A DNA stretch of 64,000 nt from Actinomycetota bacterium (GTDB lineage: Bacteria > Actinomycetota > Actinomycetes > Nanopelagicales > Nanopelagicaceae). Shown in pieces: positions 1 through 64,000 of the stretch. Each line of letters begins with the position of its first letter. The stretch's first letter is position 1. Location: NCBI GenBank assembly GCA_003569265.1, contig BGON01000003.1, positions 1-64,000 of the forward strand. The letters run 5' to 3'. A model generated the notes under the pieces. It was not told where the DNA came from, did not search any database, and saw only the letters and a list, made by a program, of their open reading frames with translations. Position numbers and translations under genes: made by a program.

Positions 1-432
1 GCCCACTTTTATGGAAATGCAGTGGGTTATTCGCTGCAAGATCCAAATGGAAAAGAGCGACTAAGCATGTTTGTAGGTCAAACTTATAATTATGACCGAG
101 ATAAAGGAAACCCACAGAATGCTCGCACTCTTCCAAAGATCATGGCCGAAGGTTCTACGGAGAAAATAACTGCGCTATTCAAAGCAATTGAGAATCCTGG
201 AGGTGGAGGAAGTCCAAGCAGTTGTTATTTATTGGGTGGTCTTGCATTTGAAGCACTTACTGCTTCATATGGCAAGAGAAAATTGCAGCATTCATGTCAA
301 GTTTCAAAAGTTCCAAAGATTGGAAAGCAAACTTCTTATCCACTTTTGGTATTGAAGTTTCGACATTCTACGAAAGTTAACTCCTTACCTGGCATATTGG
401 GGATCAAAGATGCTTTGAAAATCAAGGCATAA
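1..432 (+). CDS. Hypothetical protein, 3' part only
   Basis: The frame is open from base 1 to a TAA at 430-432, so this is the C-terminal 143 residues of a gene that starts before the window. An internal GTG at 22 is not a convincing start because the reading frame continues upstream. The segment is rich in Gly, Ser, Lys and Tyr, has a GGGGSPSS stretch and two Cys, and shows no membrane segment. I do not recognise the family. It is followed by about 95 bases without a gene and then a tRNA on the other strand. Coding status is supported by the uninterrupted frame and normal composition only. Confidence 0.5.
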   Translation, partial: AHFYGNAVGYSLQDPNGKERLSMFVGQTYNYDRDKGNPQNARTLPKIMAEGSTEKITALFKAIENPGGGGSPSSCYLLGGLAFEALTASYGKRKLQHSCQVSKVPKIGKQTSYPLLVLKFRHSTKVNSLPGILGIKDALKIKA

Positions 433-526
433 GTTTTGATATAAAGGTTTGGCAGATATATCCACTATTCAAGGGTTTGAACCACATCCAAGGTTTGGAC
501 ATAGAACTCGGATTTACCTACATAAG

Positions 527-599
527 TGGGTGGTGAGGGACTCGAACCCCCGACCCGGTGATTAAGAGTCACCTGCTCTACCAACTGAGCTAACCACCC
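527..599 (-). tRNA. tRNA-Lys (CUU)
   Basis: Read on the minus strand it folds into a full cloverleaf: a 7-bp acceptor stem (GGGTGGT with ACCACCC), D arm TAGCTCAGTTGGTAGAGCA, anticodon stem GGTGA/TCACC with loop CTCTTAA giving anticodon CUU, and T arm with GGTTCGAGTCC. The discriminator is A, and CCA is not encoded. Confidence 0.95.
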
Positions 600-694
600 G
601 AGGCACACAGGCGCCGGAAACGCTTGAATGCAGGTGGAAACCTATCAGCAAGAGCGGCCTTGCTGCACATCCCCGACACCGCCAAAATGCTCTT

Positions 695-1342
695 ATGAGT
701 CACTGGGAAATAAGGATTGCCCTAGTCCTCACGCTCTTTCTTGCAGGGATTCCAGAAGGTTCTAGCGCTGCAACCCCAACAGTTTCAGATGTGATTGCAA
801 CGATGGCAGTAAAGGGCCGTGCTCCAAAGACTGGATACACACGAGAACAGTTTGGTGCAGCTTGGAAAGATGTGGATGGAAATAGCTGTGACACCCGCAA
901 TGACATATTAAAAAGAGATCTCACTGATGTGGTCTATAAAGATCAATGCACGATTCTGAGTGGAATTCTGCCTGATCCATATTCAGGAGAAAGTATTGAT
1001 TTTGTGCGCGGGGTTGGCACAAGCAACGCCGTGCAGATAGATCATGTGGTCGCTCTTTCAAATGCCTGGCAAACAGGTGCTTTCAAGTTAACTCTTGAAA
1101 AGCGCACCGCTTTTGCAAATGATCCACTGAATCTTTTAGCAGTTAAAGGTGTATTGAATTCGCAAAAAGGTGATGGCGATGCAGCAACGTGGTTGCCACC
1201 CAAGAAGAGTTATCGCTGTGCCTATGTTGCACGACAGGTGGCAGTAAAAGCTAAATATGGTTTGTGGTTAACGGCCCCTGAAAAGGCGGCCATTGTGAAG
1301 ATTATTGCAACGTGCCCAAAACAGGTTGTGCCAAGTAATTAA
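695..1342 (+). CDS. Secreted HNH endonuclease (DUF1524/GmrSD-C type)
   Basis: A 215-residue protein with an N-terminal signal peptide (hydrophobic residues about 8-20, cleavage near GSSAA at about 25). The mature part carries the pattern of actinobacterial secreted HNH nucleases: DHVVAL near residue 117 (the His of the beta-beta-alpha metal fold), then NDPLNLLAV and the N-x-x-K-G-D region near 145-160, and a C-terminal YRCAYV segment. Four Cys could form two disulfides outside the cell. By family it should cut DNA without sequence preference. It stands alone on the plus strand between tRNA-Lys and the convergent ppa gene, with a 15-base gap to ppa. A role in scavenging extracellular DNA for nucleotides and phosphate is inferred, helped by orn and pst nearby. 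ATG 695 gives an intact signal peptide. Confidence 0.85.
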   Translation: MSHWEIRIALVLTLFLAGIPEGSSAATPTVSDVIATMAVKGRAPKTGYTREQFGAAWKDVDGNSCDTRNDILKRDLTDVVYKDQCTILSGILPDPYSGESIDFVRGVGTSNAVQIDHVVALSNAWQTGAFKLTLEKRTAFANDPLNLLAVKGVLNSQKGDGDAATWLPPKKSYRCAYVARQVAVKAKYGLWLTAPEKAAIVKIIATCPKQVVPSN

Positions 1343-1357
1343 CTTAGTGACCAATTT

Positions 1358-1831
1358 TCAATAAGCGCTCGCGGGATCGTTCAATCTCAGCTTGGGCTTC
1401 AATGCATCAACCCAGTTGCCACCTGTAACACTCTTGCCTGGCTCTAGGGCTTTATAGACTTCAAAGAAGTGTTGGATTTCAGAGAGTTCAAACTCTGGAA
1501 CATCCTTTAAATCTTGTAATGATGCTTTGCGAATATCTCCTGCTGCAACACAGAGTAATTTGTCATCTCCGCCAGCCTCATCGCTCATGTTAAACATGCC
1601 AATTGCTCTGCAAGAAACTACGCAGCCTGGAAAAGTTGGTTCATCGAGCATTACAAGAGCATCCAGCGGATCGCCATCAAGGGACAGAGTGTTTTTCACA
1701 AAGCCATAGTCATAGGGATAGCGGGTGGATGTGAAGAGCATGCGATCTAAGCGAATCTCTCCGGTTAAGTGATCGACTTCGTATTTATTGCGACTGCCTG
1801 CTGGGATTTCAATAATGACATCAAAGATCAT
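1358..1831 (-). CDS. ppa: Inorganic pyrophosphatase (family I)
   Basis: A 157-residue soluble enzyme that hydrolyses PPi to two phosphates and so drives biosynthetic reactions forward. Family I marks are clear: N-terminal EIPAGSRNKYE (active-site Lys and Glu), YPYDYGFV near residue 40, and DGDPLDALV near 52-60 with the Asp residues that bind Mg2+, followed by a further Asp region and the K-P-K-L-R end. Length is normal for the short hexameric prokaryotic type. The gene points left. Its 3' end faces the HNH nuclease and its start lies 40 bases from tRNA-His on the same strand. Confidence 0.96.
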   Translation of the reverse strand: MIFDVIIEIPAGSRNKYEVDHLTGEIRLDRMLFTSTRYPYDYGFVKNTLSLDGDPLDALVMLDEPTFPGCVVSCRAIGMFNMSDEAGGDDKLLCVAAGDIRKASLQDLKDVPEFELSEIQHFFEVYKALEPGKSVTGGNWVDALKPKLRLNDPASAY

Positions 1832-1871
1832 TTTTTGCCCAGCTCTCTAGTTAGATTGAAGTAAAAGTTGG

Positions 1872-1945
1872 GGTGAACGACGGGGCTCGAACCCGCGACA
1901 TCCCGGACCACAACCGGGTGCTCTACCAGCTGAGCTACGTCCACC
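1872..1945 (-). tRNA. tRNA-His (GUG)
   Basis: Minus-strand cloverleaf with the extra 5' G typical of tRNA-His (GGTGGACG against CGTTCAC plus a C discriminator that pairs with it). The anticodon stem is CCCGG/CCGGG with loop TTGTGGT, giving anticodon GUG. The T arm is CGGGTTCGAGCCCCG. CCA is not encoded. It lies between ppa and orn in the same orientation. Confidence 0.95.
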
Positions 1946-1966
1946 ATGAGTGGCTAAGTCTACCTG

Positions 1967-2527
1967 TTACTGCTCTTCACCTGGAACAAATACTGCGCTT
2001 CGGTAATACGCAAGTTCTGCAATGGAATCTTGAATATCACCTAATGCGCGGTGGTTGCCCGTCTTTGCCGGGGCGTTGAAGTAGGCCTTGGGATACCAGC
2101 GACGGGCCAACTCTTTTATAGATGAGACATCGATAGTGCGATAGTGCAGGTAGTCATTAAGACGTGGCATGTCGCGAGCAATAAAGGAGCGATCAACTGA
2201 GACGGAGTTACCGGCCAATGGTGATTTTCCAGGCAGAGTGTTTGCACTTTCTAGATATTTAATAATCAAATCCTCTGCCTCTGACACTGAAACACCATTG
2301 GGGATTTCGGTGATTAATCCTGAGGTGGTGTGCATGGCAGTGACGAACTCATTCATTCCGGCTAACTGCTCGGGGCTGGCCTTAATCACCACATCCACCC
2401 CATCACCAATGACGTTTAATTGTGAGTCGGTGACAAGGACGGCAATTTCGACCAGGACGTCTTTTTCGAGGGAGAGTCCGGTCATTTCGCAGTCGATCCA
2501 GATCAGGTTTGCTTGCTCGTTGGCCAT
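1967..2527 (-). CDS. orn: Oligoribonuclease
   Basis: A 186-residue DEDDh 3'-5' exoribonuclease that finishes RNA decay by degrading 2-5-nt oligos, including linear dinucleotides. Exo I is WIDCEMTGL near residue 10 (catalytic Asp and Glu), Exo II lies near NSVSVDRSF at about 108, and Exo III is the NHRALGDIQDS stretch near 158 with catalytic His and Asp. Length matches bacterial Orn (about 180). The start ATG is at 2525-2527. The divergent pstC promoter region lies just beyond it. Confidence 0.96.
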   Translation of the reverse strand: MANEQANLIWIDCEMTGLSLEKDVLVEIAVLVTDSQLNVIGDGVDVVIKASPEQLAGMNEFVTAMHTTSGLITEIPNGVSVSEAEDLIIKYLESANTLPGKSPLAGNSVSVDRSFIARDMPRLNDYLHYRTIDVSSIKELARRWYPKAYFNAPAKTGNHRALGDIQDSIAELAYYRSAVFVPGEEQ

Positions 2528-2556
2528 ATGCCCAACCCTAGGGGGAAAGGGCTCAT

Positions 2557-2597
2557 TTCACCTTTTGTTAACCTTCTAGACATCTTTGGTCTATGTA
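2557..2597 (+). promoter_or_regulatory. PHO-box-like repeats and promoter before pstC
   Basis: TTCACC at 2557-2562 and TTAACC at 2568-2573 repeat with an 11-base period, the phasing of actinobacterial PhoP sites (GTTCACC-type units). A -10-like TATGTA lies at 2592-2597, 18 bases after the second unit, so the repeats cover the -35 position as expected for a PhoP-activated promoter. pstC starts 32 bases downstream. The repeats are seen; binding by PhoP is inferred, and no phoP gene is in the window. Confidence 0.55.
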
Positions 2598-2628
2598 AAG
2601 AATCCTGAATAGAGACAGGATTCCGACC

Positions 2629-3621
2629 ATGACATTGCTTGAAAACAGGTCGCCCGAGATCCCTGCCCCTCGGGAAATCACCACGAAGCCGCGCCTGTCA
2701 GATCAAATTTTCCGCATCGTTGTAACTATCGGAGGCATGACCTCTCTAGTAATTCTCGGTTTGATTGCACTGTTCCTTTCACTTAAAGGAATAAGTGTCT
2801 TGCGTGTTGAACAGCTCTCCTTCATTACAGAATCTAAATGGGAAGTGTTGCAAGATGCCGAGGGTAAAGTCGCCGAAAGTACTTTCGGTCTTGGCGCAAT
2901 GCTCATTGGTACTTTCTTGTCAGCTTTTATTGCAATTATCGTTGGTGTGCCAATCGCGGTTCTTAGCGCGCTGTACTTAACTTTTTATGCTCGTGGTTCT
3001 GCAAAGAAAATTCTGGTCTCTCTCATCGATCTCATGGCAGCCTTTCCCTCGCTCCTCTTTGGTTTTTGGGGTTTCATAGTTTTGATGGGAAGCGCTGAAT
3101 ACTGGGCAAAACTTCTCAATAAATATCTAGGATTTATACCGTTCTTTGATGTGCCTGCACCTATTTTTGAACGCTCTCCTTTTATTGCAGGTCTTGTACT
3201 GGCAATCATGATTATTCCGATTGTCACAGCGATTTCGCGCGAGATCTTTGATCAAACACCATTGGATCGCGTGCAGGCAGCATATGCATTAGGTGCATCC
3301 AAACTTGCAATGATTCGAGCAGTTGTAATTCCTTATGGCCGTGGCGGTGTAGTGGGTGGGGCGATGTTGGGGCTTGGACGAGCGATGGGTGAAACTGTTG
3401 CTGTCTATACCGTGCTCAACGTTGTCTACCAAATTAACTGGCAAGTGTTATTTGGTGCCGGCGGAAACGTTGCTTCATTGATTCTTCTCAAGTTTGGTGA
3501 GGCTGGACCAGAAGAAGTTAATGCACTTATGGCAGCAGGCCTTGTTTTGTTCCTTCTTACTTTGACCGTAAATGCTATTTCTGACGTGCTCATCAATAAG
3601 TTTGGGAAAAAAGGACGATGA
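2629..3621 (+). CDS. pstC: Phosphate ABC transporter permease PstC
   Basis: A 330-residue inner-membrane permease of the high-affinity phosphate importer PstSCAB. After a 25-residue cytosolic tail come about six hydrophobic helices, with the first near residues 28-50. The ABC-permease coupling loop (EAA-like) is seen around YALGASKLAMIRAVVIPYG, followed by GRAMGETVAVYTVL, the PstC-type signature in which Arg and Glu sit in the membrane path. It overlaps pstA by 4 bases (ATGA), so the two are translationally coupled. The promoter has PHO-box-like repeats. Confidence 0.96.
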   Translation: MTLLENRSPEIPAPREITTKPRLSDQIFRIVVTIGGMTSLVILGLIALFLSLKGISVLRVEQLSFITESKWEVLQDAEGKVAESTFGLGAMLIGTFLSAFIAIIVGVPIAVLSALYLTFYARGSAKKILVSLIDLMAAFPSLLFGFWGFIVLMGSAEYWAKLLNKYLGFIPFFDVPAPIFERSPFIAGLVLAIMIIPIVTAISREIFDQTPLDRVQAAYALGASKLAMIRAVVIPYGRGGVVGGAMLGLGRAMGETVAVYTVLNVVYQINWQVLFGAGGNVASLILLKFGEAGPEEVNALMAAGLVLFLLTLTVNAISDVLINKFGKKGR

Positions 3622-4667
3622 CTCAATCCACTATTCCGAAACCTCAAATGCCTTGGGGCACATCAAAGGCACAGCGAATGGCTACTGCCTCCTTATTAGT
3701 TCTAGCCGGCTTGCTCGCAGGGGCGGCTATAGAACTTACCGGGCTAAGTGGCAAGCTGGGTTTTGCTGCTGCATACTTTTTCTTTGCAAGCCTTGTGATT
3801 TTTGCACAGCAACTGCGGCTTCGTGATTTAGCTGCTGCAAAGGATTCTCTGCTGAGCAGCTTTGCACTTCTTGCGATGACCATCACCTTGATTCCCATTG
3901 TGAGTATCGTTTCAACTGTGGTGCTCAAGGGTTACAAGGGAATCCACTTTGGAATGTTTACCAATGACATGACACAGGCCTCTGTAAATGATCCAGTTCA
4001 GGCAGGTGGACTTTTACATGCATTAGTTGGAACCATCATTATGGTGGGCGGCGCGCTAATTGTTAGTTTCCCAATTGGTCTTTTAACCGCACTTTACTTA
4101 ACTGAGATCCGTGGAAAGTTAGCTCGCCCGATTAAGTTTCTTGTTCAAGCAATGAGCGGTGTTCCATCAATCGTTGCCGGCCTTTTTATCCTTTCGATTT
4201 TAGTTATTCCAATAACTCAGGAGTTAAATGGATTAATGGGCTCATTAGCCTTGAGTATCTTGATGATTCCAACTATTGCAAGAACAGCTGAAGAGATGCT
4301 TCTTTTAATTCCCAATGAGCTTCGAGAAGCTGGAGTAGCACTGGGAGCCACCCAGTGGCGCACAGTTTCTGGCGTGGTGGTTCCTGCTGCCAAGAGCGGA
4401 TTGGTTACTGCGGTAATCCTTGGAATTGCCCGCATCATCGGAGAAACTGCCCCCATTCTTCTTGTTTCAGGCGGAGCAGATGCACTTAACTTCAATCCGA
4501 CTTCAGGGCCTATGGGCTCGCTGCCGTTTTATATTTGGAAAGCTTTTCTTACAGGTGGAACAGAAGAGGCCTATGCAAGAGCGTGGGGCGGAATGCTGAT
4601 CTTGCTCATTCTGATTTTTGTTCTCTTCGGACTTGCCCGGTACTTAAGCGGTAGAAGGGCAGTGTGA
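3618..4667 (+). CDS. pstA: Phosphate ABC transporter permease PstA
   Basis: A 349-residue partner permease to PstC. It has more N-terminal hydrophobic segments than the shortest PstA forms (helices near 20-45 and 48-60) and then the usual six-helix core. The EAA-like loop is around [19 protein letters not shown] (about 236-255), followed by [17 protein letters not shown]. It ends one base before pstB, with no room for a separate promoter. Assignment as PstA rather than a second PstC follows from position and the TAPILL motif. Confidence 0.95.
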
Positions 4668-4668
4668 G

Positions 4669-5559
4669 ATGACAGTGACAGAGAGTTCAAACAACGATAA
4701 CAATATGGAGAAAAAAATGCAGACAACGACGCCATCATCACTTGCATCAGTTGCAGGTAACCGTGAGCAGCGAGTCCCAGGGACAAGCCTTCTTGGTACG
4801 GGCCTTGAGACACGTGGAGTGCACGCATGGTTTGGTACTAAGCATGTTCTCTCAGATGTTTCATTGGATTTTGCTGCAGGTACTGTCACAGCCTTGATTG
4901 GACCTTCAGGCTGTGGAAAATCAACATATTTGCGAACCCTTAACCGCATGCATGAATTCATTCCAACAGCAGCACTTGCCGGTGAAGTTCTACTCGACGG
5001 ACAAGATATTTACGCCCCTGGAACAGATGTTACAAAGATCCGTCTTCGCGTTGGAATGGTTTTTCAGAAGCCAAACCCTTTCCCTTCAATGACTATTGGA
5101 GAAAATGTTTTATCTGGACTCAAGCTTGCTCAGATAAAGAAAAGCAACACAGATGAGCTTCTCGAGTCTTGTCTGCAACGTGCAGGTCTGTGGAATGAGG
5201 TTAAAGATCGCCTTGGCGAGCACGGAGGCGCACTCTCTGGTGGCCAGCAACAACGTCTATGTATTGCACGCGCCTTGGCCGTAGAGCCTCAAGTTCTTTT
5301 GATGGATGAGCCATGCTCGGCCCTTGACCCAGGATCTACATTTAGAATTGAACAGACAATCTCAGAGTTGGCCAAATCAATGACTATCGTCATTGTTACT
5401 CACAATATGCAGCAGGCCGCTCGCGTTGCCGATTACACAGCCTTCTTCTTATCTGACGGTGGCCCGGGAGTCATGGTTGAGACCGCCCCAACGAGCAAAA
5501 TCTTCTCGAATCCAAGTGATAAGCGCACCGAGGACTACGTTACAGGCCGCTTCGGATGA
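4669..5559 (+). CDS. pstB: Phosphate ABC transporter ATPase PstB
   Basis: A 296-residue ATPase that powers PstCA. Walker A is GPSGCGKST near residue 80, the Q-loop is FQKPNPFP (a PstB hallmark) near 128, the signature is LSGGQQQR near 184, Walker B is LLMDEP near 207, and the switch His is in VTHNMQQA near 244. The N-terminus is about 40 residues longer than usual and polar (Asn/Ser/Thr-rich). ATG 4669 follows pstA by one base, but a later start such as ATG 4705 or 4717 would give a more typical length. It ends 8 bases before the repeats that precede pstS. Confidence 0.95.
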
Positions 5560-5567
5560 CACCTGTT

Positions 5568-5600
5568 GTTCACTTAAGGTAAGGCTTCTGTTCACCAACA
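5568..5600 (+). promoter_or_regulatory. PHO-box-like repeats before pstS
   Basis: GTTCAC occurs at 5568-5573 and again at 5590-5595, exactly 22 bases apart (two 11-base turns), with a degenerate unit between. The second copy reads GTTCACC, the core of actinobacterial PhoP boxes. A -10-like TAGATT lies at 5609-5614. This suggests pstS has its own phosphate-starvation promoter in addition to read-through from pstCAB, which fits the need for excess binding protein. Regulator identity is inferred. Confidence 0.55.
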
Positions 5601-5673
5601 CCTTGCCTTAGATTAACTTGGCCTAAGTAGTTTTCCTTTCGTAAACGTCTTACCCTCCTACGAAAGGTATTAA

Positions 5674-6822
5674 ATGAAGTTTTCAATTAAGGCAAAGGCA
5701 CTTGTTATTGCCGCGTTAATCGCAGTTTCATCTGCGCAACCAGCACACGCTGTTGATCTAGCTGGCTCAGGTGCATCATTTGTGGTTCCTCTAGTAGAAG
5801 CTTGCAAAGCAGGCTTTGCTAAGAAGACCGGTCACTCATATGTTTACACTTCAACCGGTTCAGGAACAGGCAAGAACAACTCCGACAATAAAATTGGAGA
5901 TTTTTGGTTTTCAGATTCAGCACACACAGGCGCCAACAAGCGCTCAACAATTTTCCATGCACCAATCGTTGCTGCTCCAATTGCAGTTCTAGTTAACCTA
6001 CCTGCAAAGAAGGACATCTACCTTTCTTCAGCTACAGTTGCAAAGATCTTCGCTGGTCAAATTACAAAGTGGAACGATCCAGCGATCGTTGCTGATAACA
6101 ACCGCTCTGTAAAGTCAACTGTTTACAAGAAGACTGCATCAGGAAACGTTGCTGTGGACAAGGACGGTAAGCCAATTGTTCTTCGTGAAGCTGTAAAAAC
6201 CATTTACTACACACTTCCTGACAAGCCAATCAAGGTTGTTTTCCGTTCAGACACTTCAGGAACTTCAAACAATTTCACACGCTTCATGAATGGTGTGGCT
6301 CCAACAGTGTGGACAAAGCCAGCTAACGATGCATTCACAACTGCCTTCCCAGGAAACATCAACGACACTGCAAACATCGGTCGCATTGTTGGTGCAAATG
6401 GTTCACAGGGTGTTGCAACACTTGCTTCAAAGTCTCCATACTCAATCACATATGCAGAAAAGCAATGGGGAACATCATTTGGTCTGCGTGCTGCATACAT
6501 TGGTAACGCATCAGGTAACTTCACATACCCAGATTCAGCTGCAACATCAGCGTTCCTAGGTGAGGCAAAGCAAGCTGCTGACGGAATTGTTACTTTTGAC
6601 TACAACACGAAGGTGGCAGGGGCATACCCAATTGGAGTTGTCAGCTACATGTTGCTAGAGACTTCATATGCAGACAAGGCAAAGGGAGCAGCTGTTGTTC
6701 AAGTTGCTGAGTACCTCTTGTCACCAGAGTGTTCACTAGGTGCAGCCTCGACCGGCTTCATTGTTATCGAAGGAACATTCCTCGCTAAGGCGAAAGAACT
6801 AATCGCTCGAGCAAACAAGTAA
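5674..6822 (+). CDS. pstS: Phosphate-binding protein PstS
   Basis: A 382-residue substrate-binding protein. The signal peptide ends near AQPAHA (residue about 26) with a type I site. There is no Cys at the mature N-terminus, so it lacks the lipobox most Gram-positive PstS proteins have. Phosphate-ligand regions are recognisable: LAGSGASF near 29-36, TGSGTGKNN near 61-69, DFWFSDSAHTG near 76-86, and RSDTSGTSNNFTRF near 191-204. A good ribosome site (GAAAGG) lies 8 bases before ATG. In most bacteria pstS leads the operon; here it is last, 114 bases after pstB, with its own likely promoter. A strong terminator follows. Confidence 0.94.
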   Translation: MKFSIKAKALVIAALIAVSSAQPAHAVDLAGSGASFVVPLVEACKAGFAKKTGHSYVYTSTGSGTGKNNSDNKIGDFWFSDSAHTGANKRSTIFHAPIVAAPIAVLVNLPAKKDIYLSSATVAKIFAGQITKWNDPAIVADNNRSVKSTVYKKTASGNVAVDKDGKPIVLREAVKTIYYTLPDKPIKVVFRSDTSGTSNNFTRFMNGVAPTVWTKPANDAFTTAFPGNINDTANIGRIVGANGSQGVATLASKSPYSITYAEKQWGTSFGLRAAYIGNASGNFTYPDSAATSAFLGEAKQAADGIVTFDYNTKVAGAYPIGVVSYMLLETSYADKAKGAAVVQVAEYLLSPECSLGAASTGFIVIEGTFLAKAKELIARANK

Positions 6823-6844
6823 TCTAAAAACTCAATAACTAGAT

Positions 6845-6884
6845 AAAAGAACCCAGGGCCGCGAGGGTAGCCCTGGGTTCTTTT
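6845..6884 (+). terminator. Rho-independent terminator after pstS
   Basis: A perfect inverted repeat, AAAAGAACCCAGGGC at 6845-6859 and its complement at 6870-6884, with a 10-base loop and a run of T at the 3' end. It lies 23 bases after the pstS stop. Being AT-flanked on both sides, it may also stop transcripts from the leftward tRNA-Arg side. Confidence 0.92.
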
Positions 6885-6901
6885 ATGTTTTAAAACTGAT
6901 G

Positions 6902-6975
6902 CGCGCCTGGCAGGAATCGAACCTGCGACAACCCGCTTAGAAGGCGGGTGCTCTATCCGACTGAGCTACAGGCGC
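6902..6975 (-). tRNA. tRNA-Arg (UCU)
   Basis: Minus-strand cloverleaf: acceptor GCGCCTG/CAGGCGC with a G discriminator, D arm TAGCTCAGTCGGATAGAGCA, anticodon stem CCCGC/GCGGG with loop CTTCTAA giving anticodon UCU (reads AGA/AGG), and T arm CAGGTTCGATTCCTG. CCA is not encoded. Confidence 0.95.
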
Positions 6976-7031
6976 CTGTAGGGGGTCGTGAATGCTAAGT
7001 CTACCGACACATAACGATAAGGTTTCATCTT

Positions 7032-8699
7032 ATGGCTGAGTTCATTTACACGATGAAGAAGGCGCGTAAAGCGCATGGTGACAAGGTCATCCTTGATGAC
7101 GTCACGATTATGTTTTATCCAGGGGCCAAGATTGGCGTGGTCGGACCTAACGGTGCCGGTAAGTCCACAGTTCTTCAGATCATGGCTGGATTACAGCAAC
7201 CTTCAAATGGTGAGGCATACATAACTCCCGGTTACACCGTTGGAATCTTACTTCAAGAGCCTCAGTTAAATGAATCTAAAAACGTCATTGATAACGTTAA
7301 AGAAGGCGTGGCAGAAACAGTTGCAATGCTTGATCGCTTCAATGCAATTAGTGATGAGATGTCTAGCCCAGATGCTGACTATGACAAGTTATTGGCTGAA
7401 ATGGGTGAGCTACAAGAACAACTCGATCACCGCAATGCTTGGGAGTTAGATTCACAGTTAGAACAAGCTATGGATGCACTTCGTTGCCCACCGGCTGATG
7501 CCGATGTCTCTGTTTTATCTGGTGGTGAAAAGCGCCGTGTGGCGTTGTGCAAACTACTCTTGCAAGCCCCAGATCTACTACTTCTTGATGAGCCAACTAA
7601 CCACCTAGATGCTGAATCTGTATTGTGGTTAGAACAACATTTAAATAAATATGTTGGCGCCGTAGTTGCGATCACGCACGATAGATATTTCTTGGACAAT
7701 GTTGCTCAATGGATCCTAGAACTCGACCGTGGTCGTGCCTATCCTTATGAAGGCAACTACACCACCTACCTTGAAACAAAGTCAGCGCGTTTAAAGGTTG
7801 AAGGCCAAAAAGATGCCAAGCGCGCAAAGCGTTTAACTGAAGAGCTTGAATGGGTGCGCCAGAACGCTAAGGGCCGCCAAGTTAAATCTAAAGCCCGTCT
7901 TGCCCGCTATGAAGAGATGGCAGCGGAAGCTGACAAGATGCGCAAACTCGATTTTGAAGAAATCCAGATTCCACCTGGACCACGTCTAGGTAATGTTGTT
8001 GTTGAAGTGGAGAATCTGACTAAGGGCTTTGGTGATCGTATTCTCATCGATGGACTTTCCTTTACGTTGCCACGCAATGGAATTGTGGGAGTCATTGGGC
8101 CAAATGGCGCCGGTAAAACAACGCTGTTTAAGACTCTGCTCGGTCTTGAGACACCAGATTCTGGAACTGTGAAGATTGGTGAAACTGTAAAGATTTCCTA
8201 CGTCGATCAGTCCCGTGGTGGCCTTGATCCAAAGAAAACTCTCTGGGAAGTTGTCTCTGATGGCCTTGATTTCATTAAGGTCGGCCAAGTGGAAATGCCT
8301 TCACGTGCCTATGTTTCTTGCTTTGGTTTTAAAGGCCCGGATCAACAAAAGCCAACTGGAATTTTATCGGGAGGTGAGCGCAACCGTTTGAACTTGGCTC
8401 TCACACTTAAGCAAGGTGGAAACCTATTACTCCTGGATGAGCCAACAAATGATTTAGATGTTGAAACTCTGGGCTCACTAGAAAACGCACTTCTAGAGTT
8501 TCCTGGCTGCGCTGTGGTTATCTCCCACGATCGATGGTTTCTTGACCGCGTAGCAACTCACATCTTGGCCTATGAGGGTGATTCAAAATGGTTCTGGTTT
8601 GAAGGAAACTTCGAATCCTATGAAGCAAATAAGATTCAAAGATTGGGAGCAGATGCGGCACGTCCACATCGCGTTACATATAGAAAGTTGACTCGATAA
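7032..8699 (+). CDS. ettA: ABC-F translation factor EttA
   Basis: A 555-residue soluble ABC-F ATPase with two nucleotide-binding domains and no membrane part. It binds the ribosomal E site and gates entry into elongation according to the ATP/ADP ratio. Domain 1 has GPNGAGKST (about 38), LSGGEKRR (about 162) and LLLLDEPTNHLD (about 182). The arm/linker region with many charged residues spans about 240-300. Domain 2 has GPNGAGKTT (about 354), LSGGERNR (about 446) and LLLDEPTNDLD (about 467). Full-length N-terminal PNGAGKS/EPTNHLD and the 555-aa size match EttA rather than Uup. The thioesterase gene starts on the base after its TAA. Confidence 0.94.
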   Translation: MAEFIYTMKKARKAHGDKVILDDVTIMFYPGAKIGVVGPNGAGKSTVLQIMAGLQQPSNGEAYITPGYTVGILLQEPQLNESKNVIDNVKEGVAETVAMLDRFNAISDEMSSPDADYDKLLAEMGELQEQLDHRNAWELDSQLEQAMDALRCPPADADVSVLSGGEKRRVALCKLLLQAPDLLLLDEPTNHLDAESVLWLEQHLNKYVGAVVAITHDRYFLDNVAQWILELDRGRAYPYEGNYTTYLETKSARLKVEGQKDAKRAKRLTEELEWVRQNAKGRQVKSKARLARYEEMAAEADKMRKLDFEEIQIPPGPRLGNVVVEVENLTKGFGDRILIDGLSFTLPRNGIVGVIGPNGAGKTTLFKTLLGLETPDSGTVKIGETVKISYVDQSRGGLDPKKTLWEVVSDGLDFIKVGQVEMPSRAYVSCFGFKGPDQQKPTGILSGGERNRLNLALTLKQGGNLLLLDEPTNDLDVETLGSLENALLEFPGCAVVISHDRWFLDRVATHILAYEGDSKWFWFEGNFESYEANKIQRLGADAARPHRVTYRKLTR

Positions 8700-9074
8700 A
8701 TGAGATATCAAAGTAAGCAATACGTCCGCTGGGATGATCTAGATGCTTTTGGTCATGTTAATAACGCTGTCTATTTAACCTATGCCCAAGAAGCCCGCTT
8801 TGCCTGGTCTGGCATTTTAGAGATGGTTGTTGCCCGCGCTGAAGTTGATTTCATTGCTCCTATTTATGATGGCGATACTTTCTTAGATATCGAACTGTGG
8901 GTCAGTGCCATTGGTAACTCTTCTTTCACAATGACTTATGAGATAAAGATGAAGGGTGAAGTTGTGGCACGTGTGAAAACTGTGCAAGTCACTGTGGACA
9001 TGAGCACTAAGAAATCTTCTCCCATGAGCGATGAACAACGCGCATTCCTAACTAAATACCTGGAGACAGAGTAA
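8700..9074 (+). CDS. Acyl-CoA thioesterase, 4HBT hotdog fold
   Basis: A 124-residue single hotdog-domain protein. The start carries the 4HBT pattern WDDLDAFGHVNNAVYLTY (about residues 10-27), with the catalytic-type Asp and the HVNN turn, followed by an ARFAW helix. Family members hydrolyse acyl-CoA thioesters; the substrate cannot be told. ATG directly abuts the ettA stop, and the GH13 gene begins 2 bases after its own stop, so it sits in one transcription unit with both. Confidence 0.85.
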   Translation: MRYQSKQYVRWDDLDAFGHVNNAVYLTYAQEARFAWSGILEMVVARAEVDFIAPIYDGDTFLDIELWVSAIGNSSFTMTYEIKMKGEVVARVKTVQVTVDMSTKKSSPMSDEQRAFLTKYLETE

Positions 9075-9076
9075 TA

Positions 9077-10753
9077 ATGTCGCCTTTAGCATCACGCAAA
9101 GAGCGCCCATGGTGGCGTGATGCGGTTACTTACCAGATTTATCCACGCTCCTATGCTGATTCAAATGGTGATGGGATTGGCGATGTTGAAGGTATTCGCT
9201 CACGTCTTCCATATTTAAAAGAGTTAGGTATCGATGCTATTTGGATCTCTCCTTGGTATCCATCACCTCAGCACGATCATGGTTATGACGTCTCTGACTA
9301 CATGGATATCGAAGCTGATTATGGAACTTTGGCCCAAGCAGAGCAGCTCATTAAAGAAGCAAATGATTGTGGAATTAAGTTAATCGTTGACATTGTTCCT
9401 AACCACACTTCAAGTGATCACAAGTGGTTTCAGGCAGCGCTAAAGGCAGGACCTGGTTCACCTGAGCGCGATCGCTACATCTTCCGTGAAGGAAAAGGCA
9501 CTAACGGTGATTTACCACCAAATAATTGGGAAGCAGTTTTTGGTGGTTGTGCATGGGAGCGCGTCATTGAAGCCGATGGAAAACCAGGGCAGTGGTATTT
9601 ACATCTCTTTGCTGTTGAACAACCTGACCTTAACTGGGAAAACCCAGAAGTTGTTGCCCACTTTGAAGAAGTTTTAAAGTTCTGGCTAGATCGTGGCGTT
9701 GCAGGTTTTCGTATCGATGTTGCCCACGGAATGTTTAAAGAAAAAGGCTTGCCAGATATTAGAAAAGATCCAGCAGCGGCCATGCTGGGCACAGAACACA
9801 AACCTTTCTGGGATCAAGAGGGCGTCCACGATGTTTATCGTGCATGGCGCACAATTCTTGATTCATATCCAGGAGATCGCATGGCAGTAGCTGAAGCGTG
9901 GGTAAGCCCTGCAGAGCGCATTGCGCGCTATGTGCGATCAGATGAACTACAGAACTCATTTAACTTCGAGATGTTAACAACGCTCTGGGATGCCAAAGAG
10001 ATTAAGAGAAAGATTAATAACTCAATTGATGCGCTGGAAGAAGTTGGAGCACCTACCTCGTGGGTCTTTAACAACCACGATGTTGTGCGCTCAGTTGATC
10101 GCCTAGATCTTGGACTTACTAATCATGGTGACACAACACTTTCTCGCCAAGGAGACCCTAAGAAGCTCAATATTGCGCGTGGCACATTGCGTGCTCGCAG
10201 TGCTGCGCTAATGACGCTAGCTCTACCTGGTGGAACATATTTGTATCAAGGTGAAGAGTTAGCAGTTCCTGAAGTGCGCGATATTCCGCAAGATCGTCTC
10301 ACTGATCCACGTTGGAAGATGAGTGGTTTTTCAGATCGTGGCCGCGATGGTTGCCGAGTTCCAATGCCATGGACTTCCAATCCAGCTGGTGCTTTTGGTT
10401 TCTCAACTAATGCTGCGCTAAAACCAGAGCAAGCATGGTTACCGCAATCATCGTGGTGGGGAACTTATGCCGTTGACACACAAGATGGTGTTGAAGGATC
10501 AACCTTGTCTATGTATCGAAGCGCACTGTCGATTCGAAAAGGTGAAGAAGGCTTAGGCGATGGTCCTATGGAGTGGATTGAAGCGGGAGCTGATGTTGTT
10601 GCATTTGAGCGCCCTGGAGATTTTGCTTGTTACATCAACTTTGGTGCACCTATCCAACTTCCACCCAATTCACAAGTACTAGTTGCAAGTGGGCCAATAA
10701 CTGCTCACACATTGCCCACTGATACCGCTGCTTGGGTCAGATTAGTTTCTTAA
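9077..10753 (+). CDS. GH13 alpha-glucosidase
   Basis: A 558-residue cytoplasmic glycoside hydrolase (no signal peptide) of the oligo-1,6-/alpha-1,4-glucosidase branch. The beta/alpha barrel signatures appear in order: DAVTYQIYPRSY at 15-26, VDIVPNH near 103, GFRIDVAH near 211 with the nucleophile Asp, AEAWV near 272 with the acid/base Glu, and FNNHDV near 336. A DGIGD calcium-type loop is near 31. It should release glucose from short alpha-glucans or sucrose-like substrates brought in by a transporter. The next gene, an MFS transporter, overlaps its stop (TAATG), suggesting a paired sugar uptake/use role, though the transporter substrate is unknown. Confidence 0.92.
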   Translation: MSPLASRKERPWWRDAVTYQIYPRSYADSNGDGIGDVEGIRSRLPYLKELGIDAIWISPWYPSPQHDHGYDVSDYMDIEADYGTLAQAEQLIKEANDCGIKLIVDIVPNHTSSDHKWFQAALKAGPGSPERDRYIFREGKGTNGDLPPNNWEAVFGGCAWERVIEADGKPGQWYLHLFAVEQPDLNWENPEVVAHFEEVLKFWLDRGVAGFRIDVAHGMFKEKGLPDIRKDPAAAMLGTEHKPFWDQEGVHDVYRAWRTILDSYPGDRMAVAEAWVSPAERIARYVRSDELQNSFNFEMLTTLWDAKEIKRKINNSIDALEEVGAPTSWVFNNHDVVRSVDRLDLGLTNHGDTTLSRQGDPKKLNIARGTLRARSAALMTLALPGGTYLYQGEELAVPEVRDIPQDRLTDPRWKMSGFSDRGRDGCRVPMPWTSNPAGAFGFSTNAALKPEQAWLPQSSWWGTYAVDTQDGVEGSTLSMYRSALSIRKGEEGLGDGPMEWIEAGADVVAFERPGDFACYINFGAPIQLPPNSQVLVASGPITAHTLPTDTAAWVRLVS

Positions 10754-11970
10754 TGCCAAATACAGCGCTGCAACAGAAAGTAGTTCGCACGCTGGCAACT
10801 GCCCAAGTCTTAAATGGCATTGGCGTTGCAGGCACGGTTGCAGCAGGTTCACTTCTTGTTTCCTCCATTACCAATTCTGAAACATTAGCTGGGCTTGCTC
10901 AGACTTTCTCTGTTTTAGGCGCAGCTGCTATGGCGTTGCCACTTGCCCGCTTAACTGCCCGTGGTGGTCGCGGGCTCTCACTCTCTGTTGGTTATGTTGC
11001 AGGTGTTGTTGGATCTATTAGTGCAGTTGTTGGCGGTGCGCATAAAAATATCTTTTTCATGTTGCTAGGAACTTTCTTAGTTGGAGCAGCATCTGCTTCT
11101 GGTTACCAAGCCCGCTTTGCAGCTATAGATTTAGCAACTGATGAAACCCGCGCAAAACAACTCTCATTTGTTGTTTGGGGATCAACTATTGGCGCAGTTG
11201 CGGGTCCTAATCTAATGGATCCAGCAGGTCGTTTGGCAGAGCGCTTCAATCTGCCAGCACTTGTTGGCCCATACATGATCTCTGCCGCCACATTGATATT
11301 TGCAACTGTGGTCATTCAACTCTTCCTTCGCCCTGATCCTTACTTAATAGCTGAAAAACAGGCCAACGTAAAACAACATAAAGGCTCCACTAAAGCTGCA
11401 CTTTCTCATATTCGCTCTAATCCAAAGGCGTTGTTTGCTATTAGTGCTATTGCAATTGGGCACGTGGCGATGGTTTCAGTGATGGTGATGACGCCTATTC
11501 ATATGAAGCACGTTGATGTTTCACTTCAAATTATTGGTTTTGTCATTAGCGTTCACGTTTTAGGAATGTATGCATTTTCTCCACTTGTTGGATCTTTGAG
11601 TGATCGCCTTGGGCGTGTGCGTGTAATCCAAATTGGTATAACCATCTTGTTGCTTTCAACTCTTGTTTCTGGCACTGCGGCGGCAGATGATGCGGTAAGA
11701 CTTGGAATTGGTCTTTTCTTACTTGGTCTGGGTTGGTCCTGCACACTTATTGCAGGCTCTGCCTATTTATCTGAATCAGTCTCGGTTGAAATGCGACCAG
11801 CATCCCAAGGGGCTAGTGATTTAGTAATGAACTTAGCTGGCGCTGGCGGGGGAGCAATAGCCGGTGTGATTATCGGGACCTTAAGTTATGGTTGGTTATG
11901 CTTATGTGCAGCAATTCCAGTGAGCGCATTAGCCGTTGCGTCACAAAGGATTATGAAAATTGAAAACTAA
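10753..11970 (+). CDS. MFS transporter
   Basis: A 405-residue protein with about 12 hydrophobic helices and a central charged loop (QANVKQHKGSTK, about 212-223), typical of the major facilitator superfamily. The motif A-like loop GSLSDRLGRVRV lies between helices 8 and 9. The ATG at 10753 overlaps the GH13 stop and fits better than the earlier in-frame start at 10732. Substrate is not evident; the context suggests sugar or efflux. Its 3' end overlaps the next MFS gene by 11 bases. Confidence 0.82.
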   Translation: MPNTALQQKVVRTLATAQVLNGIGVAGTVAAGSLLVSSITNSETLAGLAQTFSVLGAAAMALPLARLTARGGRGLSLSVGYVAGVVGSISAVVGGAHKNIFFMLLGTFLVGAASASGYQARFAAIDLATDETRAKQLSFVVWGSTIGAVAGPNLMDPAGRLAERFNLPALVGPYMISAATLIFATVVIQLFLRPDPYLIAEKQANVKQHKGSTKAALSHIRSNPKALFAISAIAIGHVAMVSVMVMTPIHMKHVDVSLQIIGFVISVHVLGMYAFSPLVGSLSDRLGRVRVIQIGITILLLSTLVSGTAAADDAVRLGIGLFLLGLGWSCTLIAGSAYLSESVSVEMRPASQGASDLVMNLAGAGGGAIAGVIIGTLSYGWLCLCAAIPVSALAVASQRIMKIEN

Positions 11971-13225
11971 CCGCAGAATTCACCCAGCATGGATTGCGGC
12001 AATTGTTACTTTCTTTACTTTGGTGGCAACTGCAGGATTTAGATCTGCGCCGGCTGTCCTCATCCTTCCCTTACAGGATGCTTTTGGTTGGAACCGTGAT
12101 CAGATCTCACTAGCAATTGCAATTAACGTCCTTCTCTACGGATTAACCGCACCTTTTGCAGCAGCGCTCATGGAGCGCTTTACGGTGAGAAAAGTAGTGA
12201 TGGGTGCACTCACAACGGTAAGTACTGGTGCTTTCTTAACTACTCAAATACATGCACCGTGGCAGTTGATTGCAACATGGGGCGTCGTTGTTGGTGTTGG
12301 CACAGGATCCATGGCACTTGTCTTTGCTGCAACAGTTGCTAACCGCTGGTTTGTTAAACGCCGCGGATTAGTTATTGGTGGACTTACTGCTGCTTCAGCA
12401 ATGGGACAGTTGATCTTTATGCCAGGCCTTACACGTTTATCGGGGATATATGGATGGAAATCGATTGGTGTAACTATTGGATTTGCAGCTCTATTTATGG
12501 TTCCAATGATCTATGTATTCCTTCGTGAGAAACCATCAGATCTTGGGCTTTTACCGTATGGCGCTCCTGATGATTGGACACCACAGGCCCGCTCTGAAAT
12601 GAATGCAGCACGTTTAGCAATTGTTACATTAAAAGAGGCAAGCGCTCACAAAGATTTTTGGTATCTCTTTGGTTCATTTTTTGTTTGCGGTTTATCTACT
12701 AGCGGTTTAATTGGAACGCATTTTATCCCAGCAGCCCATGATCATGGGATGGGTCAAGTAGTTGCTGCATCTCTTCTAGCTTTAGTGGGAGTCTTTGATG
12801 TGATCGGCACTATTTTCTCAGGTTGGTTAACTGATAAATATGATCCACGCAAGCTTCTCTTTTTCTACTACGGACTTCGTGGACTCTCACTGTTTTTACT
12901 TCCATCCATTCTTTTCTCTTCCGTTCAAGCATCCACACTTGTCTTTGTCATTTTTTATGGTCTGGACTGGGTGGCAACAGTTCCACCAACAGTGATGTTG
13001 TGTAGAACGATTTTGGGTCCAGAGCGTGCAACGGTTATTTACGGCTGGGTCTTTGCAGGCCATCAAATTGGTGGTGCTATTGCAGCTTTTGGCGCAGCAG
13101 TTGTGCGAGTGAAGTTTGGTGATTATGCAGCAGCGTTTTATGTCAGTGGCACTTTTTGTCTCATCACTACTTATTTCGTTTTGCAGATTGCTAAGGGCAC
13201 GGACATGGCTAGCCTTAGAACATGA
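11960..13225 (+). CDS. MFS transporter, monocarboxylate/OFA-like
   Basis: A 421-residue, 12-helix MFS protein with a TTG start. The first helix region has FRSAPAVLILPLQDAFGW, and the 4th-5th helix region has ANRWFVKRRGLVIGG, which resembles the monocarboxylate/oxalate-formate antiporter-like branch (NRWF-x-x-R-RGLA/V). Residues 180-215 form the central loop (EKPSDLGLLPYG), also common in that branch. It ends 4 bases into the haemoglobin gene (ATGA). Transport of a small organic anion is inferred from the branch, not proven. Confidence 0.82.
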   Translation: MKTNRRIHPAWIAAIVTFFTLVATAGFRSAPAVLILPLQDAFGWNRDQISLAIAINVLLYGLTAPFAAALMERFTVRKVVMGALTTVSTGAFLTTQIHAPWQLIATWGVVVGVGTGSMALVFAATVANRWFVKRRGLVIGGLTAASAMGQLIFMPGLTRLSGIYGWKSIGVTIGFAALFMVPMIYVFLREKPSDLGLLPYGAPDDWTPQARSEMNAARLAIVTLKEASAHKDFWYLFGSFFVCGLSTSGLIGTHFIPAAHDHGMGQVVAASLLALVGVFDVIGTIFSGWLTDKYDPRKLLFFYYGLRGLSLFLLPSILFSSVQASTLVFVIFYGLDWVATVPPTVMLCRTILGPERATVIYGWVFAGHQIGGAIAAFGAAVVRVKFGDYAAAFYVSGTFCLITTYFVLQIAKGTDMASLRT

Positions 13226-13596
13226 GCAGTTTTTATGAAGAAATAGGTGGAGAAGCTTTCTTTACCGATTTAGTCTCTCAGTTCTATGCCCAGGTGGCCC
13301 TCGATCCGATTTTGCGCCCGATGTATCCAGAGAGTGATTTAAAGGCTGCAGCACTGCGCTTGCAATGGTTTTTAGAACAATACTGGGGCGGACCAACTAC
13401 CTATCAAGAAAACCGTGGACATCCACGGCTTCGCATGCGCCATGCGCAGTTTCATATCAATATCGCAGCACACGATGCGTGGATCAAAGCAATGCGCACA
13501 GCCGTTGATGGTGTGGAGATGAAGCCTGAACTTCGTGAGCAGTTGTGGAGTTACCTAGAGATGGCGGCAGCTGCCATGGTCAATCAACCAGATTGA
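13222..13596 (+). CDS. glbO: Group II truncated haemoglobin (GlbO type)
   Basis: A 124-residue 2-over-2 globin. The GG pair of the AB turn (EEIGGEAFF), FYAQVALDPILRPMYP at the B/C region, the proximal His in the RMRHAQF stretch (about residue 72), and the group II Trp G8 in HDAWIKAM (about 88-95) are visible. Members bind O2 and NO with high affinity and protect respiration or detoxify. The start overlaps the MFS gene by 4 bases. Its 3' end overlaps the convergent MscS gene by 13 bases. Confidence 0.93.
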   Translation: MSSFYEEIGGEAFFTDLVSQFYAQVALDPILRPMYPESDLKAAALRLQWFLEQYWGGPTTYQENRGHPRLRMRHAQFHINIAAHDAWIKAMRTAVDGVEMKPELREQLWSYLEMAAAAMVNQPD

Positions 13597-14078
13597 GATT
13601 GATTCCCAACCTTTAGAATTTCACCATTTCTCAAATACCACAGCGTTCCTTTTTTATCGCGCACACATGTCACGCGCAAACCAACCTTTTCAACAACACC
13701 TTGGACTTCAAGAACATCTACCTGGTCACCAACACCATATTGATCTTCAACCAACATAAAGATTCCAGACAGAACATCTCGAACCAGGGTCTGTGCACCA
13801 AGACCCAGTGCAACACCTAAAATTCCAGCAGATGCAATCAAAGGTCCTAAGTTAAAACCAAACTCACCTAGGGCCATTGCCACAGCAACAACCCAGATAA
13901 CAGTTTTTAGAGTGCTGGATAGAACTCCACCAATGGTGCGAGCGCGCTCTTTTTGACGGGCAACGATGTTGCGCGGACCGGGGACAAGATCAGCTGTTGC
14001 TAATCGATTCATCGCCCGCTCGATTGCGCGGCTTCCAAAGGCTTGGGAAATCATGGCCGAGAGAAGAATGATGGCCAC
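13584..14078 (-). CDS. MscS-family mechanosensitive channel, start uncertain
   Basis: Small-conductance channel protein. The pore helix (TM3) pattern rich in Gly and Ala is clear: ASAGILGVALGLGAQTLVRD (about residues 82-101), followed by the beta domain VEDQYGVGDQVDV and a short end. GTG 14078 gives 164 residues. The frame stays open further upstream to a TAG near 14164 and would encode a charged stretch before the first helix, but no ATG, GTG or TTG is present there. The true start may be this GTG or a rare codon. It protects cells from osmotic downshock. Convergent with glbO. Confidence 0.85.
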   Translation of the reverse strand: MAIILLSAMISQAFGSRAIERAMNRLATADLVPGPRNIVARQKERARTIGGVLSSTLKTVIWVVAVAMALGEFGFNLGPLIASAGILGVALGLGAQTLVRDVLSGIFMLVEDQYGVGDQVDVLEVQGVVEKVGLRVTCVRDKKGTLWYLRNGEILKVGNQSQSG

Positions 14079-14241
14079 CCGCAGGGGGTTCCGCTTATCC
14101 AGTCCAGGGCGTTTTGCAGTGAATCGTTCATAGAAGTCAGACTTTATCCAAATCTTTACCTAAATATCGCTAGTCAATGCCCACGCGCTCGGGTGTTTTG
14201 AGGCAAGATAAACCAATTGCTCAAGGCAAAGAAAGAGGAAA

Positions 14242-14760
14242 GTGATGTCTCGGACGCTGGTGCTCAATGCCACCTATGAACCACTAGGTGTTATTACTGA
14301 ACGCCGTGCCCTCATCCTTGTGCTCAATCACCGGGCAACAATGATTGAAGATTCCGGATCAGTCCTACATTTCTCCGGTGGTGAGATAGAACTACCGTCA
14401 GTTATTCGCCTTAATAAGTTTGTTCGCATTCCTTATCGCCATGCAGTTCCCCTATCTCGGCGGGCAATTTTTGCCAGAGATGGCGGACGCTGTGTGTATT
14501 GCACCGCACCTGCCACATCCATTGATCACGTCATTCCACGTAGTCGTGGTGGTGGTCACAATTGGGAGAACGTAGTTTCTGCTTGTCACAAGTGCAATCA
14601 CTTAAAGGCAGATAAGCAGCTCAAAGAAATAGGTTGGAGATTGCGCAAACTTCCACGCGAGCCAGTTGGCGCAGCATGGAGAATCCTTGGAACTGGTCAA
14701 ACTAATTCCAGGTGGTTGCAGTACTTAGAGCCATTTGGTGTGGCAGCAGCTACTGCTTAA
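14242..14760 (+). CDS. HNH endonuclease-domain protein, actinobacterial housekeeping type
   Basis: A 172-residue protein beginning with SRTLVLNATYEPLGVI and carrying a zinc HNH core: CVYCTAPATSIDHVIPRSRGGG at about 90-111 (first CxxC and DHV), then NVVSACHKCNHLKADK (second CxxC and the closing HNH Asn/His). This exact layout is widespread as a single conserved gene in actinobacteria. Its biological role is not settled. No signal peptide, so it is cytoplasmic, unlike the secreted nuclease at 695-1342. Start is GTG 14242 or ATG 14245; GAGGAAAG lies just upstream and favours either. Confidence 0.9.
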   Translation: MMSRTLVLNATYEPLGVITERRALILVLNHRATMIEDSGSVLHFSGGEIELPSVIRLNKFVRIPYRHAVPLSRRAIFARDGGRCVYCTAPATSIDHVIPRSRGGGHNWENVVSACHKCNHLKADKQLKEIGWRLRKLPREPVGAAWRILGTGQTNSRWLQYLEPFGVAAATA

Positions 14761-14778
14761 AGCATTTATACTTATCCC

Positions 14779-14964
14779 ATGCAATTACTGTTGAGCGCCC
14801 TTGAAGATGGCTATGTCCCAGGCCCAGGATTGAGCGTTGCCGAAACCGTATTTACTTTTGTGGTAATTCCCCTTGGACTCTTTGTGCTGATTGCACTTCT
14901 ATCGTGGCTGGCATCAGCTCCGCGAAAAGAAAAACCACAATCTTCAGTTTCTTCAATTAATTAA
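14779..14964 (+). CDS. Small single-span membrane protein
   Basis: A 61-residue protein with one strong transmembrane segment (about residues 23-47, TFVVIPLGLFVLIALLSWL) and a short basic C-terminal tail with RKEK. The PGPGLSVAETV lead-in is like small proteins of unknown function often found beside this HNH gene in actinobacteria (recollection). Its stop overlaps the convergent pepN stop by 4 bases. Function unknown. Confidence 0.7.
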   Translation: MQLLLSALEDGYVPGPGLSVAETVFTFVVIPLGLFVLIALLSWLASAPRKEKPQSSVSSIN

Positions 14965-17498
14965 TTATCTAGAGCCGCAACCTTCAAAGCACGGATAATT
15001 CCATCCTGTGATTCCTTGACTAGTTTGCGAAGCACAGCAGGAGCATCTTTTCCAATACCATTTAACCAAGCATTGGTTTTATCCAATGTTGCCTGGGTAA
15101 TAATCCAGCTTGGATACATCCCAGTTACAAACTTGGCTGCGCCTTCATAAGACTTTGATTCCCACTCTGAAAGTAAATTGTCGAAGTAGAGATCGACGAA
15201 TGGAGCCAGCAGATGGCGCTGGATAGGGCGTTGGAAACCGGCAACTAAGGCAGAGCGAAGTGAAGTTTGAACATCTTGGCTCATCACACTATTAAATGCA
15301 GATGCCTTTGCTTCGGCATTGGGTGTTGCAGCTTTTGCGCTTTGGTAGAAAAGGTTTCCAGTTGTTGTGTTATCTGAGGCTAACTCTGCATCTAGCTCTG
15401 CTGGGGTAGTTGCCCCGCGCTCAGTGAGTGCAATCAGGAAGTCCCAGCGTCGATCTGTATCAACTTTAAGACCCTTGATTTCACCATTTAATATCCCGCG
15501 CACATTCTTAATCTGTTCTTGAGTGTGGGCGTTAGCAGCAAAAGCGCGTGAATAGAGAAGTTGTAAGTCGCTGGCTGGGGCACTTGCATGCAGAAGTTTC
15601 CAGAATCCAGCAGCTAAGCGCTCGCGGTACTTATTGCGATTAGCTTCGGAGGCGTAAGCTTCAACAGATGTGCCCAGCTGGCCAATAACAATGTTGACGA
15701 TGGCATCATCGTTTTCTCCAGTTAAACCAGATAACGCTATTTCAATAAAATCTGCTGAAGAGATCTGTGCATCGCGGTGCATGTCCCAAATTGATGCCCA
15801 GCACAGCGCGCGAGCCAATGGATAATTTAAGCGACCTAGGTATTTCTTCAGCGTTGCGATGGAGCGATCATCAAAGCGCAGTTTTGCATAGGAAAGATCA
15901 CGATCATTGATAAGCAAAAGATCTGCAACTTTTTCACCAGCTAACTCTGTAACTACCGTGCTTGCACCCACAACATCTAGTTCAACAGATTTACGTAAGT
16001 TGAGTGAATCTCCACTGATGTCATAAAGACCAACGGCAAGGCGGTGAGGGCGTAGCTCTTGAGAACCTGCAGGAACAAGTGGTGTTTCCTGTGAAATGAC
16101 AACGCTTGCGTATGTGTCTCCATCAGTTTCTAGCTGTGGGCGCAAGGTGTTAACACCTGCAGTTTGTAGCCAGGTATGAACCCAACTGTCTAACTTGCGA
16201 CCACTTGCTGCTTCAAGCTCGACTAATAAGTCATTGAGTGTTGTGTTACCCCACGCATGCTTAGCAAAATATTTTTGCAATCCTGCAATAAATTGTGGGC
16301 GACCAACGTGGGCTACAAGTTGTTGCAATACCGATGCACCTTTGGCATACGTAATTCCATCAAAATTTGCGTTTACAGCTTCCATATCCACCATGTCAGC
16401 GATGATCGGGTGGGTAGTTGAGAGTTGATCTTGGCGATATGCCCCATTCTTACGTGCACTATTGAACTCAGTCCAAGCACCGTTAAATCTCGTTGCCTCA
16501 GTCAGAGCTAGGTAAGAAGCCCATTCAGCAAATGATTCATTGAGCCATAGGTCATCCCACCAGGACATGGTGACCATGTCGCCGAACCACATATGTGCCA
16601 TTTCATGCAGGATAACGTTGGCGCGAGATAGGTATGACTTTTCCGGCATATGAGAGCGAAAGACCAGAACTTCTTCACGGAATGTGACTGCACCAGCGTT
16701 TTCCATTGCACCAAAGTTGAAGTCAACAACTGCAATTTGATCGTATTTTTCAAATGGATATGCCAGACCAAATACCTTTTCAAAGTATTCAAAGCCCTGC
16801 TTGGTAACAAGAAAAATATCTTCAGGGTCTAAGTACTGCATCATTGATTTACGGCAATAGATTCCAAGAGGGATTTCTTTTTCACCCTTATAGACGTCAT
16901 GCACAGATTGATACGGTCCTGCGATGAGTGCATCTAGATACGTTGGAATTCTAGGAGTTGTTGTGAACTTCCATTCAACTAACTCACCCTTAGTTGTTTT
17001 TGACTCAACCGGGTTATTTGAAACCGCTTCCCAATGACCAGGTGTTGTGACTGTAAGAGTAAAAGTAGCTTTAAGAGATGGTTGATCAAAGCAGGCAAAC
17101 ATATTGCGGATATACGCAGTCTCACCTTGTGAGTACAAATAAACTTCACCATCGGCTGGATCAACTGAGCGCTGCAGACCTTCACCTGATTTTGAATACT
17201 CGGCCTCCATCTCAATCACAAGAGAGTTATCGTGTGCTAAGTTGGTGAGGAAAATACTTTCGCCATCAAAGTTAGAAATATCAACTGCTGTGCCATTAAG
17301 AGTGGCGCTTATGACACTGCGTCCCACTGCATCAATAAAGGTGGCATAGCCAGGCTTGTTGCACGTAAATGAAACCTCTGATTTTGAGTAGAAGGTCTCT
17401 TCACCCTTTGTTACATCCAGGGTTACTGCATAGCTGTTTACGTAAAGATGCTCCGCACGATCTTTTGCTTCAGTACGGCTCAAATTCAGACCTGGCAC
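14961..17498 (-). CDS. pepN: Aminopeptidase N (M1 metallopeptidase)
   Basis: An 845-residue cytosolic zinc aminopeptidase that trims N-terminal residues from peptides. The substrate N-terminus motif GAMENAG is near residue 265, and the zinc site HEMAHMWFGD near 297-306 (HExxH) is followed by the downstream Glu in NESFAEW near 319-325. The N-terminal beta domain and the long alpha-helical ERAP1-like C-terminal domain (about 520-830) are both present, so it is full length (actinobacterial PepN about 850). The start opens with LNLSRTEAKDRAEHLYV, a typical actinobacterial N-terminus. A GAGGAG ribosome site precedes the start. Confidence 0.96.
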   Translation of the reverse strand: MPGLNLSRTEAKDRAEHLYVNSYAVTLDVTKGEETFYSKSEVSFTCNKPGYATFIDAVGRSVISATLNGTAVDISNFDGESIFLTNLAHDNSLVIEMEAEYSKSGEGLQRSVDPADGEVYLYSQGETAYIRNMFACFDQPSLKATFTLTVTTPGHWEAVSNNPVESKTTKGELVEWKFTTTPRIPTYLDALIAGPYQSVHDVYKGEKEIPLGIYCRKSMMQYLDPEDIFLVTKQGFEYFEKVFGLAYPFEKYDQIAVVDFNFGAMENAGAVTFREEVLVFRSHMPEKSYLSRANVILHEMAHMWFGDMVTMSWWDDLWLNESFAEWASYLALTEATRFNGAWTEFNSARKNGAYRQDQLSTTHPIIADMVDMEAVNANFDGITYAKGASVLQQLVAHVGRPQFIAGLQKYFAKHAWGNTTLNDLLVELEAASGRKLDSWVHTWLQTAGVNTLRPQLETDGDTYASVVISQETPLVPAGSQELRPHRLAVGLYDISGDSLNLRKSVELDVVGASTVVTELAGEKVADLLLINDRDLSYAKLRFDDRSIATLKKYLGRLNYPLARALCWASIWDMHRDAQISSADFIEIALSGLTGENDDAIVNIVIGQLGTSVEAYASEANRNKYRERLAAGFWKLLHASAPASDLQLLYSRAFAANAHTQEQIKNVRGILNGEIKGLKVDTDRRWDFLIALTERGATTPAELDAELASDNTTTGNLFYQSAKAATPNAEAKASAFNSVMSQDVQTSLRSALVAGFQRPIQRHLLAPFVDLYFDNLLSEWESKSYEGAAKFVTGMYPSWIITQATLDKTNAWLNGIGKDAPAVLRKLVKESQDGIIRALKVAALDN

Positions 17499-17563
17499 TT
17501 GTAACTCCTCTTAATGGATGGGGGCTTTTGTAGGTTCCAATCCAACCATGACAGAGTAAGGAC

Positions 17564-18223
17564 ATGGAACGCCCTTCGGTACGTAGCTATAGCATCCGGG
17601 GCTCTCGCATTACCCAGGCCCAACGTGCTGCAAAAGAAGAATTACAGTCTAGGTATGGGATTGCTGTTGAAGGAAAGAGAGTAAATCTAAAAGAGATATT
17701 TCCCACTAGTGAAAAAATCATTATGGAGATCGGTTTTGGCATGGGGGAAGCCACTGCCATCATCGCTAAAAATCACCCTAACAATGGCTACATCGCCGTT
17801 GATGTGCACCCACCAGGCATTGGCAAACTATTAGGCCGCATTGTGGAAAATGACTTAAAGAATCTGCGCGTAATTGAAGATGATGTTCATATCGTTTTAC
17901 CCCACATGTTTGAAGATGAATCACTTGATGCAATCCATCTCTATTTTCCAGATCCTTGGCCAAAGAAAAAACACAATAAGCGGCGAATTGTCAATGAAGG
18001 TTTTCTTTCACTTATTCACCCAAAGTTAAAAAAGGGCGGCTATATCCACATTGCAACTGATTGGGCGCCCTATGCAATCAGTATGCAAGAAGTTTTTGCT
18101 ACATCCTTATTATTTACTGGGGGAGTTATTGAAAAACCCGAGTCACGCCCGGTAACACGTTTTGAAGATCAGGGGATTGATAAAGATCACCAAGTTACTG
18201 ATTTGATGTATTTTCGTAAGTAG
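17564..18223 (+). CDS. trmB: tRNA (guanine-N7-)-methyltransferase TrmB
   Basis: A 219-residue SAM-dependent enzyme forming m7G46 in tRNA variable loops. Motif I is MEIGFGMGEAT near residue 56 and DVHPPGIGKLL is near 80. The family-specific HLYFPDPWPKKKHNKRR run near 126-142 and the ATDWAPYA stretch near 166 are present, and the C-terminal SRPVTRFEDQG is the usual ending signature. It starts 65 bases from pepN on the opposite strand and overlaps rpiB tail-to-tail by 29 bases. Confidence 0.96.
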   Translation: MERPSVRSYSIRGSRITQAQRAAKEELQSRYGIAVEGKRVNLKEIFPTSEKIIMEIGFGMGEATAIIAKNHPNNGYIAVDVHPPGIGKLLGRIVENDLKNLRVIEDDVHIVLPHMFEDESLDAIHLYFPDPWPKKKHNKRRIVNEGFLSLIHPKLKKGGYIHIATDWAPYAISMQEVFATSLLFTGGVIEKPESRPVTRFEDQGIDKDHQVTDLMYFRK

Positions 18224-18650
18224 AGATCTTGTTGATGCGGCGCACGTGACGCTCATCGTTGGTAAATGGTGTTTGGATAAAAGCATCAATAATCTTTTTG
18301 CACTCATCTATTGAATGCATACGCCCACCAATACCGACCACATTTGCATTGTTGTGCTCTTTTGCTAGCTGGGCGGTTTCAACGCTCCACGCTAAAGCTG
18401 CTCTCACACCTGTAACTTTGTTGGCAGCAATCTGTTCACCGTTACCAGAGCCACCTAAAACGATGCCAAGTGAACCGGCATCTTTAACCGTCGCAACAGC
18501 TGCTGGAATACAGAAATCGGGATAATCATCTAAAGCGTCATATTCATGTGGTCCGTGGTCAGTGACCTTATGGCCTTTGGATTCTAGGTATTGAACAAGT
18601 GCGCTCTTTAACTCAAGGCCTGCGTGATCACTACCGATATGAATATTCAT
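18195..18650 (-). CDS. rpiB: Ribose-5-phosphate isomerase B
   Basis: A 151-residue enzyme interconverting ribose-5-P and ribulose-5-P. N-terminal IGSDHAGLELK, GPHEYDALDDYPD and VLGGSGNGEQIAANK are visible. The last motif has Glu in place of the catalytic Cys of the E. coli type, as in Mycobacterium RpiB, where Glu is the base; this supports an actinobacterial origin. The phosphate-binding NVVGIGGR and final HVRRI are present. A hairpin lies 36 bases before the start (see the entry at 18686). Confidence 0.95.
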   Translation of the reverse strand: MNIHIGSDHAGLELKSALVQYLESKGHKVTDHGPHEYDALDDYPDFCIPAAVATVKDAGSLGIVLGGSGNGEQIAANKVTGVRAALAWSVETAQLAKEHNNANVVGIGGRMHSIDECKKIIDAFIQTPFTNDERHVRRINKISTYENTSNQ

Positions 18651-18968
18651 AAGCCCATCTTGCCATTAACGCTCTGGAGATAAAGAAAACCCGCCACATT
18701 CTCATCAATGTGGCGGGTTTTCACCCTTAGGAGGATCTAGCTATAGAGAAGTGAGTGATTTGGACCGTTCCTATCCGTAATTAACTCCCATATGTTCAAA
18801 AAAGTAATAGGCAAGCCTTAGAACATTGTGTGAGTTTTTATTATCTTTATAGGGGCTACCCAATCTCTAGGCTCAACACCTGCCATGGGGCGCCCTATTT
18901 GGAGCTTTACTTACCTGTTTCACACTGGTTCTCAGAACTTTCCCAGACCTCTAGAAACCAGGACTCTC
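18651..18968. other. 318-base gene-free interval between rpiB and the collagen-like gene
   Basis: No convincing coding frame covers this divergent interval. It holds a strong hairpin (18686-18721), an A+T-rich stretch with GTTTTTATTATCTTTATAGG around 18834-18853 that could hold a promoter for the rightward gene, and AGGAGGATC at 18728-18736, a ribosome-site-like string with no ORF worth calling after it. The in-frame extension of the collagen gene to 18885 is not favoured because ATG 18969 begins a good signal peptide. Confidence 0.5.
18686..18721. terminator. Strong hairpin with T runs on both strands
   Basis: AAAACCCGCCACATT at 18686-18700 pairs fully with its complement at 18707-18721, leaving a 6-base loop, with T4 after the stem on either strand. 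It looks like a bidirectional Rho-independent terminator, but no gene ends here: rpiB starts to its left and reads away from it. It could be an attenuator in the rpiB leader or the end of an unannotated small RNA from the right. Confidence 0.7.
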
Positions 18969-20114
18969 ATGAAAACTAAAACAACCCTCATCGCATTAGC
19001 TTTGATAACAACATTAATCAGTAGTCCACAAGCACTTCCTGCCGGTAAGACCTCACTTGTTGTTAAAGAAGCTGGACGATCTTCAACATCAATACCTAAC
19101 ACGATTTTAAGTGGCAGCGGAATTCCAATAAAAACAGTAGGTATAGATGGTGATTTCTATATTGATAGTAAGAATGCAAATCTCTATGGGCCCAAAACAA
19201 AAGGGGTGTGGAAGTTAGCAACTACATTGCGAATTGCTGACACAAAGGATGTAGTTGTACCAGCTGCTGGCATTGATGGAGCTAAGGGAAACACAGGAGA
19301 ACAAGGATTAACGGGTTCTAATGGAACGAACGGAATAGATGGGATAAAAGGTGCTGATGGAGCAAAAGGCGCTGATGGGGCAAAGGGTGCTACAGGTTTA
19401 ACGGGTGCAACTGGATCAACTGGTTACACAGGTGCCACAGGCCCTGTAGGTGCAACTGGTGCTAAAGGTGAAACAGGAGCAACTGGTTTAGCAGGAAGTG
19501 CAGGGACAAATGGAACTGCTGGAGTTAAAGGTGACACAGGTACAGCAGGTACAAATGGAACGAATGGAAGTAAAGGTGACACTGGCTTAACAGGTGCCAC
19601 AGGATCACAAGGAGTTAAAGGAGATACTGGATTAACAGGAAGCTCTGGTGCTACTGGAGGAACCGGCGCTACGGGTAGTGCGGGGGCTGCGGGGATTTCT
19701 AGTGCGCAGTGGGTGACGCTGACCCCATTCTCCCTCTCAAGTGCCTCTGTTCTTGGTGAAAGTGTTTGGGTGAATTTCGGAAGTGCTGCGGATAATGGTT
19801 CTTTTATTTTCCAAATTATTTTAGATGGCACCTTTTCTGGTCCTAATCCTTCAAATCTTTCAATCGGTCTTGAGATTGCATCAGTTGGAAGTTCAACTGC
19901 ATTTCATTCTCAAATCTTTTCGACTGATACGACAAACCTTGTAAATGGAGCGTTTGGCCGTCATATTCAATTTCAAATAATGGGGACAATAACTTCCGTT
20001 GCAACTAGCAATCTTCTACATGTTCGAGTAATAGATATGAATAGTTCTATTTCGACAGCAATTCTTACTTTCAGCGGTGCCGCCCTAATAACTAAGGTCG
20101 GTTCCATCGGATAA
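18969..20114 (+). CDS. Secreted collagen-like repeat protein
   Basis: A 381-residue exported protein. The signal peptide (about residues 1-26) is KTKTTLIALALITTL then a Pro/Ala cleavage zone. Residues about 27-98 form a globular lead domain, and about 99-242 is an almost unbroken run of Gly-x-y triplets with many GAT, GAK, GTN and GLT units. A beta-rich C-terminal domain of about 140 residues with no Cys follows. This layout is that of bacterial collagen-like surface or exosporium-type proteins, which form trimeric rods. There is no LPxTG anchor or membrane helix, so it would be released or bound non-covalently. The repeat DNA uses varied codons, so it is old rather than freshly expanded. Biological role unknown. 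Confidence 0.85.
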   Translation: MKTKTTLIALALITTLISSPQALPAGKTSLVVKEAGRSSTSIPNTILSGSGIPIKTVGIDGDFYIDSKNANLYGPKTKGVWKLATTLRIADTKDVVVPAAGIDGAKGNTGEQGLTGSNGTNGIDGIKGADGAKGADGAKGATGLTGATGSTGYTGATGPVGATGAKGETGATGLAGSAGTNGTAGVKGDTGTAGTNGTNGSKGDTGLTGATGSQGVKGDTGLTGSSGATGGTGATGSAGAAGISSAQWVTLTPFSLSSASVLGESVWVNFGSAADNGSFIFQIILDGTFSGPNPSNLSIGLEIASVGSSTAFHSQIFSTDTTNLVNGAFGRHIQFQIMGTITSVATSNLLHVRVIDMNSSISTAILTFSGAALITKVGSIG

Positions 20115-20122
20115 TTACGTGG

Positions 20123-20193
20123 AGCGGGTGACCGGGATCGAACCGGCATGGCCAGCTTGGAAGGCTGGGGCTCTACCATTGAGCTACACCCGC
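20123..20193 (-). tRNA. tRNA-Gly (UCC)
   Basis: Minus-strand cloverleaf: acceptor GCGGGTG/CACCCGC with a T discriminator, short D arm TAGCTCAATGGTAGAGC, anticodon stem CCAGC/GCTGG with loop CTTCCAA giving anticodon UCC, and T arm CCGGTTCGATCCCGG. CCA is not encoded. It lies 8 bases past the collagen-like gene on the opposite strand. Confidence 0.95.
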
Positions 20194-20269
20194 ATGTGGT
20201 GCGTAGGGCTAAAGGTACTGGGTCGGTAAGAGATGAGTGAAATCTCCTCTAGACTCTCGCTTTGCGCCT

Positions 20270-20345
20270 CGGGGCGTAGCGTAGTGGCTAGCGCGCCTGC
20301 TTTGGGAGCAGGAGATCGGGAGTTCGAATCTCCCCGCCCCGACCA
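20270..20345 (+). tRNA. tRNA-Pro (UGG), with encoded CCA
   Basis: Plus-strand cloverleaf: acceptor CGGGGCG/CGCCCCG with an A discriminator, D arm TAGCGTAGTGGCTAGCGC, anticodon stem CCTGC/GCAGG with loop TTTGGGA giving anticodon UGG, and T arm GGGAGTTCGAATCTCCC. Bases 20343-20345 read CCA, so unlike the other tRNAs here the 3' end may be encoded. The tig gene starts 37 bases later. Confidence 0.95.
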
Positions 20346-20381
20346 GTTCCTTTTAACTTGTTAGCTCACTGAGGAGTATTT

Positions 20382-21677
20382 GTGAAAAGCACCATCGAGA
20401 CACTTTCCCCAACACGCGTTCGCCTCGATATTGAAGTTGCTTACAGTGAAATGACTACACACGTTGCCGATGCTTACAAGAAGGTAGCAACACAAGTAAA
20501 CATTCCTGGTTTTCGCAAAGGCAAAGTTCCTGCATCGATGATTGATCAGCGCGTCGGCCGTGGGACTGTTCTCGATGAGGCCATCAACGCAGCTCTTCCA
20601 GATTTCTATGGCCAGGCAGCTCGTGAACACACCGTGGCTGTCATCGGACGCCCCGTTGTTGATGTTAAAGAGTTCGTTGATAACGAGAAGCTTGTATTTA
20701 CTGTTGAGGTAGATGTTCGCCCAGAAGTAACGTTGCCTGATTTCTCAAAGATCACTGTTGAAGTTGATGATGTTGTTGTGGCTGATGCAGATATTGATGA
20801 GCAGGTTGAATCATTGCGCACACGCTTTGGAACTCTCACAACAGTTGAGCGCGCAGTTGCTCACGGTGACTTTGCAACTCTAGATATGAACGCCTTTATC
20901 AACGGTGAAAGCGTTGAGGGCGGGCAGGCAAATGATCTTTCCTATGAAGTTGGTTCAGACAAGATGATTGCCGGTCTTGATGAGATTTTGATAGGTATGA
21001 CTGTTGGCGATACAAAGCGCTTTGAAACTGAGCTTGTTGGTCAGCAAGAGGGTGAAAAGGGTGAAGTAGAGGCAACAGTTAAGGCTGTGAAAGAGCGCGA
21101 GCTCCCACCAGTTGATGATGCTTTTGCAAAGCTTGCCTCAGAGTTTGATACTTTGGCCGAGCTTCGTGAAGATTTCCGCGAGCGCCTCGGCCGCGTGAAG
21201 AAGATGGAACAAGGAACACAGGCGCGTGATCGCCTGGTTGAAAAACTATTGGCAGATCTAGATATTCCAGTCCCAGATGCCCTAGTTGAACTAGAAGTTA
21301 ATGATCACCTCGAGGGTGAAGGACGCTCAGAAGATGCTGCTCACCGGGCTGAAGTTGATGGTGAAGTCCGTGCATCACTCAAATCTGATTTCCTTCTCGA
21401 TGCAATCGTTCAAAGTGAAGATGTTCAGGTCACTGAGATTGAACTCACTGAGTACTTAGTTCGCACATCGCAGCGCTATGGAATGGCTCCTGAGCAATTT
21501 GCGCAAGAGCTACAAAAGGCTGGTCAGATTTCACAGTTGGTTGCAGAAGTAACACGCGCAAAGGCGTTGGCATCAGTGCTTGGTCGTATTACGGTTAAAG
21601 ATGCATCAGGTGGCGTCATTGATCTAGAAGCCCTGCGCCCACAGCCAACACCTGCTGATTTAGTCGAAGAGGCTTAA
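20382..21677 (+). CDS. tig: Trigger factor
   Basis: A 431-residue ribosome-bound chaperone and peptidyl-prolyl isomerase with a GTG start behind GAGGAG. The ribosome-binding signature GFRKGKVP is near residue 43. The N-terminal domain spans about 1-110, the FKBP-type PPIase about 150-230 and the helical C-terminal arms about 245-410. Family-typical length. It heads the usual tig-clpP1-clpP2-clpX order, coupling folding to proteolysis. tRNA-Pro lies just upstream and may share the promoter. Confidence 0.96.
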   Translation: MKSTIETLSPTRVRLDIEVAYSEMTTHVADAYKKVATQVNIPGFRKGKVPASMIDQRVGRGTVLDEAINAALPDFYGQAAREHTVAVIGRPVVDVKEFVDNEKLVFTVEVDVRPEVTLPDFSKITVEVDDVVVADADIDEQVESLRTRFGTLTTVERAVAHGDFATLDMNAFINGESVEGGQANDLSYEVGSDKMIAGLDEILIGMTVGDTKRFETELVGQQEGEKGEVEATVKAVKERELPPVDDAFAKLASEFDTLAELREDFRERLGRVKKMEQGTQARDRLVEKLLADLDIPVPDALVELEVNDHLEGEGRSEDAAHRAEVDGEVRASLKSDFLLDAIVQSEDVQVTEIELTEYLVRTSQRYGMAPEQFAQELQKAGQISQLVAEVTRAKALASVLGRITVKDASGGVIDLEALRPQPTPADLVEEA

Positions 21678-21803
21678 AACTCTTTAGCCCTAAGCGAACA
21701 TCGCCCACTTCACGCTCCTTTTTGCCGATATTGGGAAGCATTTAGTGCGCAACATTGTTAAGGTCACTACAGGTAATACATTGCAACGAGGAGGAATACT
21801 CAC

Positions 21804-22381
21804 GTGGATTTAGATAGCAAAATGAAGGACCAGATTTACAACCGCTTGCTTGAAGAGCGCATTGTTTTCTTGTCAGGTGAAGTCCGCGATGAGATGGCCA
21901 ATATGGTCTGTGCTCAACTACTTCTTCTCTCTTCTTTGGATCCAAAGAAAGATATTTTCTTATACATCAACTCTCCAGGCGGATCTGTAACTGCGGGTAT
22001 GGCTGTTTATGACACCATGCAGCTAATTCCAAATGATGTTGCAACAGTTACTTTTGGAATGGCTGCATCAATGGGTCAGTTCCTTCTCACCTCTGGAACT
22101 AAGGGAAGCGTTATGCAACTAATAGCTCTCGTATCTTGATGCACCAGCCACTGGGTGGAATTGGTGGAACAGCAATTGATATTCGTATTCAGGCAGAGCA
22201 GATGGCGATTACAAAGCAAACTCTTTCAGAGCTCAACGCCTTGCACACCGGCCAAACTCTAGAAAAGATTCTTGCAGACTCAGATCGAGATAATTGGTTC
22301 AACGCCAAGGATGCTAAGGATTACGGCTTTGTGGATCATGTAGTGACTTCTTTGGGACAAATCACAGGAGGGAAAGCGTAA
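21804..22381 (+). CDS. clpP1: ClpP1 protease subunit, one frameshift (probable sequence error)
   Basis: GTG start behind a strong GAGGAGGAA site. The first part (to about 22106) carries [16 protein letters not shown] and the GMAASMGQF segment with the catalytic Ser. The rest, in the +1 frame from about 22106, carries [10 protein letters not shown] with the catalytic His and ends KDYGFVDHV. The break is at AAGGGAAGCG, where AAGGGAAAGCG would restore KGKRYA. Adding one base gives 192 residues, the normal ClpP size, with nothing else missing, so a true loss is unlikely. ClpP1 and ClpP2 together form the 14-mer proteolytic chamber fed by ClpX. Its TAA overlaps the clpP2 ATG. Confidence 0.92.
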
Positions 22382-23002
22382 TGACATTTCAAGAGATTAA
22401 CTCACGCTACGTTCTTCCAACTGTTGAAGAAAAAACTGCCTATGGATACAAGCGCCAAGATCCATACACGAAGCTTTTTGAAGAGCGCATCATTTTCATG
22501 GGTCAGCCAATTGATGACACAGTTGCAAACGATGTAATGGCCCAGCTCTTGACTCTGGAATCTATGGATCCAGATCGCGACATCATGATCTACATCAACT
22601 CACCTGGTGGATCTTTCACTGCCCTCACTGCTATCTATGACACGATGCAGTTTGTGCGCCCAGATATCAGCACGATTGCTTGGGCCAAGCAGCATCTGCT
22701 GCGCAGTCATTCTTGCAGGAGGTGCACAAGGGAAAGCGTTACGCCCTAGAGCACTCACGTATCTTGATTCACCAACCTTCATCAGAGGGTGGCGGTCAGG
22801 CATCTGATATTGAAATTCAAGCGCGCGAAATCGATCGAATCACTCGCCTGCAGGAAGATCTTTTATCACGCCACGTTGTGAAGTCTTCTGAAGAGATTCG
22901 CAAGACATCGAGCGCGACAAGATTCTTACAGCGGCAGAAGCTGTTGAGTATGGAATCATCGATCAGGTATTGGCATCACGTAAGGCCAAGCCAACTAAGT
23001 AA
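22381..23002 (+). CDS. clpP2: ClpP2 protease subunit, four single-base indels (probable sequence errors)
   Basis: The N-terminal part to 22680 holds [16 protein letters not shown] and ends at STIA. Conserved residues then require a base lost at about 22681 (LGQAAS), one lost at about 22702 (AAAVILAGG), one extra A at about 22734 ([10 protein letters not shown]) and one lost at about 22904 (RKDIERD). With these, the total length becomes 624 bases, 207 residues, and the catalytic Ser, the His in LIHQP and the ending [17 protein letters not shown] all fall in one frame. It partners ClpP1. A 182-base gap separates it from clpX. Confidence 0.9.
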
Positions 23003-23184
23003 TCTTTCTATGAAACTATTTGAGGCGGGCTCCCTTTGCTCTTATGAGGGATACCGTCTCTTGTGGTTTAGCAATACTAATTTTCTTCGTTGTCAGACTA
23101 CATGTGCCTATTAATTATTCTCAGGGCGAACAGAGATAAGCGTAAAGGGCCCACATAAAACCGCTAAAGATCTAAAATTTAGCC

Positions 23185-24445
23185 ATGACCAGAATCGGTG
23201 AAACAAGCGACTTGCTCAAGTGTTCCTTCTGCGGTAAAACTCAGAAGCAAGTTAAAAAACTCATTGCCGGACCTGGCGTTTATATCTGCGATGAATGTAT
23301 TGAACTCTGTAATGAGATCATCGTTGAAGAGCTCTCCGAAGCCTCATCCCTTGGTCTTGCAGAGCTTCCTAAGCCACAAGAGATCTTTGAGTTCCTAGAT
23401 CAATATGTCATCGGACAAGACGCGCAAAGAAGTCACTGTCAGTTGCGGTGTATAACCATTACAAGCGCGTGCAAAGTGGTAATCGTGAAGATCAAATTGA
23501 ATTAGCTAAATCAAATATCTTGCTCCTTGGCCCAACTGGTTGCGGTAAGACTCTGATGGCTCAAACTCTTGCGCGCATGCTCAATGTTCCTTTTGCTATC
23601 GCTGATGCAACTGCGTTAACAGAGGCTGGCTATGTGGGTGAAGATGTTGAAAACATTTTGCTCAAGCTCCTGCAAGCTGCTGATTACGATGTTAAGAAGG
23701 CAGAAACAGGAATTATCTATATCGATGAAATCGATAAGGTTGCCCGTAAATCTGAGAATCCATCGATTACTCGAGATGTTTCCGGTGAAGGTGTTCAGCA
23801 AGCGTTATTGAAGATTCTTGAAGGAAACTGTTGCATCTGTGCCACCACAAGGTGGTCGCAAGCACCCACACCAAGAGTTCATTCAAATCGACACAACTAA
23901 TGTTCTCTTCATTGTTGGTGGGGCATTTTCTGGACTTGAAAAGATTATTGAAAGCCGTGTTGGTAAATCAGGTGTGGGCTTTAATGCCACTTTGCAAGAT
24001 GCAAATGATAAGAATCGTAAAGATATCTTTGGCCGATGTTATGCCTGAGGATCTCTTGAAGTTTGGAATGATTCCTGAGTTCATTGGCCGCTTGCCAGTT
24101 CTCACCAGTGTTGAGAACTTGGACAAAGAAGCACTCATGCAGATTTTAACTGAGCCAAAGAACGCTCTTGTGAAGCAGTACCAACGCCTCTTTGATCTAG
24201 ATACGTGGAGTTAGAGTTTGATGGCCCAGCACTTGTTGCGATTGCAGATCTTGCGCTGGATCGTGGAACTGGTGCTCGTGGCCCTTCGCGCAATCCTGGA
24301 ATCAACGCTTTTGAGTGTGATGTATGACGTTCCTAGCCGTGGCGATGTAGCTAAAGTCATTGTGAACAAAGATTGCATCGAAAATGGGGCGCAACCGCAA
24401 TTTATTAAACGAACTGGTGATATTCCAAAGCGCTCACGCCAGTAA
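23185..24445 (+). CDS. clpX: ClpX unfoldase ATPase, five single-base indels (probable sequence errors)
   Basis: AAA+ unfoldase that feeds ClpP. The zinc-binding domain CSFCGKTQ...CDECIELC is at about 13-40. Walker A GPTGCGKT, the [13 protein letters not shown] segment, Walker B IYIDEIDK, the pore-loop/sensor region and the [15 protein letters not shown] sensor II area are all present but spread over frames. Shifts lie near 23424 (loss), 23826 (extra A), 24034 (extra C), 24203 (loss) and 24284 (extra C). Corrected length is 1260 bases, 419 residues, the expected size. Every block matches ClpX closely with no internal stop within a block, which argues for sequence error rather than decay of an important gene. 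Confidence 0.9.
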
Positions 24446-24486
24446 AAGGTCAAGAGGAGAAGAGCGCGTAATCTAGACTGCTCCTT

Positions 24487-27061
24487 ATGTCCGGCGACCT
24501 AGCTTCCAGTTTTTCACCAGCTGATATCGAAGCAACCCTGTATCAAAAGTGGGTCAGTGCCGGCTACTTCACAGCGGACGCATCATCTAGCAAACCTGCC
24601 TTCTCAATTGTTCTGCCGCCACCCAATGTGACAGGTTGTTTACATATCGGTCACGCACTCGATCAAACTCTTCAAGATTGCTTATCTCGCATGAAGCGCA
24701 TGAAGGTTTTGAAGTTCTATGGCTTCCAGGAATGGACCATGCAGGGATTGCAACACAAAACGTTGTTGAAAAGCAGTTAGCTACAGGTGGTAAATCTCGT
24801 CATGATTTAGGACGCGAGGAGTTTGTTAAGAAAGTTTGGGAGTGGAAGAGCGAGTCTGGCGGTGCAATCCTTGAGCAGATGAAGCGCCTTGGTTCATCAG
24901 TTGATTGGTCACGTGAGCGCTTCACCATGGATGAGGCGATGTCTAACTCTGTACTTACTTTGTTTAAGAAGATGCATGATGCGGGCCTGATTTATCGCGC
25001 AGAGCGAATAATTAACTGGTGTCCTCGCTGTCTTACTGCGCTCTCAGATATTGAAGTTGAACACCAGGATGATTCAGGTGAGTTTGTTTCAGTTCGCTAT
25101 GGTGAAGGTGAACAAAGCATCACCGTTGCAACAACACGTCCAGAGACAATGATGGGTGATGGCGCAGTTGCCGTACATCCAGATGATCCACGCTATAAGC
25201 ACATGGTTGGCACATCAGTATTGCTTCCACTTGTTAACCGCATGATTCCAATCATTGCCGATGAGTTAGTAGACCCTGATTTTGGAACGGGCGCCGTAAA
25301 AGTAACTGCAGCCCATGATCCTAATGACTTTGAAATGGCCGTTCGCCACAATGTTCCATTCGTTGTGATTATGAATGAGCACGGTGTCATGGATGGCACT
25401 GGAACAGAGTTTGATGGCATGGATCGATTTGAAGCACGCGTGGCTGTGGTTAAAAAACTACGCTCCATGGGGCGCATCGTTGCTGAAAAACGTCCATACA
25501 TTCACGCAGTGGGGCACTGCTCACGCTGTGAGATAACGATTGAACCACGTTTATCTAAGCAGTGGTTTGTAAAGGTTGCACCTCTTGCCAAAGCTTCAGC
25601 TGATGCTGTGCGCAAAGGTTTGGTAACAATTGAACCTAAAGAGTTAGAGCCACGTTATTTTGATTGGGTAGATAACATGCATGACTGGTGTATTTCTCGC
25701 CAGTTATGGTGGGGTCACCGCATTCCTGTTTGGTATGGACCAGATAATGAAGTTGTAGTTGTTGGCCCAGGTGAATCAGCACCTGCCGGTTACACACAAG
25801 ATCCAGATGTTTTAGATACCTGGTTCTCATCAGGCCAATGGGCATTTTCAACATTTGGATGGCCAGAAAAAACCGCTGATTTAGCTAAGTTCTATCCCAC
25901 TTCAGTTCTAGTGACCGGTTATGACATCTTGTTCTTCTGGGTTGTGCGCATGATGATGATGAGTACTTTTGCCATGGATGGTATTCCACCCTTTAAAACC
26001 ATCATGTTACATGGATTGGTGCGCGATCAATTTGGCAAAAAGATGTCAAAGAGCCGTGGAAATGTTATTGACCCCATTGAGTTTATGGACAAATACGGCG
26101 CAGATGCTTTGCGCTTTACATTGGCGCGCGGTGCTAACCCAGGCACAGATCAAGCGCTTGCTGAAGACTGGATTAGCGGCTCACGTAATTTTGCTACCAA
26201 GCTGTGGAATGCAACACGCTTTGCCATGATGAATGGGGCAACTGTTGAAGGTGAACTTCCAGCCGTTGATTCACTGAATGCTATTGATAAGTGGATTTTG
26301 AGCCGATTATCAGAGACTGTCTCTGAAGTTGATTCACTGCTTGAAAGGTATGAGTTTGCTCGTGCATGTGAGATTTTGTATCACTTTGCTTGGGATGATC
26401 TTTGTGACTGGTACTTAGAGCTTTCAAAGGAAGTTTTTGCTGGAGATGATTCAGCTAAGACCAAGCGCGTTCTAGGCCATGTTCTTGATCAACTCTTGCG
26501 CCTTTTGCACCCAGTGATGCCATTTATTACTGAGCAACTATGGACGAGCTTAACTGGGGCGGAATCACTTGTTGTTGCTAGGTGGCCTATGGCAGATGCC
26601 GCACACGTTGATAAAGCCTCAGAGAAGCTCGTACGCAGATGCAAGAGATTATTACCGATGTTCGCAGGTTTAGAAATGATCAAGGAATTAAGACTTCCCT
26701 CAAGATTCCTGCCAGATTTGTTGCAAAGGGCACAATTGCCGATTACTCAAGCGCTATGGCATTTGTTTTGCGTCTTGAGCTAGGCGAGATTGTGCCAAGT
26801 GCAAAGGTTGAAATCGGTTCAGTAAAGGTGGAGTTCGACTTAACTGGATCGATTGATGTTCTTGCCGAGCGCGCACGCTTAGAGAAAGATTTAGCTGCAG
26901 CGATAAAGGATAAGCAAACTGCCGAAGTTAAACTCAACAATGATGGTTTCATGGCTAAGGCACCAGAAGAGGTTGTTGTCGAAATCCGTGAACGTCTTGC
27001 TAAAACTAGTTCTGACATCGAACGAATTACTGCCCAGCTTGGCGCGCTCCCCAAAGCATGA
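24487..27061 (+). CDS. valS: Valyl-tRNA synthetase, two single-base indels (probable sequence errors)
   Basis: Class I synthetase charging tRNA-Val. HIGH is the actual HIGH in GCLHIGHAL (about residue 54), and KMSKS is KKMSKSRGN (about 520). The editing domain, the anticodon-binding domain and the C-terminal coiled coil ([16 protein letters not shown]) are present. One base is missing near 24706 (restores [16 protein letters not shown]) and one near 26634 (restores the [19 protein letters not shown] reading). Corrected length is 859 codons, normal for ValS. Its stop TGA overlaps the folC ATG. Confidence 0.93.
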
Positions 27062-28403
27062 TTATTTCACCTGATGATCAAGAGCGCGTTGACGCTATTG
27101 AGCAAGCGCTACTAGCGCGCTGGCCTGAAGTAAGAATTGATCCAACAACGGAGCGCATTGCAGCCCTTATGGATATTTTAGGTTCCCGCAACTGACCTAT
27201 CCAACAATTCATGTTGGTGGAACAAATGGAAAGACCACCACAACAAGAATGATTGATTCTTTACTCTTTGCTCATGGTTTGCGCACTGGTCGCTTTACTA
27301 GTCCACATCTTGAAACCTACCGTGAGCGCATTGCTATTAATGGCCAACCCATTGATCCCAAGGATTTAATCTTTGCTTATAACGACATTGCTGCTTATTT
27401 AGATTTGATGGATGAAAAGTTCGAACATCCCATCTCATTCTTTGAAGCAATCACAGCCCTTGGCTTTGTTGCCTTTGCTGAGCACCCTGTAGATGTTGGT
27501 GTTATTGAAGTTGGCATGGGTGGGCAGTGGGATGCAACCAATGTTGTTGATGCTGATGTCTCAGTAATCATGCCAATTGGCTTTGATCACATGGAATATC
27601 TAGGAAATACGCTCCATGAAATCGCTGCAACTAAGGCTGGAATCATTAAAGAAGGCGGCTTTATAGTCTTAGCTCAACAAGAGCCAGAGGCAGCTAAAGA
27701 GTTGATTCGCAAAGCTGCAGAGGTTGGCGCAGATGTTGTGCGAGAAGGTGTTGAGTACTCAGTTTCCTCAAGAGCCATTGCAGTTGGAGGACAGCTCTTA
27801 ACTATTCAAGGTTTGCACGATACATACGATGACATCTTCCTACCCCTCCATGGCAAGCACCAAGCAGCAAACGCTGCTAGTGCATTAGTTGCAGTGGAAG
27901 CTTTCTTTGGTGATCAACCGTTAGATATTGAAGCGGTGCGCGCAGGTTTTGCTGCAGTGACTTCACCTGGTCGTTGTGAGGTTGTGCACCGTGATCCGAC
28001 AGTGATTTTGGATGCTGCACACAATCCACATGGTGCTAAAGCCTTAGCCCAGACGCTTAAGAGCGAATTTAACTTTGATGAGATTGTGGCCGTTGTGGGT
28101 GTTTTTGGCGATAAAGACGCCCTTGGAATCTTGCAAGAGCTAGAGCCAGTTGTTGATCATGTCATTGTGACTCAAAGTTCTTCTTCTCGGGCCATGTCAT
28201 CTTCGGATTTAGAAAAGCTAGCAACTAGAGTTTTTGGCAATGATCGTGCCTTTGAAGTCAAAGATTTATACTTAGCCCTTGATCGCGCCGTAGGGGCTGC
28301 CACGAGACCGTTGAGTGAAGACACTGTTGGGATTATTGTGACTGGCTCAGTTGTCACAGTTGGTGAAGCCCGAACCTATATGAGAAAGAAGTTTGTTAAA
28401 TGA
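27058..28403 (+). CDS. folC: Folylpolyglutamate/dihydrofolate synthase, one indel (probable sequence error)
   Basis: Adds glutamates to folate and may make dihydrofolate. ATG 27058 overlaps the valS stop. The first 43 residues run to a TGA at 27192-27194; inserting one C near 27187 restores GSPQLTYPTIHVGGTNGKTT, with the P-loop TNGKT, and joins the long downstream frame. That frame has SPHLE, EVGMGGQWDATNV and the DAAHNPHGA Mur-ligase-like motif. Corrected total is 449 codons, normal size. The DUF4233 gene overlaps its end (ATGA). Folate polyglutamylation links to the folate-based C1 genes at 56-62 kb only by pathway. Confidence 0.93.
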
Positions 28404-28735
28404 AAGTTTTAGGAGCAACTGTTCTTGTTATGGAGAGCTTGAGTTTAGGTTTCGCGATTTTGCTTGCAACGAAAGATCAACCTACAGCTGCCCTCATTTA
28501 TGGTTCAGTCATCTCATTGCTTCTTTTTCTCAACGCCGGCATTCTCAAGCGACGTTCAGGTTTATATATCGGCTCGGTTTTGCAGATTTTCATGATCAGT
28601 TTCGGCTTTTTCGTCCCATCCTTTTTTATCATTGGGGTGATTTTCATAGGACTATGGGCCGCAGCCATTATTGTGGGCCGCAAGGGAGAATCTGCGCGGG
28701 CGGCTCTGGTGGCACAGGCAGGGGAGAAGGGCTAA
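28400..28735 (+). CDS. DUF4233 membrane protein
   Basis: A 111-residue protein with four likely membrane helices (about 3-23, 29-48, 56-75, 77-96) and a short charged tail. It overlaps folC by 4 bases and lies 12 bases before ndk, the standard place of DUF4233 proteins in actinobacteria. The function of the family is unknown. Confidence 0.85.
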   Translation: MKVLGATVLVMESLSLGFAILLATKDQPTAALIYGSVISLLLFLNAGILKRRSGLYIGSVLQIFMISFGFFVPSFFIIGVIFIGLWAAAIIVGRKGESARAALVAQAGEKG

Positions 28736-28747
28736 TAGACTAGGCGG

Positions 28748-29167
28748 GTGAGTACTGAGAAAACCCTAATCCTGGTTAAGCCAGACGGAGTCCGTCGTGG
28801 TTTAGTGGGCGAAGTTATTTCTCGTGTTGAAACAAAGGGATATTCTATCGAAGCGTTACGTTTACTTAAGGCTGATCGCGCATTACTTGAACAACACTAT
28901 GCAGAACATCTTGGTAAGCCATTTTATGAGCCACTCGTTGAGTTCATGATGTCAGGACCAATTGTTGCAATGATTGCTTCAGGTAATCGTGTAATCGAGG
29001 GATTTCGTTCCTTAGCTGGAGTTACTGATCCAACAGTTGCAGCGCCCGGAACAATCCGTGGTGACTTAGCTGGGGATCAAGGCACCAAAGTAGTTCAGAA
29101 TATTGTGCACGGCTCAGATTCACCTGAATCAGCTGCGCGTGAGATTCAAATTTTCTTCCCTAAATAA
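28748..29167 (+). CDS. ndk: Nucleoside diphosphate kinase
   Basis: A 139-residue enzyme balancing NTP pools. [13 protein letters not shown] is at the start and the active-site motif NIVHGSDS (phosphorylated His) is near residue 118. Length and fold segments are standard. It uses GTG 28748, the only start that gives the conserved [13 protein letters not shown]-terminus. Next is mreB, 17 bases on, behind an AAGGAG site. Confidence 0.96.
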
Positions 29168-29184
29168 TCAAGGAGTACAAAAGT

Positions 29185-30222
29185 ATGAGCACACAGAGCA
29201 GAATGTCTTTCATCGGTCGTGATATGGCCGTTGACCTTGGAACTGCAAACACGCTTGTTTATGTGCGCGGACGTGGAATTGTTTTGAATGAGCCATCTGT
29301 TGTTGCCGTCAATCAAGATACTGGTGGGATTTTAGCCGTTGGTCTTGAGGCCAAGAAGATGATTGGCCGTACTCCAGGAAATATCGTTGCCATTCGCCCA
29401 CTTAAAGATGGTGTGATTGCAGACTTTGAGACAACTGAGCGCATGCTGCGTTACTTTATTCAAAAGGTGCACCGCCGTCGTTACTTGGCAAAGCCAAGAA
29501 TTGTTGTGTGCGTTCCATCAGGTATCACTGGTGTTGAGCAGCGCGCAGTTAAAGATGCGGCATATGCAGCTGGTGCTCGTAAGGTTTACATTATTGAGGA
29601 GCCAATGGCAGCAGCTATTGGTGCTGGTCTTCCAATCCACGAACCAACAGGAAACATGGTTGTAGACATTGGTGGAGGCACTACTGAGGTTGCAGTTATC
29701 TCACTGGGCGGAATTGTGTGTTCACTTTCAATTCGCGTAGGCGGAGATGAGCTCGATCAATCGATTATTAACTGGGTTAAGCGTGAATTCTCACTACTTT
29801 TGGGAGAGCGCACGGCAGAGGAAATCAAGATGGCTATCGGTTCTGCTTATCCATTAGCTGGTGAAAACGACGCTGAAATTCGCGGTCGCGACTTAGCAAC
29901 AGGATTACCAAAGACAATCGTTGTCTCTGCTGCAGAGATTCGCAAAGCACTTGAAGAACCAGTTAATGCCATTGTTAATGCAGTTAAGAGCACACTCGAT
30001 AAGACTCCTCCAGAGCTTGCATCAGATTTGATGGATCGTGGAATTGTTCTTACAGGTGGCGGTGCTTTGCTCAAGGGTCTTGATGAGCGTCTTCGTAAAG
30101 AAACTGGAATGCCTATTCACATTGCTGAGCGTCCATTGGATGCAGTGGTTGAAGGCTCTGGAAAATGTATCGAAGAGTTTGAGGCTTTAGAGAAGGTCTT
30201 AATCTCCGAACCTCGTCGATAG
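29185..30222 (+). CDS. mreB: Rod-shape actin-like protein MreB
   Basis: A 345-residue bacterial actin that organises lateral wall synthesis. Actin-fold phosphate loops are clear: [14 protein letters not shown] near 11-24, [16 protein letters not shown] near 158-173, and [15 protein letters not shown] near 289-303. It is the first gene of mreB-mreC-mreD-mrdA-rodA. A strong ribosome site precedes the ATG. Presence of the whole set predicts rod-shaped or curved cells with MreB-type elongation, not only polar growth. Confidence 0.97.
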
Positions 30223-30234
30223 GTTTATTAGAAG

Positions 30235-31158
30235 ATGCGTTACGGCGGAGAGGGTCGTACCCGTCTTCTCTTAATCATTTTAATCGTTACTGCGCTATTT
30301 CTTATTACCTTAGATTTACGTGGAGTTGCAGTTCTAGATGGTGCGCGTCAAGGCACTCAGACAATCCTTTCACCTTTCCAAAAGGCTGGAAACTTCATTC
30401 TCACGCCAGTGAAGAACTTCGTTACCGATGTTACGCACTTAGGCCGCACACGCAATCAAATTGAAAAGCTACGTGCTGATAATGCCAAGCTAAAGGCCGA
30501 CTTACTCAATCGTAAAAACGCTGATGCTCAGCTCAAGCAGCTTGAATCGATTTTGGATTTAGCAGGCACTGCTGGATATAAAGTAGTTAATACAAAAGTT
30601 ATTAGCCAAGGTTCTAGTCAATCTTTCTCTCAAACTGTAACTATTGATAGTGGCTCCAATGCTGGAATAAAGAAAAATATGACTGTACTTTCACAAAGTG
30701 GAATTGCTGGAGTTGTGAAAGAAGTTTATCCAACGAGTGCCTTGGTAATGCTTGCATCTGATCCAGCCTTTAAAGTCGGTGTTCGCATTGCAGGAACCCA
30801 ACAAATAGGCATTTTAACTGGCCGGGGTTCACGCTCTGGTTCACTGCAATTACTTGATAATTTAATAACAGTAAAAGTGGGCGATGTATTACTAGCCCGT
30901 GGAAGTGTGGCAAATCGTCCCTTTGTTCCTGGAGTTCCAGTTGGTTATGTAACTGCCGTTGATAACTCTGCAGGAGAAATCGCCCAAAATGCCACAGTTC
31001 GTTACTACACAAATTTCGGTGGACTTGGTGTTCTGGCAGTTGTTGTTGCTGCTTCACCTTCTAATCCAGGTGATGCACTTGTTCCAACTAAGCCAACCCC
31101 AACTCCCATTCCAACGGTCACGGTTTATGTAACACCATCACCGTCTCCAACAAAGTAG
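30235..31158 (+). CDS. mreC: Rod-shape protein MreC
   Basis: A 307-residue protein with one N-terminal membrane helix (about 9-25), a coiled coil (about 76-106, IEKLRADNAKLKADLL) and two beta domains outside the membrane (GSSQSFSQTVTIDSGSNAGI, then GVRIAGTQQIGILTGRGS). It ends in a Pro/Thr-rich tail (about 280-307). It bridges MreB/RodA and the penicillin-binding protein. Twelve bases separate it from mreB. Confidence 0.94.
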   Translation: MRYGGEGRTRLLLIILIVTALFLITLDLRGVAVLDGARQGTQTILSPFQKAGNFILTPVKNFVTDVTHLGRTRNQIEKLRADNAKLKADLLNRKNADAQLKQLESILDLAGTAGYKVVNTKVISQGSSQSFSQTVTIDSGSNAGIKKNMTVLSQSGIAGVVKEVYPTSALVMLASDPAFKVGVRIAGTQQIGILTGRGSRSGSLQLLDNLITVKVGDVLLARGSVANRPFVPGVPVGYVTAVDNSAGEIAQNATVRYYTNFGGLGVLAVVVAASPSNPGDALVPTKPTPTPIPTVTVYVTPSPSPTK

Positions 31159-31164
31159 TTAAAG

Positions 31165-31686
31165 ATGTTGACCCGACAGATTTCACTTTCTGCGCCGATA
31201 TTTCTATTCATCTTCCTTTTTCAAGAAGCAGTAGTCAATCAATTCAAACTGCCGGGTGGGGGATTCTCACTCTTCGCAATCTTCGCACTCATTTGGGCAG
31301 TAATTAGCACACCAGAGATTGCAGCGCTCACAGGTTTTGGTGCAGGAATATTGATGGATATGTCACAAAGTGCAGGTGGTCCTGTGGGTCAATGGACTCT
31401 GATCATGATTATTATTTGTTATGGAGTCTCATACCTGGGTTACGGTGATGGCAATATCAATGGAAACCCAATAGGTGTCGTTTTCTTCGTAGTTGTTGCC
31501 AACCTAATTACTGGACTACTTTTCCTTGCAAGCAGTGCATTGTTGGGTGTTACAACAGGCAGTTCCGCACAAATCCTTCTTACTCTGCTCGGTCACTCAC
31601 TGTGGACCCTAGTCATTACCCCTATCGTGCTGCCAGTATTTTCATTTATGCACAATTTTGTCTTTGAAACGCGAACAGTGTTATGA
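31165..31686 (+). CDS. mreD: Rod-shape protein MreD
   Basis: A 173-residue membrane protein with about five helices and little sequence outside them, as is usual for MreD. It is identified by size, hydropathy, the GILMDMSQSAGGPVGQWT stretch and its place between mreC and mrdA. It overlaps mrdA by 4 bases (ATGA). Confidence 0.9.
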   Translation: MLTRQISLSAPIFLFIFLFQEAVVNQFKLPGGGFSLFAIFALIWAVISTPEIAALTGFGAGILMDMSQSAGGPVGQWTLIMIIICYGVSYLGYGDGNINGNPIGVVFFVVVANLITGLLFLASSALLGVTTGSSAQILLTLLGHSLWTLVITPIVLPVFSFMHNFVFETRTVL

Positions 31687-33773
31687 ACCAGCGCTCACGC
31701 TTAAGTTTGCTTGTTGTCCAGATTCTTATTGTTTCATTACTGGTATCCCTTCTAGGGCGTCTGTTTTATCTGCAGATCGCGGCAGGGCCTAAATACCGTG
31801 ATGCAGCCCTTAGTATTCAAAGCCGTGATGTTGTGGCGCCAGCTAATCGTGGATTAATTGTTGATTCTTCTGGGGTCCCATTAGCCCTTAATAAGGTGGG
31901 TTTGGCAATTACTATCGATCGCATTGAAATTGATAAGCAGCCTGATAAAGGTGTGGCAGTGATGCAACGCCTTGCAAAGCTTCTCAAACTAAATTACATG
32001 GATGTGTATACAAATACTCGCTTGTGCGGAGAGTTACCCGTGGGCGAGCGTGCAGGCTGCTGGACTGGTTCTAGGTATCAACCTATTCCAATTACCAAAG
32101 AAGCAGATCCTGACATTGCACTGCAAATCGTTGAACGTCCAGATCAATTCCCTGGTGTAGATGCACAGCCAATTTCAATCCGTAGCTATCCCGCTTTTGT
32201 TAATGTCAATGCCGCGCATGTGTTGGGATATGTAGGACCACTAACTGAAGATGATTTAACAAAAGATACGGGTAAGCAATATTTTAGAAGTGAATCAATT
32301 GGAAAAGCTGGACTTGAGATTCAATATGATTCTTATCTGCGCGGTATTCCAGGTATTAGAACACTTATCGTTGATCGAAAAGAAGCTATTACTCGAGAGA
32401 GTCAAAATACAAAGCCAATAGCTGGCGATCACTTGGTGACAAGTTTGGATATCAGATTACAGGCCGCTGCAGAACAAGCATTGGCCGATGCTGTAAAGCG
32501 CGGACGAGCAAATGGTTACACCTCAGATTCAGGTGCAGCGGTCGTAATGGATATTAAAACAGGGCGCATTCTGGCTCTTGCTTCATATCCCACCTATGAC
32601 CCCAATGCTTTTGAAAAGGGTTTAACGGTTGAACAAGCATCAGATCTTTTTAGTGAGAAAAAGGCCGTGCCAGCACTTAACCGTGCACTCCAAGGTTTAT
32701 TTGCACCTGCCTCAACGTTTAAATCTGTCTCCGTTGTTGCAGCCGCTGCCGCTGGATATGACCTCAATGCTGCCTATAACTGTCCTTCTGAAGTGCAGGT
32801 AGGTACTCGCGCATTTCAAAACTTTGATAGCAGAGATCAAGGGCGCATGAGCTTAAAGAAGGCTATTGCAGTCTCTTGTGACACTATTTGGTACAAAATC
32901 GCCTTTGATGAGTGGCTGCGCGATGGTGGTTTGAGACCAAAATCAAGCCCTAATGACTATTTCTTTAAAGCAGCACAAGCCTTCCAGATCACTGAAAGAG
33001 TAGGCATTGACCTGCCATCTGAATCAAGATCTCGTTTAGCCGATCGTGACTATAAGAAGAGTTGGTTTGAACAAAACAAAGAGTTCTATTGCAACTACAA
33101 AACCCGTGCCACAAAAGCCCAGCAAACACCCTTTCTTATTCAGCTAGCGGCAGAGAACTGTGTCGATGGTGACAAGGTCCGCGCTGGAGATGCTGTGAAC
33201 TTTGCTATTGGACAAGGTGAAACTGTTGTAACACCGCTTAAGTTAACTCAGATGTATGCAGCCATCGGCAATGGTGGAACTATTTGGCAAGCAACGATTG
33301 CTAAAGCAATCGTTAAGACCGATGGAACAGTTATTAAAACTATTGAGCCCAAGAAGCTCGGAACTCTTACCACTGCTCCTTCGACTGTTAAATTCTTACA
33401 AGCCGCCTTACGTGAGGTAGTTGTCAGCGGAACTGGTGCTGGGGTCTTTGCTGGTTTTCCCATTGAAGTAAGTGGAAAAACTGGAACTGGCCAAGTCTTT
33501 GGTAGAAACCCTAATGGAACACAGAAAGATGACACCTCCTGGTTTGCATCCTTTGCACCCAGTAAGAATCCACGATTTGCAGTTGTGATGATGGTTGGAC
33601 AAGGCGGATTCGGTGCATCAACTTCTGGCGTGGGTGTCAGACACATCTATGAAGCGATTTTTGGTGTTAAAGGTAATAAAGTTGTTCCAGGAGCAGCCAT
33701 TTATGTAAATGGAAAACCTCCGACAACGCTTCCAAAGATTTCACCTGCTACAAAGCCTAAGGAGGCGCCATGA
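31683..33773 (+). CDS. mrdA: Penicillin-binding protein 2 (elongasome transpeptidase)
   Basis: A 696-residue class B PBP that cross-links wall peptides during elongation. One N-terminal membrane helix is at about 8-28, and the pedestal (PBP dimer) domain runs to about 230. The transpeptidase has SxxK in APASTFKS (about 340), the second motif SCD in AVSCDTIW (about 397) and KTG in SGKTGTGQ (about 597). There are two Cys pairs in the pedestal and catalytic parts. It overlaps mreD and rodA by 4 bases each, so expression is tied to both. Confidence 0.95.
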   Translation: MNQRSRLSLLVVQILIVSLLVSLLGRLFYLQIAAGPKYRDAALSIQSRDVVAPANRGLIVDSSGVPLALNKVGLAITIDRIEIDKQPDKGVAVMQRLAKLLKLNYMDVYTNTRLCGELPVGERAGCWTGSRYQPIPITKEADPDIALQIVERPDQFPGVDAQPISIRSYPAFVNVNAAHVLGYVGPLTEDDLTKDTGKQYFRSESIGKAGLEIQYDSYLRGIPGIRTLIVDRKEAITRESQNTKPIAGDHLVTSLDIRLQAAAEQALADAVKRGRANGYTSDSGAAVVMDIKTGRILALASYPTYDPNAFEKGLTVEQASDLFSEKKAVPALNRALQGLFAPASTFKSVSVVAAAAAGYDLNAAYNCPSEVQVGTRAFQNFDSRDQGRMSLKKAIAVSCDTIWYKIAFDEWLRDGGLRPKSSPNDYFFKAAQAFQITERVGIDLPSESRSRLADRDYKKSWFEQNKEFYCNYKTRATKAQQTPFLIQLAAENCVDGDKVRAGDAVNFAIGQGETVVTPLKLTQMYAAIGNGGTIWQATIAKAIVKTDGTVIKTIEPKKLGTLTTAPSTVKFLQAALREVVVSGTGAGVFAGFPIEVSGKTGTGQVFGRNPNGTQKDDTSWFASFAPSKNPRFAVVMMVGQGGFGASTSGVGVRHIYEAIFGVKGNKVVPGAAIYVNGKPPTTLPKISPATKPKEAP

Positions 33774-34930
33774 GCCAAATAGCTTCCCGTCAAGGTATTT
33801 ATCGCCGTCACCGAAGCTCAATATTTCATGGCTTTGATCCTGTATTAACTGCAGCAGTTGCCCTGCTTTTATTCATCGGAACCTTGTTGGTCTATGCAGC
33901 AACGCGTGATTGGTATGCACGCAATGGTTTAGATCCACAGTATTACTTAAAGCGCCACGTTATTAATATCGCTATCGGTGCACTTTTAGCCTATGGGACA
34001 ACGGTTATCGACTATCGCTTGCTGCGTGCTTACACACCGATTGTGTGGGGTTTAGGGGTTATTGGATTAATTGTTGTTTTGATTCCAGGTTTAGGCAGTG
34101 AAGTAAACGGTGCCAAGGCCTGGATTGACCTTCCTGGAGGTTTCCAGATTCAGCCAGCAGAGCTTGCAAAAGTCTCCATCATTATTGGTATGTCCATGAT
34201 TTTATCTGAGCGTTCTCACGATAGTGATGAACCAACCTCTAGAGATGTTCTACAAGCCCTAGCAGTTGCTGCAATTCCAGTTATCTTTATTTTGAGGCAG
34301 CCCGATATGGGAACTGTTTTTATTATTTCTGCATCAGTTGTAACAATCATCGCCGTTTCTGGCTCTCCTACTAAATGGGTTGTTGGGCTTTTGCTCATCG
34401 CAGTATTAGGCGGCGTTGTCGCCACTAACACTGGAGTCATCAGTGACTATCAGATTAAGCGTTTGCAGACTTTTGTTGATCCAACAGTTGATACTCAAGG
34501 AACTGGTTATCAACTTCGCCAAGCCCGCATCACTGTGGGATCTGGGGGATTGATTGGAACTGGATTATTTAATGGACCGCAAACAAATGGCCGCTTTGTG
34601 CCAGAACAGCAGACTGACTTTATTTTTACCGTTGCCGGTGAAGAGTTAGGTTTTCTTGGTAGTGGCTTAATTGTGATTCTGTATTTAATTATGCTCATGC
34701 GAGCTTTTGCAATTGCACGAAGAACCAGTGATCCCTTTGGGCGATTAGTGACAACAGGTGTTATCGCCTGGTTTGCATTTCAGGTATTTGAAAATATTGG
34801 AATGACATTAGGGCTTATGCCAATGACAGGTGTGCCACTGCCCTTCATCTCATACGGCGGATCATCGATGTTTGCCACATTGATCGGTTTTGGCCTTCTG
34901 CAGAACGTTCACGCTCGTTCCAGAGGCTGA
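33770..34930 (+). CDS. rodA: Peptidoglycan polymerase RodA
   Basis: A 386-residue SEDS glycosyltransferase with about ten membrane helices. SEDS marks include PAELAKVSIIIGMS near 127, RQPDMGTVFII near 178, the large outside loop with GTGYQLRQARITVGSGG near 244-262, EQQTDFIFTVAGEELGFLG near 282-300, and TGVPLPFISYGGSS near 354-367. It works as a pair with the PBP2 gene directly upstream. The context makes RodA, not FtsW, the right name. Confidence 0.96.
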   Translation: MSQIASRQGIYRRHRSSIFHGFDPVLTAAVALLLFIGTLLVYAATRDWYARNGLDPQYYLKRHVINIAIGALLAYGTTVIDYRLLRAYTPIVWGLGVIGLIVVLIPGLGSEVNGAKAWIDLPGGFQIQPAELAKVSIIIGMSMILSERSHDSDEPTSRDVLQALAVAAIPVIFILRQPDMGTVFIISASVVTIIAVSGSPTKWVVGLLLIAVLGGVVATNTGVISDYQIKRLQTFVDPTVDTQGTGYQLRQARITVGSGGLIGTGLFNGPQTNGRFVPEQQTDFIFTVAGEELGFLGSGLIVILYLIMLMRAFAIARRTSDPFGRLVTTGVIAWFAFQVFENIGMTLGLMPMTGVPLPFISYGGSSMFATLIGFGLLQNVHARSRG

Positions 34931-35093
34931 AGTAGGCAATTAGGCCCCTATCTGCCATACTTAGGTCACATAGTTCAGCGCGGCTCGCGAATCCATCGCG
35001 GTAAAAGCCCAGCGCGAGCAGGTAAGAAAAACCTAAAACAGGGATTTTTTAACGAGATAAGCGTTGTAAAAGACGCATAGAGGATTTGGTGCC
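34931..35093 (+). promoter_or_regulatory. 163-base structured leader before rne
   Basis: GCTCGCG at 34983-34989 pairs exactly with CGCGAGC at 35013-35019 (7 bp, 23-base loop). A shorter helix, CGCG with CGCG, inside CGCGAATCCATCGCG (34986-35000), would compete with it. A T6 run (35045-35050, GGGATTTTTTAACG) follows. An AGAGGA ribosome site precedes ATG 35094. RNase E leaders are known to be self-regulating in enterobacteria; such control here is only inferred. It may also act as the weak end of the mre operon. Confidence 0.4.
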
Positions 35094-37169
35094 ATGGCTA
35101 TTGAGCCTAAAACACCGCGCAAGCGTGCGGTTAAGAAAGCTTCAGCAAAAGCAAGCGTTACTGAAGTAACAACGCAAGAGCCTAAGAAAGCTACGCGCAA
35201 AAAAGCAGCTATTCCAGTTCCAGTATTTCAAGCAGCCCCCGATAAGCCGGTTGCAAAAGCTACCCGCAAAAAAGCAGAGGTAAAAGAGGCTCCACAAGCC
35301 GATACACCTGCTGCAGAAGGTGCAGATCGTCCAGATCGCAACCGACGTCGCCGTCGTGGTGGCCGTGGCCGCCGCAAACCTGGCGCAGATGTTGCAACAA
35401 ATGAAGATTCAACCGCCGAGAACGGTGAAGAGAGCGTTGATAGCGATGGAACAACACATCGTCGTCGTCGCCGTCGCCGCGCAGCAGGAGATGCTGAAGG
35501 TGTAACACCAGGTCAAGTAATTGATGAAGATGGTGTCGTAACAGTTGTTAAGGTCCGCGAAGTTCGCCAACGCCCAGCTCGTCCAGCACGCACCGAACGC
35601 CCAGATCGAAATGATCGCCGTGGGGGACGCCGTGATCGCAATGACCGTGGCGCTCGCTCTGAATACCGCGAGCCATATCGCAAGCGTTCAACAGTTATTA
35701 CTGATGGAGAATTCTTAGCACGCCGGGAAAATGTTGATCGCGAAATGCTTGTTCGACAGATTGCAGATCGCACACAAATCGCTGTGATTGAAGATGGCAT
35801 CATGGTGGAGCACTATGTGAACCGCAATAGCAACGTTTCATACGTTGGCAATGTGTATTTGGGTCGCGTTCAAAATGTTCTTCCATCTATGGAAGCAGCA
35901 TTTGTTGATATTGGTAAGGGCCGTAACGCTGTGTTGTATGCCGGTGAAGTCAACTGGGATGCTGCAGGAATTTCTGAGTCTGAACCACGCAAAATTGAAA
36001 CTGTATTAAAGACTGGTCAGCCAGTACTAGTACAAGTTACTAAAGATCCCATCGGTCAAAAGGGTGCACGTTTAACTAGCCAAATTTCATTGCCAGGACG
36101 CTATGTTGTTTATGTCCCAGGCGGCGGAATGTCTGGTATTTCAAAGCGTCTTCCTGAAACTGAGCGCACACGCCTAAAAGCAATTTTGAAGAACTTGATT
36201 CCTGAAGAAGCTGGCGTGATAGTTCGCACAGCTGCTGAAGGAGTGAGTGAAGAAGATTTAACTAGTGATGTCGCACGTCTTAAGGCGCAATGGGATGAGA
36301 TCTATGCCAAGACCCAGAACACAAATTTCAATCCACCCGTTGCCCTCTATCAAGAGCCTGATCTTGCTGTTCGTGTTATCCGCGATATCTTCAATGAAGA
36401 TTTCCGCAAGCTAACAGTTCAAGGTGCTACTGCTTGGGATGAAGTAACAAGTTATCTTGGCTTTATCGCTCCTGAGCTAACAACCAAGATTGAAAAATAC
36501 ACAGGCACCGGCGATCTCTTTGCAGACTTTAGAGTTGAAGAGCAGCTAGCTAAGGCATTTGATCGCAAGGTTTACTTGCCGTCAGGTGGCTCACTTGTCA
36601 TTGATCGCACTGAAGCAATGATCGTTATCGACGTTAACACCGGTAAGTTCATTGGTAAGGGTGGAAACCTTGAAGAGACTGTTACTAAGAACAACTTAGA
36701 GGCAGCTGAAGAAATTGCCCGTCAACTTCGTCTTCGTGACTTAGGTGGAATCGTTGTAATCGACTTCATCGATATGATTTTAGAATCTAACCGCGAGATG
36801 GTTTTGCGCCGACTCGTTGAATGTTTAGGTCGAGATCGCACCAAGCACCAGGTTGCAGAAGTTACTTCTTTAGGTCTTGTTCAAATGACACGCAAGCGTG
36901 TTGGACAGGGACTCATTGAGGCATTCTCAACTACATGTGATTCATGTAGCGGACGCGGAATTCATATTCATATGGAGCCTGTGAAGATGAAGGCACCCAT
37001 GCCTCAACTTGATGTTCCATCATCACAACATGAAGATGCAGAGGAAAAAGATGCCACTGAGCATGAGTTCCATGAATCTTTAAATGATGAGCAAGCACCT
37101 GTAGAGACCAAGCCAGCTGGTGGGCGAAAGCGCCGCAGAGCAGCCTCCTCAGGCATAATTACGGCTTGA
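35094..37169 (+). CDS. rne: Ribonuclease E/G
   Basis: A 691-residue endoribonuclease of the actinobacterial RNase E/G type. Residues 1-190 are disordered, Lys/Ala-rich then Arg-rich with RNRRRRRGGRGRRK and RRRRRRR runs, likely for RNA binding or liquid-like assembly. The S1 domain is at about 247-290 (VGNVYLGRVQNVLPSMEAAFVDIG). The DNase I-like catalytic part has the two metal Asp in VIDVNTGKF (about 513) and VIDFIDM (about 557), and the zinc-link CDSCSGRG is near 621. A short acidic/basic tail follows. It stands downstream of rodA and upstream of rpsT; the more usual rplU-rpmA-obg neighbours are absent. Confidence 0.94.
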   Translation: MAIEPKTPRKRAVKKASAKASVTEVTTQEPKKATRKKAAIPVPVFQAAPDKPVAKATRKKAEVKEAPQADTPAAEGADRPDRNRRRRRGGRGRRKPGADVATNEDSTAENGEESVDSDGTTHRRRRRRRAAGDAEGVTPGQVIDEDGVVTVVKVREVRQRPARPARTERPDRNDRRGGRRDRNDRGARSEYREPYRKRSTVITDGEFLARRENVDREMLVRQIADRTQIAVIEDGIMVEHYVNRNSNVSYVGNVYLGRVQNVLPSMEAAFVDIGKGRNAVLYAGEVNWDAAGISESEPRKIETVLKTGQPVLVQVTKDPIGQKGARLTSQISLPGRYVVYVPGGGMSGISKRLPETERTRLKAILKNLIPEEAGVIVRTAAEGVSEEDLTSDVARLKAQWDEIYAKTQNTNFNPPVALYQEPDLAVRVIRDIFNEDFRKLTVQGATAWDEVTSYLGFIAPELTTKIEKYTGTGDLFADFRVEEQLAKAFDRKVYLPSGGSLVIDRTEAMIVIDVNTGKFIGKGGNLEETVTKNNLEAAEEIARQLRLRDLGGIVVIDFIDMILESNREMVLRRLVECLGRDRTKHQVAEVTSLGLVQMTRKRVGQGLIEAFSTTCDSCSGRGIHIHMEPVKMKAPMPQLDVPSSQHEDAEEKDATEHEFHESLNDEQAPVETKPAGGRKRRRAASSGIITA

Positions 37170-37238
37170 TTTGAGCCTTCGGGCCCTAACAGGTAACCTT
37201 TACCCTTCAACACACCTAGAAGTTCGGAGTACTACAGC

Positions 37239-37508
37239 GTGGCAAATATCAAGTCTCAGATCAAGCGCATTAAGACCAACGAGAAGGCACGCCTTCGCAA
37301 TAAGTCTGTGGGCTCATCTATCAAGACCGCTGTCCGTAAATTCCGTGAGAGCGTCACTGCAGGAGATTCAGCTGCAATCACAACTGAGCTTCGCACAGCT
37401 TCACAGGCTCTAGATGTTGCTGTTCAAAAGGGTGTTCTTCATAAGAACACTGCAGCAAATAAGAAGTCATCAATGGCTAAGGCAGCTGCCAAAGCCGGCG
37501 CACGTTAA
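37239..37508 (+). CDS. rpsT: 30S ribosomal protein S20
   Basis: An 89-residue basic, helical protein binding the 5' domain of 16S r[24 protein letters not shown] at the start and [14 protein letters not shown] near 66-79 are diagnostic. The start is GTG 37239 with CGGAG 7 bases upstream. It lies alone between rne and lepA with 69 and 32 bases on either side. Confidence 0.97.
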
Positions 37509-37540
37509 TTTTTCTTCGATCTTAAAGCGAGGCTAGGTTC

Positions 37541-39421
37541 ATGCCTGCAATTTCACTTGCTAAGGCGCCGCAACCAGCAGCAACTAATCCGGCGCAGATA
37601 CGTAACTTCTGCATCATTGCCCATATTGATCACGGCAAATCAACTCTTGCTGATCGCATGTTGGGAATTACCGAAGTAGTAGAAGCGCGCAATATGCGTG
37701 CGCAGTATCTCGATCGCATGGATATTGAGCGCGAACGCGGAATCACAATCAAATCTCAAGCAGTACGTCTGCCATGGCGCAGTGGAATCGATGGTCAGGA
37801 ATACATCCTGAACATGATTGACACACCAGGTCACGTTGACTTCACCTATGAAGTTTCACGCTCACTTGCAGCCTGTGAAGGCGCTGTTCTGCTCGTGGAT
37901 TGTGCACAGGGAATTGAAGCTCAGACCTTGGCAAATCTTTATTTAGCAATGGAGAATAATCTGACGATTATTCCTGTGCTCAACAAAATCGATCTACCTA
38001 ACGCCCAACCTGAAAAGTTTGCTGCAGAGTTAGCAAAGCTCATCGGTTGTGAGCCAGAGGATTGTTTGCGTGTTTCAGGTAAGACTGGAGATGGCGTTGC
38101 AGAGCTACTCGATCAAATCATTGCTCAAATTCCAGCACCTGTTGGAGATGCAAGCGCGCCAGCTCGTGCACTTATTTTTGACTCTGTATATGACAGCTAT
38201 CGCGGTGTTGTTACATATGTTCGCGTTATTGATGGTCACTTATCACCACGCGAACAGATTCAAATGTTTTCAACTGGTGTTCGACATGAAGCCCTTGAAG
38301 TTGGCGTTATTTCACCAGAACCAGTTGCCTCTAAAGGTTTAGGAGTGGGTGAAGTAGGCTACTTAATTACTGGCGTTAAAGATGTGCGCCAATCACGTGT
38401 GGGCGACACGATTACTACCTATAACAACCCAACAAAGACGGCACTTGCCGGATATAAAGATCCAAAGCCAATGGTTTTCTCAGGCCTCTTTCCTCTAGAT
38501 GGTGCAGATTTTCCTGTGCTGCGTGAAGCACTCGATAAGTTACAACTCAACGATGCAGCCCTTGTTTATGAACCAGAGAGCTCAGCAGCTCTAGGTTTTG
38601 GTTTCCGTTGTGGTTTCCTTGGGCTTCTCCATATGGAAATCGTGCGTGAGCGTCTAGAGCGCGAACACAAACTCAATTTAATCTCAACAGCACCTAACGT
38701 TGTTTACAACGTTGTGATGGATGATGGCAAAGAGATTCGTGTTACTAACCCATCTGAGTTTCCTGAAGGCAAAGTTGCAACTGTTTATGAACCTATTGTT
38801 AAATCAACGATTCTTGCTCCTTCAGAGTTCATTGGAACAATCATGGAGCTATGCCAAGAGCGCCGCGGAATCTTGCTGGGTATGGATTACATCTCAGAAG
38901 AGCGAGTTGAAATCCGTTATGACTTGCCATTGGCAGAAATTGTTTTTGATTTCTTTGACCAGCTAAAATCCCGCACTAAAGGTTATGCATCCCTAGATTA
39001 TGAAGAAAAGGGTGACGCAGAAGGCAACCTAGTAAAGGTAGATATTTTGCTTCAAGGTGAGGCCGTCGATGCCTTCAGCGCAATCGTTCACCGCGATAAG
39101 GCTTATGCCTATGGCGTGATGATGACTGGCAAACTACGCGAACTAATTCCACGCCAACAGTTTGAAGTTCCTATTCAGGCCGCCATTGGCTCTCGCATTA
39201 TCGCCCGCGAAAGTATCCGTGCTATCCGCAAAGATGTTTTGGCTAAGTGTTACGGCGGAGATATCTCTCGTAAGCGAAAGCTCTTAGAGAAGCAAAAAGA
39301 GGGTAAGAAGCGCATGAAGATGGTGGGACGCGTTGAAGTTCCACAAGAGGCTTTCGTAGCAGCACTTGCGACCGATGCAGATATTGAAAAGGTCAAGGCT
39401 GCACGCAAAGCAGGGCAATGA
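37541..39421 (+). CDS. lepA: Elongation factor 4 (LepA)
   Basis: A 626-residue translational GTPase. G1 is AHIDHGKST near residue 28, G2/G3 are RGITIK and DTPGHVDF near 67-100, and G4 is NKID near 147. The LepA-only C-terminal domain ([22 protein letters not shown], about 576-597) is complete. The first 20 residues are a non-conserved lead (Pro/Ala/Gln). Its stop overlaps hemW by 4 bases. Confidence 0.97.
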
Positions 39422-40539
39422 CGCTCTCTTTTTACGTACATATCCCGTACTGCATTAAGCGCTGCGGCTACTGTGATTTCAACACTTACACTCCATCAGA
39501 GCTCCAAGATGGTGCAACATTAGAAATCGTTAGCAATGACTACATCGATGCCGTCTTAAAAGAGTTAGATGCTGCGCCAAAAGATCCGGTTCCCACAATC
39601 TTCTTTGGGGGAGGAACTCCTTCACTTTTGCCAGCAGATGATCTAGGGCGGGTAATTGCCGCCATTAAGGTGCGTAATGGGTTAGCGCAAGATTGTGAAA
39701 TAACCCTTGAAGCCAATCCTGATTCAGTAACGAAAGAGAAGTTAGAGCGCTACCTAGAAGTGGGATTTAATCGAATCTCATTTGGAATGCAATCTGCTAA
39801 ACCACATGTTTTGGCAGTCCTAGATCGCACGCACAATCCAGAAAACGTAAAGCGTGCAGTTGATATGGCACGAACTGCAGGATTTAAGAGCATTAGCGTT
39901 GATTTGATTTACGGAACGCCAGGGGAGTCATTAGATGATTGGCGAGAGAGCGTGCAGGAGGCGATTGATTTAGATATCGATCACATCAGTGCATATGCAC
40001 TCATTGTCGAAACTGGCACAAAGTTAGCTGCCCAGATTAAACGTGGTGATCTATCAATGCCTGATGATGATTTGATGGCAGATATGTATTTACTAGTGGA
40101 TCAAATGTGTGAGGAGCGCGGACTGAGTTGGTATGAGCTCTCTAATTGGTCAAAGCCTTCCCATGAGTGTCGTCACAATATTGCTTACTGGGAGAATAGA
40201 AACTGGTGGGGCCTTGGGCCAGGTGCTCATTCGCACGTTGATGGAAAACGTTTTTGGAATGTGAAACACCCCAATGCCTATAAAGAAAAGCTTTTTTCTT
40301 CACAATCACCCATTCACGAAAGTGAAGAGTTGACATCAGAACAAAAAGCCCGTGAATCAATAATGCTCAGGATTCGTATGCGAGATGGCTTACAGATTTC
40401 ACTACTAGAGCCCCATCAATTAGAGCTTCTGGCTACTTATCGTGAAAATGGATATATCGAACTGCGTGATGATCGCGTCTTGCTGACTCCAGTGGGACGC
40501 TTGATTGCAGATCGAATCGTGCGAGAAATAACTTTCTAG
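39418..40539 (+). CDS. hemW: Radical SAM heme chaperone HemW-like
   Basis: A 373-residue radical SAM protein. The cluster motif is [12 protein letters not shown] (Cx3Cx2C) near residue 9, with [11 protein letters not shown] near 60. It has the HemW-type extra C-terminal domain with [18 protein letters not shown]. It lies in the usual lepA-hemW-hrcA order. HemW hands heme to targets; it is often mis-named as coproporphyrinogen oxidase, and the short N-terminus here (no extra Cys of HemN) favours HemW. Confidence 0.92.
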
Positions 40540-40554
40540 TAACCTAGGCTCACT

Positions 40555-41283
40555 ATGTCATCACGCCGCCTTGAAATCCTCCGCGCAATTGTCGATGAGT
40601 ACGTTTCGACACAGGAGCCTGTCGGCTCAAAGTCAATCGCCGATCACCATGGACTCGGAATTTCACCTGCCACAATCCGAAATGAAATGGCTGTTCTTGA
40701 AGATGAAGGCTTGATAACACAACCTCACACAAGTGCTGGACGCATTCCAACAGATCTTGGATATCGAGTTTTTGTAGATAAGTTAACAACTGTTAAGCAG
40801 CTCTCAACTGCTGAACGCAGAGCGATTGAAACATTTCTTCAGGGCTCTAATGATTTGGAAGAGTTATTGAAAAGATCTGCCAAGTTATTAGCAGATATTA
40901 CAAAACAAGTTGCTGTCGTTACATTCCCAATAATTGGAGAAAGCCGGGAGAAGATGGCAATCTCAGGAACAGCAAACTTGGCTCGGTCTGGCGAAGATTT
41001 AGGTCTTACTCTCTCACCAATTCTTGAAGCACTTGAAGAACAGGTTGTTATTTTGCGTTTGCTTGATGAGGCGCGTTCAACGGTGCACGTTCGAATAGGT
41101 AGTGAGCAGAACGAGACAAATTTGCAATCAACATCATTAGTCACAGTTGGTTACGGCGTCGAGTCGGCCCAACATGGCGCAGTTGGTGTCTTAGGGCCAA
41201 CTCGTATGGATTACGCAGGTTCTATCGCCGCAGTATCTGCAGTTGCTCGCTATGTCGGCCGCTTTATTGATGAAGGCGCATAA
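40555..41283 (+). CDS. hrcA: Heat-shock repressor HrcA, missing the central domain
   Basis: A 242-residue protein. The N-terminal winged helix (RRLEILRAIVDEYVSTQEPVGS, then ISPATIRNEMAVLEDEGLI and HTSAGRIPT) is intact, as is the C-terminal part (GTANLARS, LEALEEQVVILRLLDEA, GVLGPTRMDYAGSIAAVSAVARYVG). Normal HrcA is about 340 residues. Here the text jumps from QVAVVTFP (about 122) straight to EKMAISGTANLA, so about 95 residues of the inserted dimerising domain are gone, in frame. No CIRCE element is seen in this region. dnaJ follows by 1 base. Confidence 0.9.
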   Translation: MSSRRLEILRAIVDEYVSTQEPVGSKSIADHHGLGISPATIRNEMAVLEDEGLITQPHTSAGRIPTDLGYRVFVDKLTTVKQLSTAERRAIETFLQGSNDLEELLKRSAKLLADITKQVAVVTFPIIGESREKMAISGTANLARSGEDLGLTLSPILEALEEQVVILRLLDEARSTVHVRIGSEQNETNLQSTSLVTVGYGVESAQHGAVGVLGPTRMDYAGSIAAVSAVARYVGRFIDEGA

Positions 41284-41284
41284 G

Positions 41285-42385
41285 TTGAGCGATCATTACC
41301 AAACGCTCGGTGTTACGCGCGAAGCCTCGGCAGATGAAATTAAGAAGGCATACCGCAAACTTGCCCGTGAATTACACCCAGATGTGAACCCAGATCCAAA
41401 GGTGCAGGATAAGTTCAAGGAAATTACAGCTGCCTATGAAGTACTCAGTGATTCTCAAAAGCGTCAGTCATATGACATGGGTGGAAGTGCATTTGGTGGA
41501 GGCGGTTTTGGTGGTGGCTTTAGCGACATCATGGATGCATTCTTTGGTGGCGGTGGATCACGTGGCCCACGTCCACGTATGCGCGCAGGGCAAGATTCAC
41601 TCATTCGTGTGCAAGTAGATTTACACGAAGCATGCTTTGGAACAGAGCGCGAGATAACTGTTGAAAGCGCAGTTGTGTGCCCTAAGTGCACAGGCAGCGG
41701 TTGTATTGATGGTGGACAACCATCAACATGTGCGGTGTGCAGAGGTCGCGGTGAAACTCAGCAAGTAGTTCGCTCAGTCATTGGTCAAGTAATGACTTCA
41801 CGTCCATGTAATGCATGTGGTGGATATGGAAGTGTTATTCAAAATCCTTGTCGTGAGTGCGCAGGGGAAGGTCGCGTTCGATCACGACAGAACATCCAAG
41901 TGAAGATTCCTGCAGGAGTTGAAACTGGGAATCGTATTCAACTATCGGGCCGCGGTGAAGTAGGCCATGGTGGGGGACCTGCCGGTGATTTATATGTTGA
42001 AATTGTTGAAACAGATCATGACTATTTGATTCGTGAAGGCGATACTTTGCATATGTCTCTCTCTGTCTCTATGAGCGCTGCAGCCATTGGCACAACAGTC
42101 ACCGTTGAATCTTTAGATGGCCCAGTCAATGTTCAGGTTAAAGCTGGAACACAAAGCGGAACTCCTATTGCAATTAAGGGTAAGGGAATGACTCGCTTGC
42201 GACATGGTGGCCGTGGAGATTTAGTTGTTCATGTTGAAGTTCAGACTCCCACCAAACTCAGTCGTGACGAGGAAGAGTTATTGAAGAAGTTTGCTGATTT
42301 GCGGGGAGAAAAATCGGGAGATGCCCATGTTAAGAACCCAGATGGTGGAATCTTTGCCAAGATTAAAGGTGCGTTCACAAAATAA
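41285..42385 (+). CDS. dnaJ: Chaperone DnaJ
   Basis: Hsp40 co-chaperone of DnaK, 366 residues from TTG 41285, which has GAAGG 8 bases upstream and gives the typical SDHYQTLGV start. An ATG at 41270 is possible but poorly placed. The J domain has HPD near residue 33, then a short Gly/Phe region (GGGGFGGGF). There are four CxxCxGxG zinc repeats (CPKCTGSG, CAVCRGRG, CNACGGYG, CRECAGEG, about 136-205), then the C-terminal substrate domains. This is the DnaJ2-type partner of hrcA seen in actinobacteria. Its stop overlaps rsmE (TAATG). Confidence 0.95.
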   Translation: MSDHYQTLGVTREASADEIKKAYRKLARELHPDVNPDPKVQDKFKEITAAYEVLSDSQKRQSYDMGGSAFGGGGFGGGFSDIMDAFFGGGGSRGPRPRMRAGQDSLIRVQVDLHEACFGTEREITVESAVVCPKCTGSGCIDGGQPSTCAVCRGRGETQQVVRSVIGQVMTSRPCNACGGYGSVIQNPCRECAGEGRVRSRQNIQVKIPAGVETGNRIQLSGRGEVGHGGGPAGDLYVEIVETDHDYLIREGDTLHMSLSVSMSAAAIGTTVTVESLDGPVNVQVKAGTQSGTPIAIKGKGMTRLRHGGRGDLVVHVEVQTPTKLSRDEEELLKKFADLRGEKSGDAHVKNPDGGIFAKIKGAFTK

Positions 42386-43095
42386 TGCTGACTCTATTTT
42401 TCGTTGATGACCTGCCAACAACAGTGGGGCAGATTTATGAATTTAATAATGAAGATGCCAACCATGCGGTGCGGGTATTGCGCATGAAAGCTGGGGATAT
42501 TTTTATGCTCAGCGATGGGCAAGGCAGTTGGAGCCAGGTGAAAGCATTTGCTATTAAAAAGAGGTCACTTGAAGTTGAAGTCATGGCCTCGGGATTTCAA
42601 GAAGTCTTAGCAACAACCATCACAGTCGTGCAGGCGCTGCCGAAAAGTGATCGCGCAAAAGAGGCTATTGAGCTATTAACTGAAGCAGGTGTTGATCGTA
42701 TTGTGCCATGGCAGGCATCTCGCAGTATCGGTAAAGTCTCTGAGAAGTTTTCAACTACTGCCCGTGAAGCGAGTAAGCAATCACGCAGGTTACGAATTCC
42801 AGAAGTTACAGATATCGCAACAACGCAGCAGATCTGTGAAGCAATAAAGCTCAGTGATTTGGCAATCGTTTTCCATGAAAGCACAACAACCAAACTCAGT
42901 GATGCCATCTCTTCTCATAACGTTGCACATCTGCTCATCATCATCGGACCTGAAGGTGGAATAACACCAACTGAACTTGATCAATTCGTTGAAGCTGGGG
43001 CAAAAGTTGCGCTGATGGGACGACCAATCTTGCGCTCAGCCCATGCAGGTATTGCGGCAGTCGCGGCTATTTCAGCCTTGCTCAAGGTATGGTAA
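42385..43095 (+). CDS. rsmE: 16S rRNA m3U1498 methyltransferase RsmE
   Basis: A 236-residue SPOUT enzyme. The N-terminal PUA-like domain has NHAVRVLRMKAGD (about 26-38), and the knot domain has ALPKSDRAKEAIELLTEAGVD (about 78-98), LLIIIGPEGGITPTEL near 189 and MGRPILRSAHAGIAAV near 216. It sits between dnaJ and hinT as in many actinobacteria. Confidence 0.95.
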   Translation: MLTLFFVDDLPTTVGQIYEFNNEDANHAVRVLRMKAGDIFMLSDGQGSWSQVKAFAIKKRSLEVEVMASGFQEVLATTITVVQALPKSDRAKEAIELLTEAGVDRIVPWQASRSIGKVSEKFSTTAREASKQSRRLRIPEVTDIATTQQICEAIKLSDLAIVFHESTTTKLSDAISSHNVAHLLIIIGPEGGITPTELDQFVEAGAKVALMGRPILRSAHAGIAAVAAISALLKVW

Positions 43096-43099
43096 TTAC

Positions 43100-43447
43100 G
43101 TGGCGTTAGATTCAAACTGCTTGTTCTGCAAAATCATCACAGGCGATATTCCTGCGCAAATCATTTATCGCAATGAAAATGTTGTGGCATTTAATGACAT
43201 AGCTCCACAAGCGCCAACACATGTTTTAATTGTTCCCACTCTGCATGTTGAAAATGCAGCAGGATTAGCCAAGATGTCTCCCACTCTTACCGCCGACATG
43301 TTTGTTGCCGCCGGTGAGATCGCAGCAACTCATGGCTTGCGCGGTTATAGAACCGTCTTTAACACTGGCGCAGAGGCTGGCCAAACAGTTTTTCACGCTC
43401 ACCTGCATCTTCTGGGTGGGCGTGGACTGGCTTGGCCCCCAGGTTAA
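43100..43447 (+). CDS. hinT: HIT-family nucleotide hydrolase HinT
   Basis: A 115-residue purine nucleoside phosphoramidase-like protein. CLFCKIITGDIPAQIIYRN opens the fold, and the histidine triad is VFHAHLHLLGG near 97. GTG 43100 gives the normal N-terminus. The longer ATG at 43043 would only read back into rsmE. It overlaps the longest reading of phoH. Confidence 0.94.
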   Translation: MALDSNCLFCKIITGDIPAQIIYRNENVVAFNDIAPQAPTHVLIVPTLHVENAAGLAKMSPTLTADMFVAAGEIAATHGLRGYRTVFNTGAEAGQTVFHAHLHLLGGRGLAWPPG

Positions 43448-43464
43448 AGATAGATTTGGCATTA

Positions 43465-44445
43465 ATGGAACGCACACTCATTACGGTCCCAACCGCTATT
43501 CCCATGGTTGCGCTGATCGGCTCACATGATGGCAATCTTCGCGCTGTTGAAGCGGCTTTTCCTTCAGTAAACATCACTGTTCGCGGAAATGAAATCACTC
43601 TGCGCGGACCACACATTGATTGCATCGCCCTTGAAAATCTCTTTGGTGAGCTCATGGTCGTTATTCGTTCAGGAAATCTTCTTACCGTTGACGCTGTTGC
43701 TCGCTCAATTGCAATGCTTGAGAGCAAGCCAGTGGATCATCCAGCAGAGGTTTTATCCTTAAATATTGTTAGCAATCGTGGCCGCTCCATTAGACCAAAG
43801 ACTGCTAATCAAAAGCGTTATGTGGATGCAATTGAAGATCACACAATTACCTTTGGAATTGGGCCAGCAGGAACAGGTAAGACGTATTTAGCAATGGCCA
43901 AAGCAGTCTCTGCCCTGCAAGCTAAGAAAGTAAATCGCATTGTTCTTACCCGCCCAGCAGTTGAAGCAGGCGAACACTTAGGTTTCTTGCCAGGAACTCT
44001 CAATGAAAAGATTGATCCGTATTTGCGCCCACTCTTTGACGCCCTTCACGACATGATCGATATTGAAACCATTCCACGCATGATGCAGAGTGGAATTATC
44101 GAAGTTGCACCCCTTGCCTTCATGCGTGGTCGCACGCTCAATGAGGCCTTTATTATTTTGGATGAGGCACAAAACACCACACCAGAGCAGATGAAGATGT
44201 TCTTAACTCGCCTGGGCTTTGGTTCAAAGATGGTTATTACTGGCGATGTGACTCAGATCGATCTACCGAATGGTCAGCATTCAGGACTGCGGGTGGTTAG
44301 AGATATCTTGAAAGGTATTGATGACATTGCCTTCCTTGAACTTACTGCCGAAGATGTTGTTCGCCACCGCCTGATTGGCGATATTGTGAAGGCGTATGAC
44401 AAATTTGATGAGGCGAAACAAGCCCTTCGCCCGATTCGCAAATAG
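43465..44445 (+). CDS. phoH: PhoH-like ATPase
   Basis: A cytosolic P-loop ATPase, 326 residues from ATG 43465. An N-terminal PhoH-associated domain runs to about 95. The ATPase has GIGPAGTGKTYLA near 131, the Walker B-like FIILDEAQN near 229 and MVITGDVTQIDLP near 254. It is usually linked with ybeY and RNA/ribosome quality control, as here. Earlier starts at TTG 43432 or 43456 are possible; the ribosome site AGGTTAAAG lies closer to TTG 43456, so the exact start is uncertain. Confidence 0.92.
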   Translation: MERTLITVPTAIPMVALIGSHDGNLRAVEAAFPSVNITVRGNEITLRGPHIDCIALENLFGELMVVIRSGNLLTVDAVARSIAMLESKPVDHPAEVLSLNIVSNRGRSIRPKTANQKRYVDAIEDHTITFGIGPAGTGKTYLAMAKAVSALQAKKVNRIVLTRPAVEAGEHLGFLPGTLNEKIDPYLRPLFDALHDMIDIETIPRMMQSGIIEVAPLAFMRGRTLNEAFIILDEAQNTTPEQMKMFLTRLGFGSKMVITGDVTQIDLPNGQHSGLRVVRDILKGIDDIAFLELTAEDVVRHRLIGDIVKAYDKFDEAKQALRPIRK

Positions 44446-44882
44446 ATGACAATAGAAGTTACAAATAGTTCAGGGCAGCTAGTCCCAAGTGCAGAGGTTA
44501 CTTCTCTGCTTTCTTTTGCCTTGGGTGAGTTAAGACTTAATCCAGAGTGTGATCTCAATCTTGGTTTTATTGATGATCACTACATGACTGAACTCCACAT
44601 TAAGTGGATGGATGAACCTGGAAGTACAGATGTTTTATCTTTTCCAATGGATATGCCAGAATAGAAGGTGAAATTGTCACTCTGGGCGACATCATGATCA
44701 GTCCAACTTTTGCCACAGCACAAGCCTTAGCTGCTGGGCATTCAACTGAGCATGAGATCTACATTCTCGCTACCCACGGTTTATTGCATATAATTGGATA
44801 TGACCATGCAGAACCGGATGAAGAAAAGATTATGTTTGCCCTGCAGGAACAAATCGTAGAAAAGTGGAAGCAAACTCAATGA
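44446..44882 (+). CDS. ybeY: Endoribonuclease YbeY, one frameshift (probable sequence error)
   Basis: Needed for 16S rRNA 3'-end maturation in many bacteria. The first frame runs to a TAG at 44662-44664 and carries [11 protein letters not shown]. The second frame picks up at once with [14 protein letters not shown] and the metal motif [11 protein letters not shown] (three His). One base lost near 44663 (GAATAGAAGG for GAATTAGAAGG) reunites them into 145 residues, the normal size. It lies between phoH and the CBS protein, with an ATGA overlap to the latter. Confidence 0.9.
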
Positions 44883-46156
44883 GTCCGATAGCTATCGTTA
44901 GCATCATTTTATTGCTGGCTTTTGCAGGATTTTTAGCTGCATCTGAGTCTGCTCTTACATCTATCTCTCGCATCGTTGTTGAAGAGTTAGAGGGCAAGCG
45001 CGGGGGATTATTGCTGCGCAAATACAGTGCCGAGCCAGCTCGATATCTCAATGTGATTCTTCTGGTTCGAAAGCTCTGCGAATTCACTGCCACAGTTCTA
45101 TTAGCCGTTATTTTGCTGCGCAATTACTCATCAGCACAAGCAATGGCATTAACTGTTGCCATCATGGTGGTGCTTTCCTATGTGGTGGTGGGCGTTGGTC
45201 CACGAACTCTTGGAAAACAACAGCCTCATAAATATGCCCGCTATGGAATTATCGTGGCATATGGATTGGCTTTTGCACTTGGCCCAGTTACTAAGATTTT
45301 AATTGCTTTGGGTAATGCTCTGACTCCAGGTAAAGGATTTCGCTCTGGCCCATTTACATCAGAGGCTGAGCTACGTGACTTAGTAGATCAAGCTCATGAG
45401 CGTGGTCTTGTGGAATCAGATGAACACGAAATGATTCACTCAGTATTTGAACTTGGTGACACTTTGGTTCGAGAACTCATGGTTCCTCGCACAGATATGG
45501 TCTGGATTGAAAAAGATAAGAATCTGCGTCAAGGCTTATCTCTTGCACTTCGCTCTGGTTTTTCACGAATTCCAGTTGTTGGAACAGGTCCAGATAACAT
45601 TATTGGAATTGTTTATGTTAAAGATTTAGCACGTCGAGCCCTTGATCACCATGAGGCCGAACAAACTGAGAACATTGAACAACACATGCGCCCAGCCACC
45701 TTTGTTCCTGAAATCAAGATGGCTGATGAACTATTGAAAGAGATGCAGCGCAATCAGATTCACTTAGCGGTAGTGGTTGATGAATATGGCGGGACTGCTG
45801 GCATCATTACAATTGAAGACATCATCGAAGAAATCGTGGGTGAGATTGAAGATGAGTTTGATGATGGAGAAGATGATTTTGCTTGGCTGAGTCCAAATCA
45901 GGCAAGAGCTAACGCCTCACTTCATATTGAAGATCTAGCTGATGAATTAAAGATTGAAATCAATGAATCTGATTTTGAGGATGTAGACACAATCGGTGGA
46001 TTAATGGCGCAAAAGCTGGGTCGTGTGCCAATTGCTGGATCAACAGTTTCATTACATGGTTGGTCCATCACTTCAGAGCGTCCATTGGGCCGCCGTCGTA
46101 GAATTAGTAGCGTGTTAATCGAGCGTCTTGAGAAAGAGATTGAAGACCACGAGTAA
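44879..46156 (+). CDS. CNNM/CorC-type transporter with CBS pair
   Basis: A 425-residue membrane protein. The DUF21/CNNM domain has about four helices in residues 1-145, a CBS pair follows at about 190-325 ([13 protein letters not shown] ... [28 protein letters not shown]), then a CorC/HlyC C-terminal domain (about 340-425). The family exports Mg2+/Co2+ or regulates it; the older name haemolysin is misleading. ATG 44879 overlaps the ybeY stop. Order phoH-ybeY-CNNM is conserved in actinobacteria. Confidence 0.92.
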
Positions 46157-46172
46157 GAGATAGAATCGCCCA

Positions 46173-46958
46173 ATGCGCATCGTCCGTTTCTCTCCAGGTC
46201 CTGACTCAGGACTAGGTACCGACCCACTCTTTGGTCTTCTAGAAGACGATGCCACGATTACGGTTATTACAGGCGATCCCATCTACTCAGGGATTCAAAA
46301 GACTGCAGCTACAGTTCCAGTTTCTAAAGTGCGCTTACTTGCACCGGTTATCCCACGTTCTAAAGTTGTTTGTATCGGCAAGAACTACGCCGATCACGCA
46401 GCTGAGATGGGTGGGGTTGTGCCAGATGAACCCATTATCTTTTTAAAACCTAACACCTCTGTCATCGGCCCAAACGACACCATTGTTTGGCCAGATATGT
46501 CAGAGCGCATTGATCATGAATCAGAGTTAGCAATTGTTATTGGTCGCCTTTGTAAGGATGTTCCTATTGAGCGCGTCAACGATGTGATTTTTGGTTACAC
46601 CATCGCCAATGATGTGACTGCACGAGATTTACAGAAAAAAGATGGTCAATGGACTCGCGCAAAAAGCTTTGACACTTTCTGTCCACTAGGCCCATGGATT
46701 GATACTGATTTCGTTCCTGGCACACAGAAAATTACTGCAACGGTCAATGGCGAGCTCAAGCAGTCAGCTCAGTTAAGTGACATGATCTTTAAAACCCCTG
46801 AAATCATTAACTTTGTCTCACGTGTAATGACCTTGCTTCCAGGAGACATCATTTTGACTGGTACGCCAGCCGGTATTGGCCCCATGGTTGCTGGGGCAGA
46901 TGCGACAATGGCTATTGAAGGTTTAGGCGAGCTAACTAATAAAGTGAGAAAAAATTGA
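46173..46958 (+). CDS. Fumarylacetoacetate hydrolase family protein
   Basis: A 261-residue FAH-fold enzyme. KVVCIGKNYADHAAEMG near 69-85, the metal ligand Glu residues in DHESELAIVIGR near 114-125, the NDVTARDLQKKDGQW stretch near 149-163, and LTGTPAGIGPM near 228 are visible. Such enzymes hydrolyse C-C bonds of acylpyruvates or decarboxylate oxaloacetate; the substrate cannot be read from sequence. gltX overlaps its stop by 4 bases, an order shared by many actinobacteria. Confidence 0.9.
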   Translation: MRIVRFSPGPDSGLGTDPLFGLLEDDATITVITGDPIYSGIQKTAATVPVSKVRLLAPVIPRSKVVCIGKNYADHAAEMGGVVPDEPIIFLKPNTSVIGPNDTIVWPDMSERIDHESELAIVIGRLCKDVPIERVNDVIFGYTIANDVTARDLQKKDGQWTRAKSFDTFCPLGPWIDTDFVPGTQKITATVNGELKQSAQLSDMIFKTPEIINFVSRVMTLLPGDIILTGTPAGIGPMVAGADATMAIEGLGELTNKVRKN

Positions 46959-48412
46959 GTAAAAAAGTGAAGGTTCGTTTCGCACCCTCTCCAACTGGTG
47001 ATCTGCATGTGGGAAATATCCGCACAGCTCTCTTTGACTGGGCATATGCGCGCCACACAGGTGGAACATTCCTATTTCGCATTGAAGACACTGACACAAC
47101 CCGTGTTACAGATGAATATATTCAAGCTGCAATAGACACATTAAAGTGGCTTGGTCTGAACTGGGATGAAGGTCCTGAAGTTGGTGGCGAGAATGGCCCT
47201 TACTTACAGTCACAGCGTTTAGGAATTTACACCGAATGGGCACAAAAGTTTCTTGACCAAAAAGATGCCTATCACTGCTACTGCTCAGCTGATGAGTTAG
47301 AAGCGGTACGTGAAGCACAACGCAAAGCAAATGTTGCACCGGGATATAACGGTCATTGCCGTGATTTAACACCAGACCAAATTACAACCTATAAGAGCCA
47401 AGGACGCTTGCCAGTGGTGCGTATGCGCATGCCTGATGGCACAACAACTTTCACCGATTTAATCCGTGGAGATGTCTCCTTTGATCATAAGTTTGTTCCT
47501 GACTTTGTCTTAGCACGTGGAGATGGCTCGCCTCTTTACACCTTAGCTGTTGCAGTTGATGATGTTTTAATGAAGGTCACGCATGTTCTACGCGGTGAAG
47601 ATCTACTTTCTTCCACACCCCGTCAGATCCGTGTGTATCAAGCAATGGGTTTAGCGCTAGAGGATTACCCAGTATTTGCTCACTTGCCATTTGTTATGGG
47701 TCAAGATAATGCAAAGCTTTCAAAGCGAAACGGTGAAGTTTCAATTGCTTGGTATAGAGATAAAGGATTCTTGCCTGAGGCAATCTGTAATTATTTGGCT
47801 CTACTAGGTTGGTCACCGGGGGATGATCGTGAAAACGTAACAATGAAGGAGCTCACTGAGCTCTTTACTGTCGAGAAGGTTCACTCATCACCTGCCCGCT
47901 TTGATATGAAAAAGCTTGAGGCAATCAATGGTGACAAGATCCGCGCCTTAACTATTGATGAATTTCTAGATTGGTCACTGCCATTTTTGACTAAGGCTGG
48001 AGTCATTACAGGAAGCACCGATGAGATTGCACTTGTGAAGCTAGCGCTGCCATTGATTCAAGAGCGAATCATTATGCTTAGTGAAGTGCCAGCAATGCTC
48101 AAGTTCCTATTTGTTAAAAACTTCGCAGTTGAAGCAGAGAGTGTTGCAAAGATTACTGATGATGCCTCAAAGCAGGTATTACAGCGCTCACTTAAGGAGT
48201 TGGAACCACTATCAACGTGGAATCACGAGAGTATAGAAGCTGCTCTGCGATCATCTTTGATTGAAGAGATGGGATTAAAACCACGTATTGCATTTGGTGC
48301 AGTGCGCATCGCAACAACAGGTAGCACTATTTCACCACCGCTATTTGAATCTATTGAATTACTTGGCAAAGAGGCTTCATTGGCCCGTATTCGCGCGGGG
48401 TTAGAGCTCTAA
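46955..48412 (+). CDS. gltX: Glutamyl-tRNA synthetase
   Basis: A 485-residue class I synthetase. The HIGH-type motif is DLHVGNIRTALFDW near 16-29, and the KMSKS-type motif is KLSKRNGEV near 248. The C-terminal anticodon domain is present. The start is TTG 46955 in a TTGA overlap with the FAH gene. Two tRNA genes, tRNA-Gln and tRNA-Glu, lie directly downstream, a natural link as Glu-tRNA ligase may also charge tRNA-Gln for amidation by GatCAB. Confidence 0.96.
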   Translation: MSKKVKVRFAPSPTGDLHVGNIRTALFDWAYARHTGGTFLFRIEDTDTTRVTDEYIQAAIDTLKWLGLNWDEGPEVGGENGPYLQSQRLGIYTEWAQKFLDQKDAYHCYCSADELEAVREAQRKANVAPGYNGHCRDLTPDQITTYKSQGRLPVVRMRMPDGTTTFTDLIRGDVSFDHKFVPDFVLARGDGSPLYTLAVAVDDVLMKVTHVLRGEDLLSSTPRQIRVYQAMGLALEDYPVFAHLPFVMGQDNAKLSKRNGEVSIAWYRDKGFLPEAICNYLALLGWSPGDDRENVTMKELTELFTVEKVHSSPARFDMKKLEAINGDKIRALTIDEFLDWSLPFLTKAGVITGSTDEIALVKLALPLIQERIIMLSEVPAMLKFLFVKNFAVEAESVAKITDDASKQVLQRSLKELEPLSTWNHESIEAALRSSLIEEMGLKPRIAFGAVRIATTGSTISPPLFESIELLGKEASLARIRAGLEL

Positions 48413-48443
48413 ATCCTTTGGTATTCTTTGCTCCTGCTGTTTT

Positions 48444-48515
48444 TGGGGTATGGGGTAATTGGCAGCCCTGCTGATTCTGGTTCAGTAAGTCTAGGTTCGA
48501 GTCCTGGTACCCCAG
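48444..48515 (+). tRNA. tRNA-Gln (CUG)
   Basis: Plus-strand cloverleaf: acceptor TGGGGTA/TACCCCA with a G discriminator, anticodon arm CTGA-TTCTGGT-TCAG giving anticodon CUG, and T arm CTAGGTTCGAGTCCTGG. CCA is not encoded. The first pair U1-A72 is the usual tRNA-Gln identity feature. It lies 31 bases after gltX. Confidence 0.95.
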
Positions 48516-48545
48516 CGATGTAAAGAAACAAATGCAAAACACTAG

Positions 48546-48618
48546 GGCCCCGTCGTCTAGCGGCCTAGGACTCTGGCTTCTCAAGCCAGCTACGCGGGTT
48601 CGAATCCCGTCGGGGCTA
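48546..48618 (+). tRNA. tRNA-Glu (CUC)
   Basis: Plus-strand cloverleaf: acceptor GGCCCCG/CGGGGCT (first pair G-U) with an A discriminator, D arm TCGTCTAGCGGCCTAGGA, anticodon stem CTGGC/GCCAG with loop TTCTCAA giving anticodon CUC, and T arm CGGGTTCGAATCCCG. CCA is not encoded. The lysE ATG begins 4 bases after its 3' end. Confidence 0.95.
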
Positions 48619-48621
48619 CGT

Positions 48622-49257
48622 ATGTCTAATTTTGTGCACGTCCTTCCAGCCTTTGTGCTGACTGCTCTTTTATTAGCAATTGTTCCGGGTCAAACCGTTG
48701 CAATGATTTTGCGTCAAGCAATTATTGGTGGGACAAAGACTGCATACACAACCCTGCTCGGCACAAGTACTGCTCTAATTTTCTGGGGAGCTGCATCTGC
48801 AATTGGCTTGTCTCAGATCTTTGCCCGCTCACAAACAGCATACACAGCCCTTAAATATGCCGGTGTTGCCTTTTTGACCTTTCTTGCCCTTCAAACTCTC
48901 TGGACCTTGCGCCATGAATTTGGAAAATTTGATTATCAAGGGTCAGCAAAGACTGGTTTAGGACCAGCATTTCGATTAGGGCTTTTGACTAATCTGACAA
49001 ATGTTAAAGCTGCAGTATTTGCTGTGGCATTTATTCCTCAATTTGTGCCTAAAGACTTCAATTTAGGTTGGGGAATCTTTTTGCTTTCAATAGTTCAAGC
49101 CCTTACATCTGCATCGTGGTATTCATTCTTAATCTCAATTATTGGTAGAGCTACAACTATTTTGGCGCTGCCAAAAGTCCGCAGAGGGCTTACTGCTTTT
49201 TCCGCCCTGGGTATTTTGTTCCTTGCAGCGACTTTGTTGCTTACTTCACCGCGCTAA
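48622..49257 (+). CDS. LysE/RhtB-family amino acid exporter
   Basis: A 211-residue membrane protein with about six helices. ALLLAIVPGQTVAMILRQAIIGG near residues 13-35 is the LysE/RhtB opening signature, and FRLGLLTNLTNVKAAVFAVAFIPQF near 116-140 is the second. ATG 48622 begins 4 bases after tRNA-Glu. An upstream in-frame ATG at 48532 would read through the tRNA and is rejected. Its 3' end overlaps the convergent kinase by 17 bases. The substrate is not predicted. Confidence 0.88.
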   Translation: MSNFVHVLPAFVLTALLLAIVPGQTVAMILRQAIIGGTKTAYTTLLGTSTALIFWGAASAIGLSQIFARSQTAYTALKYAGVAFLTFLALQTLWTLRHEFGKFDYQGSAKTGLGPAFRLGLLTNLTNVKAAVFAVAFIPQFVPKDFNLGWGIFLLSIVQALTSASWYSFLISIIGRATTILALPKVRRGLTAFSALGILFLAATLLLTSPR

Positions 49258-50155
49258 TTAATCGGCTAGCTCCATGGCCCCAGCGCAGTAGGGGCTCAAC
49301 ATCATGAGCCATATTTTCAGCAATCCACTTGGCTCCATCCAAGTTATCTCCCCTTGCACTCACAAACTTTGCTTGAGGGAGTGAATGAGAAATATTGCTT
49401 TGAATTGCACTTACATAAGCAGGATTTTTAGATGGACCGCCTTGAATTGCAATCTCTGGGGCATCATTTAGTGAACCTCCGGCGCCTAACCATGTTGCAA
49501 TAACTGTTTGTGCTAGAAGTGCTGCACCTTCATTGCGAATGGCAATTGCTGTAGGACTACCAGCATCTGCTGCGGCAAGTAAAACTCTTGCTGAGGCAAT
49601 TGCTAGCGAGGCTGCATCAGATGCATTCTTAATGGCAAGAGCATCATAAGCAAGTACCTCATCCTTAAAAGATTCCAAGAGAATTTGATCATCGCCGCGA
49701 CCCTGCCGGATACCTAACGCTCTTGTCAGACCTAACTTTCCCAACCAGAAGCCGCCGCCTTCATCACCAAAAGTGCTTTCTAATCCATCACGGTGAGCAA
49801 AGTGTGTGTCATTTCTACCAACACTTACAACACCACCACCGACTGATAGAACAACACCATTGCCGCCTCCAAGAGCGCCAATAAAACCAGCTAAACCATC
49901 ATCCATCACTGCCACTTTGCTAGCACCAAAAAACTCATTACAAAGGGATAGAAACGGTTGTGGGTCTGTAACAACGCCACGAAATCCCGTGCAAGAGAGT
50001 GCGACCATATCTGCGTCTAGTTTTTCAATACTTTCAAAAACTGCCCGCAATGATGAGAGCGGAGGTTCTCCAGCCAACTTACCGCGAGTGGAATTAATTA
50101 ATGTTTGACCTGAACTAACGCGGCTTCCAGATTGACCTAAATCTACAGCGAGCAT
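49241..50155 (-). CDS. BadF/BadG-type sugar kinase (GlcNAc kinase-like)
   Basis: A 304-residue ASKHA-fold ATPase. MLAVDLGQSGSR is the phosphate-1 loop, VMDDGLAGFIGALGGGNGVVLSVGGG near 91-117 is the connect/phosphate-2 area, and GDEGGGFWLGKLGL near 132-145 is typical of N-acetylglucosamine kinases. Phosphorylation of GlcNAc or a related amino sugar released from walls is likely. ATG 50155 lies directly after the trhO stop, so it is the last gene of the leftward operon; the longer start at 50197 is not needed. Confidence 0.85.
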   Translation of the reverse strand: MLAVDLGQSGSRVSSGQTLINSTRGKLAGEPPLSSLRAVFESIEKLDADMVALSCTGFRGVVTDPQPFLSLCNEFFGASKVAVMDDGLAGFIGALGGGNGVVLSVGGGVVSVGRNDTHFAHRDGLESTFGDEGGGFWLGKLGLTRALGIRQGRGDDQILLESFKDEVLAYDALAIKNASDAASLAIASARVLLAAADAGSPTAIAIRNEGAALLAQTVIATWLGAGGSLNDAPEIAIQGGPSKNPAYVSAIQSNISHSLPQAKFVSARGDNLDGAKWIAENMAHDVEPLLRWGHGASRLISAVK

Positions 50156-50156
50156 G

Positions 50157-51065
50157 TCAACCAACGAGATCGCGATTGCGCTTAATTTCACGATCATGCT
50201 TGCATGGCATATCTAAATGCTTGTCATAACATGGATTGCAAAGCAGAACTAGTTGGTGACACGAAGGCTTTTGGCAGTTTCTAAACTCTTTAGTTGGGCC
50301 ATCACAGTGGGCACATGTGCCAATTAGCTTCGTGTGATCGCTGAAATCAATAGTCAAACGATCATCAAATGTGTAGAGAGAGCCGTCCCAAAGGCCATCA
50401 TCACCGAAGGCATTTCCGTAGCGAACGATTCCGCCCTTGATTTGGTAGACCTCTTTAAAGCCGCGGTTCTTCATGAATACAGTAAGGAGTTCACAGCGAA
50501 CGCCACCTGTGCAATAAGCAACGACTGGCTTGTCCTTCATGTGGTCGTACTTGCCACTTTCAATCTCTCTTACAAAATCATGTGATGTGTTCACCTCTGG
50601 TACTACTGCATCTTTAAATTTGCCAATTTTGGCTTCAAAGGCATTGCGAGCATCAAAGAAGACCACGTCATCGCCACGCTCTTGAACTAGTTTGTTCACT
50701 TCTTCAGGGCGAAGGTGAATTCCACCGCCGATAACACCGTTTTCATCAACTTCAATCTCATTAGTATGTCCAAAGGCCACTAGCTCATCCTTGACCTGAA
50801 TTTTTAGCTTAGGGAAATCATTGCCTGTTCCCTGAGACCATTTGAAATCAATCTTCTTAAATCCTGGATATTCACGGGTGTTCTTAATGTATTTCTTAAT
50901 ATCATCCATGTGACCACCAAGTGTGCCGTTTATACCCTGTGATGAAATCAAGATACGTCCCTTGAGATTTAAGGATTCACACAAAGTTTTCTGCCACAGC
51001 TTAACCGCTTCAGGATCTGCGATTGGTAGGAAGTTGTAGTAGAGAATGACTCTGTTGAAGTTCAT
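50157..51065 (-). CDS. trhO: tRNA U34 hydroxylase TrhO (rhodanese domain)
   Basis: A 302-residue O2-dependent enzyme making 5-hydroxyuridine at the tRNA wobble base. The N-terminal YceA-type domain has ILYYNFLPIADPEAV and LKGRILISSQGINGTLGG. The rhodanese domain has VFFDARNAFEAKIG near 147 and the active Cys in AYCTGGVRCELL near 183. The C-terminal Cys cluster (GTCAHCDGP, NCQKPSCH, CNPCYDKH, MPCKHD) looks zinc-binding. ATG 51065 gives the usual start. The upstream longer frame reads into the preceding methyltransferase gene. It is between the BHMT-like and kinase genes. Confidence 0.93.
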   Translation of the reverse strand: MNFNRVILYYNFLPIADPEAVKLWQKTLCESLNLKGRILISSQGINGTLGGHMDDIKKYIKNTREYPGFKKIDFKWSQGTGNDFPKLKIQVKDELVAFGHTNEIEVDENGVIGGGIHLRPEEVNKLVQERGDDVVFFDARNAFEAKIGKFKDAVVPEVNTSHDFVREIESGKYDHMKDKPVVAYCTGGVRCELLTVFMKNRGFKEVYQIKGGIVRYGNAFGDDGLWDGSLYTFDDRLTIDFSDHTKLIGTCAHCDGPTKEFRNCQKPSCHQLVLLCNPCYDKHLDMPCKHDREIKRNRDLVG

Positions 51066-51084
51066 GATTTCAAGGCTATTCGTC

Positions 51085-51960
51085 TTATAAAGCTGCAGCA
51101 ATAGATTGAGTGTGAGCAGGCGATGAACCACAGCAAGAGCCAACAATGTTCACGCCTAGCTCTTTCATCTCTGCGGCATAACGCGCCATCTCTTCTGGCG
51201 TACCATCATAAATAAACTCATCACCCTGCAACTTAGGTAGTCCAGCATTTGATTGAGTGATAACAAAAACGCCTTCTGGTCGAGCTTCTACTAACTCTTT
51301 AGCAATCTGTGACATCTCATCAGTTCCACGGCCACAGTTTGCACCAACGATGCGCACGCCCAATGCCGCTAAATGCTTAATAGCCATCGCAGGTTTAACA
51401 CCCATCATGGTGCGAAGGTTTGTATCAAAGCTCATCGTCACAATAATTGGCATTCCAGGTGCTACTTCTTGGGCTGCAGAAATTGCTGCCTCTACTTCAC
51501 CCAGATCTGACATTGTTTCAATAAGAATTGCATCCACACCACCAGCAACGAGCGCGCTGATTTGGGCAGCAAATAAAGCCTTACCTGTTTCAGGAGTAAG
51601 AGTTCCCATGGGATCCATCAATTCACCCGATGGTCCAATATCTCCCATAACAAAACATCCAGGGTGGCGATCTGCAACTTTACGTGCAATGAGCGCTCCT
51701 GCCTTATTTAACTCTACAAGTCGATCTTCAAGTCCATGCATTGCAAGACGGCCAGCAGTTCCACCAAAAGTATTTGTTGTTATGAAGTTTGCACCAGCTG
51801 TTGCATATGCCTCTAGAACTGCTTCAATCTCTTCTGGCTTTTCAATATTCCAAAGCTCAGGTGCACCGCCATCTGTCAGGCCACGATCTTGCAACATTGT
51901 GCCCATCGCACCATCAGATACAAGAGTCGCCTTTTCTAGTGCTTCATAAATTGCTGACAT
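51085..51960 (-). CDS. Homocysteine S-methyltransferase family protein (BHMT-like)
   Basis: A 291-residue stand-alone Pfam S-methyl_trans barrel. LVSDGAMGTMLQDRGL near 13-28 opens the barrel, ITTNTFGGT is near 58, and the three zinc Cys are in GANCGRG (about 207-213) and GSCCGSS (about 276-282). There is no B12 or folate domain, so the methyl donor must be a small betaine-like or S-methyl compound or another protein's corrinoid. Betaine-homocysteine methyltransferase is the nearest familiar activity but is not proven. Its ATG overlaps the stop of the PF13769 gene (TAATG), tying the two. Confidence 0.88.
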   Translation of the reverse strand: MSAIYEALEKATLVSDGAMGTMLQDRGLTDGGAPELWNIEKPEEIEAVLEAYATAGANFITTNTFGGTAGRLAMHGLEDRLVELNKAGALIARKVADRHPGCFVMGDIGPSGELMDPMGTLTPETGKALFAAQISALVAGGVDAILIETMSDLGEVEAAISAAQEVAPGMPIIVTMSFDTNLRTMMGVKPAMAIKHLAALGVRIVGANCGRGTDEMSQIAKELVEARPEGVFVITQSNAGLPKLQGDEFIYDGTPEEMARYAAEMKELGVNIVGSCCGSSPAHTQSIAAAL

Positions 51961-52256
51961 TACTTTTCTCCTAGGGCATCAAGAAGTGCGGAAAGTTTTT
52001 CTTCATTTAATTCTCTTTCAAGCTCTTCAATAATTCGCGCGCCAACAACATCTGGTGTGCCCTCAGATTCGGTCCATGGATCACGATTCCATCCGGCGGT
52101 GTATGCATCTGCATCGATTTCACCTAGGCGCATAGCTGCCTCATCGATAGCCTCTTGAAAACGAGAAGCCAACATGATTTTGATAGTTGTTTCACCCGAG
52201 CGTGCGATAACCATGGAAGGAATCTCACGCCAGCGCATAATTTGATATTCGCTCAT
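51960..52256 (-). CDS. Small protein of the PF13769 'Virulence factor' family
   Basis: A 98-residue soluble protein starting with YQIMRWREIPSMVIARSGE. It has LASRFQEAIDEAAMRLG (about 30-46), a WNRDPWTESEG motif (about 56-66) and an acidic helical tail. The motif and size fit PF13769, a family named 'virulence factor' without a known activity. I recall it beside corrinoid and folate methyltransferase genes in proteobacteria. It is the first gene of the leftward operon with the BHMT-like gene. The name should not be read as pathogenicity. Confidence 0.72.
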   Translation of the reverse strand: MSEYQIMRWREIPSMVIARSGETTIKIMLASRFQEAIDEAAMRLGEIDADAYTAGWNRDPWTESEGTPDVVGARIIEELERELNEEKLSALLDALGEK

Positions 52257-52316
52257 AGGGCAATTCTATAGGTCAAATTCCCAGCAATGTGACCTTGCGC
52301 GAGTATCCTTAGAAGC

Positions 52317-52778
52317 ATGATTGATCTGCATTCAGTTGATTTATGGCAGCAGGCAGCAGTAATTATTGATGCGGTCATTGCCGCATTCCTTGGCTCACTC
52401 ATCGGTTGGGAACGCGATCGGGCTGGTAAATCTGCAGGGCCTAGAACTATGGCCCTAGTGTGTGCATCCTCTGCAGTCATTGTTGCAATTGGCGCTGTTA
52501 TGGATGTTGAAGCTAAATATGGTGACCCAACCCGTGCACTGCATGCAGTTATAACTGGAATTGGTTTTCTGGGCGCTGGCTTAATTTTCACAAACACCCG
52601 TGCAGGCTCTTCTGGAATTGGCGGAGTAACAACTGCTGCAACCGTTTTTGCAACAGCAGCAGTTGGTGTGGGTGTGGGACTCGGCTTTCAAGTAGCCGCA
52701 GCTGGTTTAACGCTAGTTATATTAATTATCTTGCGATCAACGCAAGTTATCGTGGCAACTACAAACCGTCACGACTAG
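52317..52778 (+). CDS. MgtC/SapB-family membrane protein
   Basis: A 153-residue protein with about four or five helices. The family-defining SLIGWERDRAGKSAGPRTMALVCASSAV near 27-54 and GIGFLGAGLIFTN near 82-94 are clear. It lacks the long C-terminal ACT-like domain of true MgtC, so it is the short SapB form. Role in Mg2+ stress or membrane potential is only by family. It overlaps the convergent metallophosphoesterase by 4 bases. Confidence 0.9.
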   Translation: MIDLHSVDLWQQAAVIIDAVIAAFLGSLIGWERDRAGKSAGPRTMALVCASSAVIVAIGAVMDVEAKYGDPTRALHAVITGIGFLGAGLIFTNTRAGSSGIGGVTTAATVFATAAVGVGVGLGFQVAAAGLTLVILIILRSTQVIVATTNRHD

Positions 52779-54331
52779 CGCTTATTGATTTTTAAAACAA
52801 CATTTCGATCTGTAGGACGTCCTAACCACCAATCAATTCCATGCTTTGCGCCAAGCTCTGGTCGCTTTTGCCAGACATTGGCGCTAATTGTTCGAGAGAG
52901 TGCGGCAATTTCTAGGGGAGTAGCCGCATTGCCATGGTCAGTTCCGGCTGCATGATCAACAACAGTTAAACCAAAGTAGAAATCACCAGATTCATCGGTA
53001 ACTATCTCAACTGTGCGAGACTGCTGTGGCCAATCAGCATGGGATGCAGTTTCAATCTGCCAGAAACCATTAACTTCTTCGACATCGCCAATCCACTCAA
53101 CATGGTGGCGGTGTTCGTGTCCTGCCAACCACGCAATCACTTTTGGATATTTGAGTAACATTTCTCTTAATTCATCCAAGCAAATACGTCGACCAGTTGG
53201 CGCGTAATCATTAAACATTGTGCTCAGAGGGTGGTGTGAAGCTAAAACAACTGGGCGATCTGATGCAGCAACTTCCTTTTCAAGCCAAGCAAATTGCTCT
53301 TCATCCATAGAGCCCTGCCAGCCACCGAAGTGATTGACGCTATCAATCACAATTAGCTTTACACCCTGAACAAAGGTTGAGTAATACATTGTCTTATTAC
53401 GCGCGTTCTCGTCTGTGAAACCGTGTCCTTTTGGTTCACCGGGTGAATCAAGGTGCAGCTGCGCATATTCACCACGCTCTATTGCGCGACGCTCTATCTC
53501 TGCGCTCACTTCAACATAAGGGGCATCATCAGCCGCAAGATATCCAGCAGGGCCAACTTCACCAAACTGCATTAATGTTTCAAAAAGATTTGTAGTTGAT
53601 GGCAAGCCTGTATAACGCTTACCGCCAACCATCTCCTTATTTACTACAGGGGTAGGTGTAACTGTTCCTTGCAAAAGTGCATCATGGTTTCCGTGGACTG
53701 CAAACCAAGGAAAATTTAAACCTGTTGCTCTAAAAGGTGTGCGACAAGAGTTTAAAAGATTAGGAATAATTGGAAATCCATACTTAGCACGGGCTTGATC
53801 ATCTTCTTTTCCTGCAGGAGTCCCATGGGGATGCCAATAGCGCACGTCATAATGTTCGGCGCCATCATCAATCACACCTTCATATTTTGAAAAGTCACCT
53901 GAATCAGGACGAATCTCTAAGCCATCAAGTAAAGCTATGTACCAATCGACTTCATTTTTCTGCGCGTTATCTGTTGTGTCACCAGTAATAATTGCACCAG
54001 CAATTTTATGTCCAGATAAAGGCCCAACAGTGATTGAGTTAAGTGATTGCACCATTGATTCAACAACATGTGGTGACAGCATGGCATGTGGTCGGTAAGT
54101 ACCAATGGTTCCTACTTGTTCACGAACTGGACTGTCAGGATCTGCGTGACGATCTAAATACTCTGGGCGCGTTGGTGACTGCGCATCGCAGACATGTAGA
54201 TCAGAGAGGTGATGTAGAACTAAGAGAGGTGTGCTCGATGTGGGAAAGGTATGTCCACAATGTGGTTCAGCCGCTACGGTTACAAGGTTGCGCCAGCCCA
54301 GTGAGTTCGCTTCTCCACGAGCAAATGCCAT
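52775..54331 (-). CDS. Large metallophosphoesterase, PPA1498/TIGR03767 type
   Basis: A 518-residue calcineurin-like phosphoesterase. Metal motifs appear in order: HLSDLHVCD (about 42), GDTTDN (about 117), HGNHDALL (about 213), and SHHPLS plus AGHEHRHH (about 343 and 391). No signal peptide or membrane helix is seen, although many relatives are secreted. The substrate is unknown. ATG 54331 is preferred; the frame extends to TTG 54349, directly beside the mobA remnant. Length and motifs match the actinobacterial TIGR03767 group as I remember it. Confidence 0.85.
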   Translation of the reverse strand: MAFARGEANSLGWRNLVTVAAEPHCGHTFPTSSTPLLVLHHLSDLHVCDAQSPTRPEYLDRHADPDSPVREQVGTIGTYRPHAMLSPHVVESMVQSLNSITVGPLSGHKIAGAIITGDTTDNAQKNEVDWYIALLDGLEIRPDSGDFSKYEGVIDDGAEHYDVRYWHPHGTPAGKEDDQARAKYGFPIIPNLLNSCRTPFRATGLNFPWFAVHGNHDALLQGTVTPTPVVNKEMVGGKRYTGLPSTTNLFETLMQFGEVGPAGYLAADDAPYVEVSAEIERRAIERGEYAQLHLDSPGEPKGHGFTDENARNKTMYYSTFVQGVKLIVIDSVNHFGGWQGSMDEEQFAWLEKEVAASDRPVVLASHHPLSTMFNDYAPTGRRICLDELREMLLKYPKVIAWLAGHEHRHHVEWIGDVEEVNGFWQIETASHADWPQQSRTVEIVTDESGDFYFGLTVVDHAAGTDHGNAATPLEIAALSRTISANVWQKRPELGAKHGIDWWLGRPTDRNVVLKINKR

Positions 54332-54349
54332 AGTCAGTATCCTAGCCAA

Positions 54350-54595
54350 GTGGAAAGCAAAGCCGGAAGCATCATCGTCTTAAGTGGCGGCACCAGTTCT
54401 CGTTGTGGTGCAGATAAATCCCAAGCAATATTGAGTCATTAGCAGTTGATTCACCACATAATCGCAAGGGTTCCAGAAGAATTTGAAATCATCGTTGTGG
54501 GAGCAAATCCACTATTTTCTGGAGCTCCGCAGCGTTATATCCAAGAAAACCCAGCTGGCGGTGGACTTGTAGCTGGTATCTGCGCAGCAAAGTAG
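54350..54595 (+). pseudogene. mobA-like guanylyltransferase remnant
   Basis: One frame reads GTG...IIVLSGGTSSRCGADKSQAILSH, a TAG stop at 54440-54442, then QLIHHIIARVPEEFEIIVVGANP...RYIQENPAGGGLVAGICAA and a TAG at 54593-54595. These are the nucleotide-binding GGxSxRxGxDKs motif and the EDPxGGGPVAGI motif of MobA (molybdenum cofactor guanylyltransferase), in the right order and spacing. The internal stop and the lost last half (normal MobA is about 190 residues) mark it as broken. The Arg-Cys change in the nucleotide loop also suggests drift. No other molybdenum cofactor gene is in the window. Confidence 0.75.
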
Positions 54596-54640
54596 TGATT
54601 CTCTCTACCAATAGCCATAGTGAGATTGTATGGTTACCCA

Positions 54641-55369
54641 ATGCTCGAGTACATCATTATCTTCTTCACAGGCATCCTTGTCGGTGGAATTAATGGAATG
54701 GCTGGGGGAGCATCAGTTATCTCCTACCCAGTCTTACTCGCCACAGGAATGTCTCCAGTCAGCGCTGCAATCACAAATGCATTAGGTGTGACACCAGCAA
54801 ACTTTTTTGCTCTCATTGCCGTGCGAGACCAGATGCGTGCTTACTTTCAGGAATACAAGACGCTCATTTATATATCCATTGTTGGTTCTACGATTGGTGC
54901 ATTCTTACTGCTCAGTGTGCCACCTGGTGTATTTGAAAAGATGGTTCCCTTTCTTCTCCTCTTTGCCAGCTTGTCCTTCCTCATTAAAGCGAAACCAGTT
55001 CGCGGGGCTCGACATAGCCTGGTTGAAAGAATCGGCATCGCAGCAAGTGGCTTGTATTGCGGCTACTTCGGTCCAGGCCAAGGCGTGATGGTCATTGCTG
55101 TATTGGCCAGAGATATCAGACGAGATCCAAAGACTTTGAACACTGCTAAGAACTTAATTGTTGGCTGGACCTCATTGATCTCTAACATCATCTATATCTT
55201 TAGCGGGTTAGCCCATTGGGGCGCAGTCATCGCTCTACTAATAGGTGCCAGTATTGGTGGAACCTATGGGGGACGCTATGCCGCCAGGATGCCGGCCGCC
55301 GTCTATCGGGCGCTGATTCTCACCGTTGGTTTTGGCGCTTCAGCCTGGCTCTTTACCAAGTACTACTAA
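54641..55369 (+). CDS. TauE/SafE-family permease
   Basis: A 242-residue membrane protein with about seven or eight helices. The family signature GGINGMAGGASVISYPVLLATGMSPVSAAITNALG is at about 15-49, and the second repeat is around GYFGPGQGVMVIAVL near 137-151. Members move sulfonates, sulfite or organic anions. ATG 54641 gives a helix at once; GTG 54620 would add seven residues. It lies upstream of the GntR and demethylation genes, in the same direction, and could handle a substrate or product of that pathway. Confidence 0.88.
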   Translation: MLEYIIIFFTGILVGGINGMAGGASVISYPVLLATGMSPVSAAITNALGVTPANFFALIAVRDQMRAYFQEYKTLIYISIVGSTIGAFLLLSVPPGVFEKMVPFLLLFASLSFLIKAKPVRGARHSLVERIGIAASGLYCGYFGPGQGVMVIAVLARDIRRDPKTLNTAKNLIVGWTSLISNIIYIFSGLAHWGAVIALLIGASIGGTYGGRYAARMPAAVYRALILTVGFGASAWLFTKYY

Positions 55370-55400
55370 GGCTAAAACCACCCCCCAGGGCCTTCTCATT

Positions 55401-55420
55401 GGTATATCACTGATATATCA
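55401..55420 (+). promoter_or_regulatory. Possible GntR operator overlapping the regulator start region
   Basis: TGATATATCA at 55411-55420 is a perfect 10-base palindrome lying 8 bases before the GTG of the GntR gene. TATATCA repeats at 55403-55409 and 55414-55420, an 11-base step. GntR/FCD proteins commonly bind short palindromes near their own genes, so autoregulation is likely but inferred. Confidence 0.5.
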
Positions 55421-55428
55421 TCTGCGAT

Positions 55429-56091
55429 GTGAGCCAAGTGATCCGTATTCTCTCCAGAGAGAGCTCCTCGCTATCAGAGGCGGCCTATAGCCGTATTCGC
55501 TCAATGATTATTACTTTAGAACTAGAACCAGGATCACTCATTAGTGAGAGTGCGTTGATGAGTAACTTAAAGATGGGTCGCACACCCATTCGTGAAGCTC
55601 TGCGCTCGCTAGCAAATGAAAAACTTGTTGAGGTTTACCCGCGTCGTGGCATGTTTGTATCCCGTGTTGATGTTGCCAATCTTTCTCAGCTCTCAGAAAC
55701 CCGAGCAGTCCTTGAGATAAAAGCTGCAGAGCTTGCCGCAACACGTTCCACTGCTGCTGATCAAGAGATTACAAAGGCCCTGATCAAAGAAATTAAGGCC
55801 ATCAAAGGTGATTTGGATATGCCAACCTTGATTGGTCTTGATCAAAGAATTCACCATCACATCTACCAATGCACCCACAATGAATTTCTGGCAGCAGCTC
55901 TCGATAACTACTACGCCCACGCCTTGCGCATCTGGTTCTTAGCACTCGATCGTGTGGAGCATTTAGCTGATGCGATTATCGAACACCGAGCTTTATTAGA
56001 AGCAATTGCAAGTAATGATCCAAAAGCAGCATCAAAGGCAATGAAAGAACACGTTGAAGGTTTTGAATCAGAGATCCGTAAGTCTTTATAA
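55429..56091 (+). CDS. GntR-family regulator, FCD type
   Basis: A 220-residue regulator. The winged helix-turn-helix is at about 16-76 (AAYSRIRSMIITLELEPGSLISESAL, then MGRTPIREALRSLANEKLVEVYPRRGMFV). The FCD ligand domain is at about 84-210, with the Asp and His residues typical of metal-bound ligand sites (LDQRIHHHIYQ, then EHRALLEAIAS and KEHVEGF). It begins a rightward run of catabolic genes and should sense a pathway acid or amine. GTG start; the palindrome lies just upstream. Confidence 0.93.
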   Translation: MSQVIRILSRESSSLSEAAYSRIRSMIITLELEPGSLISESALMSNLKMGRTPIREALRSLANEKLVEVYPRRGMFVSRVDVANLSQLSETRAVLEIKAAELAATRSTAADQEITKALIKEIKAIKGDLDMPTLIGLDQRIHHHIYQCTHNEFLAAALDNYYAHALRIWFLALDRVEHLADAIIEHRALLEAIASNDPKAASKAMKEHVEGFESEIRKSL

Positions 56092-56120
56092 CCACCACCA
56101 ACAAAAAAGGAAATGAAGCT

Positions 56121-58640
56121 ATGAGTAAGTTACCTATAAAGGCAAAGTGCGTTGTTATCGGCGCTGGAATCGTCGGCAATGGCATGGTCTATCACCTTGC
56201 AAAATTAGGCTGGAAAGATATTGTCCAGATTGATAAAGGACCTCTTCCTAATCCTGGTGGCTCAACTGGCCACGCATCTAACTTCATCTTTCCTGTGGAC
56301 CACTCAAAAGAGATGACAGCAATTACTGCTGAAAGTATGCGCCAATACAAAGAGTTTGGAACCTTCACTGAGACTGGTGGAATTGAAGTTGCACGTTCAG
56401 AAGAGCGTATGCAAGAGCTGGCACGTCGTATTACATCTGCAAAGTCTTGGGGAATCGAAGGTGGTCGAATTCTTACGCCTGCAGAAGTAAAGGAGCTAGT
56501 GCCCTATATCGATGAAAGCATCATTTTAGGCGGGTATTACCAGCCAACTGTGGGCGTTGTTGACTCACTTCGCACAGGAACAATCATGCGCGAGAAAGCT
56601 CAAGAGATGGGCGCTGCGCAATCATTTGCAAACGTGGAAGTGCAAGATATTAAAGTTGAAAATGGAGTTGTAAAGGCAGTTGTTACAGACCAAGGAACAA
56701 TTGAAGCCGAATACGTAGTTATTGCTACTGGTTGCTGGTCTCCCAAGCTTGCTGCAATGGCTGGAGCACACATTCCATTAACACCTGCAGTTCACCAGAT
56801 GAAAGACATCGGACCAGTTCCATTCTTTAAAGACACTAAGGGTGATATTGAATGGCCAATCGTTCGTGACATGGATGTATTTATGTATGAACGCCAACAT
56901 GGAACTGGACTTGAAATTGGTTCATATGCTCACCGTCCAATTCTCTACACACCAGATGACATTCCTTCAAATGCAACTGCAGCTCTATCTCCTACAGAGT
57001 TTGCATTCACTCAAGCTGATTTTGATATCCAAGATGAGCATGCTTACGAGCTAATGCCATCTATTGTTGGAGATGAATCAGTTCGCGAAAAGTATGCATG
57101 TAACGGAATTTTGTCTTACACCCCAGATGGAATGCCAATTCTTGGCGAAACTCCAGAAGTCAAAAACTTGTGGTCAGTAGCTGCGGTGTGGATCAAGGAA
57201 GGTCCAGGAACTGCAAAGTCTGTGGCTGAATGGATGGTTCTTGGAGATTCACATATTGATCTTCACGCATCAAACATTGCTCGTTTCCATGAGCACCACA
57301 AGGAAGAAAAGCACATTAAGTCTCGTGTGACTGAATCATTTAACAAGACCTATGGAATCGTTCACCCACTTGAGCAGTACGAATCAAATCGTAAAGTGCG
57401 TTTGTCTCCATACTATGAGCGCGAAGCAGCACTTGGCGCAGTCTTCTATGAGACTGCTGGATGGGAGCGACCATTCTGGTATGAATCCAATAAGGATTTA
57501 GTTGCAAAGTTTGGCGACAAAGTTATGCCACGTACAGCTGAATGGGAATCACGTTGGTGGTCACCCATTATCAATGCAGAGCACTTACAAATGCGCGAGA
57601 GCGCGGGCATCGTAGATTTAACTGCCTTTACTTACTTTGATATCACTGGCCCATCAGCTCTAGCGGTTGTACAAAAGGCGGCTCTTCGTCAGATGGATGT
57701 TGCAATTGGCCGCGTTGTTTACACACCTGTACTTGGTCCCAATGGTGGATTTAAATCTGATTTAACAATCATGCGCCTTGATACCGATCACTTCCGCGTT
57801 GTTACTGGCGGTGCACACGGTATGGCAGATAAGAAGTGGTTTGCTGATCTATTACCAGCCGATGGCTCTGCAAAGATCAAAGACATAACTTCTGACTACA
57901 CCACCCTTGGTGTGTGGGGACCAAATGCCAGAAAGATTATTCAAGAAGTTACATCTGAAGATATGAGCCATGAATCATTCAAGTTCAGCACATGTCGGGA
58001 AATTGATATCAAGGGCGTAAAAGTTCTTGCATCTCGTATTTCATACGTTGGCGATCTTGGCTGGGAGTTCTACGTTCCTATGGCTGATGGTCCAGCCCTT
58101 TGGGATGCCCTCTGGGAAGCTGGAAAGAACCATGGATTAATTCCAGTTGGAATTGGTGTGTATGGAACTACTGGTCGACTAGAGAAGTGTTACCGCGCAT
58201 ACGGACCAGAGCTTGAAACTGAATACACCGTAGTTGAAGCTGGAATGCAATCACCAAAGCTTAAAGAAGCAGATTTCATTGGCAAAGATGCACATGTGAA
58301 GCACCGTGCTGAGAAGCCTGTTGCAATGCTGTGCACACTCTTTGTTGATGATCACAAATCTTCAAAAGGTGAAAAGCGCTACATGATGGGTAATGAACCG
58401 ATTCTTACATTAGATAAGAAGCCAATTACAGATGCACATGGGCGTCGTTCATATGTAACAAGTGCTGGTTCTGCTCCATCTTTAGGTAAGCACATCCTGA
58501 TGTCTTACCTTCCAACAGAGTTAGCTGTAGCTGGAAATAAGTTCCTGGTTGAGTATCTTGGTGAGCACTACCCATGTTCAGTCGCTGAAGTTGGCCCAAC
58601 ATCAGTATTTGATCCATCAAATGAACGGATCCTTGCATAA
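56121..58640 (+). CDS. Dimethylglycine/sarcosine dehydrogenase-like flavoprotein with GcvT domain
   Basis: An 839-residue fusion. The N-terminal DAO domain has VVIGAGIVGNGMVYHLAKLG (about 11-30). His51 in STGHASN fits the His that holds FAD covalently in dimethylglycine oxidases. The FAD-domain tail with TPDGMPILGETPE is near 335. The FAO_M linker follows (about 390-450). The GCV_T folate domain runs from about 470 (REAALGAVFYETAGWERPFWY) with SYVGDLGWEFYVP near 637, and the GCV_T_C domain is near 735-830. It should oxidise an N-methyl group of dimethylglycine or sarcosine and pass the C1 to tetrahydrofolate. EtfB overlaps its stop (TAATG), so electrons likely go to ETF, not O2. The exact N-methyl substrate is unknown. 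Confidence 0.9.
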   Translation: MSKLPIKAKCVVIGAGIVGNGMVYHLAKLGWKDIVQIDKGPLPNPGGSTGHASNFIFPVDHSKEMTAITAESMRQYKEFGTFTETGGIEVARSEERMQELARRITSAKSWGIEGGRILTPAEVKELVPYIDESIILGGYYQPTVGVVDSLRTGTIMREKAQEMGAAQSFANVEVQDIKVENGVVKAVVTDQGTIEAEYVVIATGCWSPKLAAMAGAHIPLTPAVHQMKDIGPVPFFKDTKGDIEWPIVRDMDVFMYERQHGTGLEIGSYAHRPILYTPDDIPSNATAALSPTEFAFTQADFDIQDEHAYELMPSIVGDESVREKYACNGILSYTPDGMPILGETPEVKNLWSVAAVWIKEGPGTAKSVAEWMVLGDSHIDLHASNIARFHEHHKEEKHIKSRVTESFNKTYGIVHPLEQYESNRKVRLSPYYEREAALGAVFYETAGWERPFWYESNKDLVAKFGDKVMPRTAEWESRWWSPIINAEHLQMRESAGIVDLTAFTYFDITGPSALAVVQKAALRQMDVAIGRVVYTPVLGPNGGFKSDLTIMRLDTDHFRVVTGGAHGMADKKWFADLLPADGSAKIKDITSDYTTLGVWGPNARKIIQEVTSEDMSHESFKFSTCREIDIKGVKVLASRISYVGDLGWEFYVPMADGPALWDALWEAGKNHGLIPVGIGVYGTTGRLEKCYRAYGPELETEYTVVEAGMQSPKLKEADFIGKDAHVKHRAEKPVAMLCTLFVDDHKSSKGEKRYMMGNEPILTLDKKPITDAHGRRSYVTSAGSAPSLGKHILMSYLPTELAVAGNKFLVEYLGEHYPCSVAEVGPTSVFDPSNERILA

Positions 58641-59395
58641 TGGACGTACTTGTCTGCCTAAAGCGCGTTCCACTAGCAGGTGGAACTTTGATTCTGACTC
58701 CAGATTCACGCGATATCGAAACTAAGCATTTAGGTTTTGGTATTAGCCCCCATGAGGAAAACGCAGTTGAAGCCGGAGTTCAACTCGTTGAACAGATGGG
58801 TGGAACTCTGACTCTGCTTACTCTTGGACCTTCTGATGCTGAAGAACAACTACGCTCACAGTTAGCTATTGGTGCAACTCGCGCCGTGCTGATTGAAACA
58901 GATGGACAGGAATGGGACCCACAGGGAACTGCTGCAGCACTAGTTGATGCAATTAATGCTGAAGAGACCAAGTTTGACTTAATCATTTTTGGTGCAGAAT
59001 CTGCTGATAGTGCGGGGTATCAAATCCATATTCGTGTGGCCCATGCACTCAATCGTCCGATTATCACTAACGTTAAATCAATGAAGATTGAAAATGGCGT
59101 TGCAGTATGTGATCGAGTAGTTGCTGCTGGACGTGAGCATTATGAAGTTGCTCTACCTGCCATTGTTACCGTGCGCGATGGATTAAATATTCCACGATAT
59201 CCGTCAGTTCCTGGACGTATGCAAGCGCGCAAGAAGCCAGTAGATATGAAAAAGGCTGAGGCACGAGTGCCTAAATTAGAGAAAGTTGTTTTAACTCTCG
59301 CACCTTCTAAATCAACCGGGGCAGAGATCTTGGGCAACGGCGCCGATGCTGTTCCTGCACTAGTGGATATCTTGAAAAAGATTGGAGCTTTCTAA
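58640..59395 (+). CDS. etfB: Electron transfer flavoprotein, beta subunit
   Basis: A 251-residue subunit with the adenine-nucleotide site. It shows MDVLVCLKRVP at the start, GISPHEENAVEAGVQLVEQMGG near 35-56 (family FixA/EtfB) and the EtfB signature VAAGREHYEVALPAIVTVRDGLNIPRYPSVPGRM near 157-190. It is translationally coupled to the flavoprotein before it and overlaps etfA (TAATG). Context shows that this pair serves the demethylating dehydrogenase, rather than only fatty acid oxidation. Confidence 0.94.
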   Translation: MDVLVCLKRVPLAGGTLILTPDSRDIETKHLGFGISPHEENAVEAGVQLVEQMGGTLTLLTLGPSDAEEQLRSQLAIGATRAVLIETDGQEWDPQGTAAALVDAINAEETKFDLIIFGAESADSAGYQIHIRVAHALNRPIITNVKSMKIENGVAVCDRVVAAGREHYEVALPAIVTVRDGLNIPRYPSVPGRMQARKKPVDMKKAEARVPKLEKVVLTLAPSKSTGAEILGNGADAVPALVDILKKIGAF

Positions 59396-60354
59396 TGATT
59401 CTTGTGCTCGTAGATCAAGATCGCGGTGAACTAGATCAACTCTCACTTCGTGCATTAACTGCGGCCCGTAAATTAGGCCAAGATGTTGAAGCTGTTGTCA
59501 TTGGCAAAGAAGGCTCAGCCCTTGCTGGAATCGTTGGTGAATATGGTGCCAAGGTGTTACACGTTGCATCTCATGCCAACATCACTGATTACACACCCAT
59601 GGCATCAGGGCGTGCACTCAAAGACCTAGTTGAAAAACTTAAGCCAGATGCAGTCCTTGCTGCTGGAAGTCCACGTGGTAATGAACAGTTAGCGCATTTA
59701 GCTGCTTTTCTAGATCTTCCAATGGCAGCAGAGTGTTCAGAGATCACTTTGGGTTCTCCTCACCATGTGCTTCGAGCACGCTGGGCAGGAAATCTGATTG
59801 AGTCTGCAAATGTTCACGCAGATATTTTGATTGCAACGGTTCTGGCGTTTTCAACTGAACCAGAATCTGCCAATGGCAGCGCAGCAACAGTTGTTGATTT
59901 CGAACCAGCCCTAGAACCACAGGATTACGCTGTAAAAGTATTGAGCCGTGATGCTGGTGAATCAAAGGGTGGCGTAACACTCAATGATGCCAAAGTTATT
60001 GTCTCTGGCGGACGTGGTGTTGGTGGTCCAGATGGATTCGGTCAGATTGAAGAGCTTGCAACGTTGTTAGGTGGCACTGTTGGGTGCTCACGTGTTGTAA
60101 CAAGCTCAGGCTGGCGTCCACACGCTGAGCAAGTGGGACAAACAGGAACAAAGGTTGCACCAGATCTTTATATCGCAGCTGGTATCTCAGGTGCGATGCA
60201 GCACATTGCAGGAATGAAAAACAGTAAAACAATCGTAGTTATTAATACAGATCCAGAGGCTCCAATTCTAGGCTATGCAGATTACGCAATTATCGGTGAC
60301 TTGCATCAAGTAATACCTGCGCTTACTAGTGCAATTCGCCAAGCCAAGGGATAA
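59395..60354 (+). CDS. etfA: Electron transfer flavoprotein, alpha subunit
   Basis: A 319-residue subunit with the FAD domain. The C-terminal signature is [25 protein letters not shown] near 203-227, then [43 protein letters not shown] near 232-274 and INTDPEAPI near 285, all typical of EtfA. It ends 2 bases before fhs. The partner EtfB is directly upstream. Quinone delivery would need an ETF:quinone oxidoreductase, which is not in this window. Confidence 0.95.
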
Positions 60355-60356
60355 AA

Positions 60357-62021
60357 ATGTCAGATATCGAAATCGCACAAGCTGCAACGATGAAGCCAGT
60401 CACCGAAATCGGTGCCAGCTTAGGGATTGATGCAGATAACTTAGAGGCTTATGGAAAGTACAAAGCCAAAGTCAATTTGAAATATCTGACATCTTTGCCT
60501 AAGCGGGAAAACTCAAAGCTGATTTTAGTAACTGCTATAAGCCCGACACCTGCAGGTGAAGGAAAGACAACAACAACTGTTGGTCTGGGTGACGCACTGC
60601 GACATATTGGTAAAAATGCAATGATTGCACTTCGTGAGCCATCTCTAGGTCCAGTTTTTGGAATGAAAGGTGGAGCTGCTGGTGGGGGCTATGCCCAGGT
60701 AGTTCCCATGGAAGATATCAATCTTCACTTCACCGGAGATTTCAACGCTATAGCACTTGCAAATAACTTACTTGCGGCCCTTTTAGATAACCACATCCAC
60801 CATGGAAATGAACTCAACATCGATGTTCGTCGCATTGTATGGAAGCGCGTTGTTGATATGAATGATCGTGCATTACGCGAAATCATTGCATCCCTTGGTG
60901 GTGTTGGTAATGGTTATCCACGCAGTGATGGTTTCGACATCGTTGTTGCCTCTGAAATTATGGCAATTTTCTGCCTTGCCACATCTATTGAAGATCTGAA
61001 AGAGAAGATTGGCAAAATTGTTGTTGCTTACACTAAGGACAAGAAGCCAGTTCTTGCAAGTGATCTAAAAGCTCAAGGTGCTATGACGGTAATCTTAAAA
61101 GATGCTTTCCAGCCAAACTTAGTTCAGACTCTTGAGAACACTCCAGCCTTTATTCACGGTGGGCCATTTGCCAATATCGCCCATGGTTGCAACTCTGTAG
61201 TAGCTACAACTTCTGCAATGAAGTTGGCAGATTATGTTGTTACAGAAGCTGGCTTTGGTGCAGATCTTGGAGCTGAAAAGTTCATTGATATTAAATGCCG
61301 CAAAACAGGTTTACGCCCATCTGCATGTGTATTAGTTGCAACCATTCGTGCGATTAAATACCACGGTGGCGCTGACCTAAAGACAATTACAGAGGAGAAC
61401 TTGTCGGCGTTAGAAGCTGGACTTGTAAACCTTGAGCGACATATCAACAACATCACCAAGGTTTATAACCTTCCCCTAGTTGTTTCTATCAATAACTTCA
61501 CAAGTGATACTAAGGCTGAAGTTGAACTACTTCGTACTCGAGTTGAAAAGCTTGGCGTGAAGATTGTGCTTGCAACTCACTGGGCTGATGGTGGTAAGGG
61601 TGCAGCTGATCTAGCACATGCTGTTGTTGAACTATGCGAGAAGCCACAAGCTATGACTTTTGTATATGAAGACAGCTCAACATTGTGGGAGAAAATCAAC
61701 GCAGTTGCCACAAAGATTTATGGCGCAAAAGATGTAACTGCTGATGCCAAGGTGCAGGCAAAGCTCAAGGAGTTTGAAGCATCTGGCTATGGAAACTTCC
61801 CAATTTGTGTGGCAAAAACTCAGTATTCCTTCTCAACTGATGCAGCTCTACGTGGTGCACCAAGTGGCCACACCATCAATGTTCGCGAAGTAAAGCTCTC
61901 AGCAGGTGCTGAATTCATCGTGATGATCTGCGGAGAAATCATGACAATGCCAGGGTTGCCTAAGGTGCCATCTGCAGAACGCATTGATTATGTAGATGGA
62001 AAGGTAGTTGGCCTTTTCTAA
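60357..62021 (+). CDS. fhs: Formate-tetrahydrofolate ligase
   Basis: A 554-residue enzyme linking formate, ATP and THF to 10-formyl-THF, reversible. The P-loop is [19 protein letters not shown] near 63-81, [23 protein letters not shown] is near 94-116, and [12 protein letters not shown] is near 328. The end [16 protein letters not shown] is the usual FTHFS close. Placed after the demethylase and ETF genes, it most likely runs toward formate and ATP, giving energy from methyl groups. It converges on the DUF1638 gene with a 32-base gap. Confidence 0.96.
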
Positions 62022-62053
62022 TGAAGTATTCGACTTGGTCATAAGTTGTGGCT

Positions 62054-62638
62054 TTAGTTGCTAAGTAATTCCTTCACTTGCTGGGCTAGTTGACCATAAC
62101 CAACGTTTTGAATTTCTAGAGGTAAACCAATACTTGCAGCAGCTTGAGTAGCTAGCTCTTCTAACTCTTTACTCGGAACTTGGGCTAACCAGATAACCCG
62201 TGAATAGTTCTTAAAGTAGTCATCACGCAGTTCAGGCCGCTTATCTAAACCCAGCTCAACCATGACACTTCGGTGAAAGGATTTAGCTAGAAAATCAGTT
62301 AAGAAATATGTTCCAGCATCAGATTCCATGATCTCTTCTATCTTCTTTGCCCCTGCAAAAATGTCATAGCAATGGTTACCGCCTAAACGCTTCACACCGT
62401 GCTTTGTGATGACAGTATCGAGTGCGCCATAAGTTCCACAATCGGCATATGCCACAGCGCACTTCTGATGTTTATCTTTAATCTCAATGAGTAATGCATC
62501 TACTTCACCAGCAATCTTTTCTGGGCGGTTATGAAGCAGGGGTGGAAGGGGATAGATAGTGATATCAAGTGATTCTGTTGCTGCAATATCGGCGATATGG
62601 GTTGCAAGTGCCCCGCAGGCAACTACGCCAATGCTCAT
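62054..62638 (-). CDS. DUF1638 protein
   Basis: A 194-residue soluble protein of a family without a proven activity. MSIGVVACGALATHI opens, YPLPPLLHNRPEKI is near 28, YADCGTYGALD is near 64, and GNHCYDIFAG is near 86, with Cys/His residues that could bind metal. I recall DUF1638 genes as constant neighbours of corrinoid methyltransferases and RACo-like activators. The gene overlaps the next one by 4 bases, so the two are made together. Confidence 0.85.
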   Translation of the reverse strand: MSIGVVACGALATHIADIAATESLDITIYPLPPLLHNRPEKIAGEVDALLIEIKDKHQKCAVAYADCGTYGALDTVITKHGVKRLGGNHCYDIFAGAKKIEEIMESDAGTYFLTDFLAKSFHRSVMVELGLDKRPELRDDYFKNYSRVIWLAQVPSKELEELATQAAASIGLPLEIQNVGYGQLAQQVKELLSN

Positions 62639-64000
62639 GCAGGAAAAGCGAGACGTTGAACGAACTTATCGTTGAAATCTTCGCGATCAGATAATTCGAT
62701 GTAGTCAATCTCATCAAGTAGAGCTTGAGCGCCATTGCGCTCTTGGGCCGATAGTAAAACCATTTTGGCGCCTTCTCCAGCAACGTTACCTGCGGACATA
62801 ATGCGCATCACTGAAAGCTTTGGCACTAAGCCAATTTTGACCGCAGATGAAGGGGAGAGGTAAGAACCAAAAGAGCCAGCAAGTAGTACTTGCTGAATTT
62901 CAGATTCCTGCACACCAAACTCTTCTAACAAAAGCGCCCAACCTGTGGCAATAGCCGCCTTTGCAAATTGAAGTTCACGAACATCGCGCTGAGTTAAAAA
63001 GACGCAATCAGATAGATCACCCACTTCTTTGCTCCATGTTAGAACAAAGACGCGCTCACCTTCACGAGTGACTAAACGACTAGCTAGCTTTGGCGAAATA
63101 GTTAGCGCAGCCTCATCAGTAACAAACTTACCTGAGTGATCAAGTAAGCCCACTTCAACCAGAGATGCACATGCATCAACTAATCCGGAGCCGCAAATAC
63201 CAACTGCTGGAGCATCGTCAATAGTTCCAATTTCTAGTTCTCCATTAACAACCTTGATGGTTTCAATGGCACCAGATGCTGCTCTCACACCACATTTAAT
63301 ACTGGCAGCTTCAAAGGCCGGACCAGCAGGAGCAGCGGTTGCAAGAATCTTGTCGCCATCACCTAAAACAATTTCACAGTTTGTGCCAACATCGATAAAT
63401 AAGCGCAATCGCTTATCGCGATCCATTCCTGAGGCAAGGGCCCCTGCAATGATGTCTCCACCAACATATGCACCAAGTGAGGGCATGATCACTGCCTTTG
63501 CAAGTGGATGCACGGCAATGCCAATCTCTTTGACAGAAATGTTTGGATAACTAGCGCTAGCCATAATAAATGGGGCAACTCCCAGAGGTTCTGGATCAAT
63601 GCCAAGGAGAAGTTGCGTCATCGTGGCATTGCCAGCAATAGCTAATTCATAAACATGGTGGGGATTAACATCGGCTTCAACACAGACCTCTTGCGTCAGC
63701 TGATTAAGGGTTTCTTGAGCTAAACCGCTGAGTTTTGCCAGAGCATTAGGGTCAAGCATTGTTGCACTGATTCGTGTGATGACATCTGCGCCAAATGGCT
63801 GCTGCTTATTGAGCATTGATTTAACGGCCACTGGTGTTCCAGTATTGAGATCAAGCAAAGTTGCAACAACTGTTGTTGTTCCCAAGTCATAAGCAATTCC
63901 ATAGCGGAGATGTGTTGTGTCACCAGCTTCAATGCCTAGAAAATCTTGATCAGCAAAGACTGCAGTTACTTTGTAATTTGATGCACGCAAGATGCGGGGG
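62635..64000 (-). CDS. RACo-like ASKHA (DUF4445) corrinoid activator, 5' part outside window
   Basis: The C-terminal 455 residues are present; the frame is open to the window edge, so the Met at 63990 is internal. ASKHA ATPase motifs: YGIAYDLGTTTVVATLLD, ELAIAGNATMTQLLLGIDPEPLGVAPF, VGGDIIAGALASG, LFIDVGTNCEIVLGDGD, AVGICGSGLVDACASLVEVGLLD and LLAGSFGSYL. The usual N-terminal [2Fe-2S] domain would lie beyond base 64000. Such proteins use ATP to reduce an inactive Co(II) corrinoid protein. This predicts a corrinoid methyltransferase near by, outside the window. Confidence 0.92.
   Translation of the reverse strand, partial: PRILRASNYKVTAVFADQDFLGIEAGDTTHLRYGIAYDLGTTTVVATLLDLNTGTPVAVKSMLNKQQPFGADVITRISATMLDPNALAKLSGLAQETLNQLTQEVCVEADVNPHHVYELAIAGNATMTQLLLGIDPEPLGVAPFIMASASYPNISVKEIGIAVHPLAKAVIMPSLGAYVGGDIIAGALASGMDRDKRLRLFIDVGTNCEIVLGDGDKILATAAPAGPAFEAASIKCGVRAASGAIETIKVVNGELEIGTIDDAPAVGICGSGLVDACASLVEVGLLDHSGKFVTDEAALTISPKLASRLVTREGERVFVLTWSKEVGDLSDCVFLTQRDVRELQFAKAAIATGWALLLEEFGVQESEIQQVLLAGSFGSYLSPSSAVKIGLVPKLSVMRIMSAGNVAGEGAKMVLLSAQERNGAQALLDEIDYIELSDREDFNDKFVQRLAFPA

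Follow-up and report, generated by a model that had tools for sequence, protein, structure and literature searches.

We propose, with moderate confidence, that DUF1638 is a dedicated partner of the corrinoid activator RACo: it would carry a metal or iron-sulfur site, dock on the corrinoid protein and help to restore Co(I) in a demethylation locus. The gene that led to this proposal lies at the end of the window, a 64,000-nucleotide stretch of an actinobacterial contig (C3:1-64000) from a genome of 0.64 Mb that is about 42% complete. It adds a new member to a family already described, within a system of known kind, and the analysis of its partners and fusions sharpens the idea of what the family does. 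New here are the co-occurrence of DUF1638 with RACo in 119 of 123 genomes, the finding that RACo is not its universal neighbour, a set of near-invariant cysteines with a histidine, and natural fusions to signalling domains. A phenotype of DUF1638 has been on record since 2018, with no mechanism proposed for it; its candidate ligands, its two partner genes and the fusions make the question testable.

The DUF1638 gene (62054-62638, minus strand) encodes a 194-aa protein that scores 80.9 bits with PF07796, against a Pfam gathering cut-off of 27. It contains all four of Cys8, His36, Cys67 and Cys90, candidate metal or cluster ligands that form a residue set defined here and previously unpublished. 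Its ATG start and the TGA stop of the RACo gene (62635-64000, minus strand) share the sequence ATGA at 62635-62638, which bears out the 4-base overlap with a corrinoid activator described in an earlier note on this DNA. The same note called the two genes fused by overlap; they overlap only, and the loci examined contained no DUF1638-RACo fusion. Long actinobacterial open frames (up to 887 aa) that looked like candidate fusions proved to belong to distinct genes whose frames overlap in GC-rich DNA. The 4-base overlap is found in 19 of 57 RACo-DUF1638 pairs of relatives, and is therefore not strict; it also occurs in 8 of 41 pairs in which a corrinoid-protein gene precedes DUF1638. Among the best 80 of 587 confirmed matches, the nearest named relatives come from actinobacterial MAGs and one single-cell genome, and a relative in SCGC AAA044-N04 shares 92% identity with the window protein. 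The RACo-DUF1638 pair also occurs in a MAG titled Bifidobacterium breve (L108), with 50% identity to the window DUF1638; the label or binning of this MAG looks doubtful.

The RACo gene is cut by the window edge, and the next 22 kb of the contig (L002) were added to the analysis. The gene runs on to a probable ATC start at L002:8540 (about position 64539 of contig C3). Read from this ATC, the protein has Fer2 (2Fe-2S), RACo_linker, Raco_middle and RACo_C_ter (ASKHA) domains, all four above cut-offs (PF14574, PF17651, PF17650 and Fer2), as expected for a RACo/RamA-like activator. It shares these domains with AcsV, the activator of the corrinoid iron-sulfur protein, but reaches only 378.4 bits with the AcsV model (NF040756, curated cut-off 800), accompanies a small corrinoid protein and lies in an operon without a gene for the Fe-S subunit. 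With 105.1 bits against a curated 500 it also falls outside TIGR04270, the RamA of methylamine methyltransferases.

In order of transcription, the operon encodes an IclR regulator, a corrinoid protein (B12-binding_2 and B12-binding domains), MetV (PF12225), MetF, a methyl-THF:corrinoid methyltransferase, RACo and finally DUF1638. Divergent from IclR are genes for an MTTB methyltransferase, an aldehyde dehydrogenase, an ABC transporter that includes an OpuAC glycine betaine-binding protein, and a GMC oxidoreductase. The MTTB protein matches PF06253 (604.8 bits) and, with 253 bits against a curated 525, falls outside TIGR02369, the pyrrolysine trimethylamine methyltransferase MttB. Scores of 206 and 162 bits leave the corrinoid protein below the curated thresholds of the MtgC models NF047996 and NF047995 (370 and 310, respectively), and we suggest at most that it would work like MtgC. 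A second group, on the plus strand and convergent with DUF1638, is headed by a GntR/FCD regulator (55429-56091; PF00392, PF07729), followed by an FAD oxidoreductase with a GCV_T folate domain (56121-58640; PF01266, PF16350, PF01571, PF08669), the beta (58640-59395; PF01012) and alpha (59395-60354; PF00766, PF01012) subunits of an electron transfer flavoprotein, and a formate-tetrahydrofolate ligase (60357-62021; PF01268, 880.8 bits). The oxidoreductase is probably of the dimethylglycine/sarcosine dehydrogenase type, and the ligase would receive one-carbon units from methyl oxidation. The gene families, together with matching clusters in Azoarcus and Ruegeria, point to corrinoid-dependent demethylation, with glycine betaine as the most likely substrate. 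The aldehyde dehydrogenase gene (L002:13716-14996) keeps one frame to about L002:14990 and has its last part in another, a frame change that reflects sequencing error or decay.

A role of DUF1638 in corrinoid reactivation is not new, as it follows from Price et al. (2018) and from a 2025 paper on Ruegeria. In Phaeobacter inhibens, DUF1638 and DUF4445/RamA-like genes are needed alongside a methionine synthase of three parts; losing DUF1638 has the same effect as losing the RamA-like activator and is rescued by methionine, and the presence of the two genes is nearly identical across 158 alphaproteobacteria (PMC5764234). The part of that article available to us places DUF1638 in B12 reactivation with RamA/RACo, and contains no specific proposal or mechanism for it (PMC5764234). 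The P. inhibens genes PGA1_c13340 and PGA1_c15200, with the split methionine synthase, belong to the same Pfam family and have the same partner families as the window genes. The Phaeobacter DUF1638, however, serves methionine synthesis and follows a B12-domain gene, whereas that of the window overlaps RACo in a demethylation operon, and the phylogenetic profiles of the two families, nearly identical in the Phaeobacter study, are nested in ours (PMC5764234). In Ruegeria, DUF1638 (SPO2162, two locus numbers from the MtgC gene SPO2160) and RamA (SPO2041) are more abundant on N-osmolytes (available part of PMC12478193). The MtgBCD system of R. pomeroyi has an MTTB methyltransferase, a corrinoid protein, a pterin methyltransferase, MetF, RamA and DUF1638 in common with our locus. 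There RamA and DUF1638 lie at different loci, whereas the window actinobacterium has them in one operon with MTTB divergent, and MetV and IclR in this operon are a further difference (PMC12478193). In the accessible portions of two other articles, SMc04333 appears merely as a table entry (PMC12542648) and no DUF is mentioned (PMC10418091).

The relation between DUF1638 and RACo was examined in three genome samples. Of 296 genomes from the phylum of the window, 65 have DUF1638, 115 have RACo_C_ter and 64 have both (Fisher p about 1e-31). The class of Roseibium (172 genomes) gave 31, 36 and 30, respectively (p about 2e-26), and the phylum of an Anaerolineae locus (151 genomes, lists compared by eye) gave 27, 55 and 25. 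RACo is thus found in 119 of the 123 DUF1638 genomes among the 619 sampled, and it was also present in all 10 genomes of chosen DUF1638 loci. The four exceptions (G115, G432, G488, G537) all encode B12-binding_2 (corrinoid-cap) proteins. This is weak evidence when taken alone, because 9 of 14 control genomes carry such proteins too; in G432, G488 and G537, the B12-binding_2 gene lies upstream of DUF1638 at less than 2 kb (for G432 from hit coordinates only). The earlier note held that its idea would fall if DUF1638 were widespread in genomes devoid of corrinoid genes. Such a distribution was looked for and is not what we observed, since RACo co-occurs in 119 of 123 genomes and the exceptions have B12-binding_2 proteins. 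The relation is one-sided: the three samples, in the order given above, contain 51, 6 and 30 genomes that have RACo but lack DUF1638.

DUF1638 is enriched with RACo proteins that are not AcsV-like, AcsV-like being defined by a score of at least 600 bits: 59 of 64 genomes against 26 of the 51 RACo-bearing genomes that lack DUF1638 (p about 1e-6). Five DUF1638 genomes have an AcsV-like RACo only. Many activators outside the AcsV type therefore manage without DUF1638, as the 26 of 51 genomes indicate. We considered a mutual exclusion with AcsV-type RACo, in which DUF1638 would take the place of the Fe-S domain in the corrinoid iron-sulfur protein; the same counts make this a tendency only, and we therefore do not use it as a main argument.

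Gene neighbours were surveyed at 121 loci, of which 41 belong to the window's phylum, the window locus being one of them, and 80 are named loci. The latter are the best of 587 confirmed matches found with a window-type alignment, and group A is therefore over-represented. For the window's phylum, 40 stretches were taken from 38 of the 64 remaining genomes with DUF1638, selected partly for long frames and contig extent; many DUF1638 loci stop at contig edges. With directly upstream defined as less than 250 nt between domains on the same strand, the upstream gene encodes RACo in 56 of the 121 loci, a corrinoid protein in 40, MtvA in 1 and MTTB in 1, whereas 22 have none of these and one lies at a contig edge. 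Two arrangements stand out. The order MtgC, (MetV, MetF), MtvA, RACo, DUF1638 is that of the window's relatives and the main source of RACo adjacency, whereas MtgC, DUF1638, (MetV, MetF), MtvA, RACo is the order in proteobacteria, in some of the actinobacteria and in other groups. On pSymB of S. meliloti and pAZKH of Azoarcus, for example, genes for a corrinoid protein, DUF1638, MetV, MetF, a methyl-THF methyltransferase and an ASKHA protein follow one another as listed. The statistics that the earlier note had asked for thus replace its strict coupling to the activator by a lineage-specific one: outside the window's lineage, DUF1638 usually follows the corrinoid-protein gene. The helper role that it suggested around corrinoid activation agrees with the RACo co-occurrence and with the genetics in the available part of PMC5764234, but not in the sense that the activator is strictly the partner.

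Neither a RACo nor a corrinoid gene lies within 6 kb in 13 of 26 sampled loci of groups B/C, and RACo is present without a corrinoid gene within 6 kb in 16 of 105 loci of group A; these gaps are explained in part by contigs that end. In one Anaerolineae locus (L148), a gene of the homocysteine S-methyltransferase family lies directly upstream of DUF1638. A small gene annotated as virulence factor lies near or overlaps DUF1638, before MetV, in S. meliloti (L174:10919-11221) and Azoarcus (L175:8582-8917), and is possibly another part of the corrinoid system. At L185:2771-4816, a single open frame of 682 aa covers both MTTB and DUF1638, which in relatives are encoded by two neighbouring genes; found only once, this frame could stem from the loss of a stop codon.

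The conserved Cys and His residues mentioned in the earlier note are real. Cys8, His36, Cys67 and Cys90 are invariant in an alignment of 76 sequences (A3). Across 141 DUF1638 domains that include distant subfamilies, Cys8 is retained in 140, and Cys67 and Cys90 in 138 each, their three missing cases being alignment gaps; His36 is present in 131 of 131 stand-alone proteins. This Cys3-His set looks like a metal or cluster site. The AlphaFold2 model of DUF1638 is a confidently predicted alpha/beta structure (pLDDT 95, pTM 0.87). Strands 1, 2 and 3 of this model are followed at their ends by Cys8, His36 and Cys67, respectively, and a helix begins with Cys90; this topology suggests that the four side chains converge. 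Structure prediction left out 5 of the 80 named loci (L104, L108, L125, L134, L137). A profile search of the PDB returned nothing below E 0.17, and the fold search with the model gave no match at E of 0.001 or less. An Asp/Glu racemase-like or periplasmic-binding-protein-like two-lobed fold was checked: the best Foldseek match had E 1.5e-3, and the best VIA match had Z 8.9 with an rmsd of 5.9 over 157 residues, close to the range that the tool calls common. The VIA matches, mostly periplasmic binding proteins, LacI types and racemases, are generic. A 2-hydroxyacyl-CoA dehydratase-like fold is absent among the matches listed, which is no evidence against that fold.

DUF1638 is also found fused to signalling domains. 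Chloroflexota stretches were taken from 17 of 27 DUF1638 genomes, selected for long frames and variety, and further ones from the remaining matches of a later search in a 138-genome sample. Weak Pfam hits in small Chloroflexota genomes correspond to a genuine N-terminal DUF1638 domain of PAS-histidine kinases of about 600 aa; profile comparison of this N-terminus with stand-alone DUF1638 gave 97.7% probability and E 1.7e-12 over 188 columns. In two other loci DUF1638 precedes GAF-GGDEF (L160 by Pfam, L161 by its Pfam DUF1638 hit and sequence). All 10 members of the fusion-type set (8 kinase-type, those of L162 and L163 being broken genes, and 2 GGDEF-type) retain Cys8, Cys67 and Cys90 and lack His36. 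A cysteine of the same loop is present instead; it occupies the His column in both GGDEF types and lies two columns earlier in the 8 kinase types, which suggests a ligand swap from Cys3-His to Cys4. The kinase-type gene of L162 (2455-4173) is truncated and adjoins transposase-like ORFs.

The fusions keep a corrinoid-type neighbour and have no RACo nearby, a second point against strict coupling to the activator: RACo was found within 6 kb in none of the 10 fusion-type loci, whose stretches of 8.0-8.4 kb cover about 4 kb on either side. Both GGDEF-type genes follow a corrinoid protein and a URO-D methyltransferase (the URO-D of L161 by position and sequence), and L180, where a corrinoid protein, URO-D, DUF1638 and a GAF-PAS-histidine kinase are four separate genes, looks like the unfused form. 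Directly upstream of kinase-type DUF1638 is a gene of 194-207 aa whose family matches corrinoid proteins (92.7% probability, E 4e-7, 134 columns) and has lost the DxHxxG motif. Single members either stay under the Pfam cut-off for B12-binding or show no match to it (2 of 4), and this degenerate protein may no longer bind a corrinoid. An independent search for the family in the 138 genomes gave 12 matches, 11 of them directly upstream of kinase-type DUF1638.

Most of the kinase-type genes lie beside confirmed or probable reductive dehalogenase genes. Pfam confirmed PF13486 in 4 of 11 kinase loci (L154, L157, L162, L176), and four others (L156, L158, L159, L163) have ORFs beginning with SRRDFMK, which we take to be an RdhA-like motif, and are candidates by this motif only. 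L177 and L178 contain a TAT-type protein, for which the Pfam scan of L177 gave TAT and Fe-S matches but none to PF13486, and the 8.4 kb of L155 held no reductive dehalogenase. On viral contigs, none of 25 pattern matches was related to the kinase-type DUF1638 domain. Two-component systems beside rdhA are known from organohalide-respiring Chloroflexota, and in our loci the kinase N-terminus is of the DUF1638 type; those proteins act in signalling, whereas the window DUF1638 stands alone (available parts of PMC13390414, PMC4635342). Our literature search found no paper naming this rdhA-adjacent N-terminus as DUF1638, and no title, among those returned, joining reductive dehalogenase histidine kinases with cobalamin binding.

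Because of the natural fusions, a reading role is possible, the same contact with the corrinoid protein steering a kinase or a cyclase. We tentatively extend the proposal in this direction, although this wider form is doubtful. DUF1638 would read the state of the corrinoid protein, recognising the oxidised form for RACo in methyltransferase operons. In the Chloroflexota fusions, the corrinoid protein or its degenerate descendant encoded directly upstream would form a corrinoid-based sensor with the DUF1638 domain; the ligands would be Cys3-His in stand-alone forms and Cys4 in signalling forms. In Dehalococcoidia this sensor would control the neighbouring reductive dehalogenase genes, halogenated compounds perhaps reacting with the corrinoid, and would account for the missing signal input of the kinases there. 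If so, an input domain would be identified for kinases beside dehalogenase genes used in groundwater bioremediation, whose inducers and sensing are poorly understood.

For the window operon itself we favour the RACo partnership. The MTTB methyltransferase would hand a methyl group to the corrinoid protein, MtvA/MtgD would transfer it to tetrahydrofolate and MetV-MetF would oxidise it there, and the convergent genes would process dimethylglycine and supply one-carbon units to the formate-tetrahydrofolate ligase. Cob(I)alamin accidentally oxidised to Co(II) would be re-reduced by RACo with its 2Fe-2S domain and ASKHA ATPase. The setting shared by DUF1638 genes is a corrinoid protein or a relative of it, more than the activator, and we therefore place DUF1638 on the corrinoid protein. 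There, with a site formed by Cys8, His36, Cys67 and Cys90, it would dock so that RACo can act, either presenting the oxidised corrinoid or passing an electron; metal binding, docking and step of action are all inferred.

A pure electron relay, in which an Fe-S cluster of DUF1638 would take an electron from RACo's Fer2 domain and deliver it to Co(II) with no part in recognition, is unlikely. The Cys3-His pattern and the enrichment with non-AcsV-like RACo (59/64 against 26/51) fit it, and the target of AcsV is itself an Fe-S protein. However, 89 of the 91 RACo proteins whose N-terminus is nearly complete contain a 2Fe-2S motif themselves (the other two begin at a contig edge), RACo-type activators have been reported to work with the corrinoid protein alone, and the kinase fusions suggest a reading function. 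Somewhat less probable again is that DUF1638 is a chaperone inserting or holding cobalamin in the corrinoid protein rather than helping its re-reduction. The corrinoid-protein gene is indeed its most constant neighbour outside the window's lineage, and the methionine need of the published mutant, as given in the available part of PMC5764234, would look the same; nevertheless, it is with the activator that DUF1638 co-occurs in genomes (119/123), and fusions to kinases and GGDEF domains are hard to explain for a loading factor. We give little credit to a zinc-thiolate methyl-transfer enzyme whose Cys3/His site, like that of Cys3-zinc methyltransferases, would activate a thiol, for example homocysteine: the Cys3 pattern, the methionine phenotype and the L148 neighbour are compatible with it, but a homocysteine part is already included in the Phaeobacter synthase (available part of PMC5764234), the window operon has no methionine gene and signalling-domain fusions argue against an enzyme. 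That DUF1638 is an operon passenger with no direct part in corrinoid chemistry, as its variable operon order among lineages and the half of sampled group B/C loci with no corrinoid neighbour might suggest, is hardly credible given the published mutant phenotype (PMC5764234, in part) and its retention with RACo even when unlinked (about 46 kb apart in G327 and 177 kb in G459).

A minor observation concerns the RACo gene itself. No ATG, GTG or TTG precedes the 2Fe-2S domain in the window RACo, L075 and L076, and in L077, L078 and L080 these codons are found only farther inside the gene. In all six, an ATT or ATC lies a few bases past the upstream stop and is followed by a Ser codon; a conserved AUU/AUC start is possible. 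L079 and L081 have TTG and ATG, respectively. Within the window's phylum, RACo_C_ter matches of four genomes (G094, G116, G202, G275) contain an in-frame TAG, which could reflect pyrrolysine use or chance read-through at gene ends.
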